From positions 2,137,501-2,201,500 of the forward strand of contig LVEI03000001.1 of the NCBI GenBank assembly GCA_001595385.3: a DNA stretch of 64,000 bases. The letters are read 5' to 3'. The DNA is from Deltaproteobacteria bacterium GWC2_55_46. GTDB lineage: Bacteria > Desulfobacterota > GWC2-55-46. Below the pieces are notes generated by a model. It had not been told where the DNA came from and searched no databases. It saw only the letters and a list, made by a program, of their open reading frames with translations. Positions 1-64,000 of the stretch are shown here, piece after piece. Within the stretch, counting starts at the first letter, position 1, and the number at the start of each line of letters is the position of its first letter. A program made the translations under genes and the position numbers.

Positions 1-2
1 GC

Positions 3-689
3 CCTGAGATAAAAGAGGGTTTTCTTGAGGACTACATGATCATCTATGTCGAAGAGCTCGCCGGGGGGGTAAAACCCGCGGAGCTTCTCGAACAATACGA
101 CCCTTCGCGGCTGCTGCTCTATGAGTCGCGAAGCTTGAGCAGGTTTACCACCGAAGAGACACTCAAGAACAGCTTCAGCTACTACCCGGACGACCTTGTC
201 ATAGTCCACGTTGACAACGCCTTCATAATCGACCCTTCCGGGAGCTTTGACCTGCCCGACATACTGGAGTTCGCCAACGCCCAGATATTCGAGCTAAGGT
301 ATTACGACAGGGTCATAGACAAGGAGATGAACTGGATATACAAGCAGATATCCGGAAGGCGCGTGGTCTCTTTTTTGAGGCTCAGGGAGTATGAAAAGCT
401 CGCGAGAAGGCTCGTAAGGACCGTAACGGACATAACCGAGGTGACAGAGCGGGTCAATAATTCGCTCAAGGTCACGGAAGACATCTATTACGCGAGGATA
501 TACAGGACGTTCATGACGGTGCTCCGCAGCAGGGACTGGGAGACGAGCATAAAAGAGAAGCTCCAGACCGTTATGAACACCTATAACATGGTACACGACG
601 AGATATCGATAAGGCGTGCCTATATCATAGAGCTCGGCATACTCATCCTTATCGCCCTTGAAATGGTGCTTGCCTTTTACGTAAGGTAG
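3..689 (+). CDS. RMD1/DUF155-family membrane protein, C-terminal part (5' end outside window)
   Basis: The reading frame is already open at base 3 (P-E-I-K-E-G-F-L...) before the first Met at 36, so the true start most likely lies left of the window. The visible part is about 228 residues. It matches the RMD1/YagE (DUF155) pattern: a mixed alpha/beta region, a charged helical stretch around YEKLARRLVRTVTDITEVTE that looks coiled-coil, then YNMVHDEISIRRAYIIELG and one C-terminal transmembrane helix (about the last 20 residues) ending at the stop. Bacterial members have no settled function; the eukaryotic relatives are mitochondrial inner-membrane proteins. It would sit in the inner membrane as a tail-anchored protein. 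Family assignment is by eye and reasonably firm; function is unknown. Confidence 0.75.
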   Translation, partial: PEIKEGFLEDYMIIYVEELAGGVKPAELLEQYDPSRLLLYESRSLSRFTTEETLKNSFSYYPDDLVIVHVDNAFIIDPSGSFDLPDILEFANAQIFELRYYDRVIDKEMNWIYKQISGRRVVSFLRLREYEKLARRLVRTVTDITEVTERVNNSLKVTEDIYYARIYRTFMTVLRSRDWETSIKEKLQTVMNTYNMVHDEISIRRAYIIELGILILIALEMVLAFYVR

Positions 690-698
690 GACGCTGCG

Positions 699-821
699 CT
701 AAAGCCTTGCCTCCTTCTCCCCTTTCGCCAGGGCGGCTTTTTTCCTGAGCCCTTCTATCTTTTCGCCCCACTCCTGTGCCTGCCTCTCCTGCCGTTCCTG
801 GCAGCTTTTCTTTTTTTCCAT
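699..821 (-). CDS. Short coiled-coil peptide, possibly a truncated remnant
   Basis: A 40-residue, highly charged ORF starting MEKKKSCQERQERQAQEWGE and ending GEKEARL. The heptad-like spacing, W and KIEGLRKKAALAK resemble the first third of small coiled-coil proteins in Deltaproteobacteria-type genomes that normally run past 100 residues. The stop comes about where the first coil would continue, so it may be a decayed fragment. An in-frame ATG further upstream (884) would add 21 residues without family resemblance. No good Shine-Dalgarno is seen before either start. It is convergent with the RMD1 gene, with a 9-base gap. It could also be a chance ORF. Confidence 0.3.
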   Translation of the reverse strand: MEKKKSCQERQERQAQEWGEKIEGLRKKAALAKGEKEARL

Positions 822-957
822 CTGAGGGCGTCTTTTTGTGAAATGCTTATATATAAAGCATATATCCGCCTGATAAGAGGTCAAATAACGGGCGCGGTAT
901 TCCCGCCTCGCCTGCCCTCCCGATTGATTTCATCTGAATCTCTTATAGAATTGAAGT

Positions 958-2874
958 ATGGCTGATGAAAGAAAATACCCGGATGGCGTTGACAGGGGTT
1001 CCGGCTGGAAGGTGCTCATAGCCCTCATGCTATTCGGCGTTCTCATATACTTCTGGGGAGAGGCTGTCGATACCGGAGCGCAAGTCGAGAGGCAGAGGAT
1101 AACCTATACCGAGTTCAGGGGACAGCTCGACTCCGGCAACATCAGCTCCGTTACCATTAAAGGGCAGGAGGTCACAGGAGAGTTCAGGAAAACGGTGGAG
1201 GTAAAAGGGCCGGAGGGCGAAGGCAAAGCACCCGCGTCCGCTTTCCTGACCTACATGCCGCCTTTCCAGGGTGATGAAATAATAACGGAGCTTGCTAAAA
1301 ATGGGATATCGATCAACGTCGAGCCGGAAGCCGGGGGGTCGGCCCTCTGGCAGTTTGTAGTGCTCCTTCTGCCATGGGTGCTTATCATAGGGATATGGGT
1401 TCTTATAATCAGGAGGGTCCAGCAGGGGCAGGGAGGCGCTCAGCCAGGCCTGTTCAACTTCGGGCTCAGCAAGGCCAAGCTCTATAGCCTGAGGAAGTCG
1501 AGCGTCACCTTCAAGGACGTCGCCGGGCTCGAGAACGCCAAGGCGGAGCTTCAGGAGACGGTCGCCTTCCTGAAGAACCCGGCAAGGTTCACCATGTTAG
1601 GGGCGAAGATCCCGAAGGGCATTTTATTGGTAGGGCCTCCGGGCACCGGGAAGACGCTGCTCGCGAGGGCCACCGCCGGGGAGGCGGGAGTGCCCTTTTT
1701 CAGCATAAGCGCCTCCGAGTTCGTCGAGATGTTCGTGGGCGTTGGCGCCTCGAGGGTCAGGGACATGTTCAGGAAGGCAAGGGAGACGAAGCCCTCGATA
1801 ATATTCATAGACGAGATAGATTCAGTCGGCCGGGTGAGGGGGGCGGGCCTTGGCGGAGGGCATGACGAAAGGGAGCAGACCTTGAACCAGCTCCTGAGCG
1901 AGATGGACGGCTTCGAGCCGCACGAGGAGATAATCGTAGTAGCCGCCACCAACAGGCCGGACGTCCTCGACCCGGCGCTTCTGCGCCCCGGGCGCTTCGA
2001 CAGGCATATCGTCATAGACAGGCCCGGGTGGAAGGACAGAAAGACGATACTCGAGGTCCACTCGAGGAATAAGAGGCTCGCCCCGGACGTCGATCTGGAG
2101 AAGATCGGGAAGGGGACCCCCGGCATGACCGGGGCGGACCTTGAGAACCTCGCCAACGAGGCGGCGCTCGAGGCCGTAAAGAAGGGCAAGGAGAGGATAG
2201 AGATGATGGACTTCGAGGAGGCCAGGGACAGGGTCATAATGGGCTCCAAGAGGGAAGAGACCTTCTCTGAGGAAGAAAAAAGGATAACCGCGTACCACGA
2301 GGCGGGGCACGCGCTCGTCTCATGGGAGCTGCCGCACACCGACCCCATACATAAGGTCTCCATCATCCCCAGGGGCATGGCCCTGGGCGCGACCCAGTTC
2401 CTTCCTGAGGAGGACAGGCACTATTACCCCAAAAGCTACCTTGTAAACAGGCTCTGCGTGGCGCTCGCAGGCCGGGCGGCGGAAAAGCTCGTCTTCAGGG
2501 ACGTGAGCAGTGGTGCCAATGACGACCTGAAGAACGCCACCGCCCTCGCTGAGAAGATGGTGGCGCAGTGGGGGATGTCCGATAAGGTAGGCCCCATCAA
2601 CTTCGGCAGGGGCGAGGAGCATCCGTTCCTTGGCAGGGACATATCGGTTCAGAAGCGCTACAGCGAGTCTATGGCCTGGCTCATGGACCAGGAGATAAGG
2701 AGCCTTATCGTTAGCGCGGAAAGGAAGGCCGACGAGATATTGCTGAGGGACCGTGGTTCGCTCGAGGAACTGGCGGCCGCGCTCATCAAAGATGAATCGC
2801 TGGACAAGGATGAAGTGGAGGTCATACTGAGGAGGACCAAGGGGGTCGAGCCATTGAGGAAGATAGCCAACTGA
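958..2874 (+). CDS. ftsH: ATP-dependent zinc metalloprotease FtsH
   Basis: Inner-membrane AAA+ protease that unfolds and degrades membrane and short-lived cytosolic proteins as a hexamer. At 638 residues it has family length. Order of parts: TM1 (about 18-35), a small periplasmic domain, TM2 (about 130-151), the AAA module with Walker A GPPGTGKT (226-233), Walker B IIFIDEID (281-288) and second region of homology ATNRPDVLDPALLRPGRFDR, then the zinc site HEAGH (His447, Glu448, His451) and the C-terminal protease helices with GRAAEKL. All catalytic residues are present. It stands alone, with 69 bases to the flanking features upstream and about 100 bases before the next gene. The Shine-Dalgarno before the ATG is weak. 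Identification is secure. Confidence 0.97.
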   Translation: MADERKYPDGVDRGSGWKVLIALMLFGVLIYFWGEAVDTGAQVERQRITYTEFRGQLDSGNISSVTIKGQEVTGEFRKTVEVKGPEGEGKAPASAFLTYMPPFQGDEIITELAKNGISINVEPEAGGSALWQFVVLLLPWVLIIGIWVLIIRRVQQGQGGAQPGLFNFGLSKAKLYSLRKSSVTFKDVAGLENAKAELQETVAFLKNPARFTMLGAKIPKGILLVGPPGTGKTLLARATAGEAGVPFFSISASEFVEMFVGVGASRVRDMFRKARETKPSIIFIDEIDSVGRVRGAGLGGGHDEREQTLNQLLSEMDGFEPHEEIIVVAATNRPDVLDPALLRPGRFDRHIVIDRPGWKDRKTILEVHSRNKRLAPDVDLEKIGKGTPGMTGADLENLANEAALEAVKKGKERIEMMDFEEARDRVIMGSKREETFSEEEKRITAYHEAGHALVSWELPHTDPIHKVSIIPRGMALGATQFLPEEDRHYYPKSYLVNRLCVALAGRAAEKLVFRDVSSGANDDLKNATALAEKMVAQWGMSDKVGPINFGRGEEHPFLGRDISVQKRYSESMAWLMDQEIRSLIVSAERKADEILLRDRGSLEELAAALIKDESLDKDEVEVILRRTKGVEPLRKIAN

Positions 2875-2973
2875 CAGGATAGTCGATAAAACACCCTGCC
2901 CGAAACCCATCTCTTGCTTTTACCCCGGCCATTCGATTATAATGCCTGAAATTATCGTTGCCAGGCCCACGGT

Positions 2974-3627
2974 ATGAAGAAGACCACTATTTTTATCGCA
3001 GACGACCACCCTGTCATAAGGAACGGCATCAAGTCCGTCCTGCCTCCGGGTGAATTCGATATCGTAGGAGAGGCCGATAACGGGGCAGCGGCCCTCAAGG
3101 GTATAGCCGCGCTCAAGCCCGATATCGCCATCCTCGACATCACCATGCCCGGCCTCGACGGCATATCGGCGACCAAGAGGATATCGGAGGATTTCCCCGA
3201 TACCAGGGTGATTATCCTTTCGATGCACGCCGACATCTCCAGGCCCATAGAGGCCTTCAGGGCCGGGGCGCTCGGCTACGTGCTGAAGGATTCCGACCCC
3301 AGAGAGCTCCTGAGCGCCGTAGAAAAGGTCCGCGCCGGCAGCAAGTACGCAAGCCCCGCCGTCACCGAGGATCTATTGAACGATTTCGTGGACGTCATCA
3401 AGAAGGACCAGGGGCAGGACCCCTTCGATACCCTCTCCCAGAGGGAAAAAGAGATATTGAAGCATATAGCGGACGGCTCGACCAGCAGGGAGATCGCCGA
3501 GAAGCTCTTTATCTCTCTTGCCACCGTTAAAAGCCACAGGAACAATATAATGAAGAAGCTTAAGGTGCACGACATGGCGAGCCTCATAAAGACCGCCATC
3601 AGAAAAGGGATAGTCCACACGGATTAG
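2974..3627 (+). CDS. NarL/FixJ-type response regulator
   Basis: Two-component transcription regulator of 217 residues. The N-terminal receiver starts TTIFIADDHPVIRNG, has the acidic pair, phospho-acceptor Asp55 in LDITMPGLDG, and the conserved Lys in YVLKDSDP. The C-terminal LuxR-type helix-turn-helix (about 150-210) contains LSQREKEILKHIADGSTSRE and FISLATVKSHRNNIMKKL. It should bind DNA as a dimer after phosphorylation. No cognate histidine kinase lies beside it, so its partner must be elsewhere, or possibly the hybrid kinase at 14.1-16.8 kb. Family call firm; target genes unknown. Confidence 0.92.
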   Translation: MKKTTIFIADDHPVIRNGIKSVLPPGEFDIVGEADNGAAALKGIAALKPDIAILDITMPGLDGISATKRISEDFPDTRVIILSMHADISRPIEAFRAGALGYVLKDSDPRELLSAVEKVRAGSKYASPAVTEDLLNDFVDVIKKDQGQDPFDTLSQREKEILKHIADGSTSREIAEKLFISLATVKSHRNNIMKKLKVHDMASLIKTAIRKGIVHTD

Positions 3628-3801
3628 CCTTCGACTCAACCTTCTGCGCAAAACTTCCTCAATCCATCGCATTACCCCAGATTCATCTCATTTTCCGGCT
3701 AAATTAAACTTATATCACTATTATCCAGCGGCCGCGTCTGTCCGATAATGATTACAAGAGGCGCATCCGTATTAAGCTTGACTCGCGATTTGGAGATCCC
3801 C

Positions 3802-4206
3802 GTGAAAGTACTCGTGGTCGCGAAAGAGCATTCATTGAGGTCCATGGTCAGCTGCTTCCTCGCTCTTTTATATCCGGAGGTGAGGGAGGCGGCAGACTTG
3901 AGCGGCGTATGGAGGGTCTTAAGTTCCGGCTTCCTGCCGGAGATCATCGTGGCCGGTTATGAGAGGCCAGGGGCCGAAGAGGAGGCGCTTTTCAGGTCGA
4001 TGAGGAACCTCCAGGCGCTCCGGCGAGTGCCTATACTGGTGATGGCCCCGGTCGATTGCATGGACAGGCGCATGGAATGGAGAAAGGCCGGGGCGACCTG
4101 CTGGATAGAAAGGCCTTTCAGCTCGAAAGAGCTTCTCGAGATCATGGGCATGGTCGTCTTTAATAATGCCGATAAAAGGAGCGTTGATGAACTGGCAGTC
4201 GATTAA
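3802..4206 (+). CDS. Degenerate receiver-domain (pseudo-receiver) protein
   Basis: A single CheY-like fold of about 134 residues: VKVLVVAKEHSLRSMVSCFL (beta1/alpha1), EIIVAGYERPG where a phospho-acceptor loop should be, PILVMAP, GATCWIERPFSSKELLE. The usual acidic pair after beta1 is A-K, the phosphorylation Asp is replaced by Ala-Gly, and the Lys-Pro of beta5 is Arg-Pro, so normal phospho-transfer is unlikely. I chose the GTG at 3802 because GGAG lies 7 bases before it and the domain begins there; an in-frame ATG at 3748 has no ribosome site. The 3' end overlaps the next gene by 20 bases, implying translational coupling with the chemoreceptor. It probably acts by protein-protein contact in that signalling unit (inference). 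Confidence 0.65.
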   Translation: MKVLVVAKEHSLRSMVSCFLALLYPEVREAADLSGVWRVLSSGFLPEIIVAGYERPGAEEEALFRSMRNLQALRRVPILVMAPVDCMDRRMEWRKAGATCWIERPFSSKELLEIMGMVVFNNADKRSVDELAVD

Positions 4207-6151
4207 GACAAGGCTCATGGGAAGCTACACGGTCCTGCTCGCGCTTTTTCTCCTGCAGATGCCGGTTGTCTACTGGGTAGTTAGCGGGATGGGGCAGAAA
4301 TACTCCCAGGTGGACGAGGCAGGCTCTCTAAGAAAGAAGGCCGTGGAGATAACCGAGCTCTTGAGCAGGCATGTGGCCACAGGTAACGCCGCCCTCGAAA
4401 AGGCGTTCCATGAGAGGAAGGCCGAGTTTGGCGATACCATAGGGGCGTTGAGGAACGGCGGAGAGGCTGTGCCCGCGCTAAAGGGGCAGGACCTTGTCGA
4501 GAAGCTCGACAGCCTTGAGATGAGATGGACGGAGATGTCCGTTTCGCTGGACAGGGCTATGGAGTACGGCAGGACCGTGCGCGAGTCCAAGTCGAAGATA
4601 AAGGACTCCACCTCACGGATGGTCGAGGAGATGGGCCGTGTGTCGCCGGCTGGCAATGCCGGGGTCCTGAGGCTCGGCTACCTCTTCGAGCTCTATCTCT
4701 CCTCCCAGATGGAAAAGGAGAGCATCTACATAGACATGAAAAAGGAAGCAGCCGCGCTCGACGCGGCGCTCAAGAACAGGCCCCTGGACAGCCAATGGCA
4801 GGAGCACAAAGGCGTCCTCCTTGCCGGGGTCGCCTCAGAGGACAAGTACAACGGAGAGCTTATGCTCATCCATGAAAGGCACATGCCGGATGTCGTCGCC
4901 GCCGGCAACGCCCTTACGAAGCTCATAGCGGAGCGGGCACGGTCAACGGCCATGAAGGGGCTGGCGGCGCTTGCCCTGCCGGCTGTCGCCCTCGGCGGCC
5001 TCACGGTCTTTTTCATGCTCCTCGCGAGGTACCATATACTCGACCCGATAATGGAGATAAAGAGGTCTGTCGAGGATTTCTCCAGGGGGGCGCTGGATAG
5101 CAGGTCAAACGTGAAAGTGAGCTTCCTGGGGCGCGAGATGAACGACGAGATCGCAAGCTTGAGCGTGAGCGTCAACAGGATGTCGGAGCGCGTCTCCGGC
5201 GTAATAGAAAAGATATCCGCTACGTCAGTAGACCTGGCAGCTGCCTCCGAGGAGCTTTCAGCCACTTCGGGGCGGATATCCGAAGGCGCCCGGATGCAAT
5301 CGGGGCAGACCACTCACGCCGCGACAGCCATGGAAGAGATGAGCGCCACTGTCCTGGAGGTAGCGCGGAACTCCCAGCAGGCCTCTATCGACGCGAGAAA
5401 GACCAGAGAGATAGCCGCCAAGGGAGGACAGGTCGTGCATGAGGCCATAGCAGCCATGAAGGACGTGGCGGAAGCCACGTCCGTGTCGGCGGGGACGATA
5501 AAGAAGCTCGGGGCGAGCTCCGAGGAGATAGGCACGATAGTATCGGTTATAAACGATATCGCGGACCAGACCAACCTCCTCGCGCTCAACGCAGCCATAG
5601 AGGCGGCGAGGGCCGGAGAGCAGGGCAGGGGTTTCGCGGTAGTCGCCGACGAGGTGAGAAAGCTCGCCGAAAGGACGACCAGGGCCACCAAGGAGATAAG
5701 CGTCATGATCCAATCGATACAGGATGAGACATCCAGGGCGGTCTCGGCCATGAACGAAGGCACCGGGAAGGTCGAAAACGGTCTTAAGCTCGCGAACGAG
5801 GCCGGCCAGGCCCTCAAGGACATAGTCTCCGGGGTCGAGACGGTCACTGACATGATAGGCCAGATAGCCACCTCGGCTGAAGAGCAGAGCGCCACCACGG
5901 CGGAGATAACCAGGAGCATGGACTCCATCGCCGATGTCTCCAGGACGAGCGTTACGTCCATAGGAGAGGTCGAGAAGGCGACAGGCGAGCTGATGGTCTT
6001 TGCCGCGGAGTTGAAGGAGCTTATAAACGGCTTCAGGAGCGCGCAAGGTGATAACGACAAAATTGACGCCCCCGTCAGGGCTGAAGCGAGACTTCGTTTA
6101 ATCCATACTTCCAGCCGTAAAACAAAACCTGCCTATACCTCGAAAGCGTAG
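4187..6151 (+). CDS. Methyl-accepting chemotaxis protein (chemoreceptor 1)
   Basis: Transmembrane chemoreceptor of 654 residues. TM1 is at about 11-32, then a large periplasmic all-helical sensor (four-helix-bundle type, about 35-255), TM2 at about 258-281, a HAMP linker (ARYHILDPIMEIKRSVEDF onward), and the cytoplasmic signalling helices with the conserved tip beginning at Asp457 (DIADQTNLLALNAAIEAARA and GFAVVADEVRKLAERTT). The tip binds CheW and CheA. The ATG at 4187 has AAGGAG six bases upstream; the ATG at 4166 has no such site. It overlaps the degenerate receiver gene and is separated from cheW by a terminator-like hairpin plus about 330 bases, so it may be co-opted by the cluster rather than cotranscribed with it. 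Confidence 0.93.
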   Translation: MNWQSIKTRLMGSYTVLLALFLLQMPVVYWVVSGMGQKYSQVDEAGSLRKKAVEITELLSRHVATGNAALEKAFHERKAEFGDTIGALRNGGEAVPALKGQDLVEKLDSLEMRWTEMSVSLDRAMEYGRTVRESKSKIKDSTSRMVEEMGRVSPAGNAGVLRLGYLFELYLSSQMEKESIYIDMKKEAAALDAALKNRPLDSQWQEHKGVLLAGVASEDKYNGELMLIHERHMPDVVAAGNALTKLIAERARSTAMKGLAALALPAVALGGLTVFFMLLARYHILDPIMEIKRSVEDFSRGALDSRSNVKVSFLGREMNDEIASLSVSVNRMSERVSGVIEKISATSVDLAAASEELSATSGRISEGARMQSGQTTHAATAMEEMSATVLEVARNSQQASIDARKTREIAAKGGQVVHEAIAAMKDVAEATSVSAGTIKKLGASSEEIGTIVSVINDIADQTNLLALNAAIEAARAGEQGRGFAVVADEVRKLAERTTRATKEISVMIQSIQDETSRAVSAMNEGTGKVENGLKLANEAGQALKDIVSGVETVTDMIGQIATSAEEQSATTAEITRSMDSIADVSRTSVTSIGEVEKATGELMVFAAELKELINGFRSAQGDNDKIDAPVRAEARLRLIHTSSRKTKPAYTSKA

Positions 6152-6184
6152 TTGCCTCCTGCGCTTCAGGAGGATCAAACCCGC

Positions 6185-6216
6185 CGCCCCCCGTCCATCG
6201 GGGGGCGTACCTGCTT
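6185..6216 (+). terminator. GC hairpin behind chemoreceptor 1
   Basis: A perfect 9-bp stem (arms 6185-6193 and 6199-6207, five-base loop TCCAT) made of C6 against G6, followed by GTACCTGCTTTTTGG. The T run is short and displaced, so termination may be partial. It lies 33 bases behind the receptor stop codon. Confidence 0.6.
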
Positions 6217-6528
6217 TTTGGCCTGTTCACTTCCTCAATCCTTTCCACGTACAAACCCCCGGATCTATGCTCTTCCTCTGCTCCGCCACCCCCGGCAAAA
6301 GGCCTGAACCGGGGGAAGTGATTCATTTTGTTGAAATTTTTTCGTATTTAGGATATAGAAAAGGTATTCAGATAATCCTACAGGCGGCGGAACTGTGGTC
6401 ATTGCGAAGTTGCGGCGTTGGGATTCCCGTCTCTATAACTATCTTGGAGACCTTCGTAGCAAAAAACGTTTCTCGCATGATAATAATAGACTTTCAGCAT
6501 CCGCTAAAGCATATAAAAGGATCTTTCG
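6217..6528. other. Non-coding stretch before cheW
   Basis: About 310 bases between the hairpin and cheW. It holds another GC hairpin (CCCCCGG ... CCGGGGG, about 6283-6316) and an AT-rich zone 6325-6370 that could hold a promoter. I looked for cyclic di-GMP riboswitch consensus blocks and did not see them. Short open frames here have no ribosome site and no recognisable sequence. Confidence 0.4.
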
Positions 6529-7002
6529 ATGGTTGACCCGGATAGACTTGTCTGCTTTACCATTGACGACCTCGTCCTCGCCCTGCCCCTCGAAAAAGTC
6601 GAAAGAGTAATGCCTTCGGTAAGGCTTACGCCCCTGCCGAATGCCCCTCAAGCCGTACTCGGTATCCTGGACCTCCGGGGCAAGGTCATCCCTGTATTCG
6701 ATATCCGCGCGCGCTTCGGAAAGCCCTGGCGCGAGATCTCCCTGGGCGAGCAGATACTCATAGCCGCCGCGTCGAAGAGGACTGTGGCGATGGTCGTCGA
6801 TGAGGCCAGGGGCGTAATCGATTGCGAGCCAGGGAGCATCACGGCGTCAGTAGAGGTTCTGCCAGGGCTTGAGCACATCCGCGGTGTGGCGAAGCACGCG
6901 AGCGGGATGATAGTCATACAGGATATAGACAGGTTTCTCTCCATCGAAGAGGAACGTCAGCTCGACGGCGCCCTCGAAGGGATGGAAAGGAAAAATGGGT
7001 AG
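6529..7002 (+). CDS. cheW: CheW-like coupling protein (WspB-like position)
   Basis: Scaffold protein of 157 residues joining chemoreceptors to the CheA kinase. It is one CheW domain: LVCFTIDDLVLALPLEKVER, LTPLPNAPQAVLGILDLRGK, VIPVFDIRARFG, then AMVVDEARGVIDCE. Start ATG 6529 has AAAGGA about eight bases upstream. It opens the compact run cheW-cheR-cheW-mcp-cheA-cheB, and its stop overlaps the cheR start by 8 bases. The order CheW, CheR-TPR, second CheW, CheA-REC, CheB corresponds to WspB-C-D-E-F. Family call firm; Wsp orthology inferred from order and architecture. Confidence 0.92.
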   Translation: MVDPDRLVCFTIDDLVLALPLEKVERVMPSVRLTPLPNAPQAVLGILDLRGKVIPVFDIRARFGKPWREISLGEQILIAAASKRTVAMVVDEARGVIDCEPGSITASVEVLPGLEHIRGVAKHASGMIVIQDIDRFLSIEEERQLDGALEGMERKNG

Positions 7003-8461
7003 AATACCTGAGCAGATCCTCCAGGAGCTTAATAACTTCATCTCCTCTTTCATGGGGCTCCATTTCACCGAGAGCCGCCTCCAGGACCTGGAGCGCGCCA
7101 TATCGGCGGTCTCGCGGGACTTTGGCTTCGAGAGCGAAATGGAGCTCGTAAGATGGATCATCTCAGGGCCGCCGGAAAGGGAGAAGGTCGAAAGGCTCGC
7201 AGCCTACCTGACCGTGGGAGAGACCTATTTTTTCAGGGACAGGGCCTCGTTCAAGGCCCTTGAGGCCGATATAGTGCCGGAGCTTCTGAGGGCGAGAGAG
7301 GCCGCCCGGCGGATCAGGGTCTGGAGCGCAGGCTGCTCGACCGGTGAAGAGCCCTATTCGATAGCGATACTCCTTTCGAGGCTCGTCCCGGACCGTGAAA
7401 ACTGGAACATCAGCATACTCGCTACTGACATCAACCCGGCGGCCCTGAGGAAGGCTCAGGAAGGCGTCTATACCGACTGGTCCTTCAGGGATACGCCGGT
7501 GTGGCTCAAGGAAAGATATTTCATCAAGGAGAGGGGTGGCGCCTACAGGATAGACCCGGCCATAGGCAGGATGGTGACTTTTTCGTACCTGAACCTGGCG
7601 GAAGACGCCTATCCGTCGCTCCTCAATAATACCAACGCTATAGACATCCTCTTTTGCCGCAATGTGATGATGTATTTCTCGAACGAGGTAGCCGGGAGGG
7701 TGATGCGCGGTTTTCACAATTGCGTAGTTGACGACGGGTGGCTTCTCATGAGCCCGGCTGAGGCCATAAGGTCGATTGCCAACCTTTTTACGCCAGAGAC
7801 CAGGAATGGGGCCATCTTCTACCGGAAGGCAGAGGCGCCAAAGCGCCCCCGCCTGACGTTATTCAGGGAGGAACCGGTCTTCCATCCTGTACCCGCACCC
7901 TCTATCAAGCCTGTTTTGGTGCAGGTTCCTCCGGCGCCACAGGCGCTTCGCCCTGAGGCAAGGGGCTACGATGAGGCCGAGAAGGACTATCACCGGGGCA
8001 TGTACGCCCGCGCGGCTGCGATACTCGAACAGACGGCTCTGGGGGCGGGGCTCGACGAGAGGGGTATGCTCCTTCTCGCCAGGGCCTATGCCAATCAGGG
8101 CAGGCTTGACGAGGCCGCCACATGGTGCGAAAAGGCATTGAGGCAGGACATATTCAACGCGGCGGCTCACTTCCTCTTTTCAACGATAATGCTCGAACAG
8201 GGCAGGGGTGAAGAGGCGGTCAAGGGGCTTGAAAAGGCCATCTACCTCGACCAGGACTTCATAATAGCGCACTTTGTGCTCGGGAACCTCCTTGCGTCGC
8301 AAGGGCGCTCTCAGGCATCCGAAAGGCATTACAGGGTAGCGCTTAAGCTGCTCGGCGCCCTGCCTGAAGAACAGGCCATTGACGCCTCTGACGGCATTAT
8401 GGCAGGCAGGCTTAAAGAGATCATAACCATGGCGCTCGATGGAGGTACAGTTGGCAGGTAA
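6995..8461 (+). CDS. cheR: CheR-type chemoreceptor methyltransferase with TPR tail (WspC-like)
   Basis: SAM-dependent methyltransferase that methylates glutamates on chemoreceptors. The all-alpha N-terminal subdomain contains LTVGETYFFRD, the SAM-binding loop is RVWSAGCSTGEEPYSIA (about 108-124), and FCRNVMMYF is the conserved catalytic-domain strand. After a Pro-rich linker (about 285-325) there are at least three TPR units between about 330 and 480, the layout of WspC and similar CheR-TPR fusions rather than plain CheR (about 280 residues). The start overlaps cheW, and the stop overlaps the next cheW region. The TPR part may dock it to the receptor array. Total 488 residues. Confidence 0.93.
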   Translation: MGRIPEQILQELNNFISSFMGLHFTESRLQDLERAISAVSRDFGFESEMELVRWIISGPPEREKVERLAAYLTVGETYFFRDRASFKALEADIVPELLRAREAARRIRVWSAGCSTGEEPYSIAILLSRLVPDRENWNISILATDINPAALRKAQEGVYTDWSFRDTPVWLKERYFIKERGGAYRIDPAIGRMVTFSYLNLAEDAYPSLLNNTNAIDILFCRNVMMYFSNEVAGRVMRGFHNCVVDDGWLLMSPAEAIRSIANLFTPETRNGAIFYRKAEAPKRPRLTLFREEPVFHPVPAPSIKPVLVQVPPAPQALRPEARGYDEAEKDYHRGMYARAAAILEQTALGAGLDERGMLLLARAYANQGRLDEAATWCEKALRQDIFNAAAHFLFSTIMLEQGRGEEAVKGLEKAIYLDQDFIIAHFVLGNLLASQGRSQASERHYRVALKLLGALPEEQAIDASDGIMAGRLKEIITMALDGGTVGR

Positions 8462-9059
8462 GGAGAAGCCCGGAATAGATTGGGAGGCGGTCAGGCAGAG
8501 GCTCGCGAAGACAGGAGAGCGGCTCGCCGAAAGGAGCCGCCCATCGCGGGATCATATCGAGGAGGTATTGAGGCGAAGGGCCGAGGCCTTTGCCAGACGC
8601 GAGAAGGCTGAGCCGGAAGGCGAGTTCCTTGAGGCCCTTGAGTTCACGCTCGCAAGCGAACGGTATGCCTTCACCACGGAGCTCATAAGGGAGGTGGCCC
8701 CGCTCCATGAGCTTACGCCTGTGCCCTGCACCCCCGCGTTCGTGCTCGGGATAGTGAACATCCGGAGCGAGATACTCTCGGTAATAGATCTGAGAAGATT
8801 TTTCGACCTTCCCTGGAAGGGCATAACCGACTTGAGCAAGCTCATTGTGCTCAAGTCCCAGGAGATGCAGTTCGGGGTGCTCGCTGACTCGATACTCGGG
8901 GTAACGAGGATATGGGCGGACGGGCTCAGGAAGCTCCCGACCCTTACGGGCGTGAGGGAAGAGTACCTCAAGGGGGTCTCCGCTCAAGGCACGGTGGTGC
9001 TGGACGCGGGTCGCCTCCTCGCCGACAGATCGATAATAGTATACGAAAAGGCCGAATAG
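8451..9059 (+). CDS. cheW: CheW-like coupling protein with N-terminal extension (WspD-like)
   Basis: Second coupling protein of the cluster. A charged helical extension of about 60 residues (VRQRLAKTGERLAERSRPSR onward) precedes a CheW domain: FTLASERYAFTTELIREVAP, LTPVPCTPAFVLGIVNIRSE, ILSVIDLRRFFDLP. The extension is typical of WspD compared with the shorter WspB. I favour TTG at 8451, which has GGAGGT four bases upstream; an ATG at 8439 would add four residues but has no ribosome site. It overlaps the end of cheR and is followed after 15 bases by chemoreceptor 2. Having two CheW proteins suggests distinct places in one array. Confidence 0.88.
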   Translation: MAGKEKPGIDWEAVRQRLAKTGERLAERSRPSRDHIEEVLRRRAEAFARREKAEPEGEFLEALEFTLASERYAFTTELIREVAPLHELTPVPCTPAFVLGIVNIRSEILSVIDLRRFFDLPWKGITDLSKLIVLKSQEMQFGVLADSILGVTRIWADGLRKLPTLTGVREEYLKGVSAQGTVVLDAGRLLADRSIIVYEKAE

Positions 9060-9074
9060 GCCAGGAGGATGGAT

Positions 9075-10715
9075 ATGAGATGGTTCTATGATATATCGAC
9101 CCGCATGAAGCTCTTCATCGGCTTCGGGCTGGTCATCCTGTTCCTTGCCGCTGTCATAATCATCACGACCAGGAACATCGTACAGATAGAGAAGGCGCAG
9201 GAAGATATAATAGGGCATGAGTTCGCCAATACCGTCGATACGCTGACACTCCTGTCCAGGCTTGACGCCATACGCGTCGGGCTCCTGTCGATGACGGGAT
9301 CCAGGAGCGCGGCTGAAAAGGCGGCCTGGCACAACGCCATCAAGGAGAAGAGCGCTGATATAGACTCGCTCTTCAAGACCCTTCTCGACAGGAACAGGGA
9401 CAATGAAGACGCCTCCTGGAGGCTTCGGGAGATGAAGGGCATCCTCGATGATTTCGCCGAGACAAGGGACAGGCGGCTGATACCCTTGCTATACGCCGGC
9501 AAGACCGAGGCCGCTCGCGAGCTTGCGATGGGCATCCAGGCAGAGCGCTACAAGAGGATGACCTCGCTGGCGGCCGACCTGGAGAGCGAATCCAAGCGGC
9601 AGACCGCGCTCATGGTAGAAGTGTCGAAAAAGGCCTCCCAGCGCTCGCTCATCTTCTCGCTATCGCTCGGGGCCGCGGCCGTCCTCTTTAGCATGGTCCT
9701 CGCCGTTTTCCTGAACAACGTCATCGCCAGCCCGTTCAAGGACATCTCGGATGTCGCCGTCAGGGTGGCTTCAGGAGACCTCACCGTAAATGTCCCTGAC
9801 CTTGGCAGGAGGGACGAGGTAGGCGCCCTCTCAAACACCTTCAGGCAGATGATAGACAGGCTCCAGAGGCAGACCGGCGAACTGGCGGAGGTTATAAGCG
9901 TGCTGGCGACATCATCCAACGAGATAGCGGCGACCACCTCCGAGCTCGCTTCAGGCGCGGAGCAGACCGCCATAGCGGTCACCGAGACTACGACCACGGT
10001 CGAGGAGGTCAAGCAGACCGCCAACGTCTCCTCCGAGAAGGCGAGGCATGTCTCCGATATAGCCCAGAACGCCGTGCAGGTCTCGCATAACGGCACGCGC
10101 CTCGTGCAGGATACGCTCCGGGGCATTGGCAATATAAAGGAGCAGGTCGAGTACATAGCGGAAACCATCGTGAAGCTCTCCGAGCACAACCAGGCCATAG
10201 GGGAGATCATAGCGGCGGTCGACGACCTCGCGGAGCAGGCAAACCTCCTGGCTGTGAATGCCTCGATAGAGGCGTCGAAGGCCGGAGAGCATGGCAAAGG
10301 CTTCATGGTAGTCGCTCAGGAGATAAAGAGCCTCTCGGAGCAGTCCAAGCAGGCGACCAGGCAGGTGCGTTCGATCCTCAATGACATACAAAAGTCCAGC
10401 AGCGCGGCGGTCATGGCCACAGAGCGGGGCAGCAAGGCTGTCGAGGCTACCGTGCTTCAGTCCTCCGGCACAGGGGACACGATACGTACCCTCGCCGACA
10501 CCATCGGGGAGGCATCCCAGTCGGTCATCCAGATAGCCGCCTCCAGCCAGCAGCAGCTCGTTGGAATGGACCAGGTCGCGATAGCCATGAACAGCATAAA
10601 GCAGGCCACGACCCAGACGGCCGCGAGCACGAAGCAGGTGGAGTTGACCGTCAGGAACCTCCAGGAGCTCGGCGGCAAACTCAAGGCCATGGTCCAGCAT
10701 TATAAGCTCTCCTAA
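9075..10715 (+). CDS. Methyl-accepting chemotaxis protein (chemoreceptor 2, WspA-like)
   Basis: Transmembrane receptor of 546 residues inside the Che operon. TM1 about 11-31, periplasmic helical sensor about 35-185, TM2 about 191-217, HAMP (IASPFKDISDVAVRVASGDL), then the signalling hairpin with the tip DDLAEQANLLAVNASIEASK and GFMVVAQEIKSLSEQSKQAT. The usual NAAIEAARAGE is NASIEASKAGE here, a variation seen in non-flagellar (alternative function) receptors. ATG 9075 is preferred because AGGAGG sits six bases before it; at ATG 9069 that site would abut the codon. It is embedded between cheW and cheA, so it is the cognate input of this array. Confidence 0.93.
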   Translation: MRWFYDISTRMKLFIGFGLVILFLAAVIIITTRNIVQIEKAQEDIIGHEFANTVDTLTLLSRLDAIRVGLLSMTGSRSAAEKAAWHNAIKEKSADIDSLFKTLLDRNRDNEDASWRLREMKGILDDFAETRDRRLIPLLYAGKTEAARELAMGIQAERYKRMTSLAADLESESKRQTALMVEVSKKASQRSLIFSLSLGAAAVLFSMVLAVFLNNVIASPFKDISDVAVRVASGDLTVNVPDLGRRDEVGALSNTFRQMIDRLQRQTGELAEVISVLATSSNEIAATTSELASGAEQTAIAVTETTTTVEEVKQTANVSSEKARHVSDIAQNAVQVSHNGTRLVQDTLRGIGNIKEQVEYIAETIVKLSEHNQAIGEIIAAVDDLAEQANLLAVNASIEASKAGEHGKGFMVVAQEIKSLSEQSKQATRQVRSILNDIQKSSSAAVMATERGSKAVEATVLQSSGTGDTIRTLADTIGEASQSVIQIAASSQQQLVGMDQVAIAMNSIKQATTQTAASTKQVELTVRNLQELGGKLKAMVQHYKLS

Positions 10716-10724
10716 AGGGTACGG

Positions 10725-12998
10725 ATGGACAAGGATACCGAGTTCAGAAGACGGCTCATTTCGACCTTCAAGGCGGAGGCGCAGGAGCACATAAGCACCA
10801 TCATGGCCGGGGTCATCGAGCTGGAGCGCATGCCGCCGGTCGAGGTGCAGATGGAGATAGTGGAGACCGTCTTCAGGGAGGCCCATAGCCTGAAGGGCGC
10901 CGCGCGCGCCGTGGGTATCCCTGAGATAGAGTCCCTCTGCCAGGCTCTCGAAGGTGTTTTCTCGCAGTGGAAGATGAGGAGGATAAACCAGTCAAGGGAC
11001 CTCTTCGACGTTATCTGTGCCGCGATGGATACGGTGCGCTCGATCGTCGCGTCCACCGAGACCGGGGCTGAGCCATGCCCTGAGCGCGCCCAGGCGGCCG
11101 GCCTCGCGAAGGAGCTCGACAGCTTCGCCTCAGGGGGTCCGTCTGTCATGACCTTCCAGGGAAGGGGGCAGGAGGTCATTAAAAGGCCGCCATCGCCTGA
11201 CCAGGCAGCCCTGGAAGAGGCGAAGACACCCGCAAGAGAAGCGATAAAAAGGCCAGCGCAGTACCCACGGGACCTCTCGTCTGATACCGTGAGGGTTTCG
11301 ACGGGAAAGCTGGGCCTGTTGCTTATGCAGGCCGAGGAGATGCTGCCCTTGAAGTCGGTATCTTCCCTGAACTCGGCCCTTTCCGCAGAGATAGAAGGTA
11401 TGCTCAAGGACCTTAAAGACGAGCTCGGCAGGTATGGCAGGTTGCCGGCGGGTAAAGGGGCGGCAGCGTCCCAAGATACGGGAGAGATCTTCAGCCGGGT
11501 CCAGGCGCGCCTCAAGGCCATGGATGAGGCAACGCGGGCGCTCTCGCGCTCTTCCAGGCAGCATGGCAGGGCGCTCGGCAGGATGATAGACGGCCTCCTG
11601 GAAGAGGTCAAGCAATCGATGCTCATGCCGTTTTCCAGCGTCCTCGATGGTTTCCCTATGCTCTTAAGGGACATCTGCAGGAAAAAGGGCAAGGAGGCCG
11701 ATCTCGTGATAACAGGCGAGGGGGCCGAGATAGACAGGAGGATACTGGAGGAGATAAAGGACCCGCTCATCCATCTGGTGAGGAACTGCGTGGACCACGG
11801 CATAGAGAGGCCCTCGGAACGGGAGGGGAAAGGCAAGCCGAGGAGGGGGACCGTAGCGATAACGATGGCGCACCTCGAAGGAAAGGCGGAGGTGACGGTC
11901 TCTGACGACGGAGGGGGCATCGATATGGAAAAGGTCAAGGCGGCGGCCGTGAAGAACGGAGTGGTCGACGGGGCGGAAGCGGCCGAGTTAGGCGAGGAGG
12001 AAGCTCTCTCTCTCATATTCCATTCGGGCCTTTCTACAAGCCACATCATAACAGACCTCTCTGGCAGAGGCCTTGGGCTTGCCATCGTGCGCGAAAAGAT
12101 AGAGAGGCTCGGCGGGTCTGTTACAGTCGAGTCTTCGCCCCTGGGGACGAAGTTCAGGCTCTTCATGCCCCTTACCATAGCCACCTTCAGGGGCATATTG
12201 GCCTTGGCTGGCGGGCAGACATTCATAATACCGGTATCGAGCGTGGAGCGCACCTTGAGGGTAAAGGCCTCTGAATTGAGCTCCGCCGGGAACAGGGAGA
12301 CCGTATACATACACGGGGAGCCGTATTCGTTCGCCTGGCTTGACGCGGTCCTCGAGATACCTCCCAGGCCCAGGAAGAACGACGGCTTCATAACCATGCT
12401 CCTCCTGGCCTCTGGCGGGCGGAAGATGGCCTTCGGAATCGATGAGATGGCCGGTGAGGAAGAGATACTTGTAAAGGGGCTGGGCCCGCAGCTCGCGTTG
12501 GTGAGGAATATATCCGGGGCGGCGATATTGGGAGACGGCAGGCCGGCGCCTCTAATAAACGTGCCGGACCTGTTGAGGTCGGCTATGAGGCCGTCTCCTT
12601 CGATCGTCCCGCTTGAGGCCGCCGAGCCCAAAGCCATATCGGTATTGGTCGCCGAGGACTCCATCACGTCAAGGATGCTCCTCAAGAACATACTCGAATC
12701 GGCCGGCTATTCGGTGAGGACGGCCGTGGACGGGGTCGACGCGTACACGCTCCTTAAGACAGAGCCATTTGACCTCCTTGTCTCGGATATAGAGATGCCG
12801 AGGATGGACGGCTTTGAGCTTACATCGAAGGTAAGGAACGATAAAGCCCTCTCGGAGCTGCCGGTCGTGCTGGTGACCGCCCTTGAGACCAGGGAAGACC
12901 GCGAAAAGGGCATCGAGTCAGGCGCCAACGCCTATATAGTAAAGAGCAGCTTCAACCAGAATAACCTCCTTGAGATAATAAGGAGGCTTGCGGGGTAG
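10725..12998 (+). CDS. cheA: CheA-type histidine kinase fused to a receiver (WspE-like)
   Basis: Hybrid chemosensory kinase, 757 residues. Order: Hpt domain with His54 in REAHSLKGAAR; a long variable linker; dimerisation helices; ATPase domain with N box LVRNCVDHGIERPSER, G box SDDGGGID and GRGLGLAIVREKIERLGG; CheW-like regulatory domain (FRGILALAGGQTFIIPVSSV); and a C-terminal receiver from about 638 with Asp688 in VSDIEMPRMDG. The fused receiver is the WspE/FrzE pattern and may act as a phosphate sink or internal relay. It sits nine bases behind the receptor and 30 bases ahead of cheB. All catalytic motifs look intact. Confidence 0.95.
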   Translation: MDKDTEFRRRLISTFKAEAQEHISTIMAGVIELERMPPVEVQMEIVETVFREAHSLKGAARAVGIPEIESLCQALEGVFSQWKMRRINQSRDLFDVICAAMDTVRSIVASTETGAEPCPERAQAAGLAKELDSFASGGPSVMTFQGRGQEVIKRPPSPDQAALEEAKTPAREAIKRPAQYPRDLSSDTVRVSTGKLGLLLMQAEEMLPLKSVSSLNSALSAEIEGMLKDLKDELGRYGRLPAGKGAAASQDTGEIFSRVQARLKAMDEATRALSRSSRQHGRALGRMIDGLLEEVKQSMLMPFSSVLDGFPMLLRDICRKKGKEADLVITGEGAEIDRRILEEIKDPLIHLVRNCVDHGIERPSEREGKGKPRRGTVAITMAHLEGKAEVTVSDDGGGIDMEKVKAAAVKNGVVDGAEAAELGEEEALSLIFHSGLSTSHIITDLSGRGLGLAIVREKIERLGGSVTVESSPLGTKFRLFMPLTIATFRGILALAGGQTFIIPVSSVERTLRVKASELSSAGNRETVYIHGEPYSFAWLDAVLEIPPRPRKNDGFITMLLLASGGRKMAFGIDEMAGEEEILVKGLGPQLALVRNISGAAILGDGRPAPLINVPDLLRSAMRPSPSIVPLEAAEPKAISVLVAEDSITSRMLLKNILESAGYSVRTAVDGVDAYTLLKTEPFDLLVSDIEMPRMDGFELTSKVRNDKALSELPVVLVTALETREDREKGIESGANAYIVKSSFNQNNLLEIIRRLAG

Positions 12999-13028
12999 AG
13001 GGTTGCATGGCGCCGGGAGTTTTTTAAT

Positions 13029-14072
13029 TTGATAAGCGTTTACATAGTCGACGACTCGCGCGTGGCGCGTGATTATTTAAGGCATCTTCTCGAGGCCGAC
13101 CCGTCCATCAGTGTCATAGGCGAGGCATCAAGCGGGGAGGAGGCTGTCGAGTTCATGCAGGCCAACAGGCCCGATGTCATCACCATGGACATCAATATGC
13201 CCGGCATGGACGGGCATGAGGCCACGAGTATGATAATGGGCGCGAACCCTGTGCCGATAGTCATCGTAAGCGCCCATTACGACAAGTCGCATGTCGAACA
13301 GTCTTTCAGGGCCATAGAGGCCGGGGCGATAGCGATAGTCGAGAAGCCGCCGGGGCCCGGGCATCCTGCCCACAAGGAGGCCGTAAGGGAGCTCATACAG
13401 ACCGTAAAGCTCATGTCCGAGGTCAAGGTGGTAAGGCGCTGGGCGAGGGGCGTACAGAAGCCGTCCGCCTCAAGGGCCTTCAGGACAGAGAAGAAGGAGG
13501 TCAAGGTGGTGGTGATCGGCGCCTCCACCGGCGGGCCTCCGGTGCTCCAGACGGTGCTCTCCGGCTTTGAGGCGGACTTTCCGGTGCCGATAGTCGTTGT
13601 GCAGCATATAGCCAGGGGCTTCATAGACGGGATGGTGGAGTGGCTCGGAGGGGTCATTGAGATGAAAGTCAGCGTGGCTTCAGACGGCGAAAGGCTCCTG
13701 CCTGGGCACATCTACTTCGCGCCCGACGGCTTCCACGCGGGGGTAGAACCCGGGGGCACGATAGTCTTGAGCCAATCGGAGCTGGAGAACGGCATCAGGC
13801 CGTCAGTATCCTACCTTTTCCGTTCGGCCGCGCGGGCCTTCGGGGCAGAGGTCATAGGGGTGCTCTTGACAGGCATGGGCAGGGACGGCGCGCTGGAGCT
13901 GAGGTTCATAAAGGACAGGGGTGGCGTGACGATAGTGCAGGACAGGGAAACGGCGGTCGTATACGGCATGCCGGGCGAGGCTATAAAGATGGGCGGGGCC
14001 TCCCTCGTGCTTACGCCGGAGATGATCCCGGTAAGGATAAAATCTCTGGTCAACGGTAGATGGCCGGACTGA
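13029..14072 (+). CDS. cheB: Protein-glutamate methylesterase CheB (WspF-like)
   Basis: Response-regulated methylesterase that removes methyl groups from chemoreceptors and opposes CheR. The receiver starts ISVYIVDDSRVARDYL with Asp54 in TMDINMPGMDG; after a linker comes the esterase domain with Ser166 in IGASTGGPP, His in VVVQHIARGF and Asp in LLTGMGRDGA, the full catalytic triad. 347 residues, normal length. Initiation is at a TTG with GGGAG about nine bases upstream; no better ATG exists near the start of the receiver. It belongs to the cheW-to-cheB operon. Confidence 0.93.
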   Translation: MISVYIVDDSRVARDYLRHLLEADPSISVIGEASSGEEAVEFMQANRPDVITMDINMPGMDGHEATSMIMGANPVPIVIVSAHYDKSHVEQSFRAIEAGAIAIVEKPPGPGHPAHKEAVRELIQTVKLMSEVKVVRRWARGVQKPSASRAFRTEKKEVKVVVIGASTGGPPVLQTVLSGFEADFPVPIVVVQHIARGFIDGMVEWLGGVIEMKVSVASDGERLLPGHIYFAPDGFHAGVEPGGTIVLSQSELENGIRPSVSYLFRSAARAFGAEVIGVLLTGMGRDGALELRFIKDRGGVTIVQDRETAVVYGMPGEAIKMGGASLVLTPEMIPVRIKSLVNGRWPD

Positions 14073-14087
14073 ACATTAAGGAAAGGT

Positions 14088-16826
14088 ATGGAAAAAGGAA
14101 AATACATATTGGTCGTAGAGGACAGCCCCACGCAGGCGAAGCAGGTAGAGGAGAGCCTCAGGCAGCTTGGCTACAGGGTAGACCTGGCGTACAGCGCTAA
14201 AGAGGCCCTGGAGGCGATGGACAGGGAGAAGCCGCTCCTCGTCCTCGCTGACATATTGATGCCGGAGATGGACGGCTATGAGCTATGCAAGGCCATAAAA
14301 GGCAGCAGTTCCTTCAAGGAGATACCCGTAATACTGCTTACGCAGCTTTCTGACCCGAGGGAAGTCATAAGGGGCATGGAGAGCGGGGCCGATGATTTCA
14401 TCGTGAAGCCGTATAACGAGCGGGGGCTCATCTCGCGTATAGAGGGCGTGCTGGGGCACCTGATGAGTGAAGAGGACGAGCGCAGGGAGATAAAGGTACT
14501 TGTGGCCGAGGACAGCCCCACGCAGGCCGAGCAGCTGAGGCACTTTCTCGAGGCCCACGGCTATTCCGTCCGGACCGCCTCGGACGGGAGGGAGTGCCTG
14601 GACCTTGCCAAAAAAGACCCTCCCACGCTGATACTGAGCGATATCCTCATGCCTGTGATGGACGGCTATGAACTTGCCTATGAGGTAAAAAAGGACGAGG
14701 CGCTAAAGAACGTGCCTGTAATACTCATAACCTCGCTCCTCGACAGGAAGGATATAGTACAGAGGGCCTCGGTGGTGGCGGACGGGTTTTTCACCAAGCC
14801 ATATGACGAGAGGTATCTCCTGTCCAAGATAGAGACCCTGCTCTCCGAGCGCAAGGAGAGCGAGGACGCTCAAGGCATAGAGGTCTCGTTCTCCGGCGAG
14901 AAGTATCTGATATCTTCTGACAGGAGGCAGATCCTCACGTTCCTCCTTTCGATTTACGAGAACGCCGTCCAGCAAAACCGCGAGCTCGTCCATATGCAAA
15001 ACGAGCTTCAGCAGCTGAACGAAAAGTTGGAGGAGAGGGTTTTTTTAAGGACCAGGCAGCTCCAGGAGTCAGAGGCAAAGCACAGGATGCTCCTGGAGAC
15101 CAGCGCGGACGCGATCGTCGTGGTGGCGGAGGACAATACGCTGTTTTTCATGAACAGGGCGGCTGAGGCGCTTTTCGGCGTAAAGGCGAAGGGCCTTGCA
15201 GGCATGCCCTTTACCTTTCCGGTAGCCGGGTATGAGAAGCAGGATATGGAGATACAGAACGGGGGAGAGAAGGCCTACGCCGAGGTGAGGACAGTTAAGA
15301 CCACCTGGGGGGAAGAGTCTGCCGTCCTTGCCACCTTTCGTGACGTGACGGAGAGGAAGCGGGTGGAAAAAGAGCTTCGGGAAAGCGAGCAGAACTTCAG
15401 GGCGCTCGCGGACAACGCCAAAGACGGCATACTGATAACCGGCGAAGATGCCTCCATCGTCTACTCGAACCTCCGGTTCGCGGATATGCTGGGCTATAAT
15501 GTCAACGAGGTGTTCACGAAGGACTTTAACGGCATGATCAAGGGGGACGCGGAGCATGGGGAAGAGGTAACGCTTGAGGGCAAGGGTGGAATGACGGTGC
15601 CGGTAGAGCTGGCGGCTTCAAGGACGCTCTGGCACGGCGTGGACGCGACTATCGTTATCGTGAGGAACATCGCCGAGCGCAAGAGCCGAGAGGACGAGCA
15701 GCTTAAGGCCAGCAAGCTCGAGTCCCTCGGCACACTCGCCGGGGGCATAGCCCATGACTTCAACAACCTCCTTACGGCGATCATCGGCAACGTCTCTCTC
15801 GCGAGGCTCCTGGGGTGCGGGGAAAGGGGCACAAAGGCGCTAAACGACGCTGACAACGCGGCACAGAGGGCGAAGGACCTTACGAACCAGCTACTTACAT
15901 TCTCAAGGGGCGGGGCCCCGGTCAAGAGCGTGACCTCTATAAATGGTATCGTGACCGATTCCGCGAGCTTCTCGGTCCTTGGGTCTAACATAAAATGCGA
16001 GATAAAACTGCCAGAGGACCTCGCGCCGGTCGAGGTGGACGCGGGACAGATAAGCCAGGTCGTCCATAACGTCGTCTTGAACGCCGTCCAGGCCATGCCC
16101 GGCGGCGGGGTGATAACGATATCGGCGGAGAACGTCAGTTTAACGAATGAGAGCGGCCTGCCCCTTTCCCCTGGCCGCTACCTGAGGATAGACATCAGGG
16201 ACACCGGCCCCGGGATACCTGAAGAGCACATCGGCAAGGTCTTCGACCCGTACTTCACGACCAAAAAAGGGGGCTCCGGCCTGGGGCTTGCTACCGTCTA
16301 CTCGGTCGTCAAGAACCACGATGGGTATATAAGCCTCGATACCAAGCCGGGCTCCGGAACCGTTTTCCATATATACCTGCCTGCTTCGGATACGGAGCTT
16401 GCTCCGCAGAAGGCGAAGGTGGTTGAAGAAAGGCCGTCGATCGGCCGCGGCAGGGTGCTTATAATGGACGACGAGGAGATGATAAGGGACATAGCCGGTA
16501 AGATACTCGTGGAACTTGGCTACGAGGTCGATTACGCGGCGAACGGCTCTGAAGCGCTTGAAAAGTACAGGGTCCGGATGGAGGCGGGCAGCCCCTTTGA
16601 CGCTGTGATCCTCGACCTTACCATACCAGCCGGCATGGGCGGCAGAGAGGCCATAAAGAAGCTACTTGAGCTTGACCCTGGGGCCAGGGCGATAGTATCA
16701 AGCGGATATTCCAACGATTCGATAATGTCCGAGTACGCGAGGTTCGGCTTCAAGGCCGTGATAGCGAAGCCGTACAGGATCGCGGACTTGAGCAACGTGG
16801 TCAGGCAGGTTGTGGAGGGCATTTAA
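14088..16826 (+). CDS. Hybrid histidine kinase: REC-REC-PAS-PAS-HisKA-HATPase-REC
   Basis: Cytoplasmic multi-domain kinase of 912 residues. Receiver 1 (about 5-120) and receiver 2 (about 132-245) each begin with VVEDSPTQAKQ or VAEDSPTQAEQ and carry DILMP phospho sites; then a coiled coil (about 295-325), two PAS domains (about 325-445 and 445-560), HisKA with His556 in GTLAGGIAHDFNNLLTAI, HATPase (DTGPGIPEEH, GSGLGLATVYSVV), and a third receiver (VLIMDDEEMIRD, LDLTIPAGMGG, AKPYR). No transmembrane segment is visible. ATG 14088 has AAGGAAAGG upstream and follows cheB by 15 bases, so it is probably cotranscribed. It occupies the place of the GGDEF output WspR and probably accepts phosphate from the CheA-like kinase (inference). 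Confidence 0.92.
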   Translation: MEKGKYILVVEDSPTQAKQVEESLRQLGYRVDLAYSAKEALEAMDREKPLLVLADILMPEMDGYELCKAIKGSSSFKEIPVILLTQLSDPREVIRGMESGADDFIVKPYNERGLISRIEGVLGHLMSEEDERREIKVLVAEDSPTQAEQLRHFLEAHGYSVRTASDGRECLDLAKKDPPTLILSDILMPVMDGYELAYEVKKDEALKNVPVILITSLLDRKDIVQRASVVADGFFTKPYDERYLLSKIETLLSERKESEDAQGIEVSFSGEKYLISSDRRQILTFLLSIYENAVQQNRELVHMQNELQQLNEKLEERVFLRTRQLQESEAKHRMLLETSADAIVVVAEDNTLFFMNRAAEALFGVKAKGLAGMPFTFPVAGYEKQDMEIQNGGEKAYAEVRTVKTTWGEESAVLATFRDVTERKRVEKELRESEQNFRALADNAKDGILITGEDASIVYSNLRFADMLGYNVNEVFTKDFNGMIKGDAEHGEEVTLEGKGGMTVPVELAASRTLWHGVDATIVIVRNIAERKSREDEQLKASKLESLGTLAGGIAHDFNNLLTAIIGNVSLARLLGCGERGTKALNDADNAAQRAKDLTNQLLTFSRGGAPVKSVTSINGIVTDSASFSVLGSNIKCEIKLPEDLAPVEVDAGQISQVVHNVVLNAVQAMPGGGVITISAENVSLTNESGLPLSPGRYLRIDIRDTGPGIPEEHIGKVFDPYFTTKKGGSGLGLATVYSVVKNHDGYISLDTKPGSGTVFHIYLPASDTELAPQKAKVVEERPSIGRGRVLIMDDEEMIRDIAGKILVELGYEVDYAANGSEALEKYRVRMEAGSPFDAVILDLTIPAGMGGREAIKKLLELDPGARAIVSSGYSNDSIMSEYARFGFKAVIAKPYRIADLSNVVRQVVEGI

Positions 16827-17006
16827 GCTTCACCATCTCCAATTTGATCGTGAGAGAGTCGCTGAGGGGGCAAAACTGCTTAAAAACTTGCCTTGAGATA
16901 TCGAGATATGTTATAAGAAACATCCCCCGCCGCGTACGATGGGGTTTATAGAGTTACGCATCGCGGGCGAAATGTAACAGTTGTTTTTATTGCATGTCTA
17001 ATATCA

Positions 17007-17034
17007 CCCCGCAATTTTCCGCGGGGGGCTTTAT
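17007..17034 (+). terminator. Terminator at the end of the chemosensory operon
   Basis: Stem CCCCGC (17007-17012) with GCGGGG (17021-17026), eight-base loop, followed by GGCTTTATTTG. It closes the roughly 180-base untranslated stretch behind the hybrid kinase; that stretch otherwise shows only AT-rich short palindromes around 16895-16915. Confidence 0.65.
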
Positions 17035-17045
17035 TTGTTGACTGT

Positions 17046-17122
17046 CGGGGCGTGGCTCAGCCTGGTAGAGCACCGCGTTCGGGACGCGGGGGCCGGAGGT
17101 TCGAATCCTCTCGCCCCGACCA
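17046..17122 (+). tRNA. tRNA-Pro (anticodon CGG)
   Basis: A 77-base cloverleaf. Acceptor stem CGGGGCG pairs with CGCCCCG (17112-17118), discriminator A and encoded CCA end at 17122. D arm GCTCAGCCTGGTAGAGC; anticodon stem CCGCG/CGCGG with loop TTCGGGA gives anticodon CGG, reading CCG; T arm contains GGTTCGAATCC. Its 3' half, from 17085, is duplicated at 21590-21628 and bounds the island that follows, so the present 3' half may have been supplied by the inserted element. Confidence 0.96.
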
Positions 17123-17123
17123 A
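17085..17123 (+). repeat. Left attachment repeat (attL) of the tRNA-Pro island
   Basis: A 39-base stretch covering the anticodon 3' arm, variable loop, T arm, acceptor end and CCA of tRNA-Pro. An identical copy occurs at 21590-21628 in the same orientation; identity stops on both sides (A/T on the left, T/G on the right). This is the typical signature of tyrosine-recombinase integration at a tRNA 3' end. Confidence 0.9.
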
Positions 17124-17130
17124 TCAATCA

Positions 17131-17166
17131 AAAAGGGATCAGCCGAAAGGCTGGTCCCTTTTTTCT
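17131..17166 (+). terminator. Terminator directly behind tRNA-Pro
   Basis: Stem of GGGATCAGCC with GGCTGGTCCC (one G-T pair), GAAA tetraloop at 17145-17148, flanked by AAAA and T6. Strong intrinsic terminator nine bases behind the CCA. It lies inside the island boundary, so it was probably brought in with the element. Confidence 0.9.
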
Positions 17167-17303
17167 TTACTCTGCTAAACCTCTCCATAATCTCTACCCC
17201 AATCAGTAAGAGTATGCGCACCTGAGCCATCAACCCAAAAAACTTTGGCCCGAATATGTTCTGTCTGGTTGTAAAATAAACAGAATTTTAAGGGAAAAAA
17301 ATT

Positions 17304-17333
17304 TTGAAGGCCTGGGAAGTAATATGGTATAAA
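17304..17333 (+). promoter_or_regulatory. Putative promoter of the mod-res operon
   Basis: TTGAAG (17304-17309), an 18-base spacer and TATAAA (17328-17333) in an AT-rich region 37 bases before the mod start codon. Nothing else in the 200 bases between the tRNA terminator and mod looks like a gene. Confidence 0.5.
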
Positions 17334-17369
17334 AGCGTATCTTGAAAAATCCATCTTTTTGTTGAATAT

Positions 17370-18905
17370 ATGCCGACACTTAACTGGTTAACGAAAGGCG
17401 AAGATATCAGGGCTGCTGGAAAAGCCCCGTACAGGCTGCTTGAGGCCGTGCCGGAGCATTCGGCAGGTTCAGCCAGCGAGAATATGCTTATTCACGGCGA
17501 CAACCTTGAAGCCCTCAAGGCCTTGCTTCCTTACTACGCTGGCAAGATTAAGTGCATCTACATAGACCCGCCTTATAATACCCGTTCAGCATTCACCCAT
17601 TACGATGACAGCCTTGAGCATTCGATCTGGCTTGCTATGATCTATCCGCGCCTTGAATTGCTTAGGGAGTTGCTTTCTGAAGAGGGAAGTATTTGGGTTT
17701 CAATTGATGACAATGAAGGGCATTACCTCAAGGTAATTATGGACGAAATTTTTGGGAGAAAAAATTTTGTTGCAAATGTGATCTGGCAAAAAAAATATGC
17801 CAAGCAGAACGACGCTAAATGGTTGAGTATAAGTCATGATCACATTTTGCTGTTTGCAAAAGACAAGGAATCATGGCGTCCTAATGAATTACAGCGAACG
17901 GAAAGTCAATTAAAAGGATATTCTAACCCTGATAATGACCCTCGTGGTCCGTGGCAATCTGTTGTCTATACATGCGCTAAGACAAGAGCTGAAAGGCCTA
18001 ATCTATATTATCCAATTATCCACCCCAAAACAGGAAAAGAGATTTTTCCGAGTGAAACAAGAGTTTGGGGATATGAGCCAAAAAAACATGAAGAGCACAT
18101 TAAAGAGGAACGAATATGGTGGGGTAAGAATTTTGAAAAAGACAAGCCTCGCCTGAAGTCCTACTTGAAAGAAGTCGGTGAGGGCATTGTTCCAGACACT
18201 CTGTGGTTAAGAGCTGATGCTGGCGATAACCAAGATGCTAAGCGCGAAGTTCGAGCTTTTAACGAGAAAGCGTCATTTGATACGCCAAAGCCGGAAAAAT
18301 TAATTCAACGCATACTTCAGCTTGCTTCTAATTCAGGTGATTTACTTCTTGATTCTTTTCTCGGTTCTGGCACCGCCGCCGCTGTAGCTCATAAAATGGG
18401 CCGTCGCTACATAGGCATTGAAATGGGTGATCACGCTATAACGCATTGCGCTCCGCGTTTAAAGAAGGTTATCGAAGGCGAGCAGGGAGGCATATCACAG
18501 GCTGTAAACTGGCAAGGCGGCGGCGGGTTCAGGTTTTATAAACTCGGAGAGCCGGTATTCGATGAAAACGGACAGATTAACCCAAAGGTGCGCTTCAAGG
18601 CCCTTGCCGCGCATGTATGGTTTTCGGAAACTGGCATTCCCTATGTTGGCAAGGCGAATAAGCCTTTTCTCGGCATTCATAATGGTATTGCTTATAGCCT
18701 CTTGTATAACGGTATCTTAGGCGATAAGCGGGTGAATGGCGGTAATGTTCTCACAAGGCCCGTACTGAAACAGCTTGATAAGGAATCAGGCGGCTTTGAA
18801 GGCCCGTGGGTGATCTACGGCGAGATGAGCCGTATATCAGTTGACAGTCTTCGCGCTGAAAAGATTACATTCAAGCAGACCCCTTATGATGTGAGGGCAA
18901 GATAA
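17370..18905 (+). CDS. mod: Type III restriction-modification system methyltransferase (Mod)
   Basis: Adenine N6 (beta-class) DNA methyltransferase, 511 residues. Motif IV DPPYNT is at 66-71 and precedes motif I DSFLGSGTAA (328-337), the order that defines the beta class; the target-recognition region lies between them. The upstream SENMLIHGDNLEALKALLP and IYIDPPYN context is characteristic of type III Mod. It methylates one strand of an asymmetric site and also guides the restriction complex. The start ATG lacks a clear Shine-Dalgarno. The stop is one base before res. Length is at the short end for Mod. Site specificity cannot be read from the sequence. Confidence 0.92.
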   Translation: MPTLNWLTKGEDIRAAGKAPYRLLEAVPEHSAGSASENMLIHGDNLEALKALLPYYAGKIKCIYIDPPYNTRSAFTHYDDSLEHSIWLAMIYPRLELLRELLSEEGSIWVSIDDNEGHYLKVIMDEIFGRKNFVANVIWQKKYAKQNDAKWLSISHDHILLFAKDKESWRPNELQRTESQLKGYSNPDNDPRGPWQSVVYTCAKTRAERPNLYYPIIHPKTGKEIFPSETRVWGYEPKKHEEHIKEERIWWGKNFEKDKPRLKSYLKEVGEGIVPDTLWLRADAGDNQDAKREVRAFNEKASFDTPKPEKLIQRILQLASNSGDLLLDSFLGSGTAAAVAHKMGRRYIGIEMGDHAITHCAPRLKKVIEGEQGGISQAVNWQGGGGFRFYKLGEPVFDENGQINPKVRFKALAAHVWFSETGIPYVGKANKPFLGIHNGIAYSLLYNGILGDKRVNGGNVLTRPVLKQLDKESGGFEGPWVIYGEMSRISVDSLRAEKITFKQTPYDVRAR

Positions 18906-18906
18906 G

Positions 18907-21531
18907 ATGCAGCTCAAAAAATATCAAAAAGACGCGCTGGATGCCCTCAAGTCTTTCCTGGAAAAGACACGCGAGACTAACAACGCAGAACAGAGCTTCA
19001 AGGAAGTCACTGCGGCCCTCGATATCGGGCGGTACAGAAGCGACTATAAGCCCTTAAAAGACATGCCTGAAGTCCCTCCTGAAGTCCCGTATGTATGTAT
19101 CCGTATCCCGACAGGTGGCGGTAAAACCATTCTTGGCGCGTACACGGTCAAGCTGGCTGGCAACAGCTATCTTGAACGCGACTATCCCGTTGCCCTGTGG
19201 CTGGTCCCTTCCAACACTATAAGAAAACAAACGGTTGAGGCTCTGAAAAACAGGCAGCACCCCTACCGGAAAGTTTTGGATGATGCTTTTGATGGAAAGG
19301 TCCGTGTATTCGATATAACAGATTTCCCAAATATAAGGCCTACTGACATTAACGATGCTGCCTGCGTTATTGTAGGAACGATACAAACCCTTCGCGTATC
19401 TAATACCGAGGGGCGAAAAGTGTATGATCACCATGAAGCCCTTGAGCCTCATTTTACCCGTTTTACCGCATGGCCCAAAGGCCTTGAACTTGATGAAAAA
19501 GGGAATCCAAAGTTCTCTTTTTCTAATCTCCTGCATATGCACAGGCCGATTCTCATAGTTGATGAGGCGCATAATGCCGTTACGGGGCTTACAAGAGAAA
19601 CCCAATCCCGCATTAATCCTGCTTGTGTGATCGAATTTACCGCTACTCCAAAATCAATGAGCAATGTCCTTTTTAGCGTATCGGCAAGCGTATTAAAGAC
19701 CGAGCAGATGATAAAGCTTCCGATTGTTCTGACAGCGCACACCAGCTGGCAGGCAGCCGTGAGCGGATCTTTAGCAGAACGCGCCCGACTTGCCGAGAAA
19801 GCGAAAACTGAGCCTCATTACATAAGGCCGATTATTCTTTTTCAGGCTCAGAATAAGGATCAGGAAGTTACGGCGGATGTCCTTCGGCAGCACCTCATTG
19901 ATAACGAGCGTATACCCGCTGAGAGGATAGCCGTTGTGACAGGCGAACAACGGGAACTTGACTCGATAAATCTTTTCAAGCCCGATTGCCCCATTGAATA
20001 TGTAATCACGATACAGGCATTGAAAGAGGGCTGGGATTGTTCTTTTGCTTATATTTTTTGTTCTGTAGCGAATATCAGAAGCTCGACAGATGTTGAGCAG
20101 TTGCTTGGACGAGTCCTTAGAATGCCCTACGCCGAGCGTTGCCGCGAGAAAAGCCTTAATTCCGCTTATGCTCATGTATGCGAACCGGACTTTATAAAGG
20201 CCGCTGTCGAACTCAAGGATAAGCTGGTTGATATGGGCTTTGAAGCGGAAGAAGCCGAAGATAATGTGCAGGTGCTTGAGCTTGACTTGCAAGATGGGCT
20301 TGAGCCGCTTTTCTCAAGATTGAAAATTGCCTTCGAACTTGATGCGCCTATAAATTTATCAGCCATGTCTGACAGCGCAAGGGAACAGGTCAGAATAGAG
20401 GAAAAGACAAATGGCAGCGTTATTATTCATTTAGATAAGCCCGTTTCTGAAGAGATTGAAAAAGAGATTGTCTCTTTAGTACCTGAAGATAAGCGGGCTG
20501 AATTCAAAGAGAAGATTGATTTCGTGCGGCACAAAGCGGAATTTTTCAGTACGCCAGCTTCGAGAAAAGAGCCTTTTGCGATACCGCAGCTTTGTTTGTT
20601 GATAGATGGAGAATTTGAGAGAGCAGAGCCGGACCTTTTCTTGGATTATGCCAGCTGGAATCTGCTTGATTGTGTGGCTGTTTTGACCACGAATGAATTT
20701 AGAGCTGAAGAGACTTTTCAGAGCTTCGAATTTGATGTTGAAGCTGAGAGGGAAAGAATAGTTTATGGACACATCTCGGAGAATGTGAGGCAGTTTGAAC
20801 TTGTCGGCATAGATACGGTATGGGATGAAAAATCACTGGCAAGGTGGTTGGATCGCCAATGCCGGGACCAATACATCACTCAAACGCAACGGCTCGAATT
20901 CATAAGGCGTATTGTTAAAGAGCAGGTGGATCGCGGTATTCAGATAGGCGAGCTGGTCAGGGCCAAATATCGTCTTGCGAAAGCGATTACATCGAAAATC
21001 ACGAAGTGCAGGGATGAGGCAAGAGATAAAGGTTTTCAGACCTGTCTTTTTAAGAATGATAAAGATGTTGAAGCGAGTTTTGAATACTCATTTGATTTTT
21101 CGGAAAACCAGTATCAGGCGAATAGTTACTACTCAGGAGAATATGTCTTCAAGAAACATTATTTTGGTTCTTATAGAGTAGGAGACTTAAAGAATAAGGG
21201 TGAAGAGTTTGAATGCGCTCGCGCCATTGATATGCAGCAGAAGGTAAAATATTGGGTTCGCAATCTTGACAGTAAACCTGATCAAGCTTTTAAGCTGCCT
21301 TTGGCAAAGGGCTGGTTTTACCCTGATTTTGTTGCGTTCCTGGAAGATGGACGCATTTTTGTCATTGAGTACAAAGGGGCACACCTGATCCATGATCCTC
21401 AAACGGAACAGAAGAAGAGTATAGGAGAGCTTTGGGAAGAAAAGAGCAATGGTAAGGCTTTATTTTTAATGGCTGAGAAGGAAAAAGATGGGCTGAATGT
21501 TTATGAGCAGATAAGAAAAAGATTGGATTAA
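18907..21531 (+). CDS. res: Type III restriction-modification system endonuclease/helicase (Res)
   Basis: Restriction subunit, 874 residues, active only in complex with Mod. It has an SF2 helicase core: Walker A PTGGGKT (68-74), DEAH (219-222) in ILIVDEAHNAV, motif III FTATP, then the distal motifs VITIQALKEGWDCS and DVEQLLGRVLRMP. The C-terminal nuclease motif is PD (806-807) followed by EYK (821-823), the PD-(D/E)xK site. All motifs are intact, so restriction should be functional. Start ATG is one base behind the mod stop, so the pair is cotranscribed. It is more AT-rich than the chromosome around it, and is the last gene of the island. Confidence 0.93.
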   Translation: MQLKKYQKDALDALKSFLEKTRETNNAEQSFKEVTAALDIGRYRSDYKPLKDMPEVPPEVPYVCIRIPTGGGKTILGAYTVKLAGNSYLERDYPVALWLVPSNTIRKQTVEALKNRQHPYRKVLDDAFDGKVRVFDITDFPNIRPTDINDAACVIVGTIQTLRVSNTEGRKVYDHHEALEPHFTRFTAWPKGLELDEKGNPKFSFSNLLHMHRPILIVDEAHNAVTGLTRETQSRINPACVIEFTATPKSMSNVLFSVSASVLKTEQMIKLPIVLTAHTSWQAAVSGSLAERARLAEKAKTEPHYIRPIILFQAQNKDQEVTADVLRQHLIDNERIPAERIAVVTGEQRELDSINLFKPDCPIEYVITIQALKEGWDCSFAYIFCSVANIRSSTDVEQLLGRVLRMPYAERCREKSLNSAYAHVCEPDFIKAAVELKDKLVDMGFEAEEAEDNVQVLELDLQDGLEPLFSRLKIAFELDAPINLSAMSDSAREQVRIEEKTNGSVIIHLDKPVSEEIEKEIVSLVPEDKRAEFKEKIDFVRHKAEFFSTPASRKEPFAIPQLCLLIDGEFERAEPDLFLDYASWNLLDCVAVLTTNEFRAEETFQSFEFDVEAERERIVYGHISENVRQFELVGIDTVWDEKSLARWLDRQCRDQYITQTQRLEFIRRIVKEQVDRGIQIGELVRAKYRLAKAITSKITKCRDEARDKGFQTCLFKNDKDVEASFEYSFDFSENQYQANSYYSGEYVFKKHYFGSYRVGDLKNKGEEFECARAIDMQQKVKYWVRNLDSKPDQAFKLPLAKGWFYPDFVAFLEDGRIFVIEYKGAHLIHDPQTEQKKSIGELWEEKSNGKALFLMAEKEKDGLNVYEQIRKRLD

Positions 21532-21589
21532 AGTGGTGCTAAGTTTGTGCTAAAAGAAGTTAGGGATTGGCCTGTATTCGCGCAACAGT

Positions 21590-21628
21590 CGCGGGGGCCG
21601 GAGGTTCGAATCCTCTCGCCCCGACCAA
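21590..21628 (+). repeat. Right attachment repeat (attR), displaced tRNA-Pro 3' fragment
   Basis: Identical to 17085-17123. It lacks the 5' half of the tRNA and cannot fold into a cloverleaf, so it is the displaced original 3' end of the tRNA gene and not a second tRNA. Confidence 0.9.
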
Positions 21629-21635
21629 GATCGTG

Positions 21636-21677
21636 ATATCCGTAATCCCTGGAAAAGGGGTTGCGGATATTTTTTTT
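21636..21677 (+). terminator. Probable original terminator of tRNA-Pro
   Basis: Stem ATATCCGTAATCCC (21636-21649) with GGGGTTGCGGATAT (21657-21670), loop TGGAAAA, followed by T7. It is eight bases behind the displaced tRNA 3' fragment, the right place for the native tRNA terminator before the island went in. It now ends transcription from res. Confidence 0.85.
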
Positions 21678-21718
21678 GTTCCATGATTCGAAAGGCGCGA
21701 GAAGCGAGGTAGCGCGGC

Positions 21719-22234
21719 TTAGAGCCTCTCGCGCGCCTTAAGCCCAAGAATCCTGCCCCACAAAAACAGCAGCTTTGCCGCGTAAAGCAGCGTCCTTGAT
21801 CTGATGAAATAGCGTCCGTCAGAAAGCTTTATCTGGCCGGTCGCGAGAAGCCTTTCAAGCCGGTTTTCGAGCATACGTCCGGACTGGTAGACGCCGGAAA
21901 GCTCGCTTAAGCTCTTTCCACAGTCTATCTCGCGGAGTATCCTTACCCTCCTCGCCGTCTCGCTCATGTTGAAGATATGAAAATAGCAGTAGCAAAGGGC
22001 GATGTATGTGGTGGCCGTATAGATAATCAGGGCTGGCAATTCCGCTCTGTCTGCCCCGGAAAGATATACAACCCATGAGAGAAGGCCCATAGGCGCTGCC
22101 CCTGCCGCGCCAGCTAAAAGAGCGACGAACTGCCGCGGGAGACCCCTTGTAACGGCCGGAACGCGGTTAAGCGCCGCGTGAATGAGCGTTACCATGAGCG
22201 GCGAGGCCGCGAGTATAAAAAGAAATAGATTCAT
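21719..22234 (-). CDS. Membrane protein with C-terminal winged-helix-like segment, unknown function (1)
   Basis: 171 residues. The first half has about four hydrophobic helices (LFLFILAASPLMVTLIHAAL, FVALLAGAAGAAPMGLLSWV, and an LIIYTATTYIALCYCYFHIF stretch). The second half is soluble: RRVRILREIDCGKSLSELSG, RLERLLATGQIKLSDGRYFI and a final amphipathic helix ending LGLKARERL. That half resembles a small winged-helix fold by pattern only. It starts two bases behind the stop of a similarly built neighbour (22237-22734); both follow the large membrane protein on the same strand. I do not recognise the family. The three together may be a cell-envelope glycosylation or lipid module. Confidence 0.65.
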   Translation of the reverse strand: MNLFLFILAASPLMVTLIHAALNRVPAVTRGLPRQFVALLAGAAGAAPMGLLSWVVYLSGADRAELPALIIYTATTYIALCYCYFHIFNMSETARRVRILREIDCGKSLSELSGVYQSGRMLENRLERLLATGQIKLSDGRYFIRSRTLLYAAKLLFLWGRILGLKARERL

Positions 22235-22236
22235 CT

Positions 22237-22734
22237 TCAGCCCTCTCCATGAGGCAGGCCGATAAACCTCCGGTAGGCCGTGAAAAACCTGATCATGAGC
22301 TTTGCCGAAGGCGAAAGCGTTAGCCCTCCTCCGGATTCCTTCAGCATCCCGGAGTCGATGAGGTCCCTGACCCTTGGATAGAGGAGCAATTCGTCGCCGA
22401 AGCCCTCTGCCAGGTCCTTCTCCGGTAAGCCGTCGGCGCTGGAGCCTATCTTAAGGACTATCAAAAGAGAGGGAGAAAGCGCTTCGACAGCCGGATAGGT
22501 GAGGACATATGACGCGGCGAGCGCCAGGTCCAGAAGGAGCGCCGCTAAAAGATGCTCTGCCGGAGGAGCCGATTGAACGCCCGCCGCCATGGCGACGAGG
22601 GCGATGGGGAGGAAGATAAAGACCGTGACAAGGGCAAGGGGCCTGTTCCTGGGGAGCCTGAGGCGCCAGAGGGCCAGGTGTATCGCCGTTGAAAGCGAAA
22701 ATAGCGACACCGAGCAGATGAATACCGATCTCAT
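22237..22734 (-). CDS. Membrane protein with C-terminal winged-helix-like segment, unknown function (2)
   Basis: 165 residues. About four transmembrane helices in the first 110 residues (VFICSVSLFSLSTAIHLALW, LVTVFIFLPIALVAMAAGV, LLAALLLDLALAASYVLTYP, LIVLKIG), then a soluble part LLLYPRVRDLIDSGMLKESG ... FFTAYRRFIGLPHGEG. The soluble end lines up with that of the gene downstream (R-x-L-x3-G-x-(I/L)-K-x-S-x-G and a final R-x-(I/F)-(L/I)-G-L), so they look like tandem paralogues. The stop lies two bases before the next start. Function unknown. Confidence 0.65.
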   Translation of the reverse strand: MRSVFICSVSLFSLSTAIHLALWRLRLPRNRPLALVTVFIFLPIALVAMAAGVQSAPPAEHLLAALLLDLALAASYVLTYPAVEALSPSLLIVLKIGSSADGLPEKDLAEGFGDELLLYPRVRDLIDSGMLKESGGGLTLSPSAKLMIRFFTAYRRFIGLPHGEG

Positions 22735-22808
22735 GCCGCGCCACGCATAACCGCGAAAGCCCTTTCTTCCATCATGCCATACCGCCGGTCCGGCATTTAT
22801 CGGCCCCT

Positions 22809-24509
22809 TTACATCCCGCTGTTTCTTTTCGCCATGTCAGAAGCCTCTTTGGCCTTCCCGGCTTCTCCGATGGCGGTGTATACGTCTGCCAGCATCTTGT
22901 GGTTCCTCCAGCCTTTCGGGTCGTCCATGATATTCCTTTGCAGCTCAATCAGGAGCGCTCTGCTCAATTCGGTCATCCGGTATGAGGCGTCCGCAGGCTT
23001 GATTGACCTGTACTCGTACTTTTCTATCAGGGCCGCTGTCTCCGGGGTCCTCCTTACAAAGAGCATGGCCGCGTCGTCCCAATAGACAAGGGCCATCCGG
23101 GCCACGGCTTCCGGTTCAAGGAAGCGTTCTTTATCGCTGTCGGAGTAGGCTACCACGGCGAAATCGAACGCGAACGCGTCAAGAAAGTCTTCGAACCGTT
23201 CTTCCGTAAGGATTTTTTTTATCCGGACTTCACCGTACAGGTCTGCCCTGCCGTCGATAAATACCCGGCTCTCAGGCCATGCGCTCCATATCATGTAGCC
23301 GCCGAGGGAGTAGGTGTTGTACATGTTCCCCTTGATCCCGTTCTCCTCCATGAACCTTATCGCCTTGACCGGAAAAAGTCTATCGCTCACCCCGGCCCCC
23401 CACCACCCGGACTTCATCAAAAAACCTATCTTGTAATAGGAGACTGACAGGATCACCGCAAGGCTTAACCACAGCAGCAAGGGGGCTTTAAGGACGCCTC
23501 CCAGGCTTTGGCCGGCCCGAGAAAGGGCGGCCCTTTCTTTAAGGGCGTTCAGGTAGATGGCCATGAAAGGGACCGTTGCTACGGCCCAGAGAGTTATATT
23601 CCTCATGTGCTTGAAAGCGGCATATGAGAGCGCGGCGAATATCAGAAGATGGGCCGCAGAGGCCCTTTTCGCGTTCAGCAGGATTATGGCCGCCGAGGCC
23701 CCGAAGGATATGAAGAAGAGGGAGTGAGCGCCCCAGTTAGGGGGGTTGAACTCGTTTATGGCGAACATCTTTATCTCTTTGGTTATAGTGAACGGGAATG
23801 TGTACGATTGATAGGTATTGGGATTAAGGAGCAGTGTGGCGGCCACAAAGGCGAATATAAGGAGCAGGAACCTGAAGTCCTTTAGCCTCTGGGCCCTCCT
23901 GGCCTGGTCGCTTTCAAAGACCGCGCCGAAAAGCGTGTCAGCGAGGTAAGCGCCGGTCGCGACCAGCCCGATGAGCGCGGTATATTGGATATTGACCCAG
24001 AAGAGCATTATGGCCGGAAGGGCCCAGAGCGCCCTTTTTCGCGTCCCAAGCCTGAAGTCCTCGAGCAGGAGGATATAGATGGATATGAAGAGGTAGAATA
24101 TCATCTCCGGCCTCTCCAGGAGGCGCCAGCTCATGAATATGGCTACAAGGAGCACCGCATGAAAGGCGATGTAGACGTCCACCTTTCTTTTCAGGAGGTG
24201 AGCGTAGATGACAGCGGATGTCAGAAATGTGAAGAGGACCTTGTAGATGGTGAGGGCGGCATACCCGCCTGCCCAGTAGAAAAGATAGATAAGGACGCCG
24301 AAGAGCCACTCCTGGGCTATCCAGGGATGTCCAGGCGCCGTATGGGAGAAGGTGTCATAACCCGGGATGCTCAAGGTCTTGAGGACCTGCTCTCCGGTCT
24401 TCAGGTGGAACCAGACGTCATAATCCGACACCTTGAACATGGAAAGGAAGACCACGAAAAGGAAGAGGGATGCTGTAAGGATGTACAAGGATGGTTTTCG
24501 TTCGGACAT
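22809..24509 (-). CDS. Polytopic membrane protein, GT-C-glycosyltransferase-like
   Basis: About 566 residues with roughly 11 transmembrane helices. Early loop DYDVWFHLKTGEQ, with acidic residues just after TM1, is the layout of GT-C enzymes that use lipid-linked sugars. After the helices come YNTYSLGGYMIWSAWPESR and VFIDGRADLYGE, a pattern conserved in uncharacterised envelope proteins, then a soluble helical end (NHKMLADVYTAIGEAGKAKE) resembling one TPR. I used the Met at 24509, directly ahead of the first membrane helix; an upstream start at 24554 adds 15 unremarkable residues and neither has a strong ribosome site. Likely an inner-membrane glycosyltransferase or polymerase; the substrate is unknown. 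Confidence 0.7.
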   Translation of the reverse strand: MSERKPSLYILTASLFLFVVFLSMFKVSDYDVWFHLKTGEQVLKTLSIPGYDTFSHTAPGHPWIAQEWLFGVLIYLFYWAGGYAALTIYKVLFTFLTSAVIYAHLLKRKVDVYIAFHAVLLVAIFMSWRLLERPEMIFYLFISIYILLLEDFRLGTRKRALWALPAIMLFWVNIQYTALIGLVATGAYLADTLFGAVFESDQARRAQRLKDFRFLLLIFAFVAATLLLNPNTYQSYTFPFTITKEIKMFAINEFNPPNWGAHSLFFISFGASAAIILLNAKRASAAHLLIFAALSYAAFKHMRNITLWAVATVPFMAIYLNALKERAALSRAGQSLGGVLKAPLLLWLSLAVILSVSYYKIGFLMKSGWWGAGVSDRLFPVKAIRFMEENGIKGNMYNTYSLGGYMIWSAWPESRVFIDGRADLYGEVRIKKILTEERFEDFLDAFAFDFAVVAYSDSDKERFLEPEAVARMALVYWDDAAMLFVRRTPETAALIEKYEYRSIKPADASYRMTELSRALLIELQRNIMDDPKGWRNHKMLADVYTAIGEAGKAKEASDMAKRNSGM

Positions 24510-24641
24510 CTTGTCTCTGGGAAGAGAAGTCCCCTGTAAAAAGGGCGCGATCATTCAGTATGGAACATTATATAGTGATTGAGTTTTTATTTGCAAGCCG
24601 AACGTAGCGGGGGTTATAGGGAGGAGGCTCTTGTGAAAATA

Positions 24642-24676
24642 AAAAAAGGGCCAGCCAAAAGGCCGGCCCCTTTTCT
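24642..24676 (-). terminator. Terminator behind the cytochrome-porin gene
   Basis: GGGCCAGCC and GGCCGGCCC around an AAAA loop, with A7 on the left and TTTTCTTT on the right. Read on the minus strand it ends in TTTTTTTATTTT, so it should terminate transcription from the cytochrome-porin after the intervening repeat. It may work in both directions. Confidence 0.75.
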
Positions 24677-24678
24677 TT

Positions 24679-24834
24679 AGCAGGCTGTTGAAAAACAGCC
24701 TGCTAAAGCAATCCATGGATGGATTGCCAAATTGCGAGACTTGAAAAGCCGGGCAATTTGTAAGATTTGGACAGATTCACTCAGGCCAAATCGTAGTTGG
24801 AAAAGTCCTGGATGGACTTTTCCAACATCCTGTC
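24679..24834. repeat. Dispersed repeat family A, copy 1
   Basis: About 156 bases that match, in inverted orientation and with scattered substitutions, the sequence at 48557-48716. It contains three hairpins: an 11-bp perfect stem (24679-24689 with 24694-24704, GAAA loop), a short CAATCCATGGATGGATTG palindrome, and a 13-bp perfect stem (24796-24808 with 24814-24826). Ends carry CAGGCTGTTGAAAAA-type sequence. It starts 10 bases behind the cytochrome-porin stop codon. No coding capacity. Confidence 0.85.
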
Positions 24835-24844
24835 AGTTGGCAGC

Positions 24845-26053
24845 TCAGTAGGCGAACTGCAGGTTGGCGAATGCCTGGCTGTTCGTCCTTTTGCCGTTGC
24901 CGTCATCGTCAAGGTCATAGACGTATAAGGCCATGGCCCTGATGTTCGGGCGTATCGACCAGATCACGCCGGGGGTGATGAGCCCCTTCTCGATCGTCGG
25001 GTCGTCGTCGGATTCGACCCTCTCGTAGCGGAGCGCCGCGGCAAGTTTCGGGTTTATGATGTAGTTCGCCTCTATCCCGTAGCCTGTGTGCTCGCGTTCC
25101 GTGCCGGCGAAATTCCAGTTGTCCTCATCGCCCAAGACGTAGAATCCGTAGAGGCTAAGGTTGCGCCACTCGAAATCGGCCCCGATGATGGTGAAGTTGA
25201 ATTCGTTCTTGACGTTTGTCGAGTTGGTGTCAGTGCCGGAGTAGTACTGGACAGATACGTTGCTGGCGGAAAACTCGCCCATGCCCACAGCGTCAAGCCT
25301 CAGGGTCGCCCAGTAGTTGAAGTTCTCGTTGGCGTCAGTGTTAGTTGAGCCTGAGGTCAGGCCGGCCCCTACAAAGACCGGGCCCTGGTAGCCGTAGTAC
25401 TCTATGGCGTCAGGGGCGCCGCCGCTCGTGACCCTGTCCAGGCCGCTGCTGCTGCTGCTGGTGCTCACGGCGTAGCCGATGTAGGCCGGGTCGAGGAAGC
25501 GCTTCTGGTTGGAGACTGAGAGCCATTCCGTGTTGGTAAGGTGGCCGACGCGGATGTTGGCAAGCGAGGTGCCGCCGAGGTTATGGAAGCCTACGGCGTA
25601 ATTGCTGGTCGAGCCGTTCTTAAGTGAGTTCTCCACCCACAGCGACAGGTTCTTCCAGACCGATCCGGCCGCGTAAAGGTAGAAGTCTTCTCCAGTGCCT
25701 ATGGTGTAGTCGGTCCCGGTCTGTCCGTTGTCGAGCGTCTGGTCGACCTCAGCCTTGACGACGGTCATCTTGCCTCTGATCGAGAGAAGGTCGAGGGCCG
25801 ATTCAAAATCGAGCTTGGTAGTTGGCTCATCCCCACCTGCCGCGATCTGGAAGCCGTTACGCAAAAAGTTGGTGCCGAAGGTATTGAGCCGTGGGAAGAC
25901 GGTGTGGCAGTTGGTGCAGGACATATTGTGTTTTCTTGCGAAGGACGGGACCGCTTCGGAAGGCGCTGGCATCATAAGTGACAGTCCTATTGCCGTGAGC
26001 AGCGCTATCCCCAACAGCAGACTCTTTCCCGCATACAAATGTTTTTTCATCAA
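24845..26053 (-). CDS. Cyc2-like fused monohaem cytochrome-outer membrane porin
   Basis: 402 residues. Signal peptide (about 1-34, KKHLYAGKSLLLGIALL ... SEA), then VPSFARKHNMSCTNCHTVFP with a single c-type haem site Cys46-Cys49-His50, followed directly by NTFGTNFLRNGFQI and about 340 residues of alternating beta-strand sequence ending in FANLQFAY (terminal aromatic, as in outer-membrane barrels). The PSFAR-x4-MxCxxCH-x-x-FP-x-L-xx-FG-x-x-F-x-x-NG block is the signature I associate with Cyc2, the fused cytochrome-porin of Fe(II) oxidisers. It should carry electrons across the outer membrane; direction and substrate cannot be told from sequence. A GGGGGT site lies five bases before the ATG. It is monocistronic. 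Confidence 0.8.
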   Translation of the reverse strand: MMKKHLYAGKSLLLGIALLTAIGLSLMMPAPSEAVPSFARKHNMSCTNCHTVFPRLNTFGTNFLRNGFQIAAGGDEPTTKLDFESALDLLSIRGKMTVVKAEVDQTLDNGQTGTDYTIGTGEDFYLYAAGSVWKNLSLWVENSLKNGSTSNYAVGFHNLGGTSLANIRVGHLTNTEWLSVSNQKRFLDPAYIGYAVSTSSSSSGLDRVTSGGAPDAIEYYGYQGPVFVGAGLTSGSTNTDANENFNYWATLRLDAVGMGEFSASNVSVQYYSGTDTNSTNVKNEFNFTIIGADFEWRNLSLYGFYVLGDEDNWNFAGTEREHTGYGIEANYIINPKLAAALRYERVESDDDPTIEKGLITPGVIWSIRPNIRAMALYVYDLDDDGNGKRTNSQAFANLQFAY

Positions 26054-26264
26054 TTACCCCCGGTTAAGGTTTTTTGCCGCGGCAGGTGGATGCAAGACGC
26101 GACTGTACCGTTCATAGTCAAGCAAAGTTATTGAAGATTGTCAAGCGCCTGGCAGCGGAAAAGCGGACAGGCCGTGACAGCCCTGTTCATATGGGCCTTC
26201 ATTACTGCTGGAATGGATCGAATGAAATAGTATAATAAGATATCGACAGCTTGCAGGAGATACT

Positions 26265-27134
26265 GTGCCGATGGCGACCGTAAAAGAACTTAAAAGGCAC
26301 CTTGACCGCCTCTACAGGGCATTTGACCTCGGGTTCCTCTCTTCCGACCCGCTTGAGTTCGTCCATAAGTACGACGACCCAGCTGACCGGGAGATAGTCG
26401 GCCTCATCGCGACATCACTTGCCTACGGCAGGGTCGAGGGCATTAAAAAGAGCATAGCCAGGGTGCTGGCCGTGGCAGGCCCTTCGCCTTACAGGTTTAC
26501 GAAAAGGTTCGACCCGCGTAGTGGCGTTGCCCTCTTTGCCGGGTTCAGGCACAGGTTCAATACCGGAGAAGATATAGCCTGCCTCTTCTGGTTCGCGAGA
26601 CAGATGATCGAGGAGAAGGGGTCGGTAGGCGGCTATTTCCTCAAGGGATACTCCCCTGGCCACAGGAACGTCAAAGAGGCGCTCTCCTGTTTTTCAGAGA
26701 ACGTCCTGGCCCTCGATTCTTCGGCTGTCTACGGGAAAAAGGCGCTGCCCAAAAAGGCAGGGATCAGGTTCTTTTTCCCGAACCCCAGGGACGGAAGCCC
26801 GTGCAAGCGCCTCAACCTCTATCTCAGGTGGATGGTGAGGAGGGGAGACAAGCTCGACTTCGGCCAGTGGACCGGGGTTGGGCCGGATAAGCTCGTGATC
26901 CCGCTCGATACCCATATAGCGAGGATATCTCGGAATATCGGGCTTACCAGGAGGGCAAGCCCTGACTGGAAGATGGCGGAGGAGATAACCGAGGCCCTGA
27001 AAGAGCTTGACCCGGAAGACCCGATAAAGTACGACTTTGCCATCTGCAGGCTCGGCATACTGGAAAAATGCCCGAAAAAGGCCGACTTATCCAAGTGCAG
27101 CAGCTGCCTCATAAGGCGGATATGCGTGCTTTAG
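26265..27134 (+). CDS. TIGR02757 (DUF2400) family protein
   Basis: 289 residues matching the conserved TIGR02757 family: LYRAFDLGFLSSDPLEFVHK, DREIVGLIATSLAYGRV, MVRRGDKLDFGQWTG, DKLVIPLDTHIARISR and the C-terminal CPKKADLSKCSSCLIRRICV. The four Cys are spaced C-x8-C-x2-C-x5-C, like the iron-sulphur loop of endonuclease III, and LDTHIARISRNIGLT corresponds to the VDTHVKRV helix of Nth. The family therefore looks like a divergent HhH-GPD repair protein; no activity is established. GTG 26265 has AGGAG five bases upstream; ATG 26271 is two codons later. Nth itself lies 1.2 kb downstream. Confidence 0.85.
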   Translation: MPMATVKELKRHLDRLYRAFDLGFLSSDPLEFVHKYDDPADREIVGLIATSLAYGRVEGIKKSIARVLAVAGPSPYRFTKRFDPRSGVALFAGFRHRFNTGEDIACLFWFARQMIEEKGSVGGYFLKGYSPGHRNVKEALSCFSENVLALDSSAVYGKKALPKKAGIRFFFPNPRDGSPCKRLNLYLRWMVRRGDKLDFGQWTGVGPDKLVIPLDTHIARISRNIGLTRRASPDWKMAEEITEALKELDPEDPIKYDFAICRLGILEKCPKKADLSKCSSCLIRRICVL

Positions 27135-27326
27135 CGGCTTGACCGACCCCGTTGGTTTGCCATTGAAGATAAACTTTGACAGGGCAAGGTTTATTGGGGT
27201 AACATTTGCCAGACTTCATAAAATTCAGCGTTCATGTAAGGCCCTTCAAAGGTCGAGGGACGGTTGGCGGAGCGTTTAGTGCAGACTACAGGACTCAAAG
27301 AGCGGAAGACCCGGGAAAGCCAGGTA

Positions 27327-28301
27327 ATGCATATAGAGGAAGTATTTGACCTCATAAAGGATGAGATAGCCGCCATGGAGCAGGGGTTCAAGGCGAACCT
27401 CAACTCCAACGTCTATCTGGTAAGCAAGGTCGGGGAGTATATACTCAAGAGCGGGGGAAAAAGGTTCAGGCCCATGGTGCTGCTCCTCGCCTCAAGGCTC
27501 TGCGGCTACAGCGGCGAGAAGCATATCCCGCTTGCCGGTGTCGTCGAGTTCATCCACACAGCGACACTCCTCCATGACGACGTCGTCGATAACGCGAACC
27601 TGAGGAGGGGGAGCGCATCGGCCAATACCGTCTGGGGGGAGGGGGCGAGCATACTCGTCGGCGACTATCTCTTCTCGAAGGCCTTTTACCTGACCGTCAA
27701 GTACGGTGACCTGAGGGTCCTCCAGGTCCTGTCAGAGTCGACGACCCGCATGGCCGAGGGCGAGGTGCTGCAGTTATTGAAGCACAGCGACGCCGGGACG
27801 ACCGAGAAGGAGTACCTGGACGTGGTCACGAACAAGACCGCCGTCCTCATATCATCGGCGGCCCGCATAGCCGGTGTGCTTTCAGGGGCCGGGCAGGGAA
27901 AGGAAGAGGCCCTCGCTAACTACGGCATGGGCTTAGGTATAGCCTACCAGCTCATGGACGACTGCCTCGATTATGTCTCTACCGACGAGGACCTCGGAAA
28001 ATCCGTGGGCAACGACCTCAAGGAAGGCAAGGTCACGATGCCCCTTATAAGGGCCAGCGGCCTTGCCACAGAGGCTGAGAAGGAGATCATCCGGGAGGCC
28101 GTCGAGGGAGACGAGCTAAACCAGGCACAGCTCGATCAGGTCATCTCCATAATAAGGAAGTACAAGGGTATCGAGTACACCATAGAACGCGCCAGTGCCT
28201 ATATAGATGCCGCAAAGAGGGAGCTCGACATATTCGAGCCGACCATCGAGAGGGCGGCGCTCCTGGCCGTGGCTGATTTCGTCATCGAAAGGACGTACTG
28301 A
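27327..28301 (+). CDS. ispB: Trans-polyprenyl diphosphate synthase (octaprenyl/heptaprenyl type)
   Basis: Elongates isoprenoid diphosphates to make the quinone side chain. 324 residues. First Asp-rich motif LLHDDVVDNANLRRG, GKRFRP near the N-terminus, second Asp-rich motif LMDDCLDYVSTDEDLGKSVG, then KEGKVTMPLI. The Met at 27327 (MHIEEVFDLIKDEIAAMEQG) matches the normal beginning of the family; an upstream TTG at 27264 would add 21 residues. Chain length cannot be fixed from sequence, so the gene symbol is approximate. It is 26 bases ahead of nth and reads the same way. Confidence 0.88.
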   Translation: MHIEEVFDLIKDEIAAMEQGFKANLNSNVYLVSKVGEYILKSGGKRFRPMVLLLASRLCGYSGEKHIPLAGVVEFIHTATLLHDDVVDNANLRRGSASANTVWGEGASILVGDYLFSKAFYLTVKYGDLRVLQVLSESTTRMAEGEVLQLLKHSDAGTTEKEYLDVVTNKTAVLISSAARIAGVLSGAGQGKEEALANYGMGLGIAYQLMDDCLDYVSTDEDLGKSVGNDLKEGKVTMPLIRASGLATEAEKEIIREAVEGDELNQAQLDQVISIIRKYKGIEYTIERASAYIDAAKRELDIFEPTIERAALLAVADFVIERTY

Positions 28302-28327
28302 GCCGGAAATCCCCGAGGGGGTACGCC

Positions 28328-28978
28328 ATGGACAGGAAAGAGAAGGCCGCGAAGGTCCTGGGCATACTCGAAAAAGAATTCCCGGACGCGAGATCTGCCT
28401 TAGAATACAAAAACCCGCTTGAGCTCCTCATCTCGACTATACTTTCAGCGCAGGCAACAGACAAGCTCGTCAACAAGGTAACCCAATCCCTCTTCAAAAA
28501 ATACAGGACGGCAAAGGACTATGCCGCCTCGGCCTTGTCTGACCTTGAAGGCGACATAAGCTCGATAAACTTCTACAGGAACAAGGCCAGGAACATAAAG
28601 GCCTGCTGCGGGAAGCTCGTCGAGCTGTACGGCGGCGATGTGCCTGCCACACTCGATGGGCTTACGGCCCTGCCTGGGGTCGGAAGGAAGACAGCCAATA
28701 TCGTCCTGGGGAACGCCTTCGGCAAGGACGCCCTCGCCGTTGACACCCACGTAAAGCGCGTATCGCAAAGGCTCGGCCTCACCTCAGCGGACGACCCGGA
28801 CAAGATAGAGGCCGACCTGACGTCGATAATACCTCCAAAGAGGTGGACAAAGGCCACCCACCTTTTGATCCTCCACGGCAGAAAGACCTGCAAGGCTGTA
28901 AACCCTGATTGCGATAACTGCCCCATCCAGGCCTACAGCGTTTATTTCAAGGAAGTCTACAGCAAGAAAAAGAAGTAG
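28328..28978 (+). CDS. nth: Endonuclease III (Nth) with an altered iron-sulphur loop
   Basis: Base-excision repair glycosylase/AP lyase, 216 residues. Helix-hairpin-helix and catalytic Lys: ALPGVGRKTANIVLGNAFGK; catalytic Asp: AVDTHVKRVSQRLGL. The C-terminal cluster loop should be C-x6-C-x2-C-x5-C. Here Cys188, Cys195 and Cys198 are in place but the fourth position, residue 204, is Ser (codon AGC at 28937-28939, one base from TGC). The catalytic residues are intact. The protein may hold a cluster with a Ser or another ligand, hold none, or the base may be a sequencing error. Start ATG 28328 follows a GGGGGTACGCC site. Confidence 0.93.
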   Translation: MDRKEKAAKVLGILEKEFPDARSALEYKNPLELLISTILSAQATDKLVNKVTQSLFKKYRTAKDYAASALSDLEGDISSINFYRNKARNIKACCGKLVELYGGDVPATLDGLTALPGVGRKTANIVLGNAFGKDALAVDTHVKRVSQRLGLTSADDPDKIEADLTSIIPPKRWTKATHLLILHGRKTCKAVNPDCDNCPIQAYSVYFKEVYSKKKK

Positions 28979-29014
28979 CAGCCTGAGCAAATCTGTGTTT
29001 TTCAGTAACCTGGC
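28979..29014 (+). repeat. Fragment of dispersed repeat family B (copy 3)
   Basis: CAGCCTGAGCAAATCTGTG followed by TTTTTCAGTAACCTGGC, the same end sequence as the family B copy at 32317-32474. It begins at the base after the nth stop codon. Confidence 0.65.
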
Positions 29015-29033
29015 AGGTCCTGACGAGCTCCGT

Positions 29034-30797
29034 TTATGCCGCCGTGAAGGCGAAGCCCCTCGACTGGCATTTTACGAGGCTGGCATAGTATCCGCCTGTC
29101 TTTAAAAGCTCCTTGTGGCTTCCGGCCTCGATGATCTGCCCGTCCTTCAAGACCAGTATCCTGTCCGCGCCCGCTACCGTTGAGAGCCTGTGGGCTATGA
29201 CAAGGGTGGTCCTGCCCCGCATGACATCCTCGAGGGCCAGTTGTACCGCCAGTTCGGATTCGGCGTCAAGGGCGGAGGTCGCCTCGTCGAGTATCAGTAT
29301 TGGAGGGTCTTTTATAATGGCCCTCGCGATAGAGAGGCGCTGTCTTTCGCCCGCGGACAGGAGGCAGCCGCGCTCTCCGATGACCGTCTCGTAGCCTTTC
29401 GGCAGGCGTGTTATGAAGTCATGGGCACGGGCGGCCTTCGCCGCGCTGACTATCTCGCCGAGGCTCGCCCATGGCTTTCCGTAGGCGATGTTGTTGTTGA
29501 CGGTATCGTTAAAGAGGAGCGCGTCCTGGGATACGACACCTATCCTTGCCCGGAGCGAGCGCTGCTTTAAGTCTCTCAGGTCGATCCCGTCAATTCTTAT
29601 CGAGCCTTGCGTCGGGTCATAGAGCCTTTGGATGAGCGCCGCTATCGTTGTTTTTCCGGCGCCGCTCGGCCCAACGAGGGCCACGCATTCCCCGGGGGCC
29701 AGGCGGAACGTCAAGTCGCTCAGGACAGGATTTTCGCTGCGATAAGAGAAGCTTACGCCGTCGAATAGCACGTCGCCCTTGAGCGTTTTTACCGGGACGG
29801 CCTGGGGCGCATCCGACATGTGGTCGTGAGCGTCAAGTATCGAAAATATTATGCCGAGTGATACCGTGGCCTTGCGCATCGTCTGGTAGACCCCGGTGAG
29901 GCCCTGCACAGGGGTAAAGAGTCCTGTAGCGTACCCGAGGAAGGCGACCAGGGTGCCGGCTGTTATCTCGCCATTGATGACGAGGTAGCCCCCGTACATA
30001 AGCGCCGATACCTTCGCGAGCACGCCGATTATGTTCTTGGCCGCGCTGACGCCGGTATCTATGCCCACGCCCTTCAGGACCATCTGGTTGGCGCTCGCTA
30101 CCCCGCTCATGAACCTCGTCTTTTCGGCCTCTTCCATGGCGAAGCTCTTTACCGTGAATATCCCGGTCAATACCTCGTTGAAGCGCGAGAATATCCCGGT
30201 CCAGCGCTCGACGAGCATGCGCTCCCGCTGTGTCTGTTCATCGGCGGCCCACATCCCGATGAGCGCTGGCAGGGGCGCGAAGAAGAGCACTATAAAAGAG
30301 AGCCTCGGGTCGAGCGTGAACATGACGGCGAGCGAGATGAGAAGGTATACTATCCCGGGGAAGACGTTGAAGGCGATATCAGAGATGGCGCCAACGAAGC
30401 CGTTTACGCCCCTGTCGAGCTTGGTCATTATGCCGCCTACGGTCTGGTCCCTGTGATAGGCAACGGGGAGGGTATGGAGGCGGGAGACGGTCGCCTCCAG
30501 GATGCCGTGGTTGACGTCGAGCCTCACCCTCCAGGCAAGCCAGTTTGAAAGGGCCCCGACGCCCTCCCGGATGACGTTCAAGGCGATGAGCATCGCCACA
30601 CCCTGGACGAGGGCCATCACTACCCCTGTGCCGAGCTTGTCAAAGATGTATTTCATGGCAAGGGGCTCAAGCGCGCTGAGGGCGGCTATCATCAGAGTGA
30701 GGAGCATGATGGCCGCGAGCGCCACCTTGTGTGGAAAGATGAACCCGAGGGCCCTTCGGGAGTGGCGCAGCCAGTCTCCGTTATTGGGGGTCTGCAT
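29034..30797 (-). CDS. ABC exporter with fused membrane and ATPase domains
   Basis: Half-transporter of 587 residues working as a homodimer in the inner membrane. Six transmembrane helices lie in about 1-320 (type 1 exporter fold), then the nucleotide-binding domain: Walker A VGPSGAGKTT, Q loop VSQDALLF, signature LSAGERQRLSIARAI, Walker B ILILDEATSALD and switch His AHRLSTV. The signature is LSAGE instead of LSGGQ, a conservative variant. The membrane part (RRALGFIFPHK, TLPVAYHRDQTVGGIMTKLD) resembles MsbA/NdvA-type lipid or glucan exporters. It is divergent from the dehydrogenase at 30927. The substrate is not predictable. Confidence 0.9.
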   Translation of the reverse strand: MQTPNNGDWLRHSRRALGFIFPHKVALAAIMLLTLMIAALSALEPLAMKYIFDKLGTGVVMALVQGVAMLIALNVIREGVGALSNWLAWRVRLDVNHGILEATVSRLHTLPVAYHRDQTVGGIMTKLDRGVNGFVGAISDIAFNVFPGIVYLLISLAVMFTLDPRLSFIVLFFAPLPALIGMWAADEQTQRERMLVERWTGIFSRFNEVLTGIFTVKSFAMEEAEKTRFMSGVASANQMVLKGVGIDTGVSAAKNIIGVLAKVSALMYGGYLVINGEITAGTLVAFLGYATGLFTPVQGLTGVYQTMRKATVSLGIIFSILDAHDHMSDAPQAVPVKTLKGDVLFDGVSFSYRSENPVLSDLTFRLAPGECVALVGPSGAGKTTIAALIQRLYDPTQGSIRIDGIDLRDLKQRSLRARIGVVSQDALLFNDTVNNNIAYGKPWASLGEIVSAAKAARAHDFITRLPKGYETVIGERGCLLSAGERQRLSIARAIIKDPPILILDEATSALDAESELAVQLALEDVMRGRTTLVIAHRLSTVAGADRILVLKDGQIIEAGSHKELLKTGGYYASLVKCQSRGFAFTAA

Positions 30798-30857
30798 AAG
30801 GCGCTTTCCAGTTCAAAAACGAATAGTTATAAAATATGGAGATTGTAAGTACCCTTA

Positions 30858-30873
30858 TGTGACTAAAGTTACA
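30858..30873 (+). promoter_or_regulatory. CRP/FNR-family-like operator between the ABC exporter and the dehydrogenase
   Basis: TGTGA-N6-TTACA, one mismatch from the CRP consensus TGTGA-N6-TCACA. Its centre (30865.5) is 61.5 bases before 30927, where a transcript from the extended -10 element TGATATACT (30912-30920) would begin. That is the classical class I activator spacing. No good -35 box is seen, which fits activator dependence. Regulator identity is unknown. Confidence 0.4.
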
Positions 30874-30926
30874 AAGGAGATTTTTTTGAGGGTGCGTTGC
30901 CAATATGCTTTTGATATACTCGGGGT

Positions 30927-31880
30927 ATGAAGGCGATAGTATTTGATGGCGGATTGAGATTGGAAAAGGGTTATCCCAGGCCTGTGCCAGGCCCCGGAGA
31001 GGCCCTTGTAAAAGTGGCCCTTGCCGGTGTCTGCTCTACCGACCTGGAGATCGCGAAGGGCTACATGGGCTTTAAGGGGGTGCCGGGGCACGAGTTCACG
31101 GGAACGATCGTCGAGTGCGACGACGAAAGGCTCAATGGAAAGCGGGTAGCGGGGGAGATAAACCTGGGCTGCGGCCGCTGCGAATATTGCAGGCACATGC
31201 TGGAGAACCACTGCCCTTCGAGGAAGGTGCTCGGGATATCGGGTAAGGACGGCGCCTTTGCCGAATATCTGACCCTGCCGTTTAAAAACATCCACCCCTT
31301 GCCCGATTCTATCACAGATGAAGAGGCTGTCTTCACCGAGCCGCTCGCCGCGGCCTACGAGATACTCGAACAGGTGAGGGTAGACGAAAATACGAGGGCG
31401 TGCGTCCTGGGCGACGGCAGGCTGGGCCTCCTTGTGGCTGAGGTCATGGCCGCAACCGAATGCTCGCTCGTTGTCATCGGCAGGCACGAGGAGAAGCTAC
31501 AGCTCCTTAAGGCGAGGGAGATACCGGCGAGGACGAGCCCTGAGGGGCTTGAAAAACAGTTCGACCTCGTCATCGACTGCACCGGGAGCGAGGACGGCCT
31601 GACGGCAGCGCTTGACCTTGTAAGGCCGACAGGCACGGTAATACTCAAGACGACTCTGGCAAAGCGTGGCGGGGCAGACCTGAACAGGGTCGTCATAGAC
31701 GAGATAACCCTGCTGGGTTCAAGGTGCGGCCCGTTCCCGCCCGCCCTCGCGGCCCTTGAGGAGAAGAGGGTTGACGTAAGGCCCCTTATATCGAGGGTCT
31801 TTTCTCTCGATGAGGGGGTAGAGGCGATAGGGCACGCCTCCGGTAAGGGCGTGCTCAAGGTCCTCATAAGGATGGAGTAA
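30927..31880 (+). CDS. Zinc-type medium-chain alcohol/polyol dehydrogenase
   Basis: NAD(P)-dependent dehydrogenase of 317 residues. Catalytic zinc residues: GVCSTDLEI (Cys), GHEFTG (His-Glu); structural zinc Cys cluster NLGCGRCEYCRHMLENHCPS; cofactor-binding domain from about 150 with VLGDGRLGLLVAEVMAAT (G-x-G-x-x-G variant). Somewhat shorter than the usual 340-350 residues. Resembles threonine/sorbitol dehydrogenase relatives; substrate unknown. The ATG is about seven bases behind a TATACT -10 element, so the mRNA may have almost no leader. The PilZ gene follows after four bases, so they are cotranscribed. Confidence 0.88.
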   Translation: MKAIVFDGGLRLEKGYPRPVPGPGEALVKVALAGVCSTDLEIAKGYMGFKGVPGHEFTGTIVECDDERLNGKRVAGEINLGCGRCEYCRHMLENHCPSRKVLGISGKDGAFAEYLTLPFKNIHPLPDSITDEEAVFTEPLAAAYEILEQVRVDENTRACVLGDGRLGLLVAEVMAATECSLVVIGRHEEKLQLLKAREIPARTSPEGLEKQFDLVIDCTGSEDGLTAALDLVRPTGTVILKTTLAKRGGADLNRVVIDEITLLGSRCGPFPPALAALEEKRVDVRPLISRVFSLDEGVEAIGHASGKGVLKVLIRME

Positions 31881-31884
31881 AAAA

Positions 31885-32316
31885 ATGGACAAGCTCTTCC
31901 TGGACAGCCACGGCGAGGCGGTAGAGTGGGACGGCAGGGAGAGGAGGGAGAAGGTCCGTTTCCCCGTATGCCTTGCGGTAGAGGTCAACGGGCGTTCAAG
32001 CGAGAGTTGCGCGGACTTTATCCTGAATATCTCCAGGGCAGGGATATTCATACTGACCGAAAACCCGCTTGAGAAGGGTACGAAGGTCAAGCTCAGGTTC
32101 TCCATACCCCCGGAGGAGAAGGCCTTAAGCGAGTTCTCCATACCCCCGGAGGAGAAGGCCTTAAGCGAGTTCGATGGTGTCGTGGTCGGGGCCAATAGAG
32201 ACCCCGGGTATCCGAAGGGTATGCACATCAAGATAATCGATAGCGGCCCGGATGAGCTCAAAAGTCTGGAGGCATATCTGGAAGGCAGGAAGCATCTGCT
32301 CGATACCGAGGCGTGA
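31885..32316 (+). CDS. PilZ-domain protein with an internal 12-residue duplication
   Basis: Probable c-di-GMP receptor of 143 residues. The binding signature is present: an Arg-rich RERREKVRFPV (R-x3-R) after a short N-terminal segment, and later NISRAGIF (the D/N-x-S-x-x-G element). Between them, FSIPPEEKALSE is repeated exactly twice in tandem through a 36-base DNA duplication (32098-32133, 32134-32169), which lies in a strand-loop of the barrel. Start ATG 31885 has GGAG about nine bases upstream, four bases behind the dehydrogenase stop. Whether the insertion still allows folding is unknown. Confidence 0.88.
   Translation: MDKLFLDSHGEAVEWDGRERREKVRFPVCLAVEVNGRSSESCADFILNISRAGIFILTENPLEKGTKVKLRFSIPPEEKALSEFSIPPEEKALSEFDGVVVGANRDPGYPKGMHIKIIDSGPDELKSLEAYLEGRKHLLDTEA
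32098..32169 (+). repeat. Exact 36-bp tandem duplication inside the PilZ gene
   Basis: Two identical, in-frame 36-base units starting TTCTCCATACCCCCGGAGG. The absence of any difference between the copies suggests a recent slippage or unequal-exchange event, or an assembly artefact. Confidence 0.95.
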
Positions 32317-32474
32317 GCAGGCATGAAATAAGTCCATCTGCTCCGTTGTCTTCGTCGCCGGCTACTGCGGCGTACGTAAAAAGTACGCCTCAGTCATCAA
32401 ACGGCGAGAATCGCCTGGTGTATGGATCTTTTTGAGCAGCCTGAACGAAATCTTTGTTTTTCAACAACCTGCTC
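32317..32474. repeat. Dispersed repeat family B, copy 1
   Basis: About 158 bases between the convergent PilZ and hypE genes. Shared with 51661-51824: an AAGTCCATCTGCTCCGTTG-like block, a conserved hairpin GGCGTAC (32369-32375) with GTACGCC (32383-32389) and seven-base loop, and the end block AGCCTGAACGAAATCTTTG plus TTTTTCAACAACCTGCT. No coding capacity. It probably acts as a mobile non-autonomous element or REP-like sequence. Confidence 0.75.
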
Positions 32475-32485
32475 TAAGGCAAAAC

Positions 32486-33505
32486 CTAACATATCCTCGG
32501 CAACTGCTCCCCTGAGAGCATGTCGAGTATCCGCCTGTTTCCGATCGAGGTCTCAAGGAGCACCTTGCCCCTGGGCCCCTCCTCGACGGCCCCGATGATG
32601 GCCGCGTCCTTGCCAAGCGGGTGGGAACGCATCGCCGCAAGCACCTTTAGGGCAGAATCGCCTGAGGTCACGGCCACGAGCTTGCCTTCGTTGGCGAGAT
32701 AGAGCGGGTCGAAGCCCAGTATCTCGCACGCGCCCTTTACCGCCTCTTTAACCGGTATATCTTCTTCCCTTATCGCTATGGCAGAGCCTGCTGAAGCCGC
32801 GAACTCATTGAGCACCGTTGCGAGCCCGCCCCTTGTCGGGTCCCTCATCGCCTTTATGCCGGAAGGGACAGCGGCGAGCATGGCCCTTGTAAGGGTGTGG
32901 AGCGCGGCGCAGTCGCTTTCAACAGGCGATTCCATCTGAATGCCTTCTCTGTGGGTAAGGATCGCTATGCCGTGGTCGCCCATCGTCCCTGAGACGATTA
33001 CAGCGTCACCGGGGCGTATGTTGGCTGGCGTAAGCGTTTCCGTGCCGTTCAGTACGCCGATCCCGGCGGTATTTATGAAGAGCTTGTCTCCCTTGCCGCG
33101 TTCGACCACCTTCGTATCCCCGGTCACTATCTTGACCCCTGCCGCCTCAGCTGTTTTTGCCATGGAATGGACGACCCTTTCAAGTTCGTCCATCCCAAGC
33201 CCTTCTTCTATTATGAACGAGGCGCTCAGGTATACGGGCTCGGCCCCGCCTACCGCGAGGTCGTTTATCGTCCCGCATACAGAGAGCTTGCCGATATCCC
33301 CGCCAGGGAAGAAGATGGGCTTTACCACGTAAGAGTCTGTCGTGAAGGCGAGCCTGTCCGCTGGAAGAGTGAATACGGCCTGGTCGTTGAGCGGGGCGAG
33401 GAACTCGTTCGAGAAGGCCTTCGCGAAGACTTCCTCTACGAGCCTCCTTGAGTAGCTCCCGCCGCTTCCGTGCGCAAGCAGTATGATCTTGTCTTTTCTT
33501 GTCAT
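32486..33505 (-). CDS. hypE: Hydrogenase maturation protein HypE
   Basis: Dehydrates the S-carboxamide on its C-terminal Cys to a thiocyanate, the cyanide donor for the Ni-Fe active site; the carbamoyl group comes from HypF. 339 residues from Met 33505. Purine/AIR-synthase-like fold with LLAHGSGGSYSRRLVEE, FTTDSYVV, GTINDLAVGGA, DPTRGGLATVLNE and the invariant C-terminal PRIC ending in Cys. The ATG overlaps the hypD stop (ATGA) and has AAGGTGGC upstream. Last gene of the maturation operon. Confidence 0.96.
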   Translation of the reverse strand: MTRKDKIILLAHGSGGSYSRRLVEEVFAKAFSNEFLAPLNDQAVFTLPADRLAFTTDSYVVKPIFFPGGDIGKLSVCGTINDLAVGGAEPVYLSASFIIEEGLGMDELERVVHSMAKTAEAAGVKIVTGDTKVVERGKGDKLFINTAGIGVLNGTETLTPANIRPGDAVIVSGTMGDHGIAILTHREGIQMESPVESDCAALHTLTRAMLAAVPSGIKAMRDPTRGGLATVLNEFAASAGSAIAIREEDIPVKEAVKGACEILGFDPLYLANEGKLVAVTSGDSALKVLAAMRSHPLGKDAAIIGAVEEGPRGKVLLETSIGNRRILDMLSGEQLPRIC

Positions 33506-34593
33506 GCCACCTTCCTGTACTTGAAGAACGCCGCGCAGGTGCCCTCTGAAGAGACCATGCACGGGCCTATGGGGAACTCAGGCGTGCAGGCCCTGGCAAA
33601 GAGCGGGCACTTATCCGGCGTCATCAGTCCCTTGAGCACCGAGCCGCACATGCAGCCCTTTGGTTCCTCGTCCTTGCCGCGCGGTATTGAGAACTTCCTT
33701 TCGGCGTCAAACTCAGAGAAACCATCCTTTATCCTGAGGCCGCTTCCCGGTATGTTGCCTATCCCTCTCCAGAGGCTGTCGCCAGGCTCGAATACGCTAT
33801 CCATTATCTCCTGCGCTTTTTTGTTGCCATCCCAGGTGACGACCCTGTCGTACTCTATCTCGATGGCCTGCCTTCCCTCTTCGAGCTGTCTTACGAGCAT
33901 GTATATGCCCATGAGCGCGTCTATAGGCTCGAAACCCGCCACCACGCACGGAGAGCCGTACTCGCTTGCAAGGAAGCCGTATGAGCTGGCGCCTATGATG
34001 GCCGTGACGTGGCCCGGGCAGATGAAGCCGTCTATCTCTATCTCGCCGCTGTCCATCAACGCCTTCATCGCCGGGGGCGTAAGCTTATGGAGAGAGAGGA
34101 CCGAGAGGTTTTTTATCCCCTCTTCTTTCGCGGCGAGTATCGTCGCCGCTACCGTCGGCACGGTCGTCTCGAAGCCCACGGCGAAGAGCACCACCTCGCG
34201 CTCTCTATTGGACCTGGCGATATCTATCGCCCCAAGCGGCGAATAGACGACCCTTATGTCGCTCCCGCGGGCCTTCTCTTCCTGCAGGGAAGATGCTGAG
34301 CCGGGGACCTTCATCATGTCCCCGAATGTCGCTATGATGGCGTCTTTCCGGGACCTGCTGAACTCGATTACGCGGTTCACGTCGGCGGCTGATGTAACGC
34401 AGACCGGGCAGCCGGGCCCCGATATGAGCTTGATGTTTTTCGGCAGGGCGTCCCTTATGCCGTATTTGGATATGGAATGGGTGTGCGTGCCGCAGATCTC
34501 CATTATGCTTACGTCTTTGCGCGAGATCTCGCGTATCTTCGTGATGAGCCCCTGCGCCTCATCCCTTTTCCTGAACTCGTCTATGTACTTCAT
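33502..34593 (-). CDS. hypD: Hydrogenase maturation protein HypD
   Basis: Iron-sulphur protein on which, with HypC, the Fe(CN)2CO unit is assembled. 363 residues. Conserved motifs MEICGTHTHSI, SGPGCPVCVT, AVGFETTVPT, GFICPGHVTAIIG and the cluster Cys near the C-terminus (CPLFARACTPEFPIGPC). It overlaps hypC upstream and hypE downstream by four bases each (ATGA), so the three are translationally coupled. Confidence 0.96.
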   Translation of the reverse strand: MKYIDEFRKRDEAQGLITKIREISRKDVSIMEICGTHTHSISKYGIRDALPKNIKLISGPGCPVCVTSAADVNRVIEFSRSRKDAIIATFGDMMKVPGSASSLQEEKARGSDIRVVYSPLGAIDIARSNREREVVLFAVGFETTVPTVAATILAAKEEGIKNLSVLSLHKLTPPAMKALMDSGEIEIDGFICPGHVTAIIGASSYGFLASEYGSPCVVAGFEPIDALMGIYMLVRQLEEGRQAIEIEYDRVVTWDGNKKAQEIMDSVFEPGDSLWRGIGNIPGSGLRIKDGFSEFDAERKFSIPRGKDEEPKGCMCGSVLKGLMTPDKCPLFARACTPEFPIGPCMVSSEGTCAAFFKYRKVA

Positions 34594-34805
34594 AGCCCCG
34601 CTATCCCCCTTATGAGGCGGAGAGTTTCTTCCGCCTTCTCCTCATCTACCTTCTCGATGGCGAAGCCCGCGTGGATTATGACGTACTCTCCGGCCCTGAC
34701 ATCCTTCATCAGCCTGACGTTAGCCTCTTTTCTTGTGCCGGCAACATCGACCATGGCCACGTCGCCTTTTACCTCGATTATCTTACCTGGAATGCCAAGA
34801 CACAT
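34590..34805 (-). CDS. hypC: Hydrogenase maturation chaperone HypC
   Basis: Small chaperone of 71 residues that carries the iron-diatomic ligand complex to the large-subunit precursor. It starts MCLGIPGKIIEV with the essential Cys2, followed by a small barrel (MVDVAGTRKEANVRLM) and the C-terminal helix VDEEKAEETLRLIRGI. The stop overlaps the hypD start. It lies five bases behind hypF. Confidence 0.95.
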   Translation of the reverse strand: MCLGIPGKIIEVKGDVAMVDVAGTRKEANVRLMKDVRAGEYVIIHAGFAIEKVDEEKAEETLRLIRGIAGL

Positions 34806-34810
34806 TTTTA

Positions 34811-37123
34811 TTACCTTCCTTTTACGTTCTCCCAGGCGACAACCGCCTGGCCGAGGGAGATGCCCCCGTCGTTCGCAGGGACCCTCTCCTGCGCATATAC
34901 AGTAAACCCTTTCCCGGCAAGCCCCTCGGCGATGATAGTTGAAAGGAGCCTGTTCTGGAATACGCCTCCGCTTAAGACCGCTGTATTGATGCCGGTCTCA
35001 ACGCGCAAGGCCTCGCAAGCCTTTACGGACAGATCCGCGATCGTAGAATGGAACCTGCCGGAGATAATCGATCCTGGCATGCCGTTGTTTACGTCCTCGG
35101 CCATGGCCATGATGATCGGAGCGGTCTCTATCCGCATGGGGGCGCTGCCGGCAAACTCGAAAGGATAGGGGCTTGATCCATCTCCGCCTATATCCGCGAT
35201 CGCTTCGAGCTCAATGGCGGCTTCTGCCTCAAAGGTTATCTCATCCCGTATACAAGCGATAGACGAAGCCGCGTCAAAGAGCCTGCCCATGCTCGATGTG
35301 AAGGGCGAGTTGACCCCCTTATGGACCATCGACGCGACAAGCTCTGCCCTGGGGCCTATCCTTTCCGCGAAGCCACGGAGCGCCTCCCATCCGCATGACC
35401 CGCCGTAAGAATCAACAAGATACGAGATGGCCATCCGCCACGGCTCTTTTACGGCCGTATCCCCTCCGGGGAGCCGGACGTACTTGAGGTGCGCGGCCCT
35501 CCTGAACTCGCGCCTTGAGGCTATGAGGAACTCTCCGCCCCAGATCCTGCCGTCCGTGCCGAGGCCAGTGCCGTCAAAGGAGAGACCGATGACCTCGCTG
35601 GAAAGACCGTGCTCGGCCATCGCGCTGGCGATGTGGGCGTGGTGGTGCTGTACGGGTATTATCCTTTCAGCCGGGATCTTTTTCTCCTTCGCGTACTCAA
35701 GGGCGAACCTGGTGCTGAGATAATCCGGATGGAGGTCGTGCGCGACGACCGTTGGCTCGGCCCTGAAGGTGTTCTTGAGGTTTCTGAGCGTTTCCTGATA
35801 GAACTCAAGGGCCTGGAAGTTCTCAAGGTCGCCGATGTGCTGGCTCAAGATCGCGTTCCTGCCCCTGGTCAGGCAGAACGTGTTCTTAAGGAGCGCGCCG
35901 GCGGCGAAGACATCTTCCATCTCAGCGCCAAGGTCGATTGCGTCAGGGGCGTAGCCGCGCGCCCTTCGGAGTACCTTCTTTTTGCCGGAATCGATCCTCG
36001 CGATAGAGTCGTCGACCCTCATGTATATATCCCTGTCGTGGAAGAGGAAGTGGTCAGCGATCCCGGAAAGCCTCTTTAAGGCCTCATCGTTCGATACGAC
36101 TATAGGCTCTTCCGCGAGGTTGCCGCTTGTCATGACGAGCGCCTTGAAAGAAGCCCCGGCGAAGAGAAGGTAATGGAGCGGGGTGTACGGGAGCATCACG
36201 CCGAGGCGGTTGTTCCCGGGCGCTACCGCCTCATCGAGGATGGACGGCGTTTTCTTCCTCAAAAGGACGATAGGCCTTCTCCTGTCAGTGAGCGCGTCTT
36301 CCTCTTTATCGTCAAGCTCGCAGAACTCTCTTATTGAGGCGACATCCGTGGCCATAAGGGCGAAGGGCTTGTTCGAGCCGCGCCTTTCATTCTTAAGTGA
36401 TCTGCGCTTCCTGTCCCTGAGCTTTCTTACCGCATCGTGGTTTTGAGCGTCGCAGGCGAGGTGAAATCCCCCAAGCCCCTTTATCGCGAGTATCTTGCCT
36501 TCTTTAAGGAGCCTCTGTGCCTCGACTATAGCCTCGAAGTCCTTTCCCGTATCAGCGTCGTGGAGCCAGGCCCTGGGGCCGCAAGCTGGACAGGCGTTTG
36601 GCTGGGCATGGAACCTCCTGTCAGCCGGGTCATGGTATTCGCCCTCGCATTCCGGGCACATCCCGAAGGGCGCCATGGTGGTCTTGGGCCTGTCGTAAGG
36701 TATGTCGAGTATGATCGAGTACCTCGGCCCGCAGTTGGTGCAGTTGATGAAAGGATAGTGAAAACGCCTGTCAGACGGGTCGAGCAACTCACGGAGGCAG
36801 TCGTGGCATATAGCCACGTCAGGGGATACGAGGACGAACTTCCCGTCAACGGGCCTGCTCTCGCGTATGGTGAAGGAGCTGTAGCCGCCGCTCTGCTCGA
36901 CCTGCTCTACTGTGATGGCCTCTATCCTCGAAAGCGGCGGCGGAGAAGCCCTCAGCTCGTCTATGAAAGAATCGACAGAGTCGCCCTGGACCTCTATTAC
37001 GACCCCTTCTGAATCGTTCAGGCAGTAGCCGGTGAGGTTATGCCTCGCCGCGAGGTTGTAGACATAGGGGCGAAATCCCACTCCCTGCACTATGCCCGAT
37101 ATATGTATCCTTGCGCTATCCAT
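34811..37123 (-). CDS. hypF: Carbamoyltransferase HypF
   Basis: Uses carbamoyl phosphate and ATP to make the carbamoyl group for the cyanide ligands and transfers it to HypE. About 770 residues. Acylphosphatase-like domain (IHISGIVQGVGFRPYVY), two zinc-finger pairs (CHDCLREL ... CTNCGPRYS; CPECEGEY ... CPACGPRAW), a YrdC/Sua5-like domain and a Kae1-like domain with IPVQHHHAHIASAMAEHG. Start Met 37123 is used because the acylphosphatase domain begins just after it and GGAAGC lies upstream; it overlaps the hypB end by eight bases. Confidence 0.95.
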   Translation of the reverse strand: MDSARIHISGIVQGVGFRPYVYNLAARHNLTGYCLNDSEGVVIEVQGDSVDSFIDELRASPPPLSRIEAITVEQVEQSGGYSSFTIRESRPVDGKFVLVSPDVAICHDCLRELLDPSDRRFHYPFINCTNCGPRYSIILDIPYDRPKTTMAPFGMCPECEGEYHDPADRRFHAQPNACPACGPRAWLHDADTGKDFEAIVEAQRLLKEGKILAIKGLGGFHLACDAQNHDAVRKLRDRKRRSLKNERRGSNKPFALMATDVASIREFCELDDKEEDALTDRRRPIVLLRKKTPSILDEAVAPGNNRLGVMLPYTPLHYLLFAGASFKALVMTSGNLAEEPIVVSNDEALKRLSGIADHFLFHDRDIYMRVDDSIARIDSGKKKVLRRARGYAPDAIDLGAEMEDVFAAGALLKNTFCLTRGRNAILSQHIGDLENFQALEFYQETLRNLKNTFRAEPTVVAHDLHPDYLSTRFALEYAKEKKIPAERIIPVQHHHAHIASAMAEHGLSSEVIGLSFDGTGLGTDGRIWGGEFLIASRREFRRAAHLKYVRLPGGDTAVKEPWRMAISYLVDSYGGSCGWEALRGFAERIGPRAELVASMVHKGVNSPFTSSMGRLFDAASSIACIRDEITFEAEAAIELEAIADIGGDGSSPYPFEFAGSAPMRIETAPIIMAMAEDVNNGMPGSIISGRFHSTIADLSVKACEALRVETGINTAVLSGGVFQNRLLSTIIAEGLAGKGFTVYAQERVPANDGGISLGQAVVAWENVKGR

Positions 37124-37787
37124 CTTGCTTCCCGTTTTCCCTGACAAGCCCGGCAAGGTATCCGGCCCATGCGCTCACCCCGGCGCCGGTCCTGCACGAG
37201 GTCTCGAATATCTTTAGATACGGGTTGACCTTTAACGCGTTCTCCCGTGCCCTGTCGATATCGAAGTCTGTATGGGGGGCGAGGTCTGTCTTGTTTATTA
37301 TGAGGGCCTCGGATGCGCTGAAGATGGCAGGGTATTTAAGGGGCTTGTCATCCCCTTCCGTGGTCGACATGACCGTGACCATCATATCCTCGCCCAGGTC
37401 GTACTCCGCAGGGCAGACCATGTTGCCGACGTTCTCTATTACAAGGAGGTCTATTGGACGCTCGAAGACCCACGGCAGGGCGTGGCTTATCTGGTGGGCG
37501 TCGAGGTGGCAGGCCCTGCCGGTGGTTATCTGCAAGGCGGGGATCCCGTGCCGCTCTATCCTCCTGGAATCGAAGTCCCCTTCGAGGTCGCCTTCGACTA
37601 CCGCGAACCTTACGCCAAGCGATCCAAGCTCAGCGGCCATCCGCTCGATAAGAGAGGTCTTGCCGGCGCCCGGCGCGCTTACGATATTTATCGTGTAGAT
37701 ATTATTCCGAGCGAGCGCCTTTCTGTTCTCTGCCGCTATCTCGTCGTTCTTCGCGAGTATCTTTTCTTCTATGAGTATCTCGTGCAT
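37116..37787 (-). CDS. hypB: Hydrogenase nickel incorporation GTPase HypB
   Basis: GTPase that drives nickel insertion into the hydrogenase large subunit with HypA. 223 residues. P-loop SAPGAGKTSLIERM, metal-binding GRACHLDAHQISHALP, switch VIENVGNMVCPAEYDLGED and NKTDLAPH. The N-terminus has neither the CxxCGC motif nor a His-rich nickel-storage stretch found in some homologues, so it is the short form. It is directly adjacent to the hypA stop and overlaps hypF. Confidence 0.95.
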   Translation of the reverse strand: MHEILIEEKILAKNDEIAAENRKALARNNIYTINIVSAPGAGKTSLIERMAAELGSLGVRFAVVEGDLEGDFDSRRIERHGIPALQITTGRACHLDAHQISHALPWVFERPIDLLVIENVGNMVCPAEYDLGEDMMVTVMSTTEGDDKPLKYPAIFSASEALIINKTDLAPHTDFDIDRARENALKVNPYLKIFETSCRTGAGVSAWAGYLAGLVRENGKQDG

Positions 37788-38129
37788 CTAAGCGCCTTCC
37801 ATCGATATTATGTCAAGCTCTGTCCCGCCGACCCTGTCAATGGACGTACTGCCGCACCCGGGGCAGGTGTTATCGAACGAGGTTATCCTGAACCTGGAGG
37901 CGCACCCGCGGCAGAGGCCTGTAAGAGGCACCTCCTCTATTTCAAGCGCCGCGCCTTCAAACGGGGTTCCCTTTATAGAGATCTCGAAGCAGAACCTCAA
38001 TGCCTCAGGCTCCACGGCCGTGAGCTCTCCTATCCTCAGGCGCACCTTGTAAAGGCGCGCGAGGGCGGCCCTGTCCATCTCTCGCTTTACCGCCTCGAGG
38101 ACGCTCTTTGTTATTGACATCTCGTGCAT
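37788..38129 (-). CDS. hypA: Nickel metallochaperone HypA
   Basis: 113 residues. It begins MHEMSITKSVLEAV with the nickel-binding Met-His, and has the structural zinc ribbon CRGCASRFRI and CPGCGSTSID. It works with HypB in nickel delivery. It is immediately adjacent to hypB and two bases behind the protease gene. Confidence 0.95.
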   Translation of the reverse strand: MHEMSITKSVLEAVKREMDRAALARLYKVRLRIGELTAVEPEALRFCFEISIKGTPFEGAALEIEEVPLTGLCRGCASRFRITSFDNTCPGCGSTSIDRVGGTELDIISMEGA

Positions 38130-38131
38130 GG

Positions 38132-38632
38132 TTATTCCCTGGCCGATACCTTGAACCCGCTGGTCTCCAGCTCTTTTCTTATGGCCTCTGCCACAAGCGG
38201 CAGGGCTTTTTTTATTACAGGGGTAAGCTCAAGGCCCGCAGAGATATCCTTCGGGATGACCCCGATTATTACAAGTTCAGGGCTCAAGCCCTGGAACCTG
38301 GCTATCTCTATCAGGTCTCTTAGGCCGATCTGGTGGGCGGTAGAGGATTTGAGGGAGGGCCACTTCCGGACCTCTTCCCATGGTATGCGGAAGAGCTTTC
38401 CAGGCTCTCCATTTGCTGCGACCGCGTCAACGATGATGAGATGAGAAAAGTCCTTTATATACGAGAGGAGCCCCAGCCCGGAGGTGCCGCCGTCAAGGCA
38501 TGTCACTTCCTTGCCGAAGCTGTATCGCTCAGCAAAGTACTCTATCGCCCTTACCCCGAGCCCCTCGTCCTTGAGGAGCACATTACCGATCCCGAGCACG
38601 AGGGCCTTCTTCCGCTTCCGCTTTGCCATCAT
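38132..38632 (-). CDS. Ni-Fe hydrogenase maturation endopeptidase (HyaD/HupD family)
   Basis: Cleaves the C-terminal peptide of the hydrogenase large subunit after nickel insertion. About 166 residues; LVLGIGNVLLKDEGLGVRAI carries the nickel-sensing Glu, SHLIIVDAVAANG the Asp, and SSTAHQIGLRDLIEIA the His. The start is one of two adjacent ATG codons (38632/38629) behind a Lys/Arg-rich beginning. It leads the maturation operon. No hydrogenase structural gene lies beside it; the upstream neighbours are on the other strand. Confidence 0.9.
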   Translation of the reverse strand: MMAKRKRKKALVLGIGNVLLKDEGLGVRAIEYFAERYSFGKEVTCLDGGTSGLGLLSYIKDFSHLIIVDAVAANGEPGKLFRIPWEEVRKWPSLKSSTAHQIGLRDLIEIARFQGLSPELVIIGVIPKDISAGLELTPVIKKALPLVAEAIRKELETSGFKVSARE

Positions 38633-38757
38633 CAACAAGGGGTATGAGGCCGTATGATTATTATAATTTATTTTAACAGAAAAAGGCTTTCAATCCAAAC
38701 AATAAAGTCTTGTAAATACAAGGAATTGAGGATTATAATAGCCCTGCCCCGCGCCTC

Positions 38758-38865
38758 TCAGGACATGAGATAGACAGTGATGAGCCCGATGATGACGATG
38801 AGGTTTGTGGCCGCGCCGAGAAAGATGACGAGGTCCGTAAGGCCGGCAATTTTAAATTTGACCAT
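38758..38865 (-). CDS. 35-residue single-span membrane peptide
   Basis: Short ORF with the sequence MVKFKIAGLTDLVIFLGAAT at its start, then a continuous hydrophobic helix ending VYLMS and TGA. It has a plausible TTAGGAC site next to the ATG. It is divergent, by 44 bases, from another membrane mini-gene at 38910. Composition (one clean helix, positive N-terminus) is not random-looking, but the length gives no family match. It could be a small membrane regulator, a type I toxin-like peptide or an accessory subunit. Confidence 0.4.
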   Translation of the reverse strand: MVKFKIAGLTDLVIFLGAATNLIVIIGLITVYLMS

Positions 38866-38909
38866 GTCCTAAGATTAATAGATGCGTATCCTTTTGTCAA
38901 ACAGGTAAG

Positions 38910-39023
38910 ATGAAGAGCGTTTTCATATTCATAGTATCCTCCATAGGCTTCCTGGCCTTCTTTCTTGTCATGGACGCGCTCCTTCTGAACGCTCAGGGGC
39001 TGAGCTTCATATTCAGGGGCTGA
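38910..39023 (+). CDS. 37-residue membrane peptide heading the CydA-like operon
   Basis: MKSVFIFIVSSIGFLAFFLV followed by MDALLLNAQGLSFIFRG and TGA. It has one membrane helix and an AGGTAAG ribosome site directly before the ATG. The CydA-like gene starts 10 bases behind its stop, so it is cotranscribed and translated with it. Small single-helix subunits (CydX, CydS, CcoQ) are common partners of terminal oxidases, so an accessory subunit is a reasonable guess. No sequence identity to CydX is claimed. Confidence 0.55.
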   Translation: MKSVFIFIVSSIGFLAFFLVMDALLLNAQGLSFIFRG

Positions 39024-39033
39024 GGGGGGCTGG

Positions 39034-40809
39034 ATGGCCTATTCAAGGAGATCGCTGATAAAGCTCCTATCCCCCTGCCTTACGCTCATCGCGTTGGTCC
39101 TTGTCGCGTACTCGATCGTAAACTTCCAGTCCTATTTTTCCTGGGGCCCGGAGTCCATATCCGGCGCGCCTGTCCTGGGGCAGGGCGACTACCCGTTGGT
39201 CTCCCACGTGAACGGCAGGCTCGCCGTGTGGATGGCCGCGCAGATGCACCTGTGGTTCGCGGCCTTTGTGCTGGCCGTGCCGATATTCGTCCTCATGCTC
39301 GAGGTCATAGGCGTTGTCAAGAAAGAGAAGAGATACGACCGTGTGGCCTATGAGTTCCTGAGGGTCAGCATCACCGCCTTCTCACTTACGGCGATAACAG
39401 GCGGTCTCCTCTTGCTTACGCTCCTCGTATTCTACCCGGACCTCATGAAGTACCTGTTGTCGATATTCGGCCCGACGACGCTCCTGTACGCGCTCTTCTT
39501 TTTCTTCGAGTCCGCGTCCCTCTATACATATTACTACGGCTGGAAGCGTATGAGCGAAGGCTGGCTCAAGTGGGCGCACATCGGGGTAGGGCTCGCGCTC
39601 AACTCCGCCGGGACAGCCCTCATGTTCGTAGCCAACGCCTGGGTGACCTTCATGATGACGCCGGATGGGGTCGATGCGGCAGGCGTGTTCAGAGGGGACC
39701 TCTGGGCGGCGGTAACGAACCACCTGTGGAGCCCTATGAACCTCCACAGGTTCATAGCCAATATCGCCTACGGCGGGTCGATAGTAGGCGCGTACGCCGC
39801 CTACAGGTTCCTCGGCGCCGCCACAGATGATGAGAAGGCGCACTATGACTGGATGGGCTACACCGCGAGCCTCATAGCCATAGGCGCTCTCCTGCCTCTG
39901 CCTTTCGCTGGCTATTGGCTAACCGCCGAAATATACGCCTTCAGCCAGCAGATGGGCATCACCCTCATGGGAGGTGTATTCGCATGGCTTTTCATCGTAC
40001 AGGCGGTCTTGATAGGCGCGCTCTTCCTCGCCGCCAATTATTATCTCTGGTGCGGCTTCGGCAGGAGCCCTGCTGGCGAAAGATACCTGCGGTACGTTAA
40101 GTACATAGCCTTCGTGATAGCCGCCTCTTTCCTTGTATGGTTCACACCGCATACCCTGATACTTACCCCTCAAGAGGCGAGGGCCCTTGGCACTCAGTAC
40201 CATCCATACCTTGGCCCCCTCGGGCTCATGCCGGCCAAGAACACGGCCGTAAACATCATGCTCCTTTTTACATTCCTGTCCTTCATCCTCTACAGGAGGG
40301 CGCAGAGGACCCCGACGGTGGCGTGGGCCGGGTACGGGAAAGCGCTCCAGGCAGGGCTTTTCACCGCGGCTATCGTCAATATCGTCTTCCTCGGGGTCTA
40401 TTACGGCTACTTCACCAACAGCCTCTACAAGGTGGCTTCATCGGTCCCGCAGGTAGCCACTACCATATTCGTCATCATAGCCTGCCTCGTGATAGAAGGG
40501 CTCATGCACAGGGGCGCTACAAAACATGATTTCACCTGGGGGCGCATGCCCGGGAGGAGCCAGTACGCGCTCATCCTCATAGCCGTCTCCTTCACATGGC
40601 TTATGGGGCTCATGGGTTTTGTCCGCTCGGCCATCAGGCAGCAGTGGCATGTCTACTCTGTCATGAAGGACGCCTCACCCGACGCCTTTACGCCTTCCAT
40701 CGCCTACGCCGCAAAGGTGGTATCAGTCGGGACTATCATATTCCTCTCCATAGTCGTCTTTATCTTCTGGCTCGGCGGCCTCGGGGCGAAAGCGGAGGCC
40801 GATGAATAA
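39034..40809 (+). CDS. CydA-like membrane protein (cytochrome bd oxidase subunit I homologue)
   Basis: 591 residues with about 13-14 transmembrane helices. HVNGRLAVWMAAQMHLWFAA matches the helix that holds the haem b595 ligand (His72). FFFFESASLYTYYYGW matches the E. coli region around Glu107 (here Glu159), but the second haem d-site Glu eight residues earlier is Leu151. At the place of the haem b558 His (KFVHT in E. coli) it reads HRFIANI, with Ala242. The C-terminal VRSAIRQQWHVYS resembles GRQPW. So the family is clear but key haem/quinol features seem changed. No cydB follows; three c-type cytochrome genes do. It overlaps the next gene by eight bases. It may take electrons from cytochrome c. 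Confidence 0.8.
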   Translation: MAYSRRSLIKLLSPCLTLIALVLVAYSIVNFQSYFSWGPESISGAPVLGQGDYPLVSHVNGRLAVWMAAQMHLWFAAFVLAVPIFVLMLEVIGVVKKEKRYDRVAYEFLRVSITAFSLTAITGGLLLLTLLVFYPDLMKYLLSIFGPTTLLYALFFFFESASLYTYYYGWKRMSEGWLKWAHIGVGLALNSAGTALMFVANAWVTFMMTPDGVDAAGVFRGDLWAAVTNHLWSPMNLHRFIANIAYGGSIVGAYAAYRFLGAATDDEKAHYDWMGYTASLIAIGALLPLPFAGYWLTAEIYAFSQQMGITLMGGVFAWLFIVQAVLIGALFLAANYYLWCGFGRSPAGERYLRYVKYIAFVIAASFLVWFTPHTLILTPQEARALGTQYHPYLGPLGLMPAKNTAVNIMLLFTFLSFILYRRAQRTPTVAWAGYGKALQAGLFTAAIVNIVFLGVYYGYFTNSLYKVASSVPQVATTIFVIIACLVIEGLMHRGATKHDFTWGRMPGRSQYALILIAVSFTWLMGLMGFVRSAIRQQWHVYSVMKDASPDAFTPSIAYAAKVVSVGTIIFLSIVVFIFWLGGLGAKAEADE

Positions 40810-41317
40810 CCTCATCAAGGCCGCCCTCTTTAGCCTTCTCATAATCGGCCTCTATACATTCTATTCGGCTGTCGTCATCCCGCCGATCGCGACGGAGGAG
40901 CAACCGTTGGAGGGGCTGGCTGGCGAAAGCATCAAGACCGTCGACGACCTCGTAGCCCTCGGCGAGGCCGTTTATAACGGCAAGGGGGCGTGCGCCCTCT
41001 GCCACAACCCGCAGGGAGGCAGGGCCCCAATGCTTGAGAACTCAGCCCATTTGGCCGGTGAGAGGATAAAGGCCCCTGGGTACAGAGGCAAGGCGACGGA
41101 TGCCGAGGGCTATCTCTACGAATCTCTCGTTGAGCCCTCTGCCTATGTCGTGCCAGGCTTCGGGACGAGCGGAAGCGGGGACATGGCAAGCCCGATGCCG
41201 GACGTAAGGAGCAGGTCAATCGGACTCGACGAGACCGAGATAAAGGCGGTCATCGCCTATCTGCAGAGCGTTTCAGGCGTTGATATAACCGTCAAGGTAG
41301 AGGGGGCGGGGGAATGA
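40802..41317 (+). CDS. Membrane-anchored monohaem cytochrome c
   Basis: 171 residues. One N-terminal helix (AALFSLLIIGLYTFYSAVVI) acts as signal anchor, then a periplasmic class I-like cytochrome domain with haem site Cys64-Cys67-His68 (GACALCHNPQGG) and a candidate distal Met in DMASPMPDVRS. It ends with LDETEIKAVIAYLQSV, the usual C-terminal helix. Overlaps the CydA-like gene (8 bases) and the next gene (4 bases, ATGA), so it belongs to the same complex or electron path. Confidence 0.88.
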   Translation: MNNLIKAALFSLLIIGLYTFYSAVVIPPIATEEQPLEGLAGESIKTVDDLVALGEAVYNGKGACALCHNPQGGRAPMLENSAHLAGERIKAPGYRGKATDAEGYLYESLVEPSAYVVPGFGTSGSGDMASPMPDVRSRSIGLDETEIKAVIAYLQSVSGVDITVKVEGAGE

Positions 41318-42060
41318 AGCTACTTAACTACATCCTCATAAACCTCTGCTTCTACGCCATCCTCAAGGCGCCTGGGCTTCTCATGGGCAAGCCCATACCT
41401 GGAAGCGTCATCTCGATGTACATGTTCTTTATCGTCATCACCGTCCTCCTTGTGATGACGGTAACCGACAGGGGCGTTGAGGCGCTTTTCGCGCCATTGA
41501 GGGCGCTTGTAGAAGACCCGTCAAAGGCGATCTTAAGGAATATCGTTTTCATAATACTCCCTGTCGCAGCCGGCTACATCGCTTATACCCAGTCCGGCAA
41601 GGCCTCTGTGCCGCCTGTAGAGCTGAGGAGCGCGCACCCGGCCCCTCCTGCCGTCTTCAAGGCCTATGGCAAGGAGTTCGACCTCTCCACGCTTGAGAAC
41701 CCATACAGGAAGATGGAGAAGGCGGACCCTGCGGCCTTCAAGGACCTCATAGAAGACGGCGGTGAGGTCTATTTCAAGAACTGCGTTTTCTGCCACGGCG
41801 CGAAGCTCGACGGCAGGGGCCATTACGCCCACGCGCTCGACCCGCTGCCCATGCCGTTCACAGGCGGCGACACGATAGCGCAGCTCCAGGAATCGTACGT
41901 CTTCTGGAGGGTGGTGAAGGGCGGCCCCGGGCTCCCGAGGGAAGGCGGCCCGTCAATATCGTCCATGCCGTCATGGGAGGGCTCTCTTTCGGAAGATGAG
42001 GTCTGGAAGGTGATACTCTTCCTTTACGACTATACCGGGAACAGGCCGAGGATCTGGTGA
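41314..42060 (+). CDS. Three-span membrane protein with C-terminal cytochrome c domain
   Basis: 248 residues. Three hydrophobic helices in the first 92 residues (ILINLCFYAILKAPGLL, SVISMYMFFIVITVLLVMTV, IVFIILPVAAGYIAYT), then a periplasmic cytochrome c domain with Cys157-Cys160-His161 (NCVFCHGAKLDGRGHY) and SSMPSWEGSLSEDEVWKVIL as the Met-containing C-terminal part. It is tightly coupled with its neighbours: ATGA overlap upstream and one-base gap downstream. Probably an electron-transfer subunit feeding the CydA-like protein. Confidence 0.87.
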   Translation: MKLLNYILINLCFYAILKAPGLLMGKPIPGSVISMYMFFIVITVLLVMTVTDRGVEALFAPLRALVEDPSKAILRNIVFIILPVAAGYIAYTQSGKASVPPVELRSAHPAPPAVFKAYGKEFDLSTLENPYRKMEKADPAAFKDLIEDGGEVYFKNCVFCHGAKLDGRGHYAHALDPLPMPFTGGDTIAQLQESYVFWRVVKGGPGLPREGGPSISSMPSWEGSLSEDEVWKVILFLYDYTGNRPRIW

Positions 42061-42061
42061 T

Positions 42062-43573
42062 ATGCTCTTAAGGCCGTTTATAGCGCTTTTGATGCTTGCC
42101 GCCTTTACAGGCCAGTCCTCCTTCGCGGCGGAAGGGCTTGAGAACGGGAAGGCTATCTATGAGAAGAGGTGCTGGTGGTGCCACGGCAAGGAAGGCGCCG
42201 GTGACGGCCCTGCCTCACAACACTTAAACCCGCCGCCCAGGGACTTGACCCTCGGCCTCTATAAATGGAAGTCCACTCCTTTCGATGAGCTTTCGCCTTC
42301 TGATGATGACTTTTATAATATGATAGCCGGTGGCCCTGACAGGGGTATACATGGCTGGACAGGCCTTGGCGACACCTCGATGCCAGGCTGGGCCGACCTG
42401 CTGAGCCGGCAGGATATCAAAGACGTTGCCGCCTATATAAAGACCTTCGCGGGGCTTGAAAAGGCTCTGAAGCCCCCGGTAAGCCTCTCAGGCAAGATAT
42501 CTCCTGACAAGGATGGACTTCTAAGCGGCAGGAAGCTTTTCAAGGATAACTGCTCTGAATGCCACGGAGAAGCCGGCAGGGGGGATGGCACAAAAAAGCT
42601 CAAGGACGACTGGGGAGCGAGGACCTGGCCGAGGGACCTTACCAAGGGCTGGACCTTCAGGATGGGGAATAGACCCGAGGATATATACACACGGGTAACA
42701 GTCGGTATCCCCGGCACCCAGATGCCGAGCTTCGCTGACCCGGCCTCCAGGAAGGTCATGACAGAGGCCGAGCGGTGGGAGGTGGCCAATTACGCAGCCT
42801 CGCTTGACGAGCCGGAAAGAAGACCTGTTACCGGGGTGCTTAAGGCCGTGAAAACAGATGGCAGCGCGCCAACTCAAGCGAGCGACAGGATATGGGACAG
42901 GGCAGGGTACGCGACCTACCACCTCTTCCCGCAGATAATCGCCGGAGAACGGGCATATACGCCTTCGTTAAACTCGGTTTCAATAAAGGCGGTCTATGAT
43001 CAATCGGATATCGCGTTCCTGATCGAGTGGGACGACCCTACAAACTCGATGCCCTGGGATGAGAAGGCTCAGCGGATAGCGGATGGCGTGCCCTTCCCGG
43101 ACGGCTTTGCGATACAGTTTCCGGCAGAGATAAAGGGGGCCGAAAGACCTTACTTCGGGATGGGCGGCCCCAAGCCGGTAGCCATCTGGTCGTGGCAAAG
43201 CCCCGGGTCAGAGGATTCCGGGCAGACCGTCAAGTCAATAGAGGCAAGAGGGGCCGGCAGGCTCTCGCAGATCGACGATCACGGGGTTTCAGCTACAGGA
43301 GCGTATGAGAACGGCAGGTGGCGCGTGGTGGTGAAAGGGCCGTTACGGCCCGGCAAGGGACCTGTTCTCGAAGAGGGAAGGTTCATCCCCGTCGCCTTCG
43401 CGGCATGGGACGGGTCTAACGGGGATAACGCCGGGAAGCATGTGATGACAGGCTGGGAGTGGGCGGTCCTTGAAAAAGAAGCTCCCCGGTCCTTCAATAT
43501 ATGGCCCTTCGCGATAGGCGCCCTCGTCTTCGCAGCCGAGATGTTCTGGCTATTTAGCGCCCGGAGAAGGTAG
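42062..43573 (+). CDS. Dihaem cytochrome c fused to an ethylbenzene-dehydrogenase-type haem b domain
   Basis: 503 residues. Signal peptide (about 1-23), cytochrome c domain 1 with Cys37-Cys40-His41 (CWWCHGKEG), domain 2 with Cys164-Cys167-His168 (CSECHGEAG), each with a Met-containing helix (SMPGWADLLS; TQMPSFADP), then about 200 residues beginning VSIKAVYDQSDIAFLIEWDD of the type found in gamma subunits of ethylbenzene dehydrogenase and related enzymes, and a C-terminal helix (FAIGALVFAAEMFWLF) anchoring it to the membrane. It closes the CydA-like operon and probably receives electrons from a periplasmic partner. The bidirectional hairpin at 43590 follows. Confidence 0.87.
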   Translation: MLLRPFIALLMLAAFTGQSSFAAEGLENGKAIYEKRCWWCHGKEGAGDGPASQHLNPPPRDLTLGLYKWKSTPFDELSPSDDDFYNMIAGGPDRGIHGWTGLGDTSMPGWADLLSRQDIKDVAAYIKTFAGLEKALKPPVSLSGKISPDKDGLLSGRKLFKDNCSECHGEAGRGDGTKKLKDDWGARTWPRDLTKGWTFRMGNRPEDIYTRVTVGIPGTQMPSFADPASRKVMTEAERWEVANYAASLDEPERRPVTGVLKAVKTDGSAPTQASDRIWDRAGYATYHLFPQIIAGERAYTPSLNSVSIKAVYDQSDIAFLIEWDDPTNSMPWDEKAQRIADGVPFPDGFAIQFPAEIKGAERPYFGMGGPKPVAIWSWQSPGSEDSGQTVKSIEARGAGRLSQIDDHGVSATGAYENGRWRVVVKGPLRPGKGPVLEEGRFIPVAFAAWDGSNGDNAGKHVMTGWEWAVLEKEAPRSFNIWPFAIGALVFAAEMFWLFSARRR

Positions 43574-43589
43574 CGGGCTGATGAAAGCT

Positions 43590-43623
43590 TTTGGGGGGAC
43601 TTTCTACAGAAAGTCCCCCCAAA
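43590..43623. terminator. Bidirectional terminator hairpin
   Basis: A perfect 16-bp stem (43590-43605 with 43608-43623; core GGGGGGACTTTCT), two-base loop, placed between the convergent cytochrome operon and the Usp/radical SAM operon. A-T pairs at the foot of the stem give short T tracts on both strands. Confidence 0.8.
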
Positions 43624-43639
43624 GAGTCTTAACAGCCTG

Positions 43640-43843
43640 CTATCCTTTTCTCGATCGCCAGCTGCCTGCGGCTATGAAGACGGCTCCGATAGAGGCCATT
43701 ATGAAGTAGAAGGGGTCCGGGGCTGAGTTGGATTTTGTGTTGAGGAGTATGTTTATGAGGGCGAGGGAGACGAGGACAGCGCCGATGACACGGCTTCCAG
43801 CGCCTTTTTTGAGTGTTTTTTCTTCCTGGCCTTTGTCCATCAC
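43640..43843 (-). CDS. Small two-span membrane protein
   Basis: 67 residues: a charged N-terminus (DKGQEEKTLKKGAGS), helix VIGAVLVSLALINILL, a short loop and helix FYFIMASIGAVFIAAGS, ending WRSRKG. The start overlaps the radical SAM stop (ATGA), so it is the last gene of that operon. Family not recognised. Confidence 0.65.
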   Translation of the reverse strand: MMDKGQEEKTLKKGAGSRVIGAVLVSLALINILLNTKSNSAPDPFYFIMASIGAVFIAAGSWRSRKG

Positions 43844-45054
43844 CTGCCTGTCTTCTCCCTGAGTTCGGCCATCAGTTCAGGCGTGATGACCCTTATCCCT
43901 TTTGCGGCGGCATAGCGCTCAAGCCCTTTCTTTATCATCGGGCGTATGAACGCCGGAGCTTTTTTAAGCCTCTCTTCGGCCTCAACGCTCCATGCCGGGG
44001 CAGAGGACTTTTCCTTTATGATATTGCCAACAGGCTCGTGCGCGCACCATGGGTCTTCGTTCATGAGGTCGCCTGTGGTGGCCAGCGCCCTGGCCCTGCA
44101 GCCGCCGCAGCCTTGAGCGTACTCGCACTCGCCACATCTGCCCTTGTGTCTTGGGGCCCGAAGCGAGACAAAGTCGCGGTCTTCGTCCCAGATGCCCTTA
44201 AGGGAGCTGCTTTTGAGGTTGGGAGAGTCAGCCCTTGCGGGTATGTAAGGGCAGGGCGTTACAAAGCCCTCTGGCGAGATCCTGAGATAACCGTCCCCTG
44301 CTATGCAGCCGCTTGTGCCGCCCTTTATTAGAGAGCTACTGTTGTTCACCGAACCTGCTATCCTCACGATGTGCGGGGCGCACCGCGCCCTTACCATTAT
44401 CCTCCCTTTATATTCCTCTTCCTTTTGGACGATAAGGCGGAGTACGGATTCGTACTCGACGGGTGAAAGGTCGGTCGATCGCTGCCCACGGCCGGTGCAG
44501 ACGAGGAAGAAGAAGTTTACGGCCTTTGCCCCGTGTGAATAAGCGAAGTCGATGAAAGAGGCGACCTCTTCCTTGTTCTCTTTCATGACCGTGAACTGCA
44601 GTTGAAAGGGGATGGGAGAGGCTGAGAGCGCCTCTATGCCGCCGCACGCCTTTGTCCACGCGCCCTCCATCCCCCTTACGCGGTCATGGAGGGCGGGGGA
44701 GAGCGAATCTACGCTTACGCCAGCGCCCTGGATACCGGCTTCAGTAAGTCTTTTGACTATTTCATCCGTAAGGAGGGTCCCGTTGGTGCCGAGTACCGGG
44801 GAAAGGCCAAGGGAGGCGGCCCGCGATGAGATATCGAATATGTCGTGCCTTAAAAGCGGCTCTCCGCCCGTCAATACGAGCATGCAGCCGGGGGCGAGTT
44901 CCGCTATCTCATCGAGAAATGAGTTGGCCTCAACCGTAGAGACGGCGTCGGCCCCGGTAAGCTCACTCGAGTCGAGGTAGCAGTGGCCGCAGGCGAGGTT
45001 GCACCGTTTTGTGGTGTTCCAGGAGACGATGAATGGCCGGGAGGCGTCCGTCAT
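43840..45054 (-). CDS. Radical SAM/SPASM protein with PCP_red-like C-terminal domain (AhbD/NirJ-like)
   Basis: 404 residues. Radical SAM cluster Cys18-x3-Cys22-x2-Cys25 (CNLACGHCYL), GGEPLLR, and a SPASM-type C-terminal Cys array (GGTSGCIAGDGYLRISPEG ... CGECEYAQGCGGCRARA). This is the layout of AhbC/AhbD/NirJ enzymes of alternative haem or haem d1 synthesis. After it come about 55 residues, ERLKKAPAFIRPMIKKGLER ... ITPELMAELREK, that look like the PCP_red domain named from protochlorophyllide reductase. The upstream Usp gene ends in the same domain. It overlaps both neighbours by four bases. The substrate is not certain. Confidence 0.85.
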   Translation of the reverse strand: MTDASRPFIVSWNTTKRCNLACGHCYLDSSELTGADAVSTVEANSFLDEIAELAPGCMLVLTGGEPLLRHDIFDISSRAASLGLSPVLGTNGTLLTDEIVKRLTEAGIQGAGVSVDSLSPALHDRVRGMEGAWTKACGGIEALSASPIPFQLQFTVMKENKEEVASFIDFAYSHGAKAVNFFFLVCTGRGQRSTDLSPVEYESVLRLIVQKEEEYKGRIMVRARCAPHIVRIAGSVNNSSSLIKGGTSGCIAGDGYLRISPEGFVTPCPYIPARADSPNLKSSSLKGIWDEDRDFVSLRAPRHKGRCGECEYAQGCGGCRARALATTGDLMNEDPWCAHEPVGNIIKEKSSAPAWSVEAEERLKKAPAFIRPMIKKGLERYAAAKGIRVITPELMAELREKTGR

Positions 45055-46220
45055 CCTTCGAGTTTCTTCCTTACCCTGCGCATGAGGTCAGGGGTTACTT
45101 CAAGGAGTCCTTCTTTTTTCGCGGTATCTTCTATTACGCGCTTTACAACACCCCTCGCGAACTTCGGTATGCGCGACAGAAGCGCCTTCGCCTCTTCAGT
45201 CCAGGCAAGGGAGCCGTCCTTGTGGCCTATCTCCGGGGTGAACTCCGTTGACGAGACGAGCACGTGGCAGCGGACGTTCCGTAAGCAGTTCTCTATATTG
45301 GAGCCTATGTCGAGGCCGGCTACCGCGTGCGCGCCGGTCCTCCCTGCTGCGAGCATGAACGGAGCGGTCTTCCTGGCGTGGCGTATGACCTCTTCAGAGG
45401 CCTTGCCGGCAAGAAGGGTCGTCTTTATCCTCTTCCCACGGGACGCGGCCACCTTCTCAGCCGTCTCAAGGTGCCCCATGTAGAGCTTCGCGAGCCCCTT
45501 GTCTATTATCTCGTCATGGAGCTTCTCCTGCTCCTTGAACCTGAAGAGCTTGCCGGCCTCCTCTGTGAGGACCCCCGCTATGGAACGGAAAGCCGACTGG
45601 TGGAAGACCGGGTCAAAGGCGCTTACGGCCTCTATGTCGCAATCGAATATCCCGGAGAGCTCGATGGCCCTCAAGAGGGCGCCGAAGGAGGCGGGACTGC
45701 CGTCTATGGCGACCATGATGCCCTTGCCTGTGTCCGCGCCTTCCTGTGTAAGGAGGACGTCGGTGCGGACCCGCCGCACCACCCTTTCGGCTACGCTCCC
45801 GATGCTGCTCGTACCGGTCCTGCCGAGTCCGAGGAGCCCCATGGCAACGAGGTCATACGGGCACTCGGAGACCTCTTTTACTATCTCCTCGAAGTTTTTC
45901 CCTTCCCTGTCTACGCCCTTGACCTCCAGCCCCGCGGCCATAGCCTGGAATACAGACATGTAGGAGTCGGAGATAATCTTGAGGCCCTTTGTTATGAGCG
46001 TGTCATGGACCTCTCGGGTGTTCCTGAGTATCTCTTCCTGCCTGTATTCTTGAGGCAGGCCGTCCTCCATCTCGATGAACCGCGTGTTGTGGAGCTTTGC
46101 CGCGTACACATGGCAGCCGGTGAGTAATGCTCCGCGCGCGCGCGCTATCTCGATTGCGAGGGCGGAGGCGGCGTTGGAATGGTTTGAGTTGTCCAGGCAG
46201 ACGAGGATATTTTTGTACAT
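45051..46220 (-). CDS. Tandem universal stress protein with PCP_red-like C-terminal domain
   Basis: About 389 residues. Two Usp domains: the first begins MYKNILVCLDNSNHSNAASA and ends with GLGRTGTSSIGSVAERVVRR (ATP-binding glycine motif); the second begins KGIMVAIDGSPASFGALLRA and ends with GRTGAHAVAGLDIGSNIENC. The tail, EEAKALLSRIPKFARGVVKR ... LEVTPDLMRRVRKK, has the PCP_red pattern (P-x-F-x-R-x-x-x-(K/R) ... ITP-x-(L/M)). A GTG at 46244 would add eight residues; the Met at 46220 is where Usp domains normally start. It is first in an operon with the radical SAM gene (ATGA overlap). Confidence 0.87.
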   Translation of the reverse strand: MYKNILVCLDNSNHSNAASALAIEIARARGALLTGCHVYAAKLHNTRFIEMEDGLPQEYRQEEILRNTREVHDTLITKGLKIISDSYMSVFQAMAAGLEVKGVDREGKNFEEIVKEVSECPYDLVAMGLLGLGRTGTSSIGSVAERVVRRVRTDVLLTQEGADTGKGIMVAIDGSPASFGALLRAIELSGIFDCDIEAVSAFDPVFHQSAFRSIAGVLTEEAGKLFRFKEQEKLHDEIIDKGLAKLYMGHLETAEKVAASRGKRIKTTLLAGKASEEVIRHARKTAPFMLAAGRTGAHAVAGLDIGSNIENCLRNVRCHVLVSSTEFTPEIGHKDGSLAWTEEAKALLSRIPKFARGVVKRVIEDTAKKEGLLEVTPDLMRRVRKKLEG

Positions 46221-46353
46221 ACGGAGTATTTTATCCCAATTCACGGCCGTAGAAAAGGTTTTTGAAGGCAGAATGCCCTGGTGGCCCCGGGGTTATGAAT
46301 GCCTGGGGGATGATGACTACGGGTGGAAGGGTTACTTATGGTATGTATCTTTA

Positions 46354-47034
46354 CTACTGGAGGTCTTCGCAGCCCTCTTCGGGGCTTACCCCGTCCAGGT
46401 CCTTCTCCCCGCACTCTATCTTCTCGAAAGAGTTCGTCTTCTGGTTGTAGGAATAGACCATGCCGCTGCATATGTCGTAGTACCAGCCATGGAGCCTTAT
46501 CTTCTCCTCCCGAAGGGCCTCAGCTATGAGCGGATAGGTCTTGAGGTTCCGCAGCTGGGTCACGAGGTAGCTCTTCTCCGTCATCTCCATCTTGGCGTCG
46601 TAAGATGTGGCGTGGTTATGCTTAATGACCGTCTCCTTTACGTCAGAGGCCGTATTTATCCAGTCGCGCAGGTTGGGCATGCCTCTGAACTCTTTTTCAT
46701 CGTACCAGAGGGCCTTGAGGGCGGCGCAGTCGGAGTGGCCGCATACTACTATGTCCGTGACATTGAGCTTAAGGAGAGCGAACTCTATCGCCGCGGCCGT
46801 GCAGGTCTTCTTCCTCATCGGCTCGTTGGGAGGCACTATGTTGCCGACGTTCTTTACTATGAAGAGCTCGCCGGGCTTGCTCTGCGTTATGAGGTTGGGG
46901 TCGACCCTCGCGTCCGAGCAGGTGAAGAAGAGGACGTCGGGGGACTGGGTCTTGCCCACGCGCCTGAAGAACTCCTCTTCGCGCTTGTAGAAAGTCTGTT
47001 GGAACTTCTGGATGCCTTTATAGAGCCTGTCCAT
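46354..47034 (-). CDS. Beta-class carbonic anhydrase
   Basis: Zinc enzyme interconverting CO2 and bicarbonate. 226 residues. Zinc and catalytic residues: FFTCSDARVDP (Cys, Asp-Arg) and VVCGHSDCAAL (His-x2-Cys). Also VKNVGNIVPP. Start Met 47034 has a perfect AGGAGG six bases upstream, better than the codons further out. It stands alone between the Usp operon and EndoQ. May supply bicarbonate for carboxylation or buffer pH. Confidence 0.95.
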   Translation of the reverse strand: MDRLYKGIQKFQQTFYKREEEFFRRVGKTQSPDVLFFTCSDARVDPNLITQSKPGELFIVKNVGNIVPPNEPMRKKTCTAAAIEFALLKLNVTDIVVCGHSDCAALKALWYDEKEFRGMPNLRDWINTASDVKETVIKHNHATSYDAKMEMTEKSYLVTQLRNLKTYPLIAEALREEKIRLHGWYYDICSGMVYSYNQKTNSFEKIECGEKDLDGVSPEEGCEDLQ

Positions 47035-47095
47035 ATACTGCCTCCTATACAAGTTCAGCCTGCGTGTTCGTCCAGGCCCCCCTGTGGCGGTTGAT

Positions 47096-48355
47096 TTACT
47101 GTAAAAGCCTTGTTTCTGCGGGGGCAGGTCTCAGGGCAGCCCCTTCCTCCCTGAATATGCTTACGCGTCCGAACTCTCCGTCAAAGCCAGGGGTTATGAA
47201 GATATCACCGGCCCGTACTTTCATTATGGCAGAGGCGGTCCTGGCGCCAGCGGCCTCGTGTAGCTCTGACTCGTCCATGTCGAGCAGGTAGCTGAACTCG
47301 CTCGCCTTGCTACAGAGCCTCTTGTACTCCCTCTCTACCTTTACGCTTCCAACTCCGACTCCAAGGCTTTCAGCGAGTATCTCTTCAAGGGGGATGAGGT
47401 GCCTTGCCGGTATCGCGCTCTCCGGGGTAAAGCCCGCCTGCCTGTCCGAGAGCTCCTCGACCCTGGAGAGGACCCCTACCGTGAGGGGTTTGCCGCACTC
47501 CGGGCAGTTTCCAGAGAGGGCGCGGGTCTGCCGGGGGGTAAGCCTCACCCCGCACGCCCTGTGGCCGTCGGAGTGGTACTTGCCCTCCTCGGGATAGAAC
47601 TCTATGGTGTAAAGGAATCTTTTGTTGTCCTTTTTTATAAGGATATCCCTGATTTCAAAATAGTCCATCGCGCAATCGAAGACGTTGGCCTCCCTGCCGA
47701 GCTTTGAGGGGGAGTGGGCGTCCGAATTCGATATGAGGGTTATACTGTCAAGGGCAGAGACCCGCCAGTTCATCTCCGGGTTGGAGGAGAGGCCGGTCTC
47801 GATCGCATGGATATGCTCCGAGTAATCGCCGAAGCATTCTTCGATGGAATCAAAGCCGGATCTCGATCCGAATATCGAAAACCACGGGGTCCAGGCGTGG
47901 GCCGGGACGAGCATCGCCTCAGGGGATGCGTCCATGACTATCTTGACGAGGTCCATGGCCGGGAAGCCGAATATCGGCCTCCCGTCAGAGCTTATATTGC
48001 CGAGAGAGCTGAAGGCGGCGTTTATCTTGCGGGCCGCTTCAAGGGAGGGCGAGAAGATGAGGCTGTGTATCTTGCGGGTCTTGCCGCCCTGCGAATATAT
48101 GTTGCTTACCTCGGCGGAGAGCATGAAGTGCGTAGCTTGCCCGTCATTCTTCTTCTTAAGTACGAAGAGCCCGTTCCCCGTGGGTTCGAGCTGCTCTTCT
48201 ATAGAGGCAAAGTGGGCGGGATGGGTGAAGTCCCCGGTGCCTATAAGGCCGATCCCCTTTAACCTTGCCCAGAGCGCGAGCGTATCCAGCGTCATCTGCT
48301 TACTCGTCGCCCTCGAGTATCCGCTGTGTATGTGCAGGTCGGCTATTATGCGCAT
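47096..48355 (-). CDS. EndoQ-like PHP-domain endonuclease (TIGR00375 family)
   Basis: 419 residues. The N-terminal PHP metal-binding motifs are clear: MRIIADLHIHSGYSRATSKQ, GTGDFTHP, LVPAHAWTPWFS, LISNSDAHSPSKLGREANVF. Then a Cys-containing zinc site (CGVRL ... CPECGKP) and a helical C-terminus with LDMDESELHEAAG. This is the TIGR00375/EndoQ layout; characterised members nick DNA 5' to deaminated bases such as uracil and hypoxanthine. EndoQ was found in archaea and occurs in only some bacteria. Start Met 48355 opens the PHP domain; a longer frame upstream has no family resemblance. Confidence 0.85.
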   Translation of the reverse strand: MRIIADLHIHSGYSRATSKQMTLDTLALWARLKGIGLIGTGDFTHPAHFASIEEQLEPTGNGLFVLKKKNDGQATHFMLSAEVSNIYSQGGKTRKIHSLIFSPSLEAARKINAAFSSLGNISSDGRPIFGFPAMDLVKIVMDASPEAMLVPAHAWTPWFSIFGSRSGFDSIEECFGDYSEHIHAIETGLSSNPEMNWRVSALDSITLISNSDAHSPSKLGREANVFDCAMDYFEIRDILIKKDNKRFLYTIEFYPEEGKYHSDGHRACGVRLTPRQTRALSGNCPECGKPLTVGVLSRVEELSDRQAGFTPESAIPARHLIPLEEILAESLGVGVGSVKVEREYKRLCSKASEFSYLLDMDESELHEAAGARTASAIMKVRAGDIFITPGFDGEFGRVSIFREEGAALRPAPAETRLLQ

Positions 48356-48556
48356 AAAAATCCAGGTAAAACAATAGGTTGTCTTATCAGCTCTTCCTGT
48401 ACAGTCTTCTGCGTCCGCCTGGTTCGAAAAGGGCAGGGCTATGGCGTCCCATTTTTTCAATTAAAACGATGGGGTTTTAGAACGCTGAGACCAAATTACC
48501 GGATAGTGCAATACTATAGCATGTAAAGCCGGAAAATGGAAGGGCTAAGTTCCTCT
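48356..48556. other. Non-coding stretch upstream of the EndoQ-like gene
   Basis: About 200 bases between EndoQ and the family A repeat; AT-rich around 48450-48530. It probably holds the promoter of the EndoQ-like gene. I see no gene, and no motif clear enough to name. Confidence 0.3.
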
Positions 48557-48716
48557 AACAGGATGTTGAAAAAGTCCGTCCAGGACTTTTTCAACTACGA
48601 TTTGGCCTGAGTGAATCAGTCCAGATCTTACAGATTGCTCGACTTGAAAAGTCGAGCAATCTGGCAATCCGTCCATGGATCGCTTGGCAGGCTGTTTTTC
48701 AACACCCTGCTAAAGC
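48557..48716. repeat. Dispersed repeat family A, copy 2
   Basis: Inverted relative to copy 1 (24679-24834) with about one change per six or seven bases. It keeps the 13-bp stem (48565-48577 with 48583-48595), a second hairpin GATTGCTCGACTT with AAGTCGAGCAATC, and the end TGTTTTTCAACACCCTGCTA. The fabI stop codon (48710-48712) lies inside it, so the insertion touched the end of fabI. Confidence 0.85.
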
Positions 48717-49480
48717 CCCATGATGCTGTAACCCGAGTCAACATGGAAGATCTCGCCAGTTACGCCGCTGGAGAGGTCTGACAATAGATAGAGGGCGGTC
48801 TTGGCCACGTCCTCCTGGGTAACGTTCCTCCTCATGGGCGCCTTCGCCTCAACGACGTCAAGTATCTGCTTGAACCCGGAGATGCCGGCGGCGGCAAGTG
48901 TCTTTATCGGCCCGGCTGAGATGGTGTTTATCCTTATGCCCCTTGGGCCCAGGTCCGCGGCAAGGTAGCGCGCGCTCGCTTCGAGGGCGGCCTTGGCGAC
49001 ACCCATGACGTTGTAGTTGGCAATGACCTTTTCGCTGCCGTAGTAGCTCATGGTAACTATCGCGCCGGGCCTGCCTTCCATGAGCGGAGCGGCCGCTCTT
49101 GCGAGGGACACAAGCGAATAGGCGCTTACGTCGAGAGCGAGCTTGAAGCCGTCCCTTGACGTAGAAAGGAATTCGCCCTTGAGCTCTTCCTTTTTGGCGA
49201 AGGCTACAGAATGCACCAGGGCGTCGAGCGCGCCCCATTCGCTTTTAATCGTATTGAATACGGCCTCTATCTGGCCGTCGTCGGTCACGTCGCAAGGGAG
49301 TATGAGCTTTGAGCCAAGCGAAGATGCAAGCGGCCTGACCCTCGACTCCAGGGCCTCTCCGGCATAGGTGAAAGCAAGTTCCATCCCCTCCCTGTGAAGG
49401 GCCTCCGCGATGGCCCAGGCGATGCTCCTTTCATTGGCCACCCCGAAGATGACCCCTTTCCTGCCGTCGAGCAGACCCAT
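48710..49480 (-). CDS. fabI: Enoyl-ACP reductase FabI
   Basis: NADH-dependent last step of each fatty-acid elongation cycle. 256 residues. Short-chain reductase fold with [16 protein letters not shown], catalytic Tyr and Lys in [20 protein letters not shown] (Tyr-x6-Lys), and [14 protein letters not shown]. Perfect AAGGAGGT site before the ATG. The stop codon is supplied by the family A repeat, so the last residues (SIMGL) may differ slightly from relatives. Confidence 0.96.
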
Positions 49481-49681
49481 AGATACCTCCTTGAAAAGTG
49501 CTGGGATTTTAAGGCCTTTGCCTCCGGTCTTGCCGGAAAGGCGTGAACATGGATAGGAACGAGGCCCTCATTTTACGGATTTAACTTCTAACATTAATCT
49601 GCCGTGGTTTCAACTGCTTTTCCCCAGGGTTGCCGGGAAGAGCCGAATCAGGTAGAATAATAACAATAGGGGAGGTCACCC

Positions 49682-50161
49682 ATGTTCGAGCACATAGAAG
49701 AGAAAGAGGCCGTGAAAACAGCCGCGCTCCTGGAGGTGAACGGTTATCGGTTCTACAAGCTCCTTGCCGAGAAGACTGAGAACAAGCAGGCGAAAACGGT
49801 ATTCAAGAGGCTCGCCGAGGATGAGAAGAGGCACCTTAAGCTCATAGAGACGAAGTTTTTTCCTGAGGCGGGTTTCAATGAACAGATAACGGAAGAGGAG
49901 ATAGAGATAGAGGACTACCTGGAAAAAGAGGGCAGGGCGGATATGTTCACAAAGCGCATAAACGTGGACGAGCTTGTCCGCCTGATAGACGACCCGAAGA
50001 AGGCGCTGATGGTCGCGCTCGATACCGAAATACACTCTGTAGACTATTTCGACAACCTCTCCGCCAGATCGAGGACCGAAGAAGGCAGGCGCATATACAG
50101 CGAGCTTGCCAACGAGGAGAGGTCGCACGTCGTCCAGATAGAGGCGATGATCGCCGGATAA
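49682..50161 (+). CDS. Ferritin-like/rubrerythrin-type diiron protein
   Basis: 159 residues forming a four-helix bundle. Iron ligands: Glu in ALLEVNGYRFYKLLAE, Glu-x2-His in AEDEKRHLKL, Glu in LDTEIHSVDYF and Glu-x2-His in ANEERSHVVQ. It has no C-terminal rubredoxin domain, so it is the erythrin-like form. Probably peroxide or iron detoxification. A GGGGAGGTCACCC site precedes the ATG. Standing alone, it is followed by galT after 38 bases. Confidence 0.85.
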   Translation: MFEHIEEKEAVKTAALLEVNGYRFYKLLAEKTENKQAKTVFKRLAEDEKRHLKLIETKFFPEAGFNEQITEEEIEIEDYLEKEGRADMFTKRINVDELVRLIDDPKKALMVALDTEIHSVDYFDNLSARSRTEEGRRIYSELANEERSHVVQIEAMIAG

Positions 50162-50199
50162 ACTTTGTCATGAGACCCTCCAGGTGATATAATCCACTC

Positions 50200-51195
50200 A
50201 TGCCCGAGTTAAGACTAAACGTGGTCACACGGGAATGGGTCATCATCGCCACAGAGCGCGCCAAGCGCCCCAAGGACTTCAGGAGCAAGAAGGAAAGACC
50301 GCTTCGCCCGGAATACCTCTCCACCTGCCCGTTCTGCCCTGGAAATGAGCACAAGACCCCGACCGAGCGCTTCAGGGTCCCTGACGGCGAGAGCTGGAAG
50401 ATAAGGGTCGTCTCCAACAAGTTTCCGGCCCTCTTACTCGAAGGCGAGAAGAAAAGGTCTGCCGACGGCATCTCAAGGACCGTCTCGGGCGTGGGCGTGC
50501 ACGAGGTCATAATCGAAACGCCCGTCCATAACCTGACGACAGGACTACAGCCCCTTGAGCGCCTCGAAGACCTTGTGAGGGTATATAAATCACGCTTCAT
50601 AGAGGCCAACCGCGACCCGAGGGTCGAGCATACGATAATATTCAAGAACTACGGCGAAGGGGCCGGGACCTCTCTGGACCACCCCCACTCGCAGCTCATA
50701 GCCACCCCTGTCGTCCCGCTTCAGTTCAGGGACAGGGTCCAGGCAGCGCTCCATTACTTCGACGACACAGGCGAGTGCCTCATATGCGACGTCCTTAAAA
50801 AAGACCTTGCCGACGGCACGAGGGTGATCCTCGATACCCCGCATTTCCTGACCTTCATACCTTACGCCGCGCTCTCCCCATTCCATACCTGGGTATTCCC
50901 GAAGAGGCATTCCGCGTCATTCGCCTCGGTCACGGATGACGAGGTAAGGGACCTCGCGGTCCATTTGAAGAACATACTCTCGAAATTCCGTTATGGCCTC
51001 GAAGATCCGGATTATAATTATGTCATAAGATCGTCGAGGCCCCAGGACTACGGCAACGAGTACTGCCATTGGTACCTGAGCCTGGTTCCCAGGATAACGA
51101 TGGCGGCCGGCTTCGAGCTTGGAAGCGGCATGTTCATCAACACCAGCCTGCCGGAGAATAACGCCGAGTACATGAGGGCGGTTAAGCCCGAATAA
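50200..51195 (+). CDS. galT: Galactose-1-phosphate uridylyltransferase
   Basis: Leloir pathway enzyme exchanging UMP between UDP-glucose and galactose-1-phosphate. 331 residues. Active site SLDHPHSQLIA contains the His-Pro-His nucleotidyl acceptor; CPFCPGNE is the N-terminal metal pair; later CHWYLSLVPRI and PFHTWVFPKRHSA. Normal length. In organisms of this type it may serve nucleotide-sugar supply for the envelope instead of sugar catabolism. A family B fragment follows directly behind the stop. Confidence 0.92.
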   Translation: MPELRLNVVTREWVIIATERAKRPKDFRSKKERPLRPEYLSTCPFCPGNEHKTPTERFRVPDGESWKIRVVSNKFPALLLEGEKKRSADGISRTVSGVGVHEVIIETPVHNLTTGLQPLERLEDLVRVYKSRFIEANRDPRVEHTIIFKNYGEGAGTSLDHPHSQLIATPVVPLQFRDRVQAALHYFDDTGECLICDVLKKDLADGTRVILDTPHFLTFIPYAALSPFHTWVFPKRHSASFASVTDDEVRDLAVHLKNILSKFRYGLEDPDYNYVIRSSRPQDYGNEYCHWYLSLVPRITMAAGFELGSGMFINTSLPENNAEYMRAVKPE

Positions 51196-51220
51196 AGCTG
51201 TGTTTTTCAGCAACCTGATA
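51196..51220 (+). repeat. Fragment of dispersed repeat family B (copy 4)
   Basis: AGCTGTGTTTTTCAGCAACC and TGATA directly after the galT stop. It corresponds to the last 25 bases of the family B unit and to the fragment behind nth. Confidence 0.6.
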
Positions 51221-51236
51221 GTCAAGGGAGCCGTTC

Positions 51237-51659
51237 ATGCCCGCTTACAGGAACCCCGCGCCTACGGTAGACATCATCGTAGAGATAGATGGTGGGATCG
51301 TCCTCATACAGAGGAAGAACCCGCCCGACGGATGGGCGCTGCCCGGCGGGTTCGTCGACTACGGGGAGAGCCTGGAAGAGGCCGCGAGGAGGGAGGCCTG
51401 GGAGGAGACTTCGCTCGCCGTGAGGCTTAAATGCCAGATGCACGCTTATTCAGACCCGGCAAGGGACCCGAGAAAACACACCCTTTCAGTAGTCTTCGTG
51501 GCAGAGGCAGAGGGCGAGCCGGTGGCGATGGACGACGCGAAAGGCGCCGGGGTATTTACAGAAGGTACGCTGCCGGGACCGATAGCCTTCGACCACGCCA
51601 GGATAATCTCCGAGTACTTCAGGTGGAAGAGGGAGGGGTGGAAGGTATTCGAGTACTGA
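51237..51659 (+). CDS. Nudix hydrolase
   Basis: 140 residues. Complete Nudix box: [20 protein letters not shown] followed by ET (G-x5-E-x7-R-E-x2-E-E). Begins [20 protein letters not shown] and has [10 protein letters not shown], as in ADP-ribose or nucleoside-diphosphate pyrophosphatases. Substrate uncertain. A GGGAG site lies before the ATG. It follows galT after 41 bases and may be cotranscribed with it. Confidence 0.9.
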
Positions 51660-51660
51660 T

Positions 51661-51824
51661 CAGACTGCTGAAAAAGTACATCTGCTTCGTTGGCTTCAGA
51701 AGCTCGTAGTAGCGGCGTACCAAAGAAGTACGCCTCCTTCCTTGCTCCCTGATTTAATGGGGGCCTCGCATAATGGGGCTTGTTTGAAGCCTGAACCAAT
51801 TTGATTTTTCATCAGCTGTTCAAC
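51661..51824. repeat. Dispersed repeat family B, copy 2
   Basis: Fills the gap between the Nudix gene and the next gene. Same elements as copy 1: TGAAAAAGTACATCTGCTTC, hairpin GGCGTAC (51714-51720) with GTACGCC (51728-51734) and a seven-base loop, AGCCTGAACCAATTTG, TTTTTCATCAGCTGTTCAAC. The middle part differs from copy 1. Confidence 0.7.
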
Positions 51825-51847
51825 AATAGAAAAGAAAGGATAAAGCC

Positions 51848-52300
51848 ATGGAAAGAAAAACATTCGTTTCCATAGCCGTTCTTTATTTTTTCGTGACAGC
51901 CTTCAGCTGGAGCACCTGGGGAGGCTATCCGGCGCGGTACTTCGTGCAGCTGAAGGACGTTCTCGGCGGGGGCGCGTACGGCAAGGCCGAGCTTGACAGG
52001 ATGGCGTTGATGCCGGGCTCGATGAGCCTCGGGATAAACTTCTACAGGCTGAAGCCCCATACCGTCTACTCGGTATGGTATACGAATGAAAAAGGGGAGA
52101 GGGCCCCTGCGGGTGTGGACAGGTCCAGTTTCACAACCGACGGCGGGGGAAAGGGGCGCTACGTTACGTCCGTCTATGCGGATTACCTTGACGACTGGAG
52201 GTACATAGAGGTATTCGAGCACCCGGACGGGGACCCGGCCAATACAAAGGACATGACCGCCGCATTGAAGGGAGACCTGGTCTACGGAAGGAGTTCGTGA
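51848..52300 (+). CDS. Secreted protein of unknown function
   Basis: 150 residues with a signal peptide (ERKTFVSIAVLYFFVTAFSW). The mature part is rich in aromatic and beta-type sequence: GGYPARYFVQLKDVLGGGAY, LKPHTVYSVWYTNEKGERAP, GKGRYVTSVYADYLDDWRYI. This looks like a small all-beta periplasmic or surface domain. No family recognised. AAAGGA precedes the ATG. It lies between two repeat-rich stretches and appears monocistronic. Confidence 0.65.
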   Translation: MERKTFVSIAVLYFFVTAFSWSTWGGYPARYFVQLKDVLGGGAYGKAELDRMALMPGSMSLGINFYRLKPHTVYSVWYTNEKGERAPAGVDRSSFTTDGGGKGRYVTSVYADYLDDWRYIEVFEHPDGDPANTKDMTAALKGDLVYGRSS

Positions 52301-52447
52301 TTAAGGAACGTTTGATTAATGTCTCACAATGGGACCTGAAATCCCTCGCCTTACAGGCGAAGACTTCCAGTGCGTCTAATGAGATTTTCAAGCTTACGTC
52401 CCATGCCAGGCGGAAAGCGCGATATCAAATGGAAGCGGATAATCTCC

Positions 52448-52475
52448 CTCTCTCCCCCTTTGGAAAAGGGGGAGA
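52448..52475. repeat. CCCCCTTT-type short inverted repeat, copy 1
   Basis: CTCTCTCCCCCTTTGGAAAA followed by GGGGGAGA, an 11-bp hairpin core also present at 54236-54260 between gatA and gatB. Part of a 480-base non-coding block. Confidence 0.65.
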
Positions 52476-52478
52476 TTT

Positions 52479-52505
52479 CAGTCGGGCTTTCAGCCGACTG
52501 TTTTT
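52479..52505 (+). terminator. Terminator-like hairpin behind the secreted protein gene
   Basis: CAGTCGG (52479-52485) with CCGACTG (52494-52500), eight-base loop, then T5. Placed 180 bases behind the stop of the secreted protein gene. Confidence 0.55.
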
Positions 52506-52550
52506 CGAACCTGCCGCCTTCCAGGCGGTGTGGTTCAGTTATATTTGCAT

Positions 52551-52637
52551 GTCATTCTGAGGGAGCGAAGCGACCGAAGGATCTTGTAAGTCCGCTGATT
52601 ATCGAGCGCCGAGATTCTTCGCTTCGCTCAGAATGAC
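52551..52637. repeat. GTCATTCTGA-type inverted repeat element
   Basis: The outer arms GTCATTCTGAGGGAGCGAAG and the complementary end CTTCGCTTCGCTCAGAATGAC enclose about 45 bases. This sequence type (GTCATTCTGAGCGAAGCGAAG) is common between genes in many environmental bacterial genomes. Between 52301 and 52730 I see only such repeats, no gene. Confidence 0.75.
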
Positions 52638-52727
52638 AAACACGGCGATTAATCAGAGGTTCCTTGATTAAATAACCCGGCGCAATCCGGGCTTCTCCCG
52701 CCAAAATTCGTGTAGATAACATCAAAT

Positions 52728-52765
52728 TTAAAAAGGGGCAGCCGTTTTCGGCTGCCCCTTTTTAA
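52728..52765. terminator. Strong terminator behind gatB
   Basis: AAAAGGGGCAGCCG (52731-52744) and CGGCTGCCCCTTTT (52749-52762) around a TTTT loop. A tract on one side and T tract on the other make it functional in both directions. It ends the gatCAB operon on the minus strand. Confidence 0.9.
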
Positions 52766-52785
52766 ATGGCTAACGATAAGTACGC

Positions 52786-54222
52786 CTACCCCAGCTTTTC
52801 CTTAAGCAGCTTGTTTATCACCTGCGGGTTGGCCTTGCCCTTCGTGGCCTTCATCGCCTCTCCGACGAAGAAGCCGAATAGCGCTACCTTGCCTTCCCTG
52901 TATCTTGCCGCGTTCTCCGGGTTCGCCGATATTATTTCATCAACTATCTTTCCAAGCTCATCCTCGCCGGATATCTGCGTGAGCCCCTGGGCCTTGACTA
53001 TCTCATTGGCGGACTTTCCGGTCTTGTACATCTCCTCCAGGACCTCTTTGGCTATCTTTCCGCTTATCTGCCCGTCCTTGACCATCTTTATTACGCCTGC
53101 CACAGCCTTGGGGCTTACCGGGCAGTCCGATATCTCTTTATTGTCTTCATTGAGGAGCCTCAATATCTCTCCCATGACCCAGTTCGACGATACCTTCGGC
53201 TCGCTCGTCTCCTTTACGACCTCTTCGTAATAGTTGGCCAGGTCCCTTGAGGCGGTAAGCACCCCGGCGTCGTACGCGGGTATGCCGTACTCGGAGGTGA
53301 AGCGCTCCCTTTTGGCCTGGGGGAGCTCTGGAAGAGTCGAGCGGAGCCCTTCCACAAGGCTATCTTCCACCATGAGGGGCAGGAGGTCGGGTTCCGGGAA
53401 GTACCTGTAGTCGTGGGCCTCTTCCTTTGAGCGCATGGATGCGGTTATTCCCTTTGACGAATCGAAGAGGCGCGTTTCCTGCACGACCTTGCCGCCGGAC
53501 TCTATCAGGTCTATCTGCCGCTGTATCTCGTAGTCTATCGCTTCTTTTACGAACTTGAAGGAGTTCATGTTCTTAAGCTCTGCCTTTGTGCCGAGCTTTT
53601 CAGCCCCCACGGGGCGTACCGAGATGTTCGCGTCGCAACGGAAGCTACCCTCCTCCATGTTGCCGCTTGAGATGCCGAGGTAGACGAGTATGTCCCGTAT
53701 GGCCTTGAGGTACGCCTGAGCCTCGTCAGAAGCGCGCATGTCGGGCTCGCTCACTATCTCTATCAAGGGCACGCCTGTACGGTTGAGGTCGACGAAGCTA
53801 TATGCCTCGTCCTCCGGCCCCTCTCCGTGGATGAGCTTTCCGGCGTCCTCTTCCATGTGTATGCGGGTTATGCCGATGCGCTTCCTGACTCCGTCGACGT
53901 CTATGTCAAGCCAGCCGTGCTCGGCAAGAGGCTCGGTATACTGGGAGATCTGGTAGCCCTTCGGGAGGTCCGGGTAGAAGTAATTCTTCCTCGCGAATAC
54001 GCTCTTGTGATTTACCCGGCAGCCTGTGGCGAGAGCCATCTTTATCGCGTACTCGACAGCCCTTTTATTGAGGACCGGGAGCACCCCTGGCATCCCTAGG
54101 CAGACAGGGTCGACCTGGGTATTTGGCTCGGAGCCGAACTTTGTCGAGCAGCCGCAGAAGAGCTTGGAGTCGGTGAGGAGCTGGGCGTGTACCTCAAGTC
54201 CTATAACAGCTTCGTATTTCAT
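52786..54222 (-). CDS. gatB: Asp/Glu-tRNA amidotransferase subunit B
   Basis: 478 residues. Amidates Glu-tRNA(Gln) and Asp-tRNA(Asn) using ammonia from Gat[21 protein letters not shown] at the start, [50 protein letters not shown] and [10 protein letters not shown] in the catalytic cradle, and the helical YqeY-like tail ([20 protein letters not shown]). Complete family length. Follows gatA by 48 bases containing a short hairpin repeat. Confidence 0.97.
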
Positions 54223-54235
54223 TTGTAATCCCCCT

Positions 54236-54260
54236 CTTCCCCCTTTAGAAAAGGGGGAAG
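54236..54260. repeat. CCCCCTTT-type short inverted repeat, copy 2
   Basis: CTTCCCCCTTT (54236-54246) pairs with AAAGGGGGAAG (54250-54260). It lies in the 47-base gatA-gatB gap and shares its core with 52448-52475. Confidence 0.65.
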
Positions 54261-54269
54261 TACATTATC

Positions 54270-55730
54270 TTACAGCGCTGCCCTTCTCTTGTGCCACTCT
54301 GTCGCCTGCTCGTAGGAATAGGCGGCGCGGAGCACAGTCTCCTCGTCAAGGGACTTTCCGAGTATCTGAAGCCCCACAGGGAGCCCCTCCCGCGTGAAGC
54401 CGCAAGGCAGCGAGATGCCGGGTATTCCGGCGAGGTTGCACGAGATGGTGAATATGTCCGAGAGGTACATGGTAAGCGGGTCTTCGACCTTCTCCCCGAT
54501 TTTAAAGGCTGCTGTCGGGGCCGTCGGCGTGGCTATTACGTCGCAGGATGAGAAGGCCGAGTCGAAGTCATTCTTTATAAGCGTCCTCACCTGCGAGGCC
54601 TTCTTGTAATAGGCGTCATAGTACCCGGCTGAAAGCGAGTAGGTGCCGAGCATTATCCTCCTCTTTACCTCTCCGCCGAAGCCCTCGTCCCTCGTCCTCT
54701 TGTACATGTCGAGGAGGCCGCCGGTCTTGTTGACCCTCAATCCGTACTTCACCCCGTCAAACCTCGCGAGGTTGCTCGATGCCTCGGCGGTGGCTACAAG
54801 GTAATATACGGCGACCGCGTACTGGGTGTGGGGGAGTGAGACCTCCACGAGCTCGGCGCCGAGCGCCTTCAAGGTGTCGAGCGCCTTTTTAATGGAGGAA
54901 TCCACATCAGGGTCGAGCCCTTCGATGAAGTACTCCTTTGGAATGCCTATCTTCAGGCCCTTGATGCCGTCTTCAAGCCTTGAAGTGTAATCGGGCACAT
55001 GCGCCTCGATGGATGTCGAGTCGGACGGGTCGTGCCCTGCTATCGCGTTCAGGATTATGGCAGAGTCCTCGACGTCCCTGGTGAGGGGGCCTGCCTGGTC
55101 GAGTGAAGAGGCGAAGGCTATCATGCCGAACCTCGACACCCTTCCGTAGGTGGGCTTCAAGCCGACTATGCCGCAGCAGGAGGCGGGCTGCCGTATGGAG
55201 CCGCCCGTGTCGGTGCCGAGTGAGGCCGCGCACTCTCCGGCTGCTACAGCCGCGGCGGAACCGCCAGAGCTGCCGCCTGGCACGCGGTCGAGGGCCCATG
55301 GGTTAAGGGTCTTGCCGAAGGCCGAGTTCTCTGTCGAGGAACCCATGGCGAACTCGTCCATGTTGTTCTTGCCGAGTATCACGGCCCCGGCTTCCTTGAG
55401 CTTCTTTATTACAGTAGCGTCGTACGGCGGTATGAACTTCTCGAGTATCTTCGATGAGCAAGTGGTCCGCACGTTCTTCGTGCAGAAGATATCCTTTACG
55501 GCGATAGGTACGCCGGTCAAAGGCGTTACGTTATCGCCTTTGGCTATGCGCTCATCCGCCGCCGCCGCGGCCTTTAAGGCCTCTTCAGCCGTGACTGTTA
55601 CGAAGGCGCGCACCTTGCCTTCGACGTCTTCTATCCTTTTGAGGTACGCCTTGGTCGCTTCTGCCGAAGAGACCTCTTTTTTTCTGAGCCTCTCGGAAAG
55701 AGAGTGTATGGCCAAAGAGGTAAGATCCAA
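54270..55730 (-). CDS. gatA: Asp/Glu-tRNA amidotransferase subunit A
   Basis: 486 residues, amidase-signature enzyme giving ammonia from glutamine. Catalytic Ser-cisSer-Lys: Lys in [14 protein letters not shown], the Ser-rich loop [20 protein letters not shown] and [16 protein letters not shown]-terminal [17 protein letters not shown]. Complete length. It is 24 bases behind gatC. Confidence 0.97.
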
Positions 55731-55754
55731 TGCCTTCGCTCCTTTGTGGTGTCC

Positions 55755-56042
55755 TTATTCGATTATCTTCGGGACCTTGAAACAGCCCCGCTCCGCCTCT
55801 GGCGCGTTCATCAACGCCTCTTCACTGGAAAGCGACGGGCGCGTCCGGTCTTCCCTGAACGCGGTCTTCATGGGTACGGTATAGGTCGTCGCCTCCACGC
55901 CGGACGTGTCGATCTCAGATAGCTTCTCCACGTATCCCAGTATGCGCTGCATCTGTTCCGTGTAAAGCTCGGTCTCTTTTTCCGTGAGCGCGAGCCTTGC
56001 GAGGTCCGCGACCTTCAGGACGTCTTTTTTCGTTATGGACAT
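55755..56042 (-). CDS. gatC: Asp/Glu-tRNA amidotransferase subunit C
   Basis: 95 residues from Met 56042: MSITKKDVLKVADLARLALT, YTEQMQRILGYVEKLSEIDT, and the loop TYTVPMKTAFREDRTRPSLS ending VPKIIE. It stabilises GatA and ties it to GatB. A longer frame from 56129 would add 29 residues of non-family sequence; the Met at 56042 follows GGAAGGGC and starts where the family starts. Confidence 0.95.
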   Translation of the reverse strand: MSITKKDVLKVADLARLALTEKETELYTEQMQRILGYVEKLSEIDTSGVEATTYTVPMKTAFREDRTRPSLSSEEALMNAPEAERGCFKVPKIIE

Positions 56043-56183
56043 CTGATGAGCCCTTCCTTCCCCTGGTCTGAAAATACAACTGAAAAAAACCCAAAAAGTT
56101 TTATTAACACACAAGCGCCGACGTTGCAAGCCTGATGGATGAAAAGTCCGTGTAAAACATTTTAAAAATTAAAGAAAATCGTA

Positions 56184-56189
56184 TTGACA
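56184..56189 (+). promoter_or_regulatory. -35-like box upstream of the lysine-rich peptide gene
   Basis: TTGACA (56184-56189), followed at 15-17 bases by GATAAAAG (56205-56212), a moderate -10 match. The distance to the start at 56260 is about 45 bases. The AT-rich DNA around it contrasts with the coding regions. Confidence 0.4.
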
Positions 56190-56259
56190 CCGAAATATAG
56201 TAGTGATAAAAGGAGAGTAGGTTCTCTTCTCTACACCAAACCCCATAAGGAGGAAGTTG

Positions 56260-56355
56260 ATGGCTACCGTAAAGAAAGCCACTGCAAAGAAGAAGACCAC
56301 TGTGAAGAAGGCGACCAAAAAGACCCCGGCGAAAAAATCCGGCTGCTGCCGCTGA
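56260..56355 (+). CDS. 31-residue lysine-rich, histone H1-like peptide
   Basis: MATVKKATAKKKTTVKKATK, then KTPAKKSGCCR and TGA. Nearly half the residues are Lys, with the AKK/VKKAT repeat style of bacterial histone H1-like and AlgP tails, but ending in a Cys-Cys-Arg tail. A perfect AAGGAGG lies eight bases before the ATG, and a TTGACA box is upstream. The G-rich inverted repeat 56371-56400 follows. Likely binds DNA or RNA by charge; the CC tail could bind metal or form disulphides (inference). The good ribosome site argues for a real gene. Confidence 0.65.
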   Translation: MATVKKATAKKKTTVKKATKKTPAKKSGCCR

Positions 56356-56545
56356 GCACGACACAGACGGGAGGGGAGAGGGTATCCTCCCCTCCCTGCC
56401 ACCAACCCCCGGCCATTAAATCCCAACCTCGTTCCTCTCTACCGCTGCCTTGACAAATCTGACACCGTTATTTATCATACCGTCCTTTTGAATTCGCGCT
56501 AGACCCGGACCTGACGAAGAGCGAACCGTTCACGCGGAGTGGAAA

Positions 56546-57337
56546 ATGAAAGTTGCGTTCATCCAGACTTCCCCTGAATTCGGAGATGTTAAGGCGAATG
56601 TCGAGGCAGCGGTAAAGAGGATCACGAGGCTGGACGCCGGGCTTGTTGTGCTCCCGGAGCTTTTTTCTACCGGCTATCAGTTCCGGAATAGAAGTGAGCT
56701 CCTTGAGCTTGCCGAAGAGGTCCCCGGAGGCTATGCCGTAAAAAGGCTTGCCGAGGCCGCGGAGGCCGGTAAGGCCTTCATAGTCGCCGGAGTGGCCGAA
56801 AGGGAGGGGCGCAAGGCATACAACTCTGCCGTGCTCGTTGGGCCCAGGGGGCACATCGGGACCTACCGCAAGGCGCACCTTTTCTGGGACGAGAAAAAGA
56901 TCTTCACCAGAGGGGATACCCCTTTCGCCGTCTACAAGGCCGGCAATGCCAGGATAGGCATGATGATATGCTTTGACTGGCTCTTCCCTGAAGCCGCCAG
57001 GACCCTGGCCCTCATGGGGGCCGACATCATATGCCACCCATCCAACCTTGTGCTCCCCTACTGCCCGCAGGCCATGATAACCCGCTCTCTTGAGAACAGG
57101 GTCTTTACCATCACCGCCAACAGGGTCGGGACAGAAGACAGGGTCAGGGGCAAGAAGCTTGCTTTCATAGGCACAAGCCAGGTAACTTCACCCGATGGAG
57201 AGCTCCTCGCGAGGGCGGGCAGGACCAGGGCCGGATCTTGTGTGGTGGAAATCGACCCCAGGCGCGCAAGGTCCAAGCTGGTAACGCCAGTGAACGATTG
57301 TCTCGGCGACAGGAGAAAGGACCTTTTCAAGCTCTGA
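56546..57337 (+). CDS. Carbon-nitrogen hydrolase (nitrilase superfamily)
   Basis: 263 residues. The catalytic triad is complete: Glu38 (VVLPELFSTGY), Lys109 (GTYRKAHLFW) and Cys142 (MMICFDWLFPE). Also HPSNLVLPYCPQAM and NRVGTEDRV. Resembles N-carbamoylputrescine amidase and omega-amidase branches; the substrate is not decidable. Start ATG follows GCGGAGTGGAAA. Monocistronic, 179 bases before nuoA. Confidence 0.9.
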   Translation: MKVAFIQTSPEFGDVKANVEAAVKRITRLDAGLVVLPELFSTGYQFRNRSELLELAEEVPGGYAVKRLAEAAEAGKAFIVAGVAEREGRKAYNSAVLVGPRGHIGTYRKAHLFWDEKKIFTRGDTPFAVYKAGNARIGMMICFDWLFPEAARTLALMGADIICHPSNLVLPYCPQAMITRSLENRVFTITANRVGTEDRVRGKKLAFIGTSQVTSPDGELLARAGRTRAGSCVVEIDPRRARSKLVTPVNDCLGDRRKDLFKL

Positions 57338-57398
57338 AAAAATTAAAAGACAAGCTAAACCGCATGTTTATAGATGGCCGCGACCAAGGCGGCCTATT

Positions 57399-57413
57399 TG
57401 TATACAGTATACA
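57399..57413 (+). promoter_or_regulatory. Palindromic operator upstream of nuoA
   Basis: TGTATACAGTATACA, a perfect palindrome with seven-base arms around a central A, containing GTATAC twice. It ends eight bases before the TTGACA of the nuo promoter. GTATAC half-sites are typical of GntR-type repressors; the regulator is not encoded here. Confidence 0.5.
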
Positions 57414-57421
57414 TTTTTCGC

Positions 57422-57450
57422 TTGACAAAAAAGGCGAGGTGTTTTATCTT
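57422..57450 (+). promoter_or_regulatory. Promoter of the nuo operon
   Basis: TTGACA (57422-57427), 17-base spacer, TATCTT (57445-57450). Located about 80 bases before the nuoA start, with the palindrome just upstream. Confidence 0.6.
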
Positions 57451-57530
57451 GCCCACTCTACCTTAGCGAGTTTATTATAACAGCTGGAACACCGGTCAGG
57501 TGCTTCTTCCGGTGAATGAGCGGGGTCTGC

Positions 57531-57896
57531 ATGCTTCTTTCTTATCTGCCTATACTTGTGATGATGGGGATAGCCACAGCGATGGCTCTGGGCGTGCTTT
57601 TCTTCAGTTTTCTCCTTCGCCCCAGGAACCCCTACAAGGAGAAGCTCGCCCCCTGGGAATGCGGTCTTGAGCCTATCGGGGAGGCCTCTGCCGGCCACTT
57701 CAAGGTGCACTTCTTTATAATCGCCATACTCTTCGTACTATTCGATGTAGAAACACTCTTTCTCTTCCCCTGGGCCGTTACCCTCACGGAGAAGGCCCTG
57801 GCAATTCCTATATTCATTGAAATGATTATCTTCATAGTCGTTTTGGCCATCGGGCTTGTCTACGCATGGGCTAAAGGCGCCTTGGATTGGGTTTAG
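57531..57896 (+). CDS. nuoA: NADH-quinone oxidoreductase subunit A
   Basis: 121 residues with three membrane helices. [20 protein letters not shown] is the conserved loop, [20 protein letters not shown] the signature helix with acidic residues, and the third helix ends the protein. I use Met 57531, which has GCGGGG five to six bases before it; an ATG at 57516 adds five residues. First gene of the nuo operon. It overlaps or abuts nuoB. Confidence 0.94.
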
Positions 57897-57928
57897 ACGT
57901 GGATAAGAGGAATCTTCAAGAAGGTGCC

Positions 57929-58498
57929 ATGATGCATGCCGGCGGGAAGCTCGACGATTCGTTCCTTTTTACGACCCTCGAAAACGTCGCGGAAGTCCTC
58001 CGCAATAACCCCATTGTCGACAAGCTCAAGGACAACGAGATAACAAGGAAGGTGGCCAACTGGGGGCTTACTTCTTCGCTTTGGCCTATGACCTTCGGCC
58101 TGGCCTGCTGCGCCATAGAGATGATAGCCACCGCCTGCTCCCGGTACGATACCGACAGGCTCGGGATAGTATTCAGGCCGTCGCCGCGCCAGTCCGACGT
58201 GATGATAGTCGCCGGTACGATGACAAAGAAGATGGCCCCGCTGGTAAAGAGGCTCTACGACCAGATGGCGGAGCCGAGGTGGGTCATCGCCATGGGCGGG
58301 TGCGCATCCGCCGGAGGGCCTTACAATACATATTCGGTCGTGCAGGGCACGGACCTTGTGATACCGGTGGACGTCTACATACCGGGCTGCCCGCCGAGGC
58401 CGGAGGCCCTGATATACGGCTTCCTGCAACTTATGGAGAAGATAAAGAGGGAGACCCCGTTCATCCTTGAGCAGAGGAAGATACGGGGGGTCAAATAG
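57929..58498 (+). CDS. nuoB: NADH-quinone oxidoreductase subunit B
   Basis: Peripheral-arm subunit that carries the terminal [4Fe-4S] cluster N2 passing electrons to quinone. About 189 residues. Cluster Cys residues lie in [32 protein letters not shown] and [12 protein letters not shown]. The start is at two adjacent ATG codons (57929/57932) behind AAGGTG; upstream TTG/GTG codons could add up to 14 residues overlapping nuoA. Complete. Confidence 0.95.
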
Positions 58499-58504
58499 GC
58501 CATT

Positions 58505-59008
58505 ATGAACCGCGTCGAAAAACTTAGAGAGCTTATAGACAGGCTTAAGGATTCCTTCAGCGCGGACGTCCAGGACGTCTCCTTTTTCAGGGACGAGTTT
58601 ACCGTCCTTGTCGACAGGAAGGCGCTCTTCAATATCTGCCGCTTCCTCAAGGAAGACCCGGACTTCAGGATGAACTACCTCGTGGATATCGCCGGCGTCG
58701 ATTATATGCCGCGCGCGCCGAGGTTCGAGGTGGTCTATCACCTCTACTCTATCCAGAACAAGCACAGGCTCGCCGTAAAGGCCAGGGTGGGCGAGAACGA
58801 GACGGTCCCTTCTGTTTCGGCCCTCTGGGCCGGGGCCCAGTGGCCTGAGAGGGAGGCCTACGACATGTTCGGGATAGTCTTTGAGGGCCATCCCGGCTTG
58901 AAGCGCATCTACCTGCCTGATGACTGGGAAGGGCACCCGCTTCGCAAGGATTACCCCTTGAAGGGCTACAAGGACCAGTACAACCCCTTCGGGGAAGAGA
59001 AAAAATAA
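58505..59008 (+). CDS. nuoC: NADH-quinone oxidoreductase subunit C
   Basis: 167 residues, 30-kDa-subunit family. [74 protein letters not shown]. Separate from NuoD, unlike the fused NuoCD of enterobacteria. Follows nuoB by six bases. Confidence 0.96.
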
Positions 59009-59023
59009 GGGCTTCCGCCTTAC

Positions 59024-60238
59024 ATGGGCGGGACGGTTTCCATGATAGAAAACACTGAAGACAATACACTAACAACGCGCGAACTGAGCCTGCATCTTGG
59101 CCCTCAGCACCCTTCAAGCCATGGCGTACTGCACCTTGTCATCGGGTTGGACGGAGAGCGGGTCACAAGCTGCGAGCCAGATATCGGGTATCTCCACAGG
59201 GGCACCGAGAAGATAGCGGAGAACCTCCTCTATCACCAGTTCGTCCCGTATACCGACAGGCTCGACTACATGTGCGCCATGAGCAACAACCTGGCGTACG
59301 TTACGGCGGTTGAAAAGCTCATCGGGATCGAGATACCCGAGAGGGCCAAGTATATAAGGGTCATAGCGGCGGAGCTTTCCAGGATCGCCGGGCACCTGAT
59401 GGGCCTTGGCGCCTGGGCTGTCGACCTCGGGGCCATGAGCATCCTCCTTTACGCGATAAGGGAAAGGGAGATGGTCCTCGATATATTCGAGAGGCTCTGC
59501 GGCGCGCGCCTTACGCTCACCTATCTCAGGGTCGGCGGTGTCAGGTACGAATTCACCGATGGCTGCAGGGACGCCTGTGCCGAGCTCGTAAAGACGCTGC
59601 CGGGCAAGATCGACGAGTACGAGACGATACTCAGCGGCAACAGGATATGGCTGGAGAGGAACAGGGGCGTAGGCATTATATCCGCGGATGAGGCGATAAA
59701 CCTGGGCCTTTCCGGCCCGCCTCTTCGCGCAAGCGGCGTCAACTGGGACATCAGGAAGGACGAACCGTACCTCGTCTACGACAGGCTGAACTTCGACGTC
59801 CCCACAGGCACCAACGGCGACTCCTTCGACCGCTACATGGTGAGGATCATCGAGATGAGGCAGTCGGTCCGCATGATAGAGCAGTGCCTGAAAGAGATGC
59901 CCGGCGGGCCTTTCAACGTGGAGATGCCGGAGATAGTGCCTCCGCCAAAGCCCGACGTCTACAATAACATGGAGAACCTTATCCACCATTTCAAGTACGT
60001 CTCTTCAGGCTTCAAGGCCCCTGTGGGCGAGATCTACTCGGCGATAGAGGCGCCCAAGGGCGAGCTTGGAGTATATATAGTCGGCGACGGCACAGAGCGC
60101 CCCTACAGGCTTAAATTGCGGGTGCCGTCGTTCATGAACCTCCAGTCGCTTGAGCATATGGTCAAGGGCTCTTACCTGGCGGACGTAATAGCGGTACTTT
60201 CAAGCATCGACCCGGTCTTCGGGGAGTGCGACAAGTAA
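59024..60238 (+). CDS. nuoD: NADH-quinone oxidoreductase subunit D
   Basis: 404 residues, 49-kDa-subunit family, forms the quinone site with NuoB. LHLGPQHPSSHGVLHLVIGL, EPDIGYLHRGTEKIAENLLY, RIAGHLMGLGAWAVDLGAMS, RLTLTYLRVGGVRYEFTDGC and the C-terminal LSSIDPVFGECDK. An alternative ATG at 59042 is also possible; neither has a strong ribosome site. Complete. Confidence 0.96.
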   Translation: MGGTVSMIENTEDNTLTTRELSLHLGPQHPSSHGVLHLVIGLDGERVTSCEPDIGYLHRGTEKIAENLLYHQFVPYTDRLDYMCAMSNNLAYVTAVEKLIGIEIPERAKYIRVIAAELSRIAGHLMGLGAWAVDLGAMSILLYAIREREMVLDIFERLCGARLTLTYLRVGGVRYEFTDGCRDACAELVKTLPGKIDEYETILSGNRIWLERNRGVGIISADEAINLGLSGPPLRASGVNWDIRKDEPYLVYDRLNFDVPTGTNGDSFDRYMVRIIEMRQSVRMIEQCLKEMPGGPFNVEMPEIVPPPKPDVYNNMENLIHHFKYVSSGFKAPVGEIYSAIEAPKGELGVYIVGDGTERPYRLKLRVPSFMNLQSLEHMVKGSYLADVIAVLSSIDPVFGECDK

Positions 60239-60248
60239 TTTCAAGGGC

Positions 60249-60725
60249 ATGGGTATGCTTTCAGCAGAGGCAAAAAAGGAAATTGAAACGGCCCTCAAGA
60301 AGTACCATAACAAGAGGTCCGCGGTCATGGAGGCGCTCCGCATAGCGCAACGGGAGAACGGCGGGCATCTGACCAGACAGCAGATGGATGAGCTAGCCGC
60401 GATCCTTGAAATGCGCCCCGTAGAGGTCAACGCTGCCGCGGCCTTCTACACCATGTATAACATAGACAAGCCCGTGGGCAAAAATCATATCCAGGTGTGC
60501 AGGAACATATCCTGCTCGCTCATGGGCGCCGAGCACTTGATAGGCCACATGGAAAGGACCCTTGGCATAAAGACAGGGGAGACCACACAGGACAAGAGGT
60601 TCACCCTTTCCACGGTAGAGTGCCTCGGCTCATGCGGAACGGCCCCCATGATGCAGATCAACGACGACTTCTACGAGAACCTGACTGAGGCGAAGATCGA
60701 CGAGCTGTTGAAGAACCTGAAGTGA
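60249..60725 (+). CDS. nuoE: NADH-quinone oxidoreductase subunit E
   Basis: 158 residues, thioredoxin-like [2Fe-2S] protein of the NADH module. Helical N-terminus (MDELAAILEMRPVEVNAAAA FYTMYN) and cluster Cys in VCRNISCSLMGAEH and VECLGSCGTAPMMQIN. 90 bases separate it from nuoF; that gap shows no gene. Complete. Confidence 0.95.
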   Translation: MGMLSAEAKKEIETALKKYHNKRSAVMEALRIAQRENGGHLTRQQMDELAAILEMRPVEVNAAAAFYTMYNIDKPVGKNHIQVCRNISCSLMGAEHLIGHMERTLGIKTGETTQDKRFTLSTVECLGSCGTAPMMQINDDFYENLTEAKIDELLKNLK

Positions 60726-60815
60726 AGCGCGCAAACGAAAGCTGGAGCGAAACCCGGACTGCGGCTAAATCGGCCGGGCCGGGGCAACGCAAGAGCCTTG
60801 AAAGATAATTATTAA

Positions 60816-62078
60816 ATGGAAAAAGTACTCCTGAAAAATCACGGGAAAGCCGATTCGCACAAGATAGCGAACTATATCGCGAACGGCGGGTACAAGGCGC
60901 TTGCGGCCGCCTTGAAGCTCAGGCCCGACAACATCATCCAGATGGTCAAGGACTCGGGGATGAGGGGGCGCGGAGGAGCGGGCTTCTCAACCGGCCTCAA
61001 GTGGAGCTTCATACCAAAAGACCCGACCCTGCAGAAGTACCTGTGCTGCAACGCCGACGAGGGCGAGCCGGGGACCTTCAAGGACAGGGGCATCATGGAC
61101 CATGACCCGCACCTCCTCGTCGAGGGAATGATGATATCGAGTTACGCCATAGGCGCGACCGTGTCCTATATCTATATAAGGGGCGAGTTCGTATACGGCG
61201 CGAGGAGGCTCGAAGAGGCTATTCAGGAGGCGTACGCCAAGGGCTACCTCGGCAAGAACATCATGGGGAGCGGCTTCGACCATGACATGTACGTGCACCG
61301 CGGGTACGGCGCTTATATATGCGGTGAAGAGACCGCGTTGCTCGAATCTATTGAGGGCTACAGGGCGCAGCCCAGGAAAAAGCCGCCCTTCCCGGCGCTC
61401 GCTGGCCTTTATGGGAAGCCCACGGTCATAAACAACGTTGAAACGCTTGCCTGCATACCGGCCATCATCGAGAAAGGTCCGGAATGGTTCTCCAGGATGG
61501 GGCCTGAGAAGAGCCCAGGGCCCAAGATATTCGGCGTAAGCGGGCACGTTAAGAGGCCGGGCCTCTATGAGTTGCCCATGGGGACGACGGCAAGGGACCT
61601 TATATACAACCACTGCGGCGGGATGCTACGCGAGGACAGGCCGATCAAGGCATTTATCCCCGGCGGCGTAAGCGCCCCGATGCTCCTGCCCGCAGACCTC
61701 GATACCCCGCTTGATTTCGACTCGCTGGCGGCGAAGGGGACGATGCTCGGTTCCGGCGCGGTTATAGTGATGGATACGTCCACCTGCATGGTGAAGACGG
61801 CCTACATCATAAACAGGTTCTTCAGCCACGAGTCATGCGGTAAGTGCACCCCGTGCAGGGACGGCACGCCATGGCTCACGAAGGTGCTCCGCAGGATCGA
61901 GCACGGCGAGGGAAGGGCGGGCGATGTGGATCTCCTGGAGAGCCTGTGCGGCAACATATTCGGGCGCACCTTCTGCCCGCTTGGAGACGGGGCGGTCATG
62001 GCCTTGAGAGGGGCCTTGAAGCACTTCAGGAATGAGTTCGAATACCATATAGAACACAAAAGGTGCATGGCTTCATAG
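60816..62078 (+). CDS. nuoF: NADH-quinone oxidoreductase subunit F
   Basis: 420 residues, NADH- and FMN-binding subunit. Glycine-rich NADH/FMN loops MRGRGGAGFSTGLKWSFIPK and CNADEGEPGTFKDRGIM, GAYICGEETALLESIEG, and the [4Fe-4S] cluster N3 site ESCGKCTPCRDGTPWL with a later CGNIFGRTFCPLGDGAV. Complete length. nuoG follows after 29 bases. Confidence 0.96.
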   Translation: MEKVLLKNHGKADSHKIANYIANGGYKALAAALKLRPDNIIQMVKDSGMRGRGGAGFSTGLKWSFIPKDPTLQKYLCCNADEGEPGTFKDRGIMDHDPHLLVEGMMISSYAIGATVSYIYIRGEFVYGARRLEEAIQEAYAKGYLGKNIMGSGFDHDMYVHRGYGAYICGEETALLESIEGYRAQPRKKPPFPALAGLYGKPTVINNVETLACIPAIIEKGPEWFSRMGPEKSPGPKIFGVSGHVKRPGLYELPMGTTARDLIYNHCGGMLREDRPIKAFIPGGVSAPMLLPADLDTPLDFDSLAAKGTMLGSGAVIVMDTSTCMVKTAYIINRFFSHESCGKCTPCRDGTPWLTKVLRRIEHGEGRAGDVDLLESLCGNIFGRTFCPLGDGAVMALRGALKHFRNEFEYHIEHKRCMAS

Positions 62079-62107
62079 AAGCCTCATAACGGGACCGGTT
62101 TAGCGAG

Positions 62108-64000
62108 ATGGTAACTATAAAGATAAACGGAATAGAGGTGGCGGTAGAGGAGAATACCCTCATACTGGACGCCGCGAGGCAGGCTGGCTTCGATATCCCT
62201 ACCTTCTGCTACCAGGCCGACCTCATGGGCATAGGCTCGTGCAGGATGTGCCTTGTGGAGATTGAGGGGCAGAAAAAATTGCAGCCCTCGTGCGTTACTC
62301 CCGTGTTGAACGGGATGGCCATCAATACCGAGACAGCCAACGTGCAGGCCGCCAGGGCCGGCGTGCTCGAGTTCCTGCTGGCCAACCACGCCATGGACTG
62401 CCCGGTCTGCGACAAGGCGGGCGAGTGCGAGCTGCAGGACATGGTCCACAAGCACGGCCCCCACACCGGGAGGCACGCTGAGCCCAAGTTCAAGTTCCAC
62501 CAGAAAGATTACCAGTTAAGCCCGGTCATCATAAAGAACTCCAACAGGTGCGTGCAGTGCATGAAGTGCGTAAGGGTCTGCCGCGAGGTAGTCGGGCAGA
62601 ACGTGCTCGGCGCCCTCGGAAGGGGAGACCACCAGGAGCCTACGAGCTTCTTTAGAGGCCTCCTTGACTGCGACCACTGCGGCAACTGCATCGAGGTATG
62701 CCCTGTGGGCTGCTTCATGAGGCTTCCCTACAGGTACAAGGCGCGTCCATGGGACCTGAAGGGGGCGGATACCGTCTGCCCGTACTGCGCCACCGGGTGC
62801 AGGACGGTCCTTGAGGAAAGGGACGGGACTGTCCTGAGGTCAAGGGCCCAGCTCGGCGTAGGCATCAACAGCGAAACGCTTTGCGCAAAGGGCAGGTTCG
62901 GCTTCGACTACATCTCCAGCCCGGAGAGGTTGACCTCCCCGATGGTAAGAAAATCCGGGAACCTCGTGGCTGTGAGCTGGGAAGAGGCATTCGACTACAT
63001 AAAGGAAAAGACAGGCTCGATATCCCCTGACGCTATAGGAGGCATAGCCTCGGCGAGGCTTACGAACGAAGAGCTATTCTCCTTCCAGAGGCTCATGAGG
63101 GGCGCCATCGGCACCGCGAATATCGACTCGACCTCAAGGTGGCCTTCTGAGGCCGTCGAGGGCTTTATTTCCGCGATGTCCATGGACTCAGGGGGCACGT
63201 CGATATTCGACTGCGTGACCTCTGACGCGGTCCTTGTGATCGGCTCCGCTGTCTCCGATGAAAACCCGGTCGTCGACTATATTTTAAGGCGCACTTCGGG
63301 CGCCAGGAACATGAACCTGATAATAGCCTCGTCAAGAGGCATGAAGCTCGATAGCTCCGCCAACCTGACCGTAAGGCATACGCCGGCCGGCGAGGGGGCC
63401 CTCCTTGAAGCTATAGCTGCCATACTTGCCGGTAAGGAGTCGGAGGCCAAGACACTCGATTCCGCCGGGGTCTCCATAGAAGAGGTAAGGGCTGCCGCTG
63501 CGAAGCTCAAGGGCTCCGAGAAGGTAAGCGTCATGGCGGGGACCGCCTTCCTGAGGCACCCGCAGGGCATAGGCGCGCTTTCTGTCTTTATAAGGACGCT
63601 CGAAGGGCTTGGCAAGAAGGTCTCAAAGCTACCACTCCTTGACAGGAGCAACCAGCGCGGCGCGTGGGAGATGGGAGTCCACCCGGGATTGGAGCCCGGA
63701 TACAAACGGGGGGCCAAACAGGGCCTGGGCACCGACCGTATGCTGGAGGCCGCGAGGGGCGGCTCCATTGAGATGCTCTATCTCGCCGGGACCGACGTCC
63801 TCGCGATGTATGGCGACGAGTCGTTCGCCAGGGAGGCGCTCTCCCGGCTTAAGCTCCTTATAGTCCAGGACCTCTTCATCACAGAGAGCGCGAGGCTTGC
63901 GCATGTGGTGCTGCCAGGGGCGGCTCTCGCTGAGAAGGACGGGACCCTTACCAACCAGGAAGGCAGGGTGCAGGCGACTAAGAGGATAGCGAACCCGCCG
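62108..64000 (+). CDS. nuoG: NADH-quinone oxidoreductase subunit G, 3' end outside window
   Basis: 631 residues are visible and the frame is open to the right edge. N-terminal [2Fe-2S] domain (DIPTFCYQADLMGIGSCRMC), the His/Cys cluster motif HAMDCPVCDKAGECELQDMV, two [4Fe-4S] ferredoxin-like sites (CVQCMKCVRVC; CDHCGNCIEVCPVGC) and a molybdopterin-oxidoreductase-like domain starting CPYCATGCRTVLEERDG with a CAKGRFGFDYI motif. The extra C-x2-C-x3-C motif at the head of that domain suggests the additional cluster N7-type site. Start ATG 62108 lacks a strong ribosome site. Confidence 0.94.
   Translation, partial: MVTIKINGIEVAVEENTLILDAARQAGFDIPTFCYQADLMGIGSCRMCLVEIEGQKKLQPSCVTPVLNGMAINTETANVQAARAGVLEFLLANHAMDCPVCDKAGECELQDMVHKHGPHTGRHAEPKFKFHQKDYQLSPVIIKNSNRCVQCMKCVRVCREVVGQNVLGALGRGDHQEPTSFFRGLLDCDHCGNCIEVCPVGCFMRLPYRYKARPWDLKGADTVCPYCATGCRTVLEERDGTVLRSRAQLGVGINSETLCAKGRFGFDYISSPERLTSPMVRKSGNLVAVSWEEAFDYIKEKTGSISPDAIGGIASARLTNEELFSFQRLMRGAIGTANIDSTSRWPSEAVEGFISAMSMDSGGTSIFDCVTSDAVLVIGSAVSDENPVVDYILRRTSGARNMNLIIASSRGMKLDSSANLTVRHTPAGEGALLEAIAAILAGKESEAKTLDSAGVSIEEVRAAAAKLKGSEKVSVMAGTAFLRHPQGIGALSVFIRTLEGLGKKVSKLPLLDRSNQRGAWEMGVHPGLEPGYKRGAKQGLGTDRMLEAARGGSIEMLYLAGTDVLAMYGDESFAREALSRLKLLIVQDLFITESARLAHVVLPGAALAEKDGTLTNQEGRVQATKRIANPP

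Follow-up and report, generated by a model that had tools for sequence, protein, structure and literature searches.

A single-copy OR-N bd-like operon in Deltaproteobacteria bacterium GWC2_55_46, a candidate cytochrome c:O2 oxidoreductase

Introduction

Deltaproteobacteria bacterium GWC2_55_46 encodes a CydA homologue beside three c-type cytochromes and without a gene for subunit II, which raises the question of where such a protein would obtain its electrons and what it would reduce. The cytochrome bd superfamily includes an OR-N family (described by Murali et al. 2021, to whom PMC10839748 and PMC12342949 refer), whose members have been put forward as O2 reductases that oxidise cytochrome c (PMC10839748). 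The same gene set is on record from Nitrospira and Nitrospina and from anammox bacteria including Kuenenia (PMC3578206, PMC6606698). It has been suggested that OR-N bd-like proteins serve Nitrospira and Nitrospina as their principal terminal oxidases.

The locus lies in a stretch of 64,000 nt (the window; GCA_001595385.3, contig LVEI03000001.1, positions 2,137,501-2,201,500, forward strand), and whole-genome profile searches covered 2.79 Mb (100% complete).

Results

Layout of the operon

Five plus-strand genes form the operon. The first two lie 10 bases apart, the second and third overlap by 8 bases and the third and fourth by 4, and a single base separates the fourth from the fifth. These coordinates bear out the first-pass annotation, which had described five genes with spacings of ten bases or less. 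Three minus-strand genes follow. Positions are those of the window.

38910-39023, plus strand: mini-subunit of 37 aa with a single transmembrane helix (hydrophobic segment 3-21), conserved upstream of the cydA-like gene
39034-40809, plus strand: CydA-like core subunit, 591 aa, about 14 transmembrane helices, assigned to the bd-like/OR-N group from PF01654, model, residue alignment and tree
40802-41317, plus strand: cytA, N-terminally anchored c-type cytochrome with one CxxCH (PF00034, E 2e-6)
41314-42060, plus strand: cytB, c-type cytochrome with an estimated three or so N-terminal transmembrane helices and one CxxCH (PF13442/PF00034)
42062-43573, plus strand: alt-NxrC-like subunit with two cytochrome c domains (PF00034, PF13442), an EB_dh domain (PF09459, E 1.5e-17; TIGR03477, E 5e-27) and a C-terminal transmembrane anchor (480-498)
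43640-43843, minus strand: membrane protein of 67 aa (hydrophobic segment), with homologues at the same place in six near relatives
43840-45054, minus strand: radical SAM/SPASM protein ending in a PCP_red (protochlorophyllide-reductase-type) domain, similar to AhbD and NirJ2 but scoring under both cut-offs
45051-46244, minus strand: double universal-stress-protein (USP) with a C-terminal PCP_red domain (PF00582 and PF08369)

Rfam matches in the window consisted of one tRNA only.

The CydA-like core subunit

The 591-aa protein is a CydA homologue, as had been proposed (PF01654, 75 bits against a cut-off of 26.2, E 6e-21), and is the sole PF01654 CydA detected by profile search of the whole genome. 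The lack of a subunit II gene noted at the locus extends to the entire 100%-complete genome, where no PF02322 match to a cydB was found. An AlphaFold2 model (pLDDT 86, pTM 0.86) contains about 14 long helices and finds its best fold match in CydA of cytochrome bd-II (Z 34.3 over 354 residues), with CydA chains in general scoring Z 31-34 over about 350 residues and subunit C of alternative complex III next (Z 18). The extra helices are predicted to occupy the place of the Q-loop of canonical CydA.

Residues were mapped by MAFFT and by profile-profile alignment (hhalign), the latter spanning the N-terminal half, so that calls in the C-terminal half come from MAFFT and are less secure. We take the E. 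coli roles to be as follows: His186 and Met393 as ligands of b558, Glu445 as a ligand of b595, Glu99 at the haem d site, Glu107 in the proton path and Lys252/Glu257 at the quinol site. The two methods agree in pairing His72 with E. coli His19, Tyr152 with Glu99, Glu159 with Glu107 and His238 with His186. All four residues are invariant in an alignment of 61 sequences, the Glu99 position being Tyr in every relative aligned. His72 and Glu159 had been picked out in the first-pass annotation as the b595 His and a haem d-site Glu, and both positions hold. Its Leu151, offered as the replacement of the other haem d-site Glu, was one residue off, and its Ala242 at the b558 His was wrong, that His being His238. 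The contrary alignment that it had envisaged, with a b558 His elsewhere and both Glu residues in place, is thus found in its first half, while in the second half the Glu99 position holds Tyr152.

According to MAFFT, Lys252/Glu257 of the quinol site are replaced by Gly308/Gly313 uniformly across the group. In the less securely aligned C-terminal half, the Met393 position corresponds to Ile450 and the Glu445 position to Leu526, with no Glu nearby. Five other residues (His182, His373, His390, His539 and Met399) are invariant and have no CydA counterpart, and may be haem ligands judging from this conservation.

Among the features of canonical quinol oxidases (qOR), CydB, Lys252/Glu257 and Glu99 are lacking and the Glu107 equivalent is present. 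A tree separated the bd-like proteins from 18 quinol-oxidase CydA sequences with support of 100/100, and the group holding the GWC2_55_46 protein was supported at 98/96. By profile and fold the protein belongs to the CydA/cytochrome bd superfamily, and by tree and residues it falls outside the quinol oxidases, in the OR-N/bd-like group. OR-N is indicated rather than OR-C because it contains no CxxCH motif and matches the bd-like genes of Nitrospirota.

The c-type cytochromes and the alt-NxrC-like subunit

The three c-type cytochrome proteins previously recognised are present, with one, one and two CxxCH motifs in cytA, cytB and the alt-NxrC-like subunit, respectively. In cytA the CxxCH and axial Met132 are invariant in 72 sequences, most of its relatives carrying two CxxCH where the GWC2_55_46 protein has one; in cytB the CxxCH and Met218 are invariant in 65 sequences; and in the alt-NxrC-like subunit both CxxCH motifs and axial Met are invariant. 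The last protein had been called a dihaem/haem b subunit, a description that its two cytochrome c domains and EB_dh domain support. EB_dh is the domain of the gamma subunit, which carries haem b, in type II enzymes of the DMSO reductase family.

The proposal that electrons reach the CydA-like protein from cytochrome c or from the haem-b subunit fits the lost quinol site, the missing cydB and the invariance of the cytochrome c partners, and has been advanced in print for the OR-N/bd-like group (PMC10839748, PMC6606698). Its b558 argument fails, the His in question being kept as His238.

Small membrane proteins

At related loci a homologue of the mini-subunit immediately precedes the cydA-like gene (29 sequences including that of GWC2_55_46), with Asp22 conserved and a C-terminus of the QGLS type. 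This conservation upholds the mini membrane protein of the first-pass annotation and rules out a chance reading frame. The protein has the size of CydX (about 37 aa, one helix), without evident similarity to it, and is probably a small accessory subunit. Homologues of the 67-aa membrane protein occupy the same position at six loci (L002, L003, L005, L008, L033 and L067), which tentatively links it to the operon.

Distribution among relatives

A contig scan recovered 80 loci, nearly all of which retain the order cydA-cytA-cytB-altNxrC, and this order is kept across Deltaproteobacteria-like, Pseudomonadota, Nitrospinota and Nitrospirota genomes. More than 20 loci, mostly proteobacterial, carry upstream a second, diverged copy of all or part of the set, in which the CydA-like protein is about 720 aa long with insertions. 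Some of the relatives are groundwater MAGs or named sulfur oxidisers (relatives of Beggiatoa and Thiomargarita). Within the order, a PF01654 match occurs in 41 of 48 genomes and COX1-family matches occur in all 48 (above cut-off in 45), and 13 of the 198 genomes of a phylum sample encode a protein of the OR-N bd-like operon kind (E < 1e-100).

Nitrospirota were sampled at phylum level, and genomes with four bd-like genes were found among them. At two loci (L262 and L264) the cluster consists of a pair of bd-like genes, a pair of cytochrome c genes and a gene for a dihaem EB_dh protein of 621 aa, and it corresponds to the published bd-like_4, bd-like_3 and alt_NxrC_2 (PMC6606698); a third (L263) includes a complex III cytochrome b, like the published bd-like_1/2 (PMC6606698). 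From this cluster match the L262-L264 genomes are presumably Nitrospira, and the GWC2_55_46 CydA-like protein is 49% identical to the counterpart at L262 (putative Nitrospira). In two Nitrospirota, cytB and altNxrC are fused.

Linked radical SAM, USP and PCP_red genes

The radical SAM/SPASM and double-USP genes adjoin the operon on the opposite strand, and both products end in a PCP_red domain. Among 31 loci with at least 7 kb on each side, the radical SAM gene is linked at 21 and both genes at 20, leaving about one third of loci with enough flank without the radical SAM link. The linkage, in varying orientation, is seen in MAGs that are Deltaproteobacteria-like and in several that are proteobacterial. 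At three Nitrospirota loci (L264, L266 and L268) the operon likewise has PCP_red proteins beside it, some of them small and with two such domains. In the 198-genome phylum sample, PCP_red proteins in frames of about 385-470 aa were found in 13/13 operon genomes and 2/185 others (Fisher P 1.4e-18, a value that relatedness inflates and that concerns a size class picked post hoc from a list read by eye).

The linked radical SAM enzyme scores 291 bits against the AhbD model and 310 bits against that of NirJ2 (cut-offs 500). It is not the housekeeping haem b synthase, since the true AhbD (530 bits) is encoded in the hem cluster, nor the NirJ of the haem d1 locus, where a separate NirJ/AhbC-like enzyme is encoded. 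The sub-cut-off scores and the separate AhbD and NirJ-like enzymes point to a third member of the tetrapyrrole-modifying group. That it would act on the cofactor of the OR-N complex is the natural hypothesis from its genomic position. Tentatively, and with more doubt than conviction, the complex may contain a non-standard haem made or inserted by this dedicated enzyme with its USP-PCP_red partner, the PCP_red link being a signature of bd-like complexes across phyla. Nothing relevant to a link between PCP_red, radical SAM and oxidase was found in the open-licence literature.

Respiratory context in the genome

The GWC2_55_46 genome encodes several heme-copper oxidases, which rejects the complex as sole oxidase, and an untyped COX1-family protein (L125). 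It also encodes a nitrate reductase of the NarG type (1422 bits) and, within the haem d1 locus, two proteins of the cytochrome cd1 type. Its PF00384 proteins are NarG, two subunits of complex I and an enzyme of 886 aa, and no periplasmic nitrite oxidoreductase (NXR) was found among them. A tie between the complex and NXR in this organism was rejected, as the NXR-like molybdenum enzyme is NarG. The presence of heme-copper oxidases and the lack of a periplasmic NXR make the complex one respiratory option of several, independent of nitrite oxidation.

Discussion

Function of the complex

We lean, at little better than even confidence, towards a membrane complex that acts as a cytochrome c:O2 oxidoreductase, has a bd-like CydA of the OR-N type as its core and is homologous to the bd-like_3/alt_NxrC_2 complex of Nitrospira, possibly with a modified haem. 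This reading draws on the CydA fold, the invariant H72, Y152, E159 and H238, the Gly residues at the quinol site and the absence of cydB, as well as on the conserved gene order, the CxxCH motifs with axial Met, the cytB-altNxrC fusion and the published gene set.

From gene order, domains, conserved residues and fold we infer the electron path, the number and type of haems, O2 as substrate and the assembly of the subunits. A periplasmic donor would reduce the two haem c groups and the EB_dh haem b that the alt-NxrC-like subunit is predicted to carry, from which electrons would pass through the membrane-anchored cytA and cytB to periplasm-side haems of the CydA-like protein. The haem site of His72/Tyr152 would be where O2 is reduced, Glu159 would provide a carboxylate for the proton path, and CydB and the quinol site would be dispensed with, the extra helices filling the place of the Q-loop.

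Against a cytochrome c:O2 oxidoreductase, the apparent replacement of Glu445 by L526 leaves one active-site haem without an identified ligand, the cluster is also present in the anaerobe Kuenenia, the heme-copper oxidases mean that aerobic respiration as such does not require the complex, and the function of OR-N enzymes still awaits experimental confirmation (PMC10839748).

The retained b558-type His238 and the second-ranking fold match to alternative complex III subunit C would also suit a quinone-linked electron-transfer complex, acting in the manner of alternative complex III or in reverse electron transport and not as a terminal reductase, a role already suggested for the cluster of Nitrospina and Nitrospira (PMC3578206, PMC6606698). 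We regard this as unlikely, since the quinol-site Lys and Glu are invariant Gly and since the invariant haem-d-side His and Glu107 equivalent would be superfluous in a pure transfer complex.

A cytochrome c-dependent nitric oxide reductase, in which NO made by a cd1-type nitrite reductase is reduced at the bd-like site, would fit the narG-type nitrate reductase and the two cd1-type proteins of the genome, the groundwater and Beggiatoa/Thiomargarita-like sulfur-oxidising relatives, and the occurrence of the cluster in anammox bacteria. It seems rather improbable, however: the CydA-like protein showed no signature of an NO reductase, the untyped COX1-family protein could itself be the NO reductase, and the Nitrospira cluster is strongly expressed during aerobic nitrite oxidation (PMC6606698), where NO reduction is not the main flux.

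A scavenging or detoxifying oxidase (of O2, NO or peroxide) that conserves no energy, a function raised for the group in PMC10839748 and compatible with the heme-copper oxidase matches in 48/48 genomes of the order sample and with the linked USP genes, is the least probable, as both the large conserved four-gene electron-transfer module and the high expression in Nitrospira (PMC6606698) suggest a respiratory role.

Present in single copy, with a compact and fixed set of subunits and in a genome in which no periplasmic NXR was found, the GWC2_55_46 complex separates this kind of enzyme from nitrite oxidation and offers a smaller system to express, and the linked radical SAM/PCP_red genes give a testable lead on the haem used by OR-N enzymes.

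Comparison with known systems

The CydA-like protein shares with E. coli CydABX its fold, the equivalents of His19, Glu107 and His186, and a small one-helix subunit of about 37 aa. It differs in lacking CydB, in the replacement of Glu99 by Tyr152 and, less securely, of Glu445 by Leu526, in the loss of Lys252/Glu257, in the additional helices in place of the Q-loop and in having cytochrome c and EB_dh subunits. The linked radical SAM enzyme is related by score to AhbD and NirJ/NirJ2, from which it is set apart by its additional C-terminal PCP_red domain.

The closest likeness is to bd-like_3/bd-like_4 and alt_NxrC_2 of Nitrospira, which the operon matches gene for gene: a CydA-like protein of about 14 helices in which helices replace the Q-loop is accompanied by a pair of membrane-bound c-type cytochromes and by an alt-NxrC that combines EB_dh and a transmembrane helix with two motifs for haem c. 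The bd-like protein of Nitrospina likewise has 14 helices, and there too helices are reported at the place of the Q-loop (PMC3578206). In contrast to the bd-like pair of the Nitrospira cluster, the GWC2_55_46 gene is single, is preceded by the mini-subunit and is followed by a cytA with one haem and not two. The Nitrospira cluster was reported alongside a periplasmic NXR, which is not part of the complex, and Nitrospina and Kuenenia have an NXR-linked cluster of the same kind, whereas no periplasmic NXR was found in GWC2_55_46. Like the OR-N family, the protein stands outside the quinol oxidases, lacks a quinol site and has cytochrome c partners; OR-N1 and OR-N2 are proposed to pair as CydAA', whereas the GWC2_55_46 genome has one CydA-like protein.

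Both this gene arrangement and the hypothesis of a link to cytochrome c have already appeared in print for the OR-N/bd-like group (PMC10839748, PMC12342949, PMC6606698, PMC3578206), of which the GWC2_55_46 operon is a single-copy OR-N variant without a detected periplasmic NXR. No earlier description was found of the mini-subunit or of the linked radical SAM/PCP_red genes. What is apparently new is that such an operon occurs in a lineage that has heme-copper oxidases, with no periplasmic NXR found in the GWC2_55_46 genome, together with the conserved mini-subunit and the cross-phylum link to PCP_red-domain proteins, including a radical SAM enzyme.

Subunits and organisation of the operon

In some Nitrospirota, the cytB and altNxrC subunits are fused in a single protein of approximately 750 aa that has three CxxCH motifs; the fusion supports contact between the two subunits:

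L266:3628-5877, cytB-altNxrC fusion, Nitrospirota
L267:1021-3318, cytB-altNxrC fusion, Nitrospirota

The cytA protein (window 40802-41317) has one CxxCH motif, as do those of close relatives, and 53 of the 72 cytA sequences have two; this difference in motif number reflects the gain or loss of one haem c within the family. A second set of cydA-like, cytA, cytB and altNxrC genes lies in tandem upstream of the main operon in L025-L056, L078 and other loci of relatives, and its CydA-like protein is longer (approximately 720 aa), with extra sequence inserted after approximately residue 174 and after approximately residue 456 in the numbering of the window's CydA-like protein. The L078 locus, from a MAG labelled Dehalococcoidia, is near-identical to the Acidiferrobacteraceae loci L031 and L037 and is therefore probably mis-binned.

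Genomic context

Upstream of the operon are hydrogenase maturation genes, a neighbourhood retained in close relatives:

Window 33502-38638, minus strand, hypD, a small hypC-like gene, hypF, hypB, hypA-like and a hydrogenase maturation protease

PCP_red domains repeatedly adjoin bd-like operons in several phyla, in three forms (a radical SAM fusion, a USP fusion and a small double-PCP_red protein):

Window 43840-46244, minus strand, PCP_red
L264:15016-15531, PCP_red
L268:4219-4818, PCP_red

Elsewhere in the genome to which the window belongs is a haem d1 locus:

C1:698000-717000 (L269), two cytochrome cd1-type proteins, a NirJ/AhbC-like radical SAM protein and a NirF-like beta-propeller protein

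Another locus of this genome (L125, C1:1797037-1799697) encodes an untyped COX1-family protein (469 aa, 84 bits) that may act as an NO reductase or as an oxidase of an unusual kind. Its neighbours are a haem O synthase-like gene and a gene for a divergent COX1-like protein of 137 aa.

Follow-up and report, generated by a model that had tools for sequence, protein, structure and literature searches.

The window, a stretch of 64,000 nucleotides from Deltaproteobacteria bacterium GWC2_55_46, carries on its reverse strand two neighbouring genes whose products end in the same kind of domain, named PCP_red. The first of them in the direction of transcription (45051..46220, - strand) encodes a tandem universal stress protein, Usp-PCP, which is 389 aa long when read from its ATG (an alternative GTG start at 46244 is likewise open) and passes the Usp profile (PF00582) in two stretches with 130.2 bits, against a threshold of 24. 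The second (43840..45054, - strand) encodes a radical SAM/SPASM enzyme of 404 aa, rSAM-PCP (Pfam Radical_SAM, 70.5 bits; SPASM, 27.7 bits). The two genes are translationally coupled by a 4-bp overlap, ATGA, in which the stop codon of Usp-PCP runs into the start codon of rSAM-PCP (45051..45054, - strand), as the first-pass annotation had read them, with correct coordinates (43840-46220). A third coupled frame, absent from that annotation, is a small hydrophobic ORF of 66 aa (43640..43840, - strand) whose ATG overlaps the rSAM-PCP stop; counterparts lie behind the enzyme in five of seven relatives inspected (L058, L059, L060, L062 and L067; none was seen in L070 and L076), and its product is a possible membrane anchor. 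The predicted model of Usp-PCP (mean pLDDT 84.8) shows two halves, in each of which helices and strands alternate, and a tail of three helices. Its glycines 128, 131, 133 and 141 are invariant across 15 aligned rows and fit the ATP motif of Usp proteins, and the protein may bind ATP.

The tail of the radical SAM protein (43858..43992, - strand; six-frame match G000:C1:2181358-2181492) covers residues 355-399 and scores 52.3 bits against PCP_red (PF08369; E 5.9e-14), while that of the Usp protein (45069..45203, - strand; six-frame match G000:C1:2182569-2182703) covers residues 340-383 and scores 44.9 bits (E 1.2e-11); the curated threshold is 32.5 bits, and both tails exceed it. When the two tails are aligned, 18 of 48 residues are common to both and the score is 95, against 55 for the best of 2000 shuffles; outside the tails the two proteins align no better than chance (38, where 300 shuffles gave a mean of 35 and a maximum of 57). 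The tails are homologous PCP_red domains, and both the domain name and the kinship proposed for them from their letters hold. A six-frame search of the same genome found no further PCP_red over the cut-off and three weak matches of 12-15 bits, on which ground a remnant of chlorophyll synthesis was ruled out. The alignment of the tails contains no conserved Cys or His; PCP_red is therefore unlikely to be itself a haem ligand, and a metal- or haem-ligating role was discarded for the same reason.

Other carriers of the domain were surveyed in 40 stretches selected by the presence of PCP_red, and here, as in the other gene clusters, profile labels come from one representative each unless stated otherwise. 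Several of these carriers belong to families acting on tetrapyrroles, and the domain occurs on sulfite-reductase-like proteins, on BchB/BchZ-like proteins and on a ChuW/HutW protein that scores 489 bits against a cut-off of 400. It is also found on proteins with no known tetrapyrrole, such as a CADD/haem-oxygenase-like protein and an MFS protein (30.5 bits, under the cut-off), and in one genome (G130) within a 399-aa frame with both partners missing, which counts against the reading preferred below.

Beside the pair, on the forward strand, lies a bd-like cytochrome cluster. Its first gene (39034..40809, + strand) encodes a CydA-like subunit of 591 aa that passes the Cytochrome bd subunit I profile (PF01654, Cyt_bd_oxida_I) over residues 62-294 with 74.9 bits, against a cut-off of 26.2. 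It is followed by a c-type cytochrome of 171 aa with one CXXCH motif (40802..41317, + strand; Pfam Cytochrom_C, 29.4 bits), by a second of 248 aa with an N-terminal hydrophobic region (41314..42060, + strand; Cytochrome_CBB3, 34 bits) and by a protein of 503 aa (42062..43573, + strand) that combines two cytochrome c domains (Cytochrom_C, 75.3 bits), an EB_dh haem-b-type domain (64.9 bits) and a C-terminal hydrophobic segment. The last is similar to the alternative NxrC described for nitrite oxidisers in the accessible portion of PMC6606698. The CydA-like subunit may be of the OR-N type (Murali et al. 2021), to judge from the taxa and gene set given in the available text of two citing papers (PMC10839748, PMC12342949). 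The partly accessible accounts of bd-like complexes (PMC10839748, PMC12342949, PMC6606698) propose that they serve nitrite-oxidising and related bacteria as terminal oxidases or as hubs of electron transfer, and leave their make-up or role unsettled.

From the perspective of its descent, rSAM-PCP belongs to a single clade of 72 rows (SH-aLRT 99) inside the AhbD/NirJ2 side of the tree (100) and apart from NirJ, NirJ1 and AhbC, in a tree built by a quick method without bootstrap, in which the end branch L221 is long. The clade is marked by its tail, as PCP_red is present in 68 of its 72 rows (truncation, masking or a frameshift affects the remaining four) and in none of the 45 rows outside it. 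The radical SAM motif CX3CX2C (C18, C22, C25) and the eight SPASM cysteines of AhbD (C225, C250, C268, C307, C310, C316, C319 and C337; the AhbD motif is taken from the accessible part of PMC10452713) are kept in 69-71 of 71 rows. Assignment to NirJ was rejected, since C225, C250 and C268 are missing from the five NirJ-type rows, which fall in another clade. The enzyme also fails the profiles of its nearest relatives, with 291.2 bits for AhbD (TIGR04545) and 310.2 bits for NirJ2 (TIGR04055), its best NCBIfam match, both against a cut-off of 500. Nor is it the AhbD of its own genome, because a separate AhbD over its cut-off is encoded elsewhere there, together with HemH and HemY. As another genome (G348) has rSAM-PCP and an AhbD over the cut-off, with no HemH or HemY over theirs, rSAM-PCP is an extra on either haem route. 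Two Arg constant in eight AhbD-type rows (named by tree position, with only L210 and L212 profile-tested over the cut-off) are replaced in the window enzyme by Tyr at position 26 and Gly at position 110, which makes coproheme itself a doubtful substrate. The literature searched yielded no biochemical work on this clade, which counts against the preferred reading; an assay for the conversion of Fe-coproporphyrin to haem by AhbD is described in the available text of PMC10452713.

A scan for relatives supplied the best 80 of 573, and gene neighbourhoods were read with a simple longest-ORF caller that misses genes: the L066 enzyme, for one, does not appear in its gene cluster, and L103, L139 and L144 match the query into the tail yet are unlabelled. 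Of 51 named loci, 18 have a HemY-like gene directly after the enzyme (the neighbour in L137 was profile-tested over the cut-off, and HemY passes its cut-off in five genomes), and in G351 a second HemH lies about 2 kb from rSAM-PCP. Two observations on the Usp partner count against the reading preferred below: the Usp protein adjoining the enzyme in L133 lacks PCP_red, and six Nitrospinaceae and three Planctomycetota loci have no adjacent Usp-PCP. These haem genes, the tree position and the full AhbD cysteine set would suit a second, AhbD-like coproheme decarboxylase, which together with HemY (as coproporphyrinogen oxidase) and HemH would supply ordinary haem b at low oxygen to the adjoining cytochromes; AhbD closes the coproporphyrin route as its last step in some organisms, according to the portion of PMC7242693 available. 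We nevertheless consider this unlikely: the genome already encodes an AhbD, the score lies far under the AhbD cut-off and both Arg are lost, while 6 of 16 genomes with rSAM-PCP have a HemN that passes its cut-off, and in two others (G348 and G054) neither HemH nor HemY passes.

rSAM-PCP closely follows the CydA-like subunit. Within the phylum of the window this subunit is present in all 15 genomes with rSAM-PCP and in 1 of 282 without it, when at least 545 bits are required for CydA-like and at least 455 bits with a match into the tail for rSAM-PCP, and at most four and at most six candidates per genome are scored (Fisher p 2e-24, with genomes treated as independent and relatedness ignored). 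Elsewhere, 36 of 39 rSAM-PCP genomes have it, against no strong match in 11 control genomes with AhbD/NirJ2 only (one reached 46.7 bits). In G250 both genes stand side by side, and none of the other 19 genomes with a CydA match belongs to its family (f17); G250 and G371 (the genome of L133) agree in contig number, coordinates and bits and are probably one genome present in both surveys. Among the genomes sampled, rSAM-PCP thus hardly ever occurs without the unusual bd-like enzyme, and the link is strong. The EB_dh domain is less specific, occurring in 47 of 297 genomes, including 14 of the 15 with rSAM-PCP, and was rejected as the determining partner for that reason. Against the preferred reading, the CydA-like match is missing in three rSAM-PCP genomes (G367, G375 and G379), and G378 has fragments only; in two of these, molybdenum-enzyme genes lie near the pair instead (L125 in G367, L142 in G375).

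Shared life style (perhaps low-oxygen and chemolithotrophic) might by itself keep rSAM-PCP and the CydA-like gene together without any direct functional link, PCP_red being then a generic helical interaction domain. The variety of proteins that carry PCP_red, the neglect of relatedness in the Fisher tests and the Nitrospira loci read, where the 8 kb around the pair hold no CydA-like gene (a point against the preferred reading too), all agree with this. We judge it very improbable, however, as adjacency is kept in loci where the remaining synteny is gone, the genes follow one another on one strand in L116, L133, L134, L145 and L157, and EB_dh, from the same cluster, tracks the enzyme less specifically. 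The tetrapyrrole or cytochrome setting suggested by the first-pass annotation gains support in part, from the AhbD/NirJ2-side enzyme, the HemY-like neighbours, the genome-wide co-occurrence with the adjoining bd-like gene and the several PCP_red carriers in tetrapyrrole families. The tracking of the CydA-like subunit, which we rate the stronger clue, had not been seen there.

In a fold search, the nearest solved structures to rSAM-PCP were SuiB and PqqE, with SkfB and anSME also among the nearest; the top 50 rows held general radical SAM enzymes only and no match for the tail. SPASM enzymes often modify peptides, which counts against a haem substrate and, together with these folds and the linkage to one protein complex, would be in keeping with modification of an amino acid in the CydA-like or a cytochrome subunit, Usp-PCP and the tails positioning this substrate. 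This seems rather improbable to us, as the tree groups rSAM-PCP with tetrapyrrole enzymes and the HemY linkage suits haem better.

The reading that we prefer, and to which we give about an even chance, is that the pair forms a dedicated maturation module that modifies haem, or fits it, for the adjoining bd-like, cytochrome-c-linked complex. rSAM-PCP would be an AhbD-like paralogue whose cysteines suit two auxiliary Fe-S clusters, and would most likely modify side chains of the haem or haem precursor used by the complex; a HemY-type protoporphyrinogen oxidase would be common to the pathway in many genomes. Usp-PCP would act as its nucleotide-binding partner, and the PCP_red tails may dock the two proteins onto one shared assembly that handles tetrapyrroles. 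A bolder version, tentative and in our view rather likelier to fail than to hold, is that a modified haem not known before is present in the bd-like complexes of many lineages, nitrite oxidisers and anammox bacteria among them, and that rSAM-PCP makes it with Usp-PCP and HemY; if true, the clade would mark a new branch of haem biosynthesis for a whole class of respiratory complexes. The co-occurrence gives the rSAM-PCP clade a likely role, a haem-family radical SAM enzyme that tracks bd-like complexes is a concrete lead on their haem content, and the PCP_red tail is offered a function outside chlorophyll synthesis.

Among known systems, the cluster called bd-like_3 or alternative NxrC, which occurs in Nitrospira, Nitrospina and anammox bacteria, has in common with the window a CydA-like protein, a pair of c cytochromes and a protein of NxrC type that bears two haem-binding motifs (PMC6606698), and we consider the two clusters, matched by description, to be probably the same; the accessible text of that paper leaves the role open and contains neither 'radical SAM' nor 'universal stress'. 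The titles and abstract openings listed in literature searches yielded no published link of the rSAM-PCP clade or PCP_red to bd-like oxidases. A Usp protein with the same kind of tail (LI-POR_suB-like_C) is reported from Methanomicrobiaceae as an unusual automatic annotation, in an available text that does not contain 'radical SAM' (PMC12159084). BchB/ChlB of the dark-operative protochlorophyllide reductase likewise ends in PCP_red, and a sequence search with the tail retrieves BchB chains, among them 3aek, 2kru and 8vqi, at E values from 3e-4 to 1e-3, but the Pfam search found no nitrogenase-like (component 1 type) domain in the window proteins. NirJ2 is the best NCBIfam match and a neighbouring clade, and differs in that rSAM-PCP stays under its cut-off and is PCP_red-tailed, with a NirJ1-type neighbour labelled in none of the tailed loci read. 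Finally, AhbD, the heme b synthase, shares the radical SAM domain, the full eight-cysteine SPASM set and the side of the tree, whereas rSAM-PCP reaches 291 of the 500 bits of its profile, bears a PCP_red tail, has Tyr and Gly in place of the two Arg and coexists with a separate AhbD in the same genome.

The two genes lie on the minus strand, where that of the tandem Usp protein (Usp-PCP, 45051-46220) overlaps that of the radical SAM/SPASM protein (rSAM-PCP, 43840-45054) in the sequence ATGA. The first-pass annotation had proposed that both proteins end in a PCP_red-like domain (PF08369), and profile searches bear this out for Usp-PCP (44.9 bits) and rSAM-PCP (52.3 bits), both above the Pfam curated cut-off of 32.5. 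The likeness between the two tails, also claimed there, is confirmed by 18 identities in 48 positions and a score of 95 against a maximum of 55 among 2000 shuffles, and outside the tails the alignment of both proteins is no better than chance. Among solved structures, BchB chains were matched by rSAM-PCP through its tail (E-values of 3e-4 to 5e-3). The genome holding the window gave no further PCP_red match above the cut-off. At its stop, rSAM-PCP overlaps with a third ORF (43640-43840, 66 aa), and a similar one is located directly behind rSAM-PCP in five of the seven relatives inspected.

PCP_red matches were found in 48 of 59 relatives, and 27 of these 48, by table count, present two matches 1.0-1.7 kb apart on the same contig. 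When the window was compared with 40 hand-picked stretches (L058-L097; 41 in all), the Usp and radical SAM clusters were each present in 22, and 16 of the 22 stretches with the radical SAM cluster also contain the gene for the CydA-like subunit of the bd-like complex (39034-40809). The 4-bp overlap is repeated in L058, L059, L060, L062, L063, L068 and L072, while the junction shows 1 to 4 bases of overlap or gap in L064, L067, L070 and L073, a gap of 315 bases in L075 and, given the start chosen by the caller, an overlap of 154 in L065, L071 and L077.

From the perspective of its relationships, rSAM-PCP scores 310 bits against NirJ2 and 291 bits against AhbD, with a cut-off of 500 for each. 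A scan of contigs from one genome per species (84,980 species) yielded at least 573 relatives, and 53 of the best 80 loci align to query residue 391 or beyond, into the tail; the titles of these loci mention, among other groups, Nitrospira, Nitrospina, Brocadia, Chromatiales, Alphaproteobacteria, Gemmatimonadota, Bacteroidota, Vicinamibacteraceae and Chloroflexi. When 117 enzyme cores stripped of their tails were placed in a tree, the tailed enzymes formed a single clade with 72 rows and an SH-aLRT support of 99, on the side of AhbD and NirJ2 (support 100) and apart from NirJ, NirJ1 and AhbC. Scanning the 117 full rows detected the tail in 68 of these 72; of the remaining four, two end with the contig, one runs into N past the tail start and one has the tail out of frame. 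The top score among the 45 rows outside the clade was 3.0 bits. In the predicted structure of rSAM-PCP (mean pLDDT 81.4), three helices fall within the tail.

A function of rSAM-PCP as the core haem enzyme was rejected, since a separate AhbD above the cut-off is present both in its own genome (L212, 530 bits) and in G348 (503 bits). The own genome also has HemH adjoining HemY, a NirJ/AhbC-like paralogue (L223) below its cut-offs and a partial ChdC-family match (58.6 bits); no HemN above the cut-off was found there by profile search (best, 121 against 325 bits). The genes flanking its AhbD are presumably HemB- and HemD-like. G348, which also carries rSAM-PCP, contains neither HemH nor HemY above the cut-off, and G054 is similar, with rSAM-PCP and an AhbD-like paralogue. 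Because a separate AhbD accompanies rSAM-PCP with or without HemH and HemY, rSAM-PCP is an extra on either haem route. An AhbD-type gene of G002 directly adjoins L213:545-1429, whose product matches the chlorite-dismutase/ChdC family in part (55 bits).

In the genomes sampled, rSAM-PCP co-occurs with the CydA-like gene. Across 297 genomes of the phylum, each at least 85% complete, with up to four candidates per genome scored for CydA-like and up to six for rSAM-PCP, a strong CydA-like match (at least 545 bits) was found in 16 and rSAM-PCP (at least 455 bits, into the tail) in 15, all of them within those 16. The best enzyme score below this set was 354 bits, and the tail was absent. Only G144 has a strong CydA-like match without rSAM-PCP; this genome is 86% complete, and one of its contigs, 5.3 kb long, carries a gene for Usp-PCP. 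Weak CydA matches (75-107 bits) in four further genomes were left out of the count. In G250, of family f17, the CydA-like gene adjoins rSAM-PCP, and no other genome of that family is among the 20 with a CydA match. G250 and G371 are probably a single genome; as the record of G371 (L133) bears the title Thermodesulfobacteriota, the phylum of the window would seem to include this group. A second survey, of named-locus genomes, took in 50 of 68 loci, and the CydA-like gene was found in 36 of 39 genomes with rSAM-PCP, one of the 36 (G378) having fragments only, with no strong match in 11 controls that have AhbD or NirJ2 but not rSAM-PCP (one at 46.7 bits). Fisher tests, which ignore relatedness, gave p = 2e-24 for the phylum and 1e-8 for named-locus genomes against controls. 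EB_dh, from the same cluster, accompanies rSAM-PCP in 14 of its 15 genomes but occurs in 47 of the 297 overall, and is therefore less specific than CydA-like.

Around the PCP_red proteins of 51 named loci, the radical SAM cluster is present in all 51, the Usp cluster in 34 and CydA-like in 11. A HemY-like gene occurs in 18, always immediately after rSAM-PCP; that of L137 was confirmed by profile (TIGR00562, 246 bits against a cut-off of 98), and in G344, G345, G350, G351 and G352 the sole HemY above the cut-off is the copy adjoining rSAM-PCP. The pair and CydA-like share a strand in L116, L133, L134, L145 and L157; in the window they are convergent. Type II DMSO-reductase-like molybdenum enzymes are found near the pair in L133, L137, L142 and L167, the two tested scoring 294 and 255 bits, below the cut-offs. 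Beside Usp, radical SAM and HemY there is an arsenite-oxidase-type molybdenum enzyme in L120 (417 bits against a cut-off of 359), L125 and L127, and MauG-like di-haem proteins in L126 (206 bits, below the cut-off), L127 and L147; the module may serve these as a further client. Directly upstream of the pair, L099, L100, L104, L107-L110 and L113 have a B12-binding radical SAM protein, that of L099 being nearest the slr0320 kind (442 bits, below the cut-off of 775). The window also contains, at 32486-38638, genes that we take to resemble hypABDEF of hydrogenase maturation, together with a gene like that of a maturation protease.

Several of the other PCP_red carriers in the phylum belong to tetrapyrrole-acting families. 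ChuW/HutW-type haem radical SAM proteins with N-terminal PCP_red (L090:7364-8992, 489 bits; L096:6737-7822, 375 bits, below the cut-off of 400) are tetrapyrrole enzymes with PCP_red outside chlorophyll synthesis. Small sulfite-reductase-like proteins combine Fer4 with N-terminal PCP_red (L085:7546-8334, profiled; similar in L086, L087 and L095), a type to which many of the frames of 260-350 aa with a single PCP_red may belong. Further carriers in the phylum are nitrogenase-like proteins of BchB/BchZ type (scoring 172 and 149 bits against BchB, short of its cut-off), haem-oxygenase-like/CADD proteins with three (L078:6759-8312; profiled, with an additional rubrerythrin-type rubredoxin domain) or two copies (L080:3690-4775), an MFS protein whose PCP_red match, at 30.5 bits, falls below the cut-off, and stand-alone copies. 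Two Usp-PCP proteins (L104:5764-7875 and L146:11337-13280) have three PCP_red copies with a rubredoxin-like pair of CxxC motifs in between. No Cys or His is conserved in the PCP_red alignment. We infer that PCP_red is a small helical adaptor that helps to place tetrapyrrole enzymes or their partners.

As we infer the substrate, product and assembly of the Usp-PCP/rSAM-PCP module, the tails would bring both proteins together, the 66-aa protein would perhaps put the assembly at the membrane, rSAM-PCP would act on a haem or haem precursor by changing one of its side chains, Usp would contribute control or handling that depends on a nucleotide, and the bd-like complex would receive the product. 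Counting against a simple picture are the Usp of L133 without detectable PCP_red, the absence of an adjacent Usp-PCP in six Nitrospinaceae and three Planctomycetota loci, and the absence of the CydA-like gene within 8 kb of the pair in the Nitrospira loci read. Nothing tying the rSAM-PCP clade to bd-like oxidases appeared among the titles and abstract openings searched; as this literature was seen in part, the novelty of the link is not proven.

Regarding known systems, one study (PMC6606698) describes, for Nitrospira, Nitrospina and anammox bacteria, a set in which bd-like_3 goes together with two c cytochromes and an alternative NxrC, leaving its role open; by description, the window's four-gene cluster (CydA-like, two c cytochromes and an NxrC-like EB_dh protein) resembles this set. 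In the tailed clade, 69-71 of 71 rows retain the cysteines of the radical SAM motif and the full set of eight SPASM cysteines known from AhbD, with a spacing near the full AhbD motif as given in PMC10452713, one gap being 38 residues instead of 36-37. C225, C250 and C268, which are kept in this clade, are missing in all five NirJ-type rows. Two sites that are Arg in all eight AhbD-type rows are Tyr (71/71) and Gly (68/71) in the tailed enzymes.
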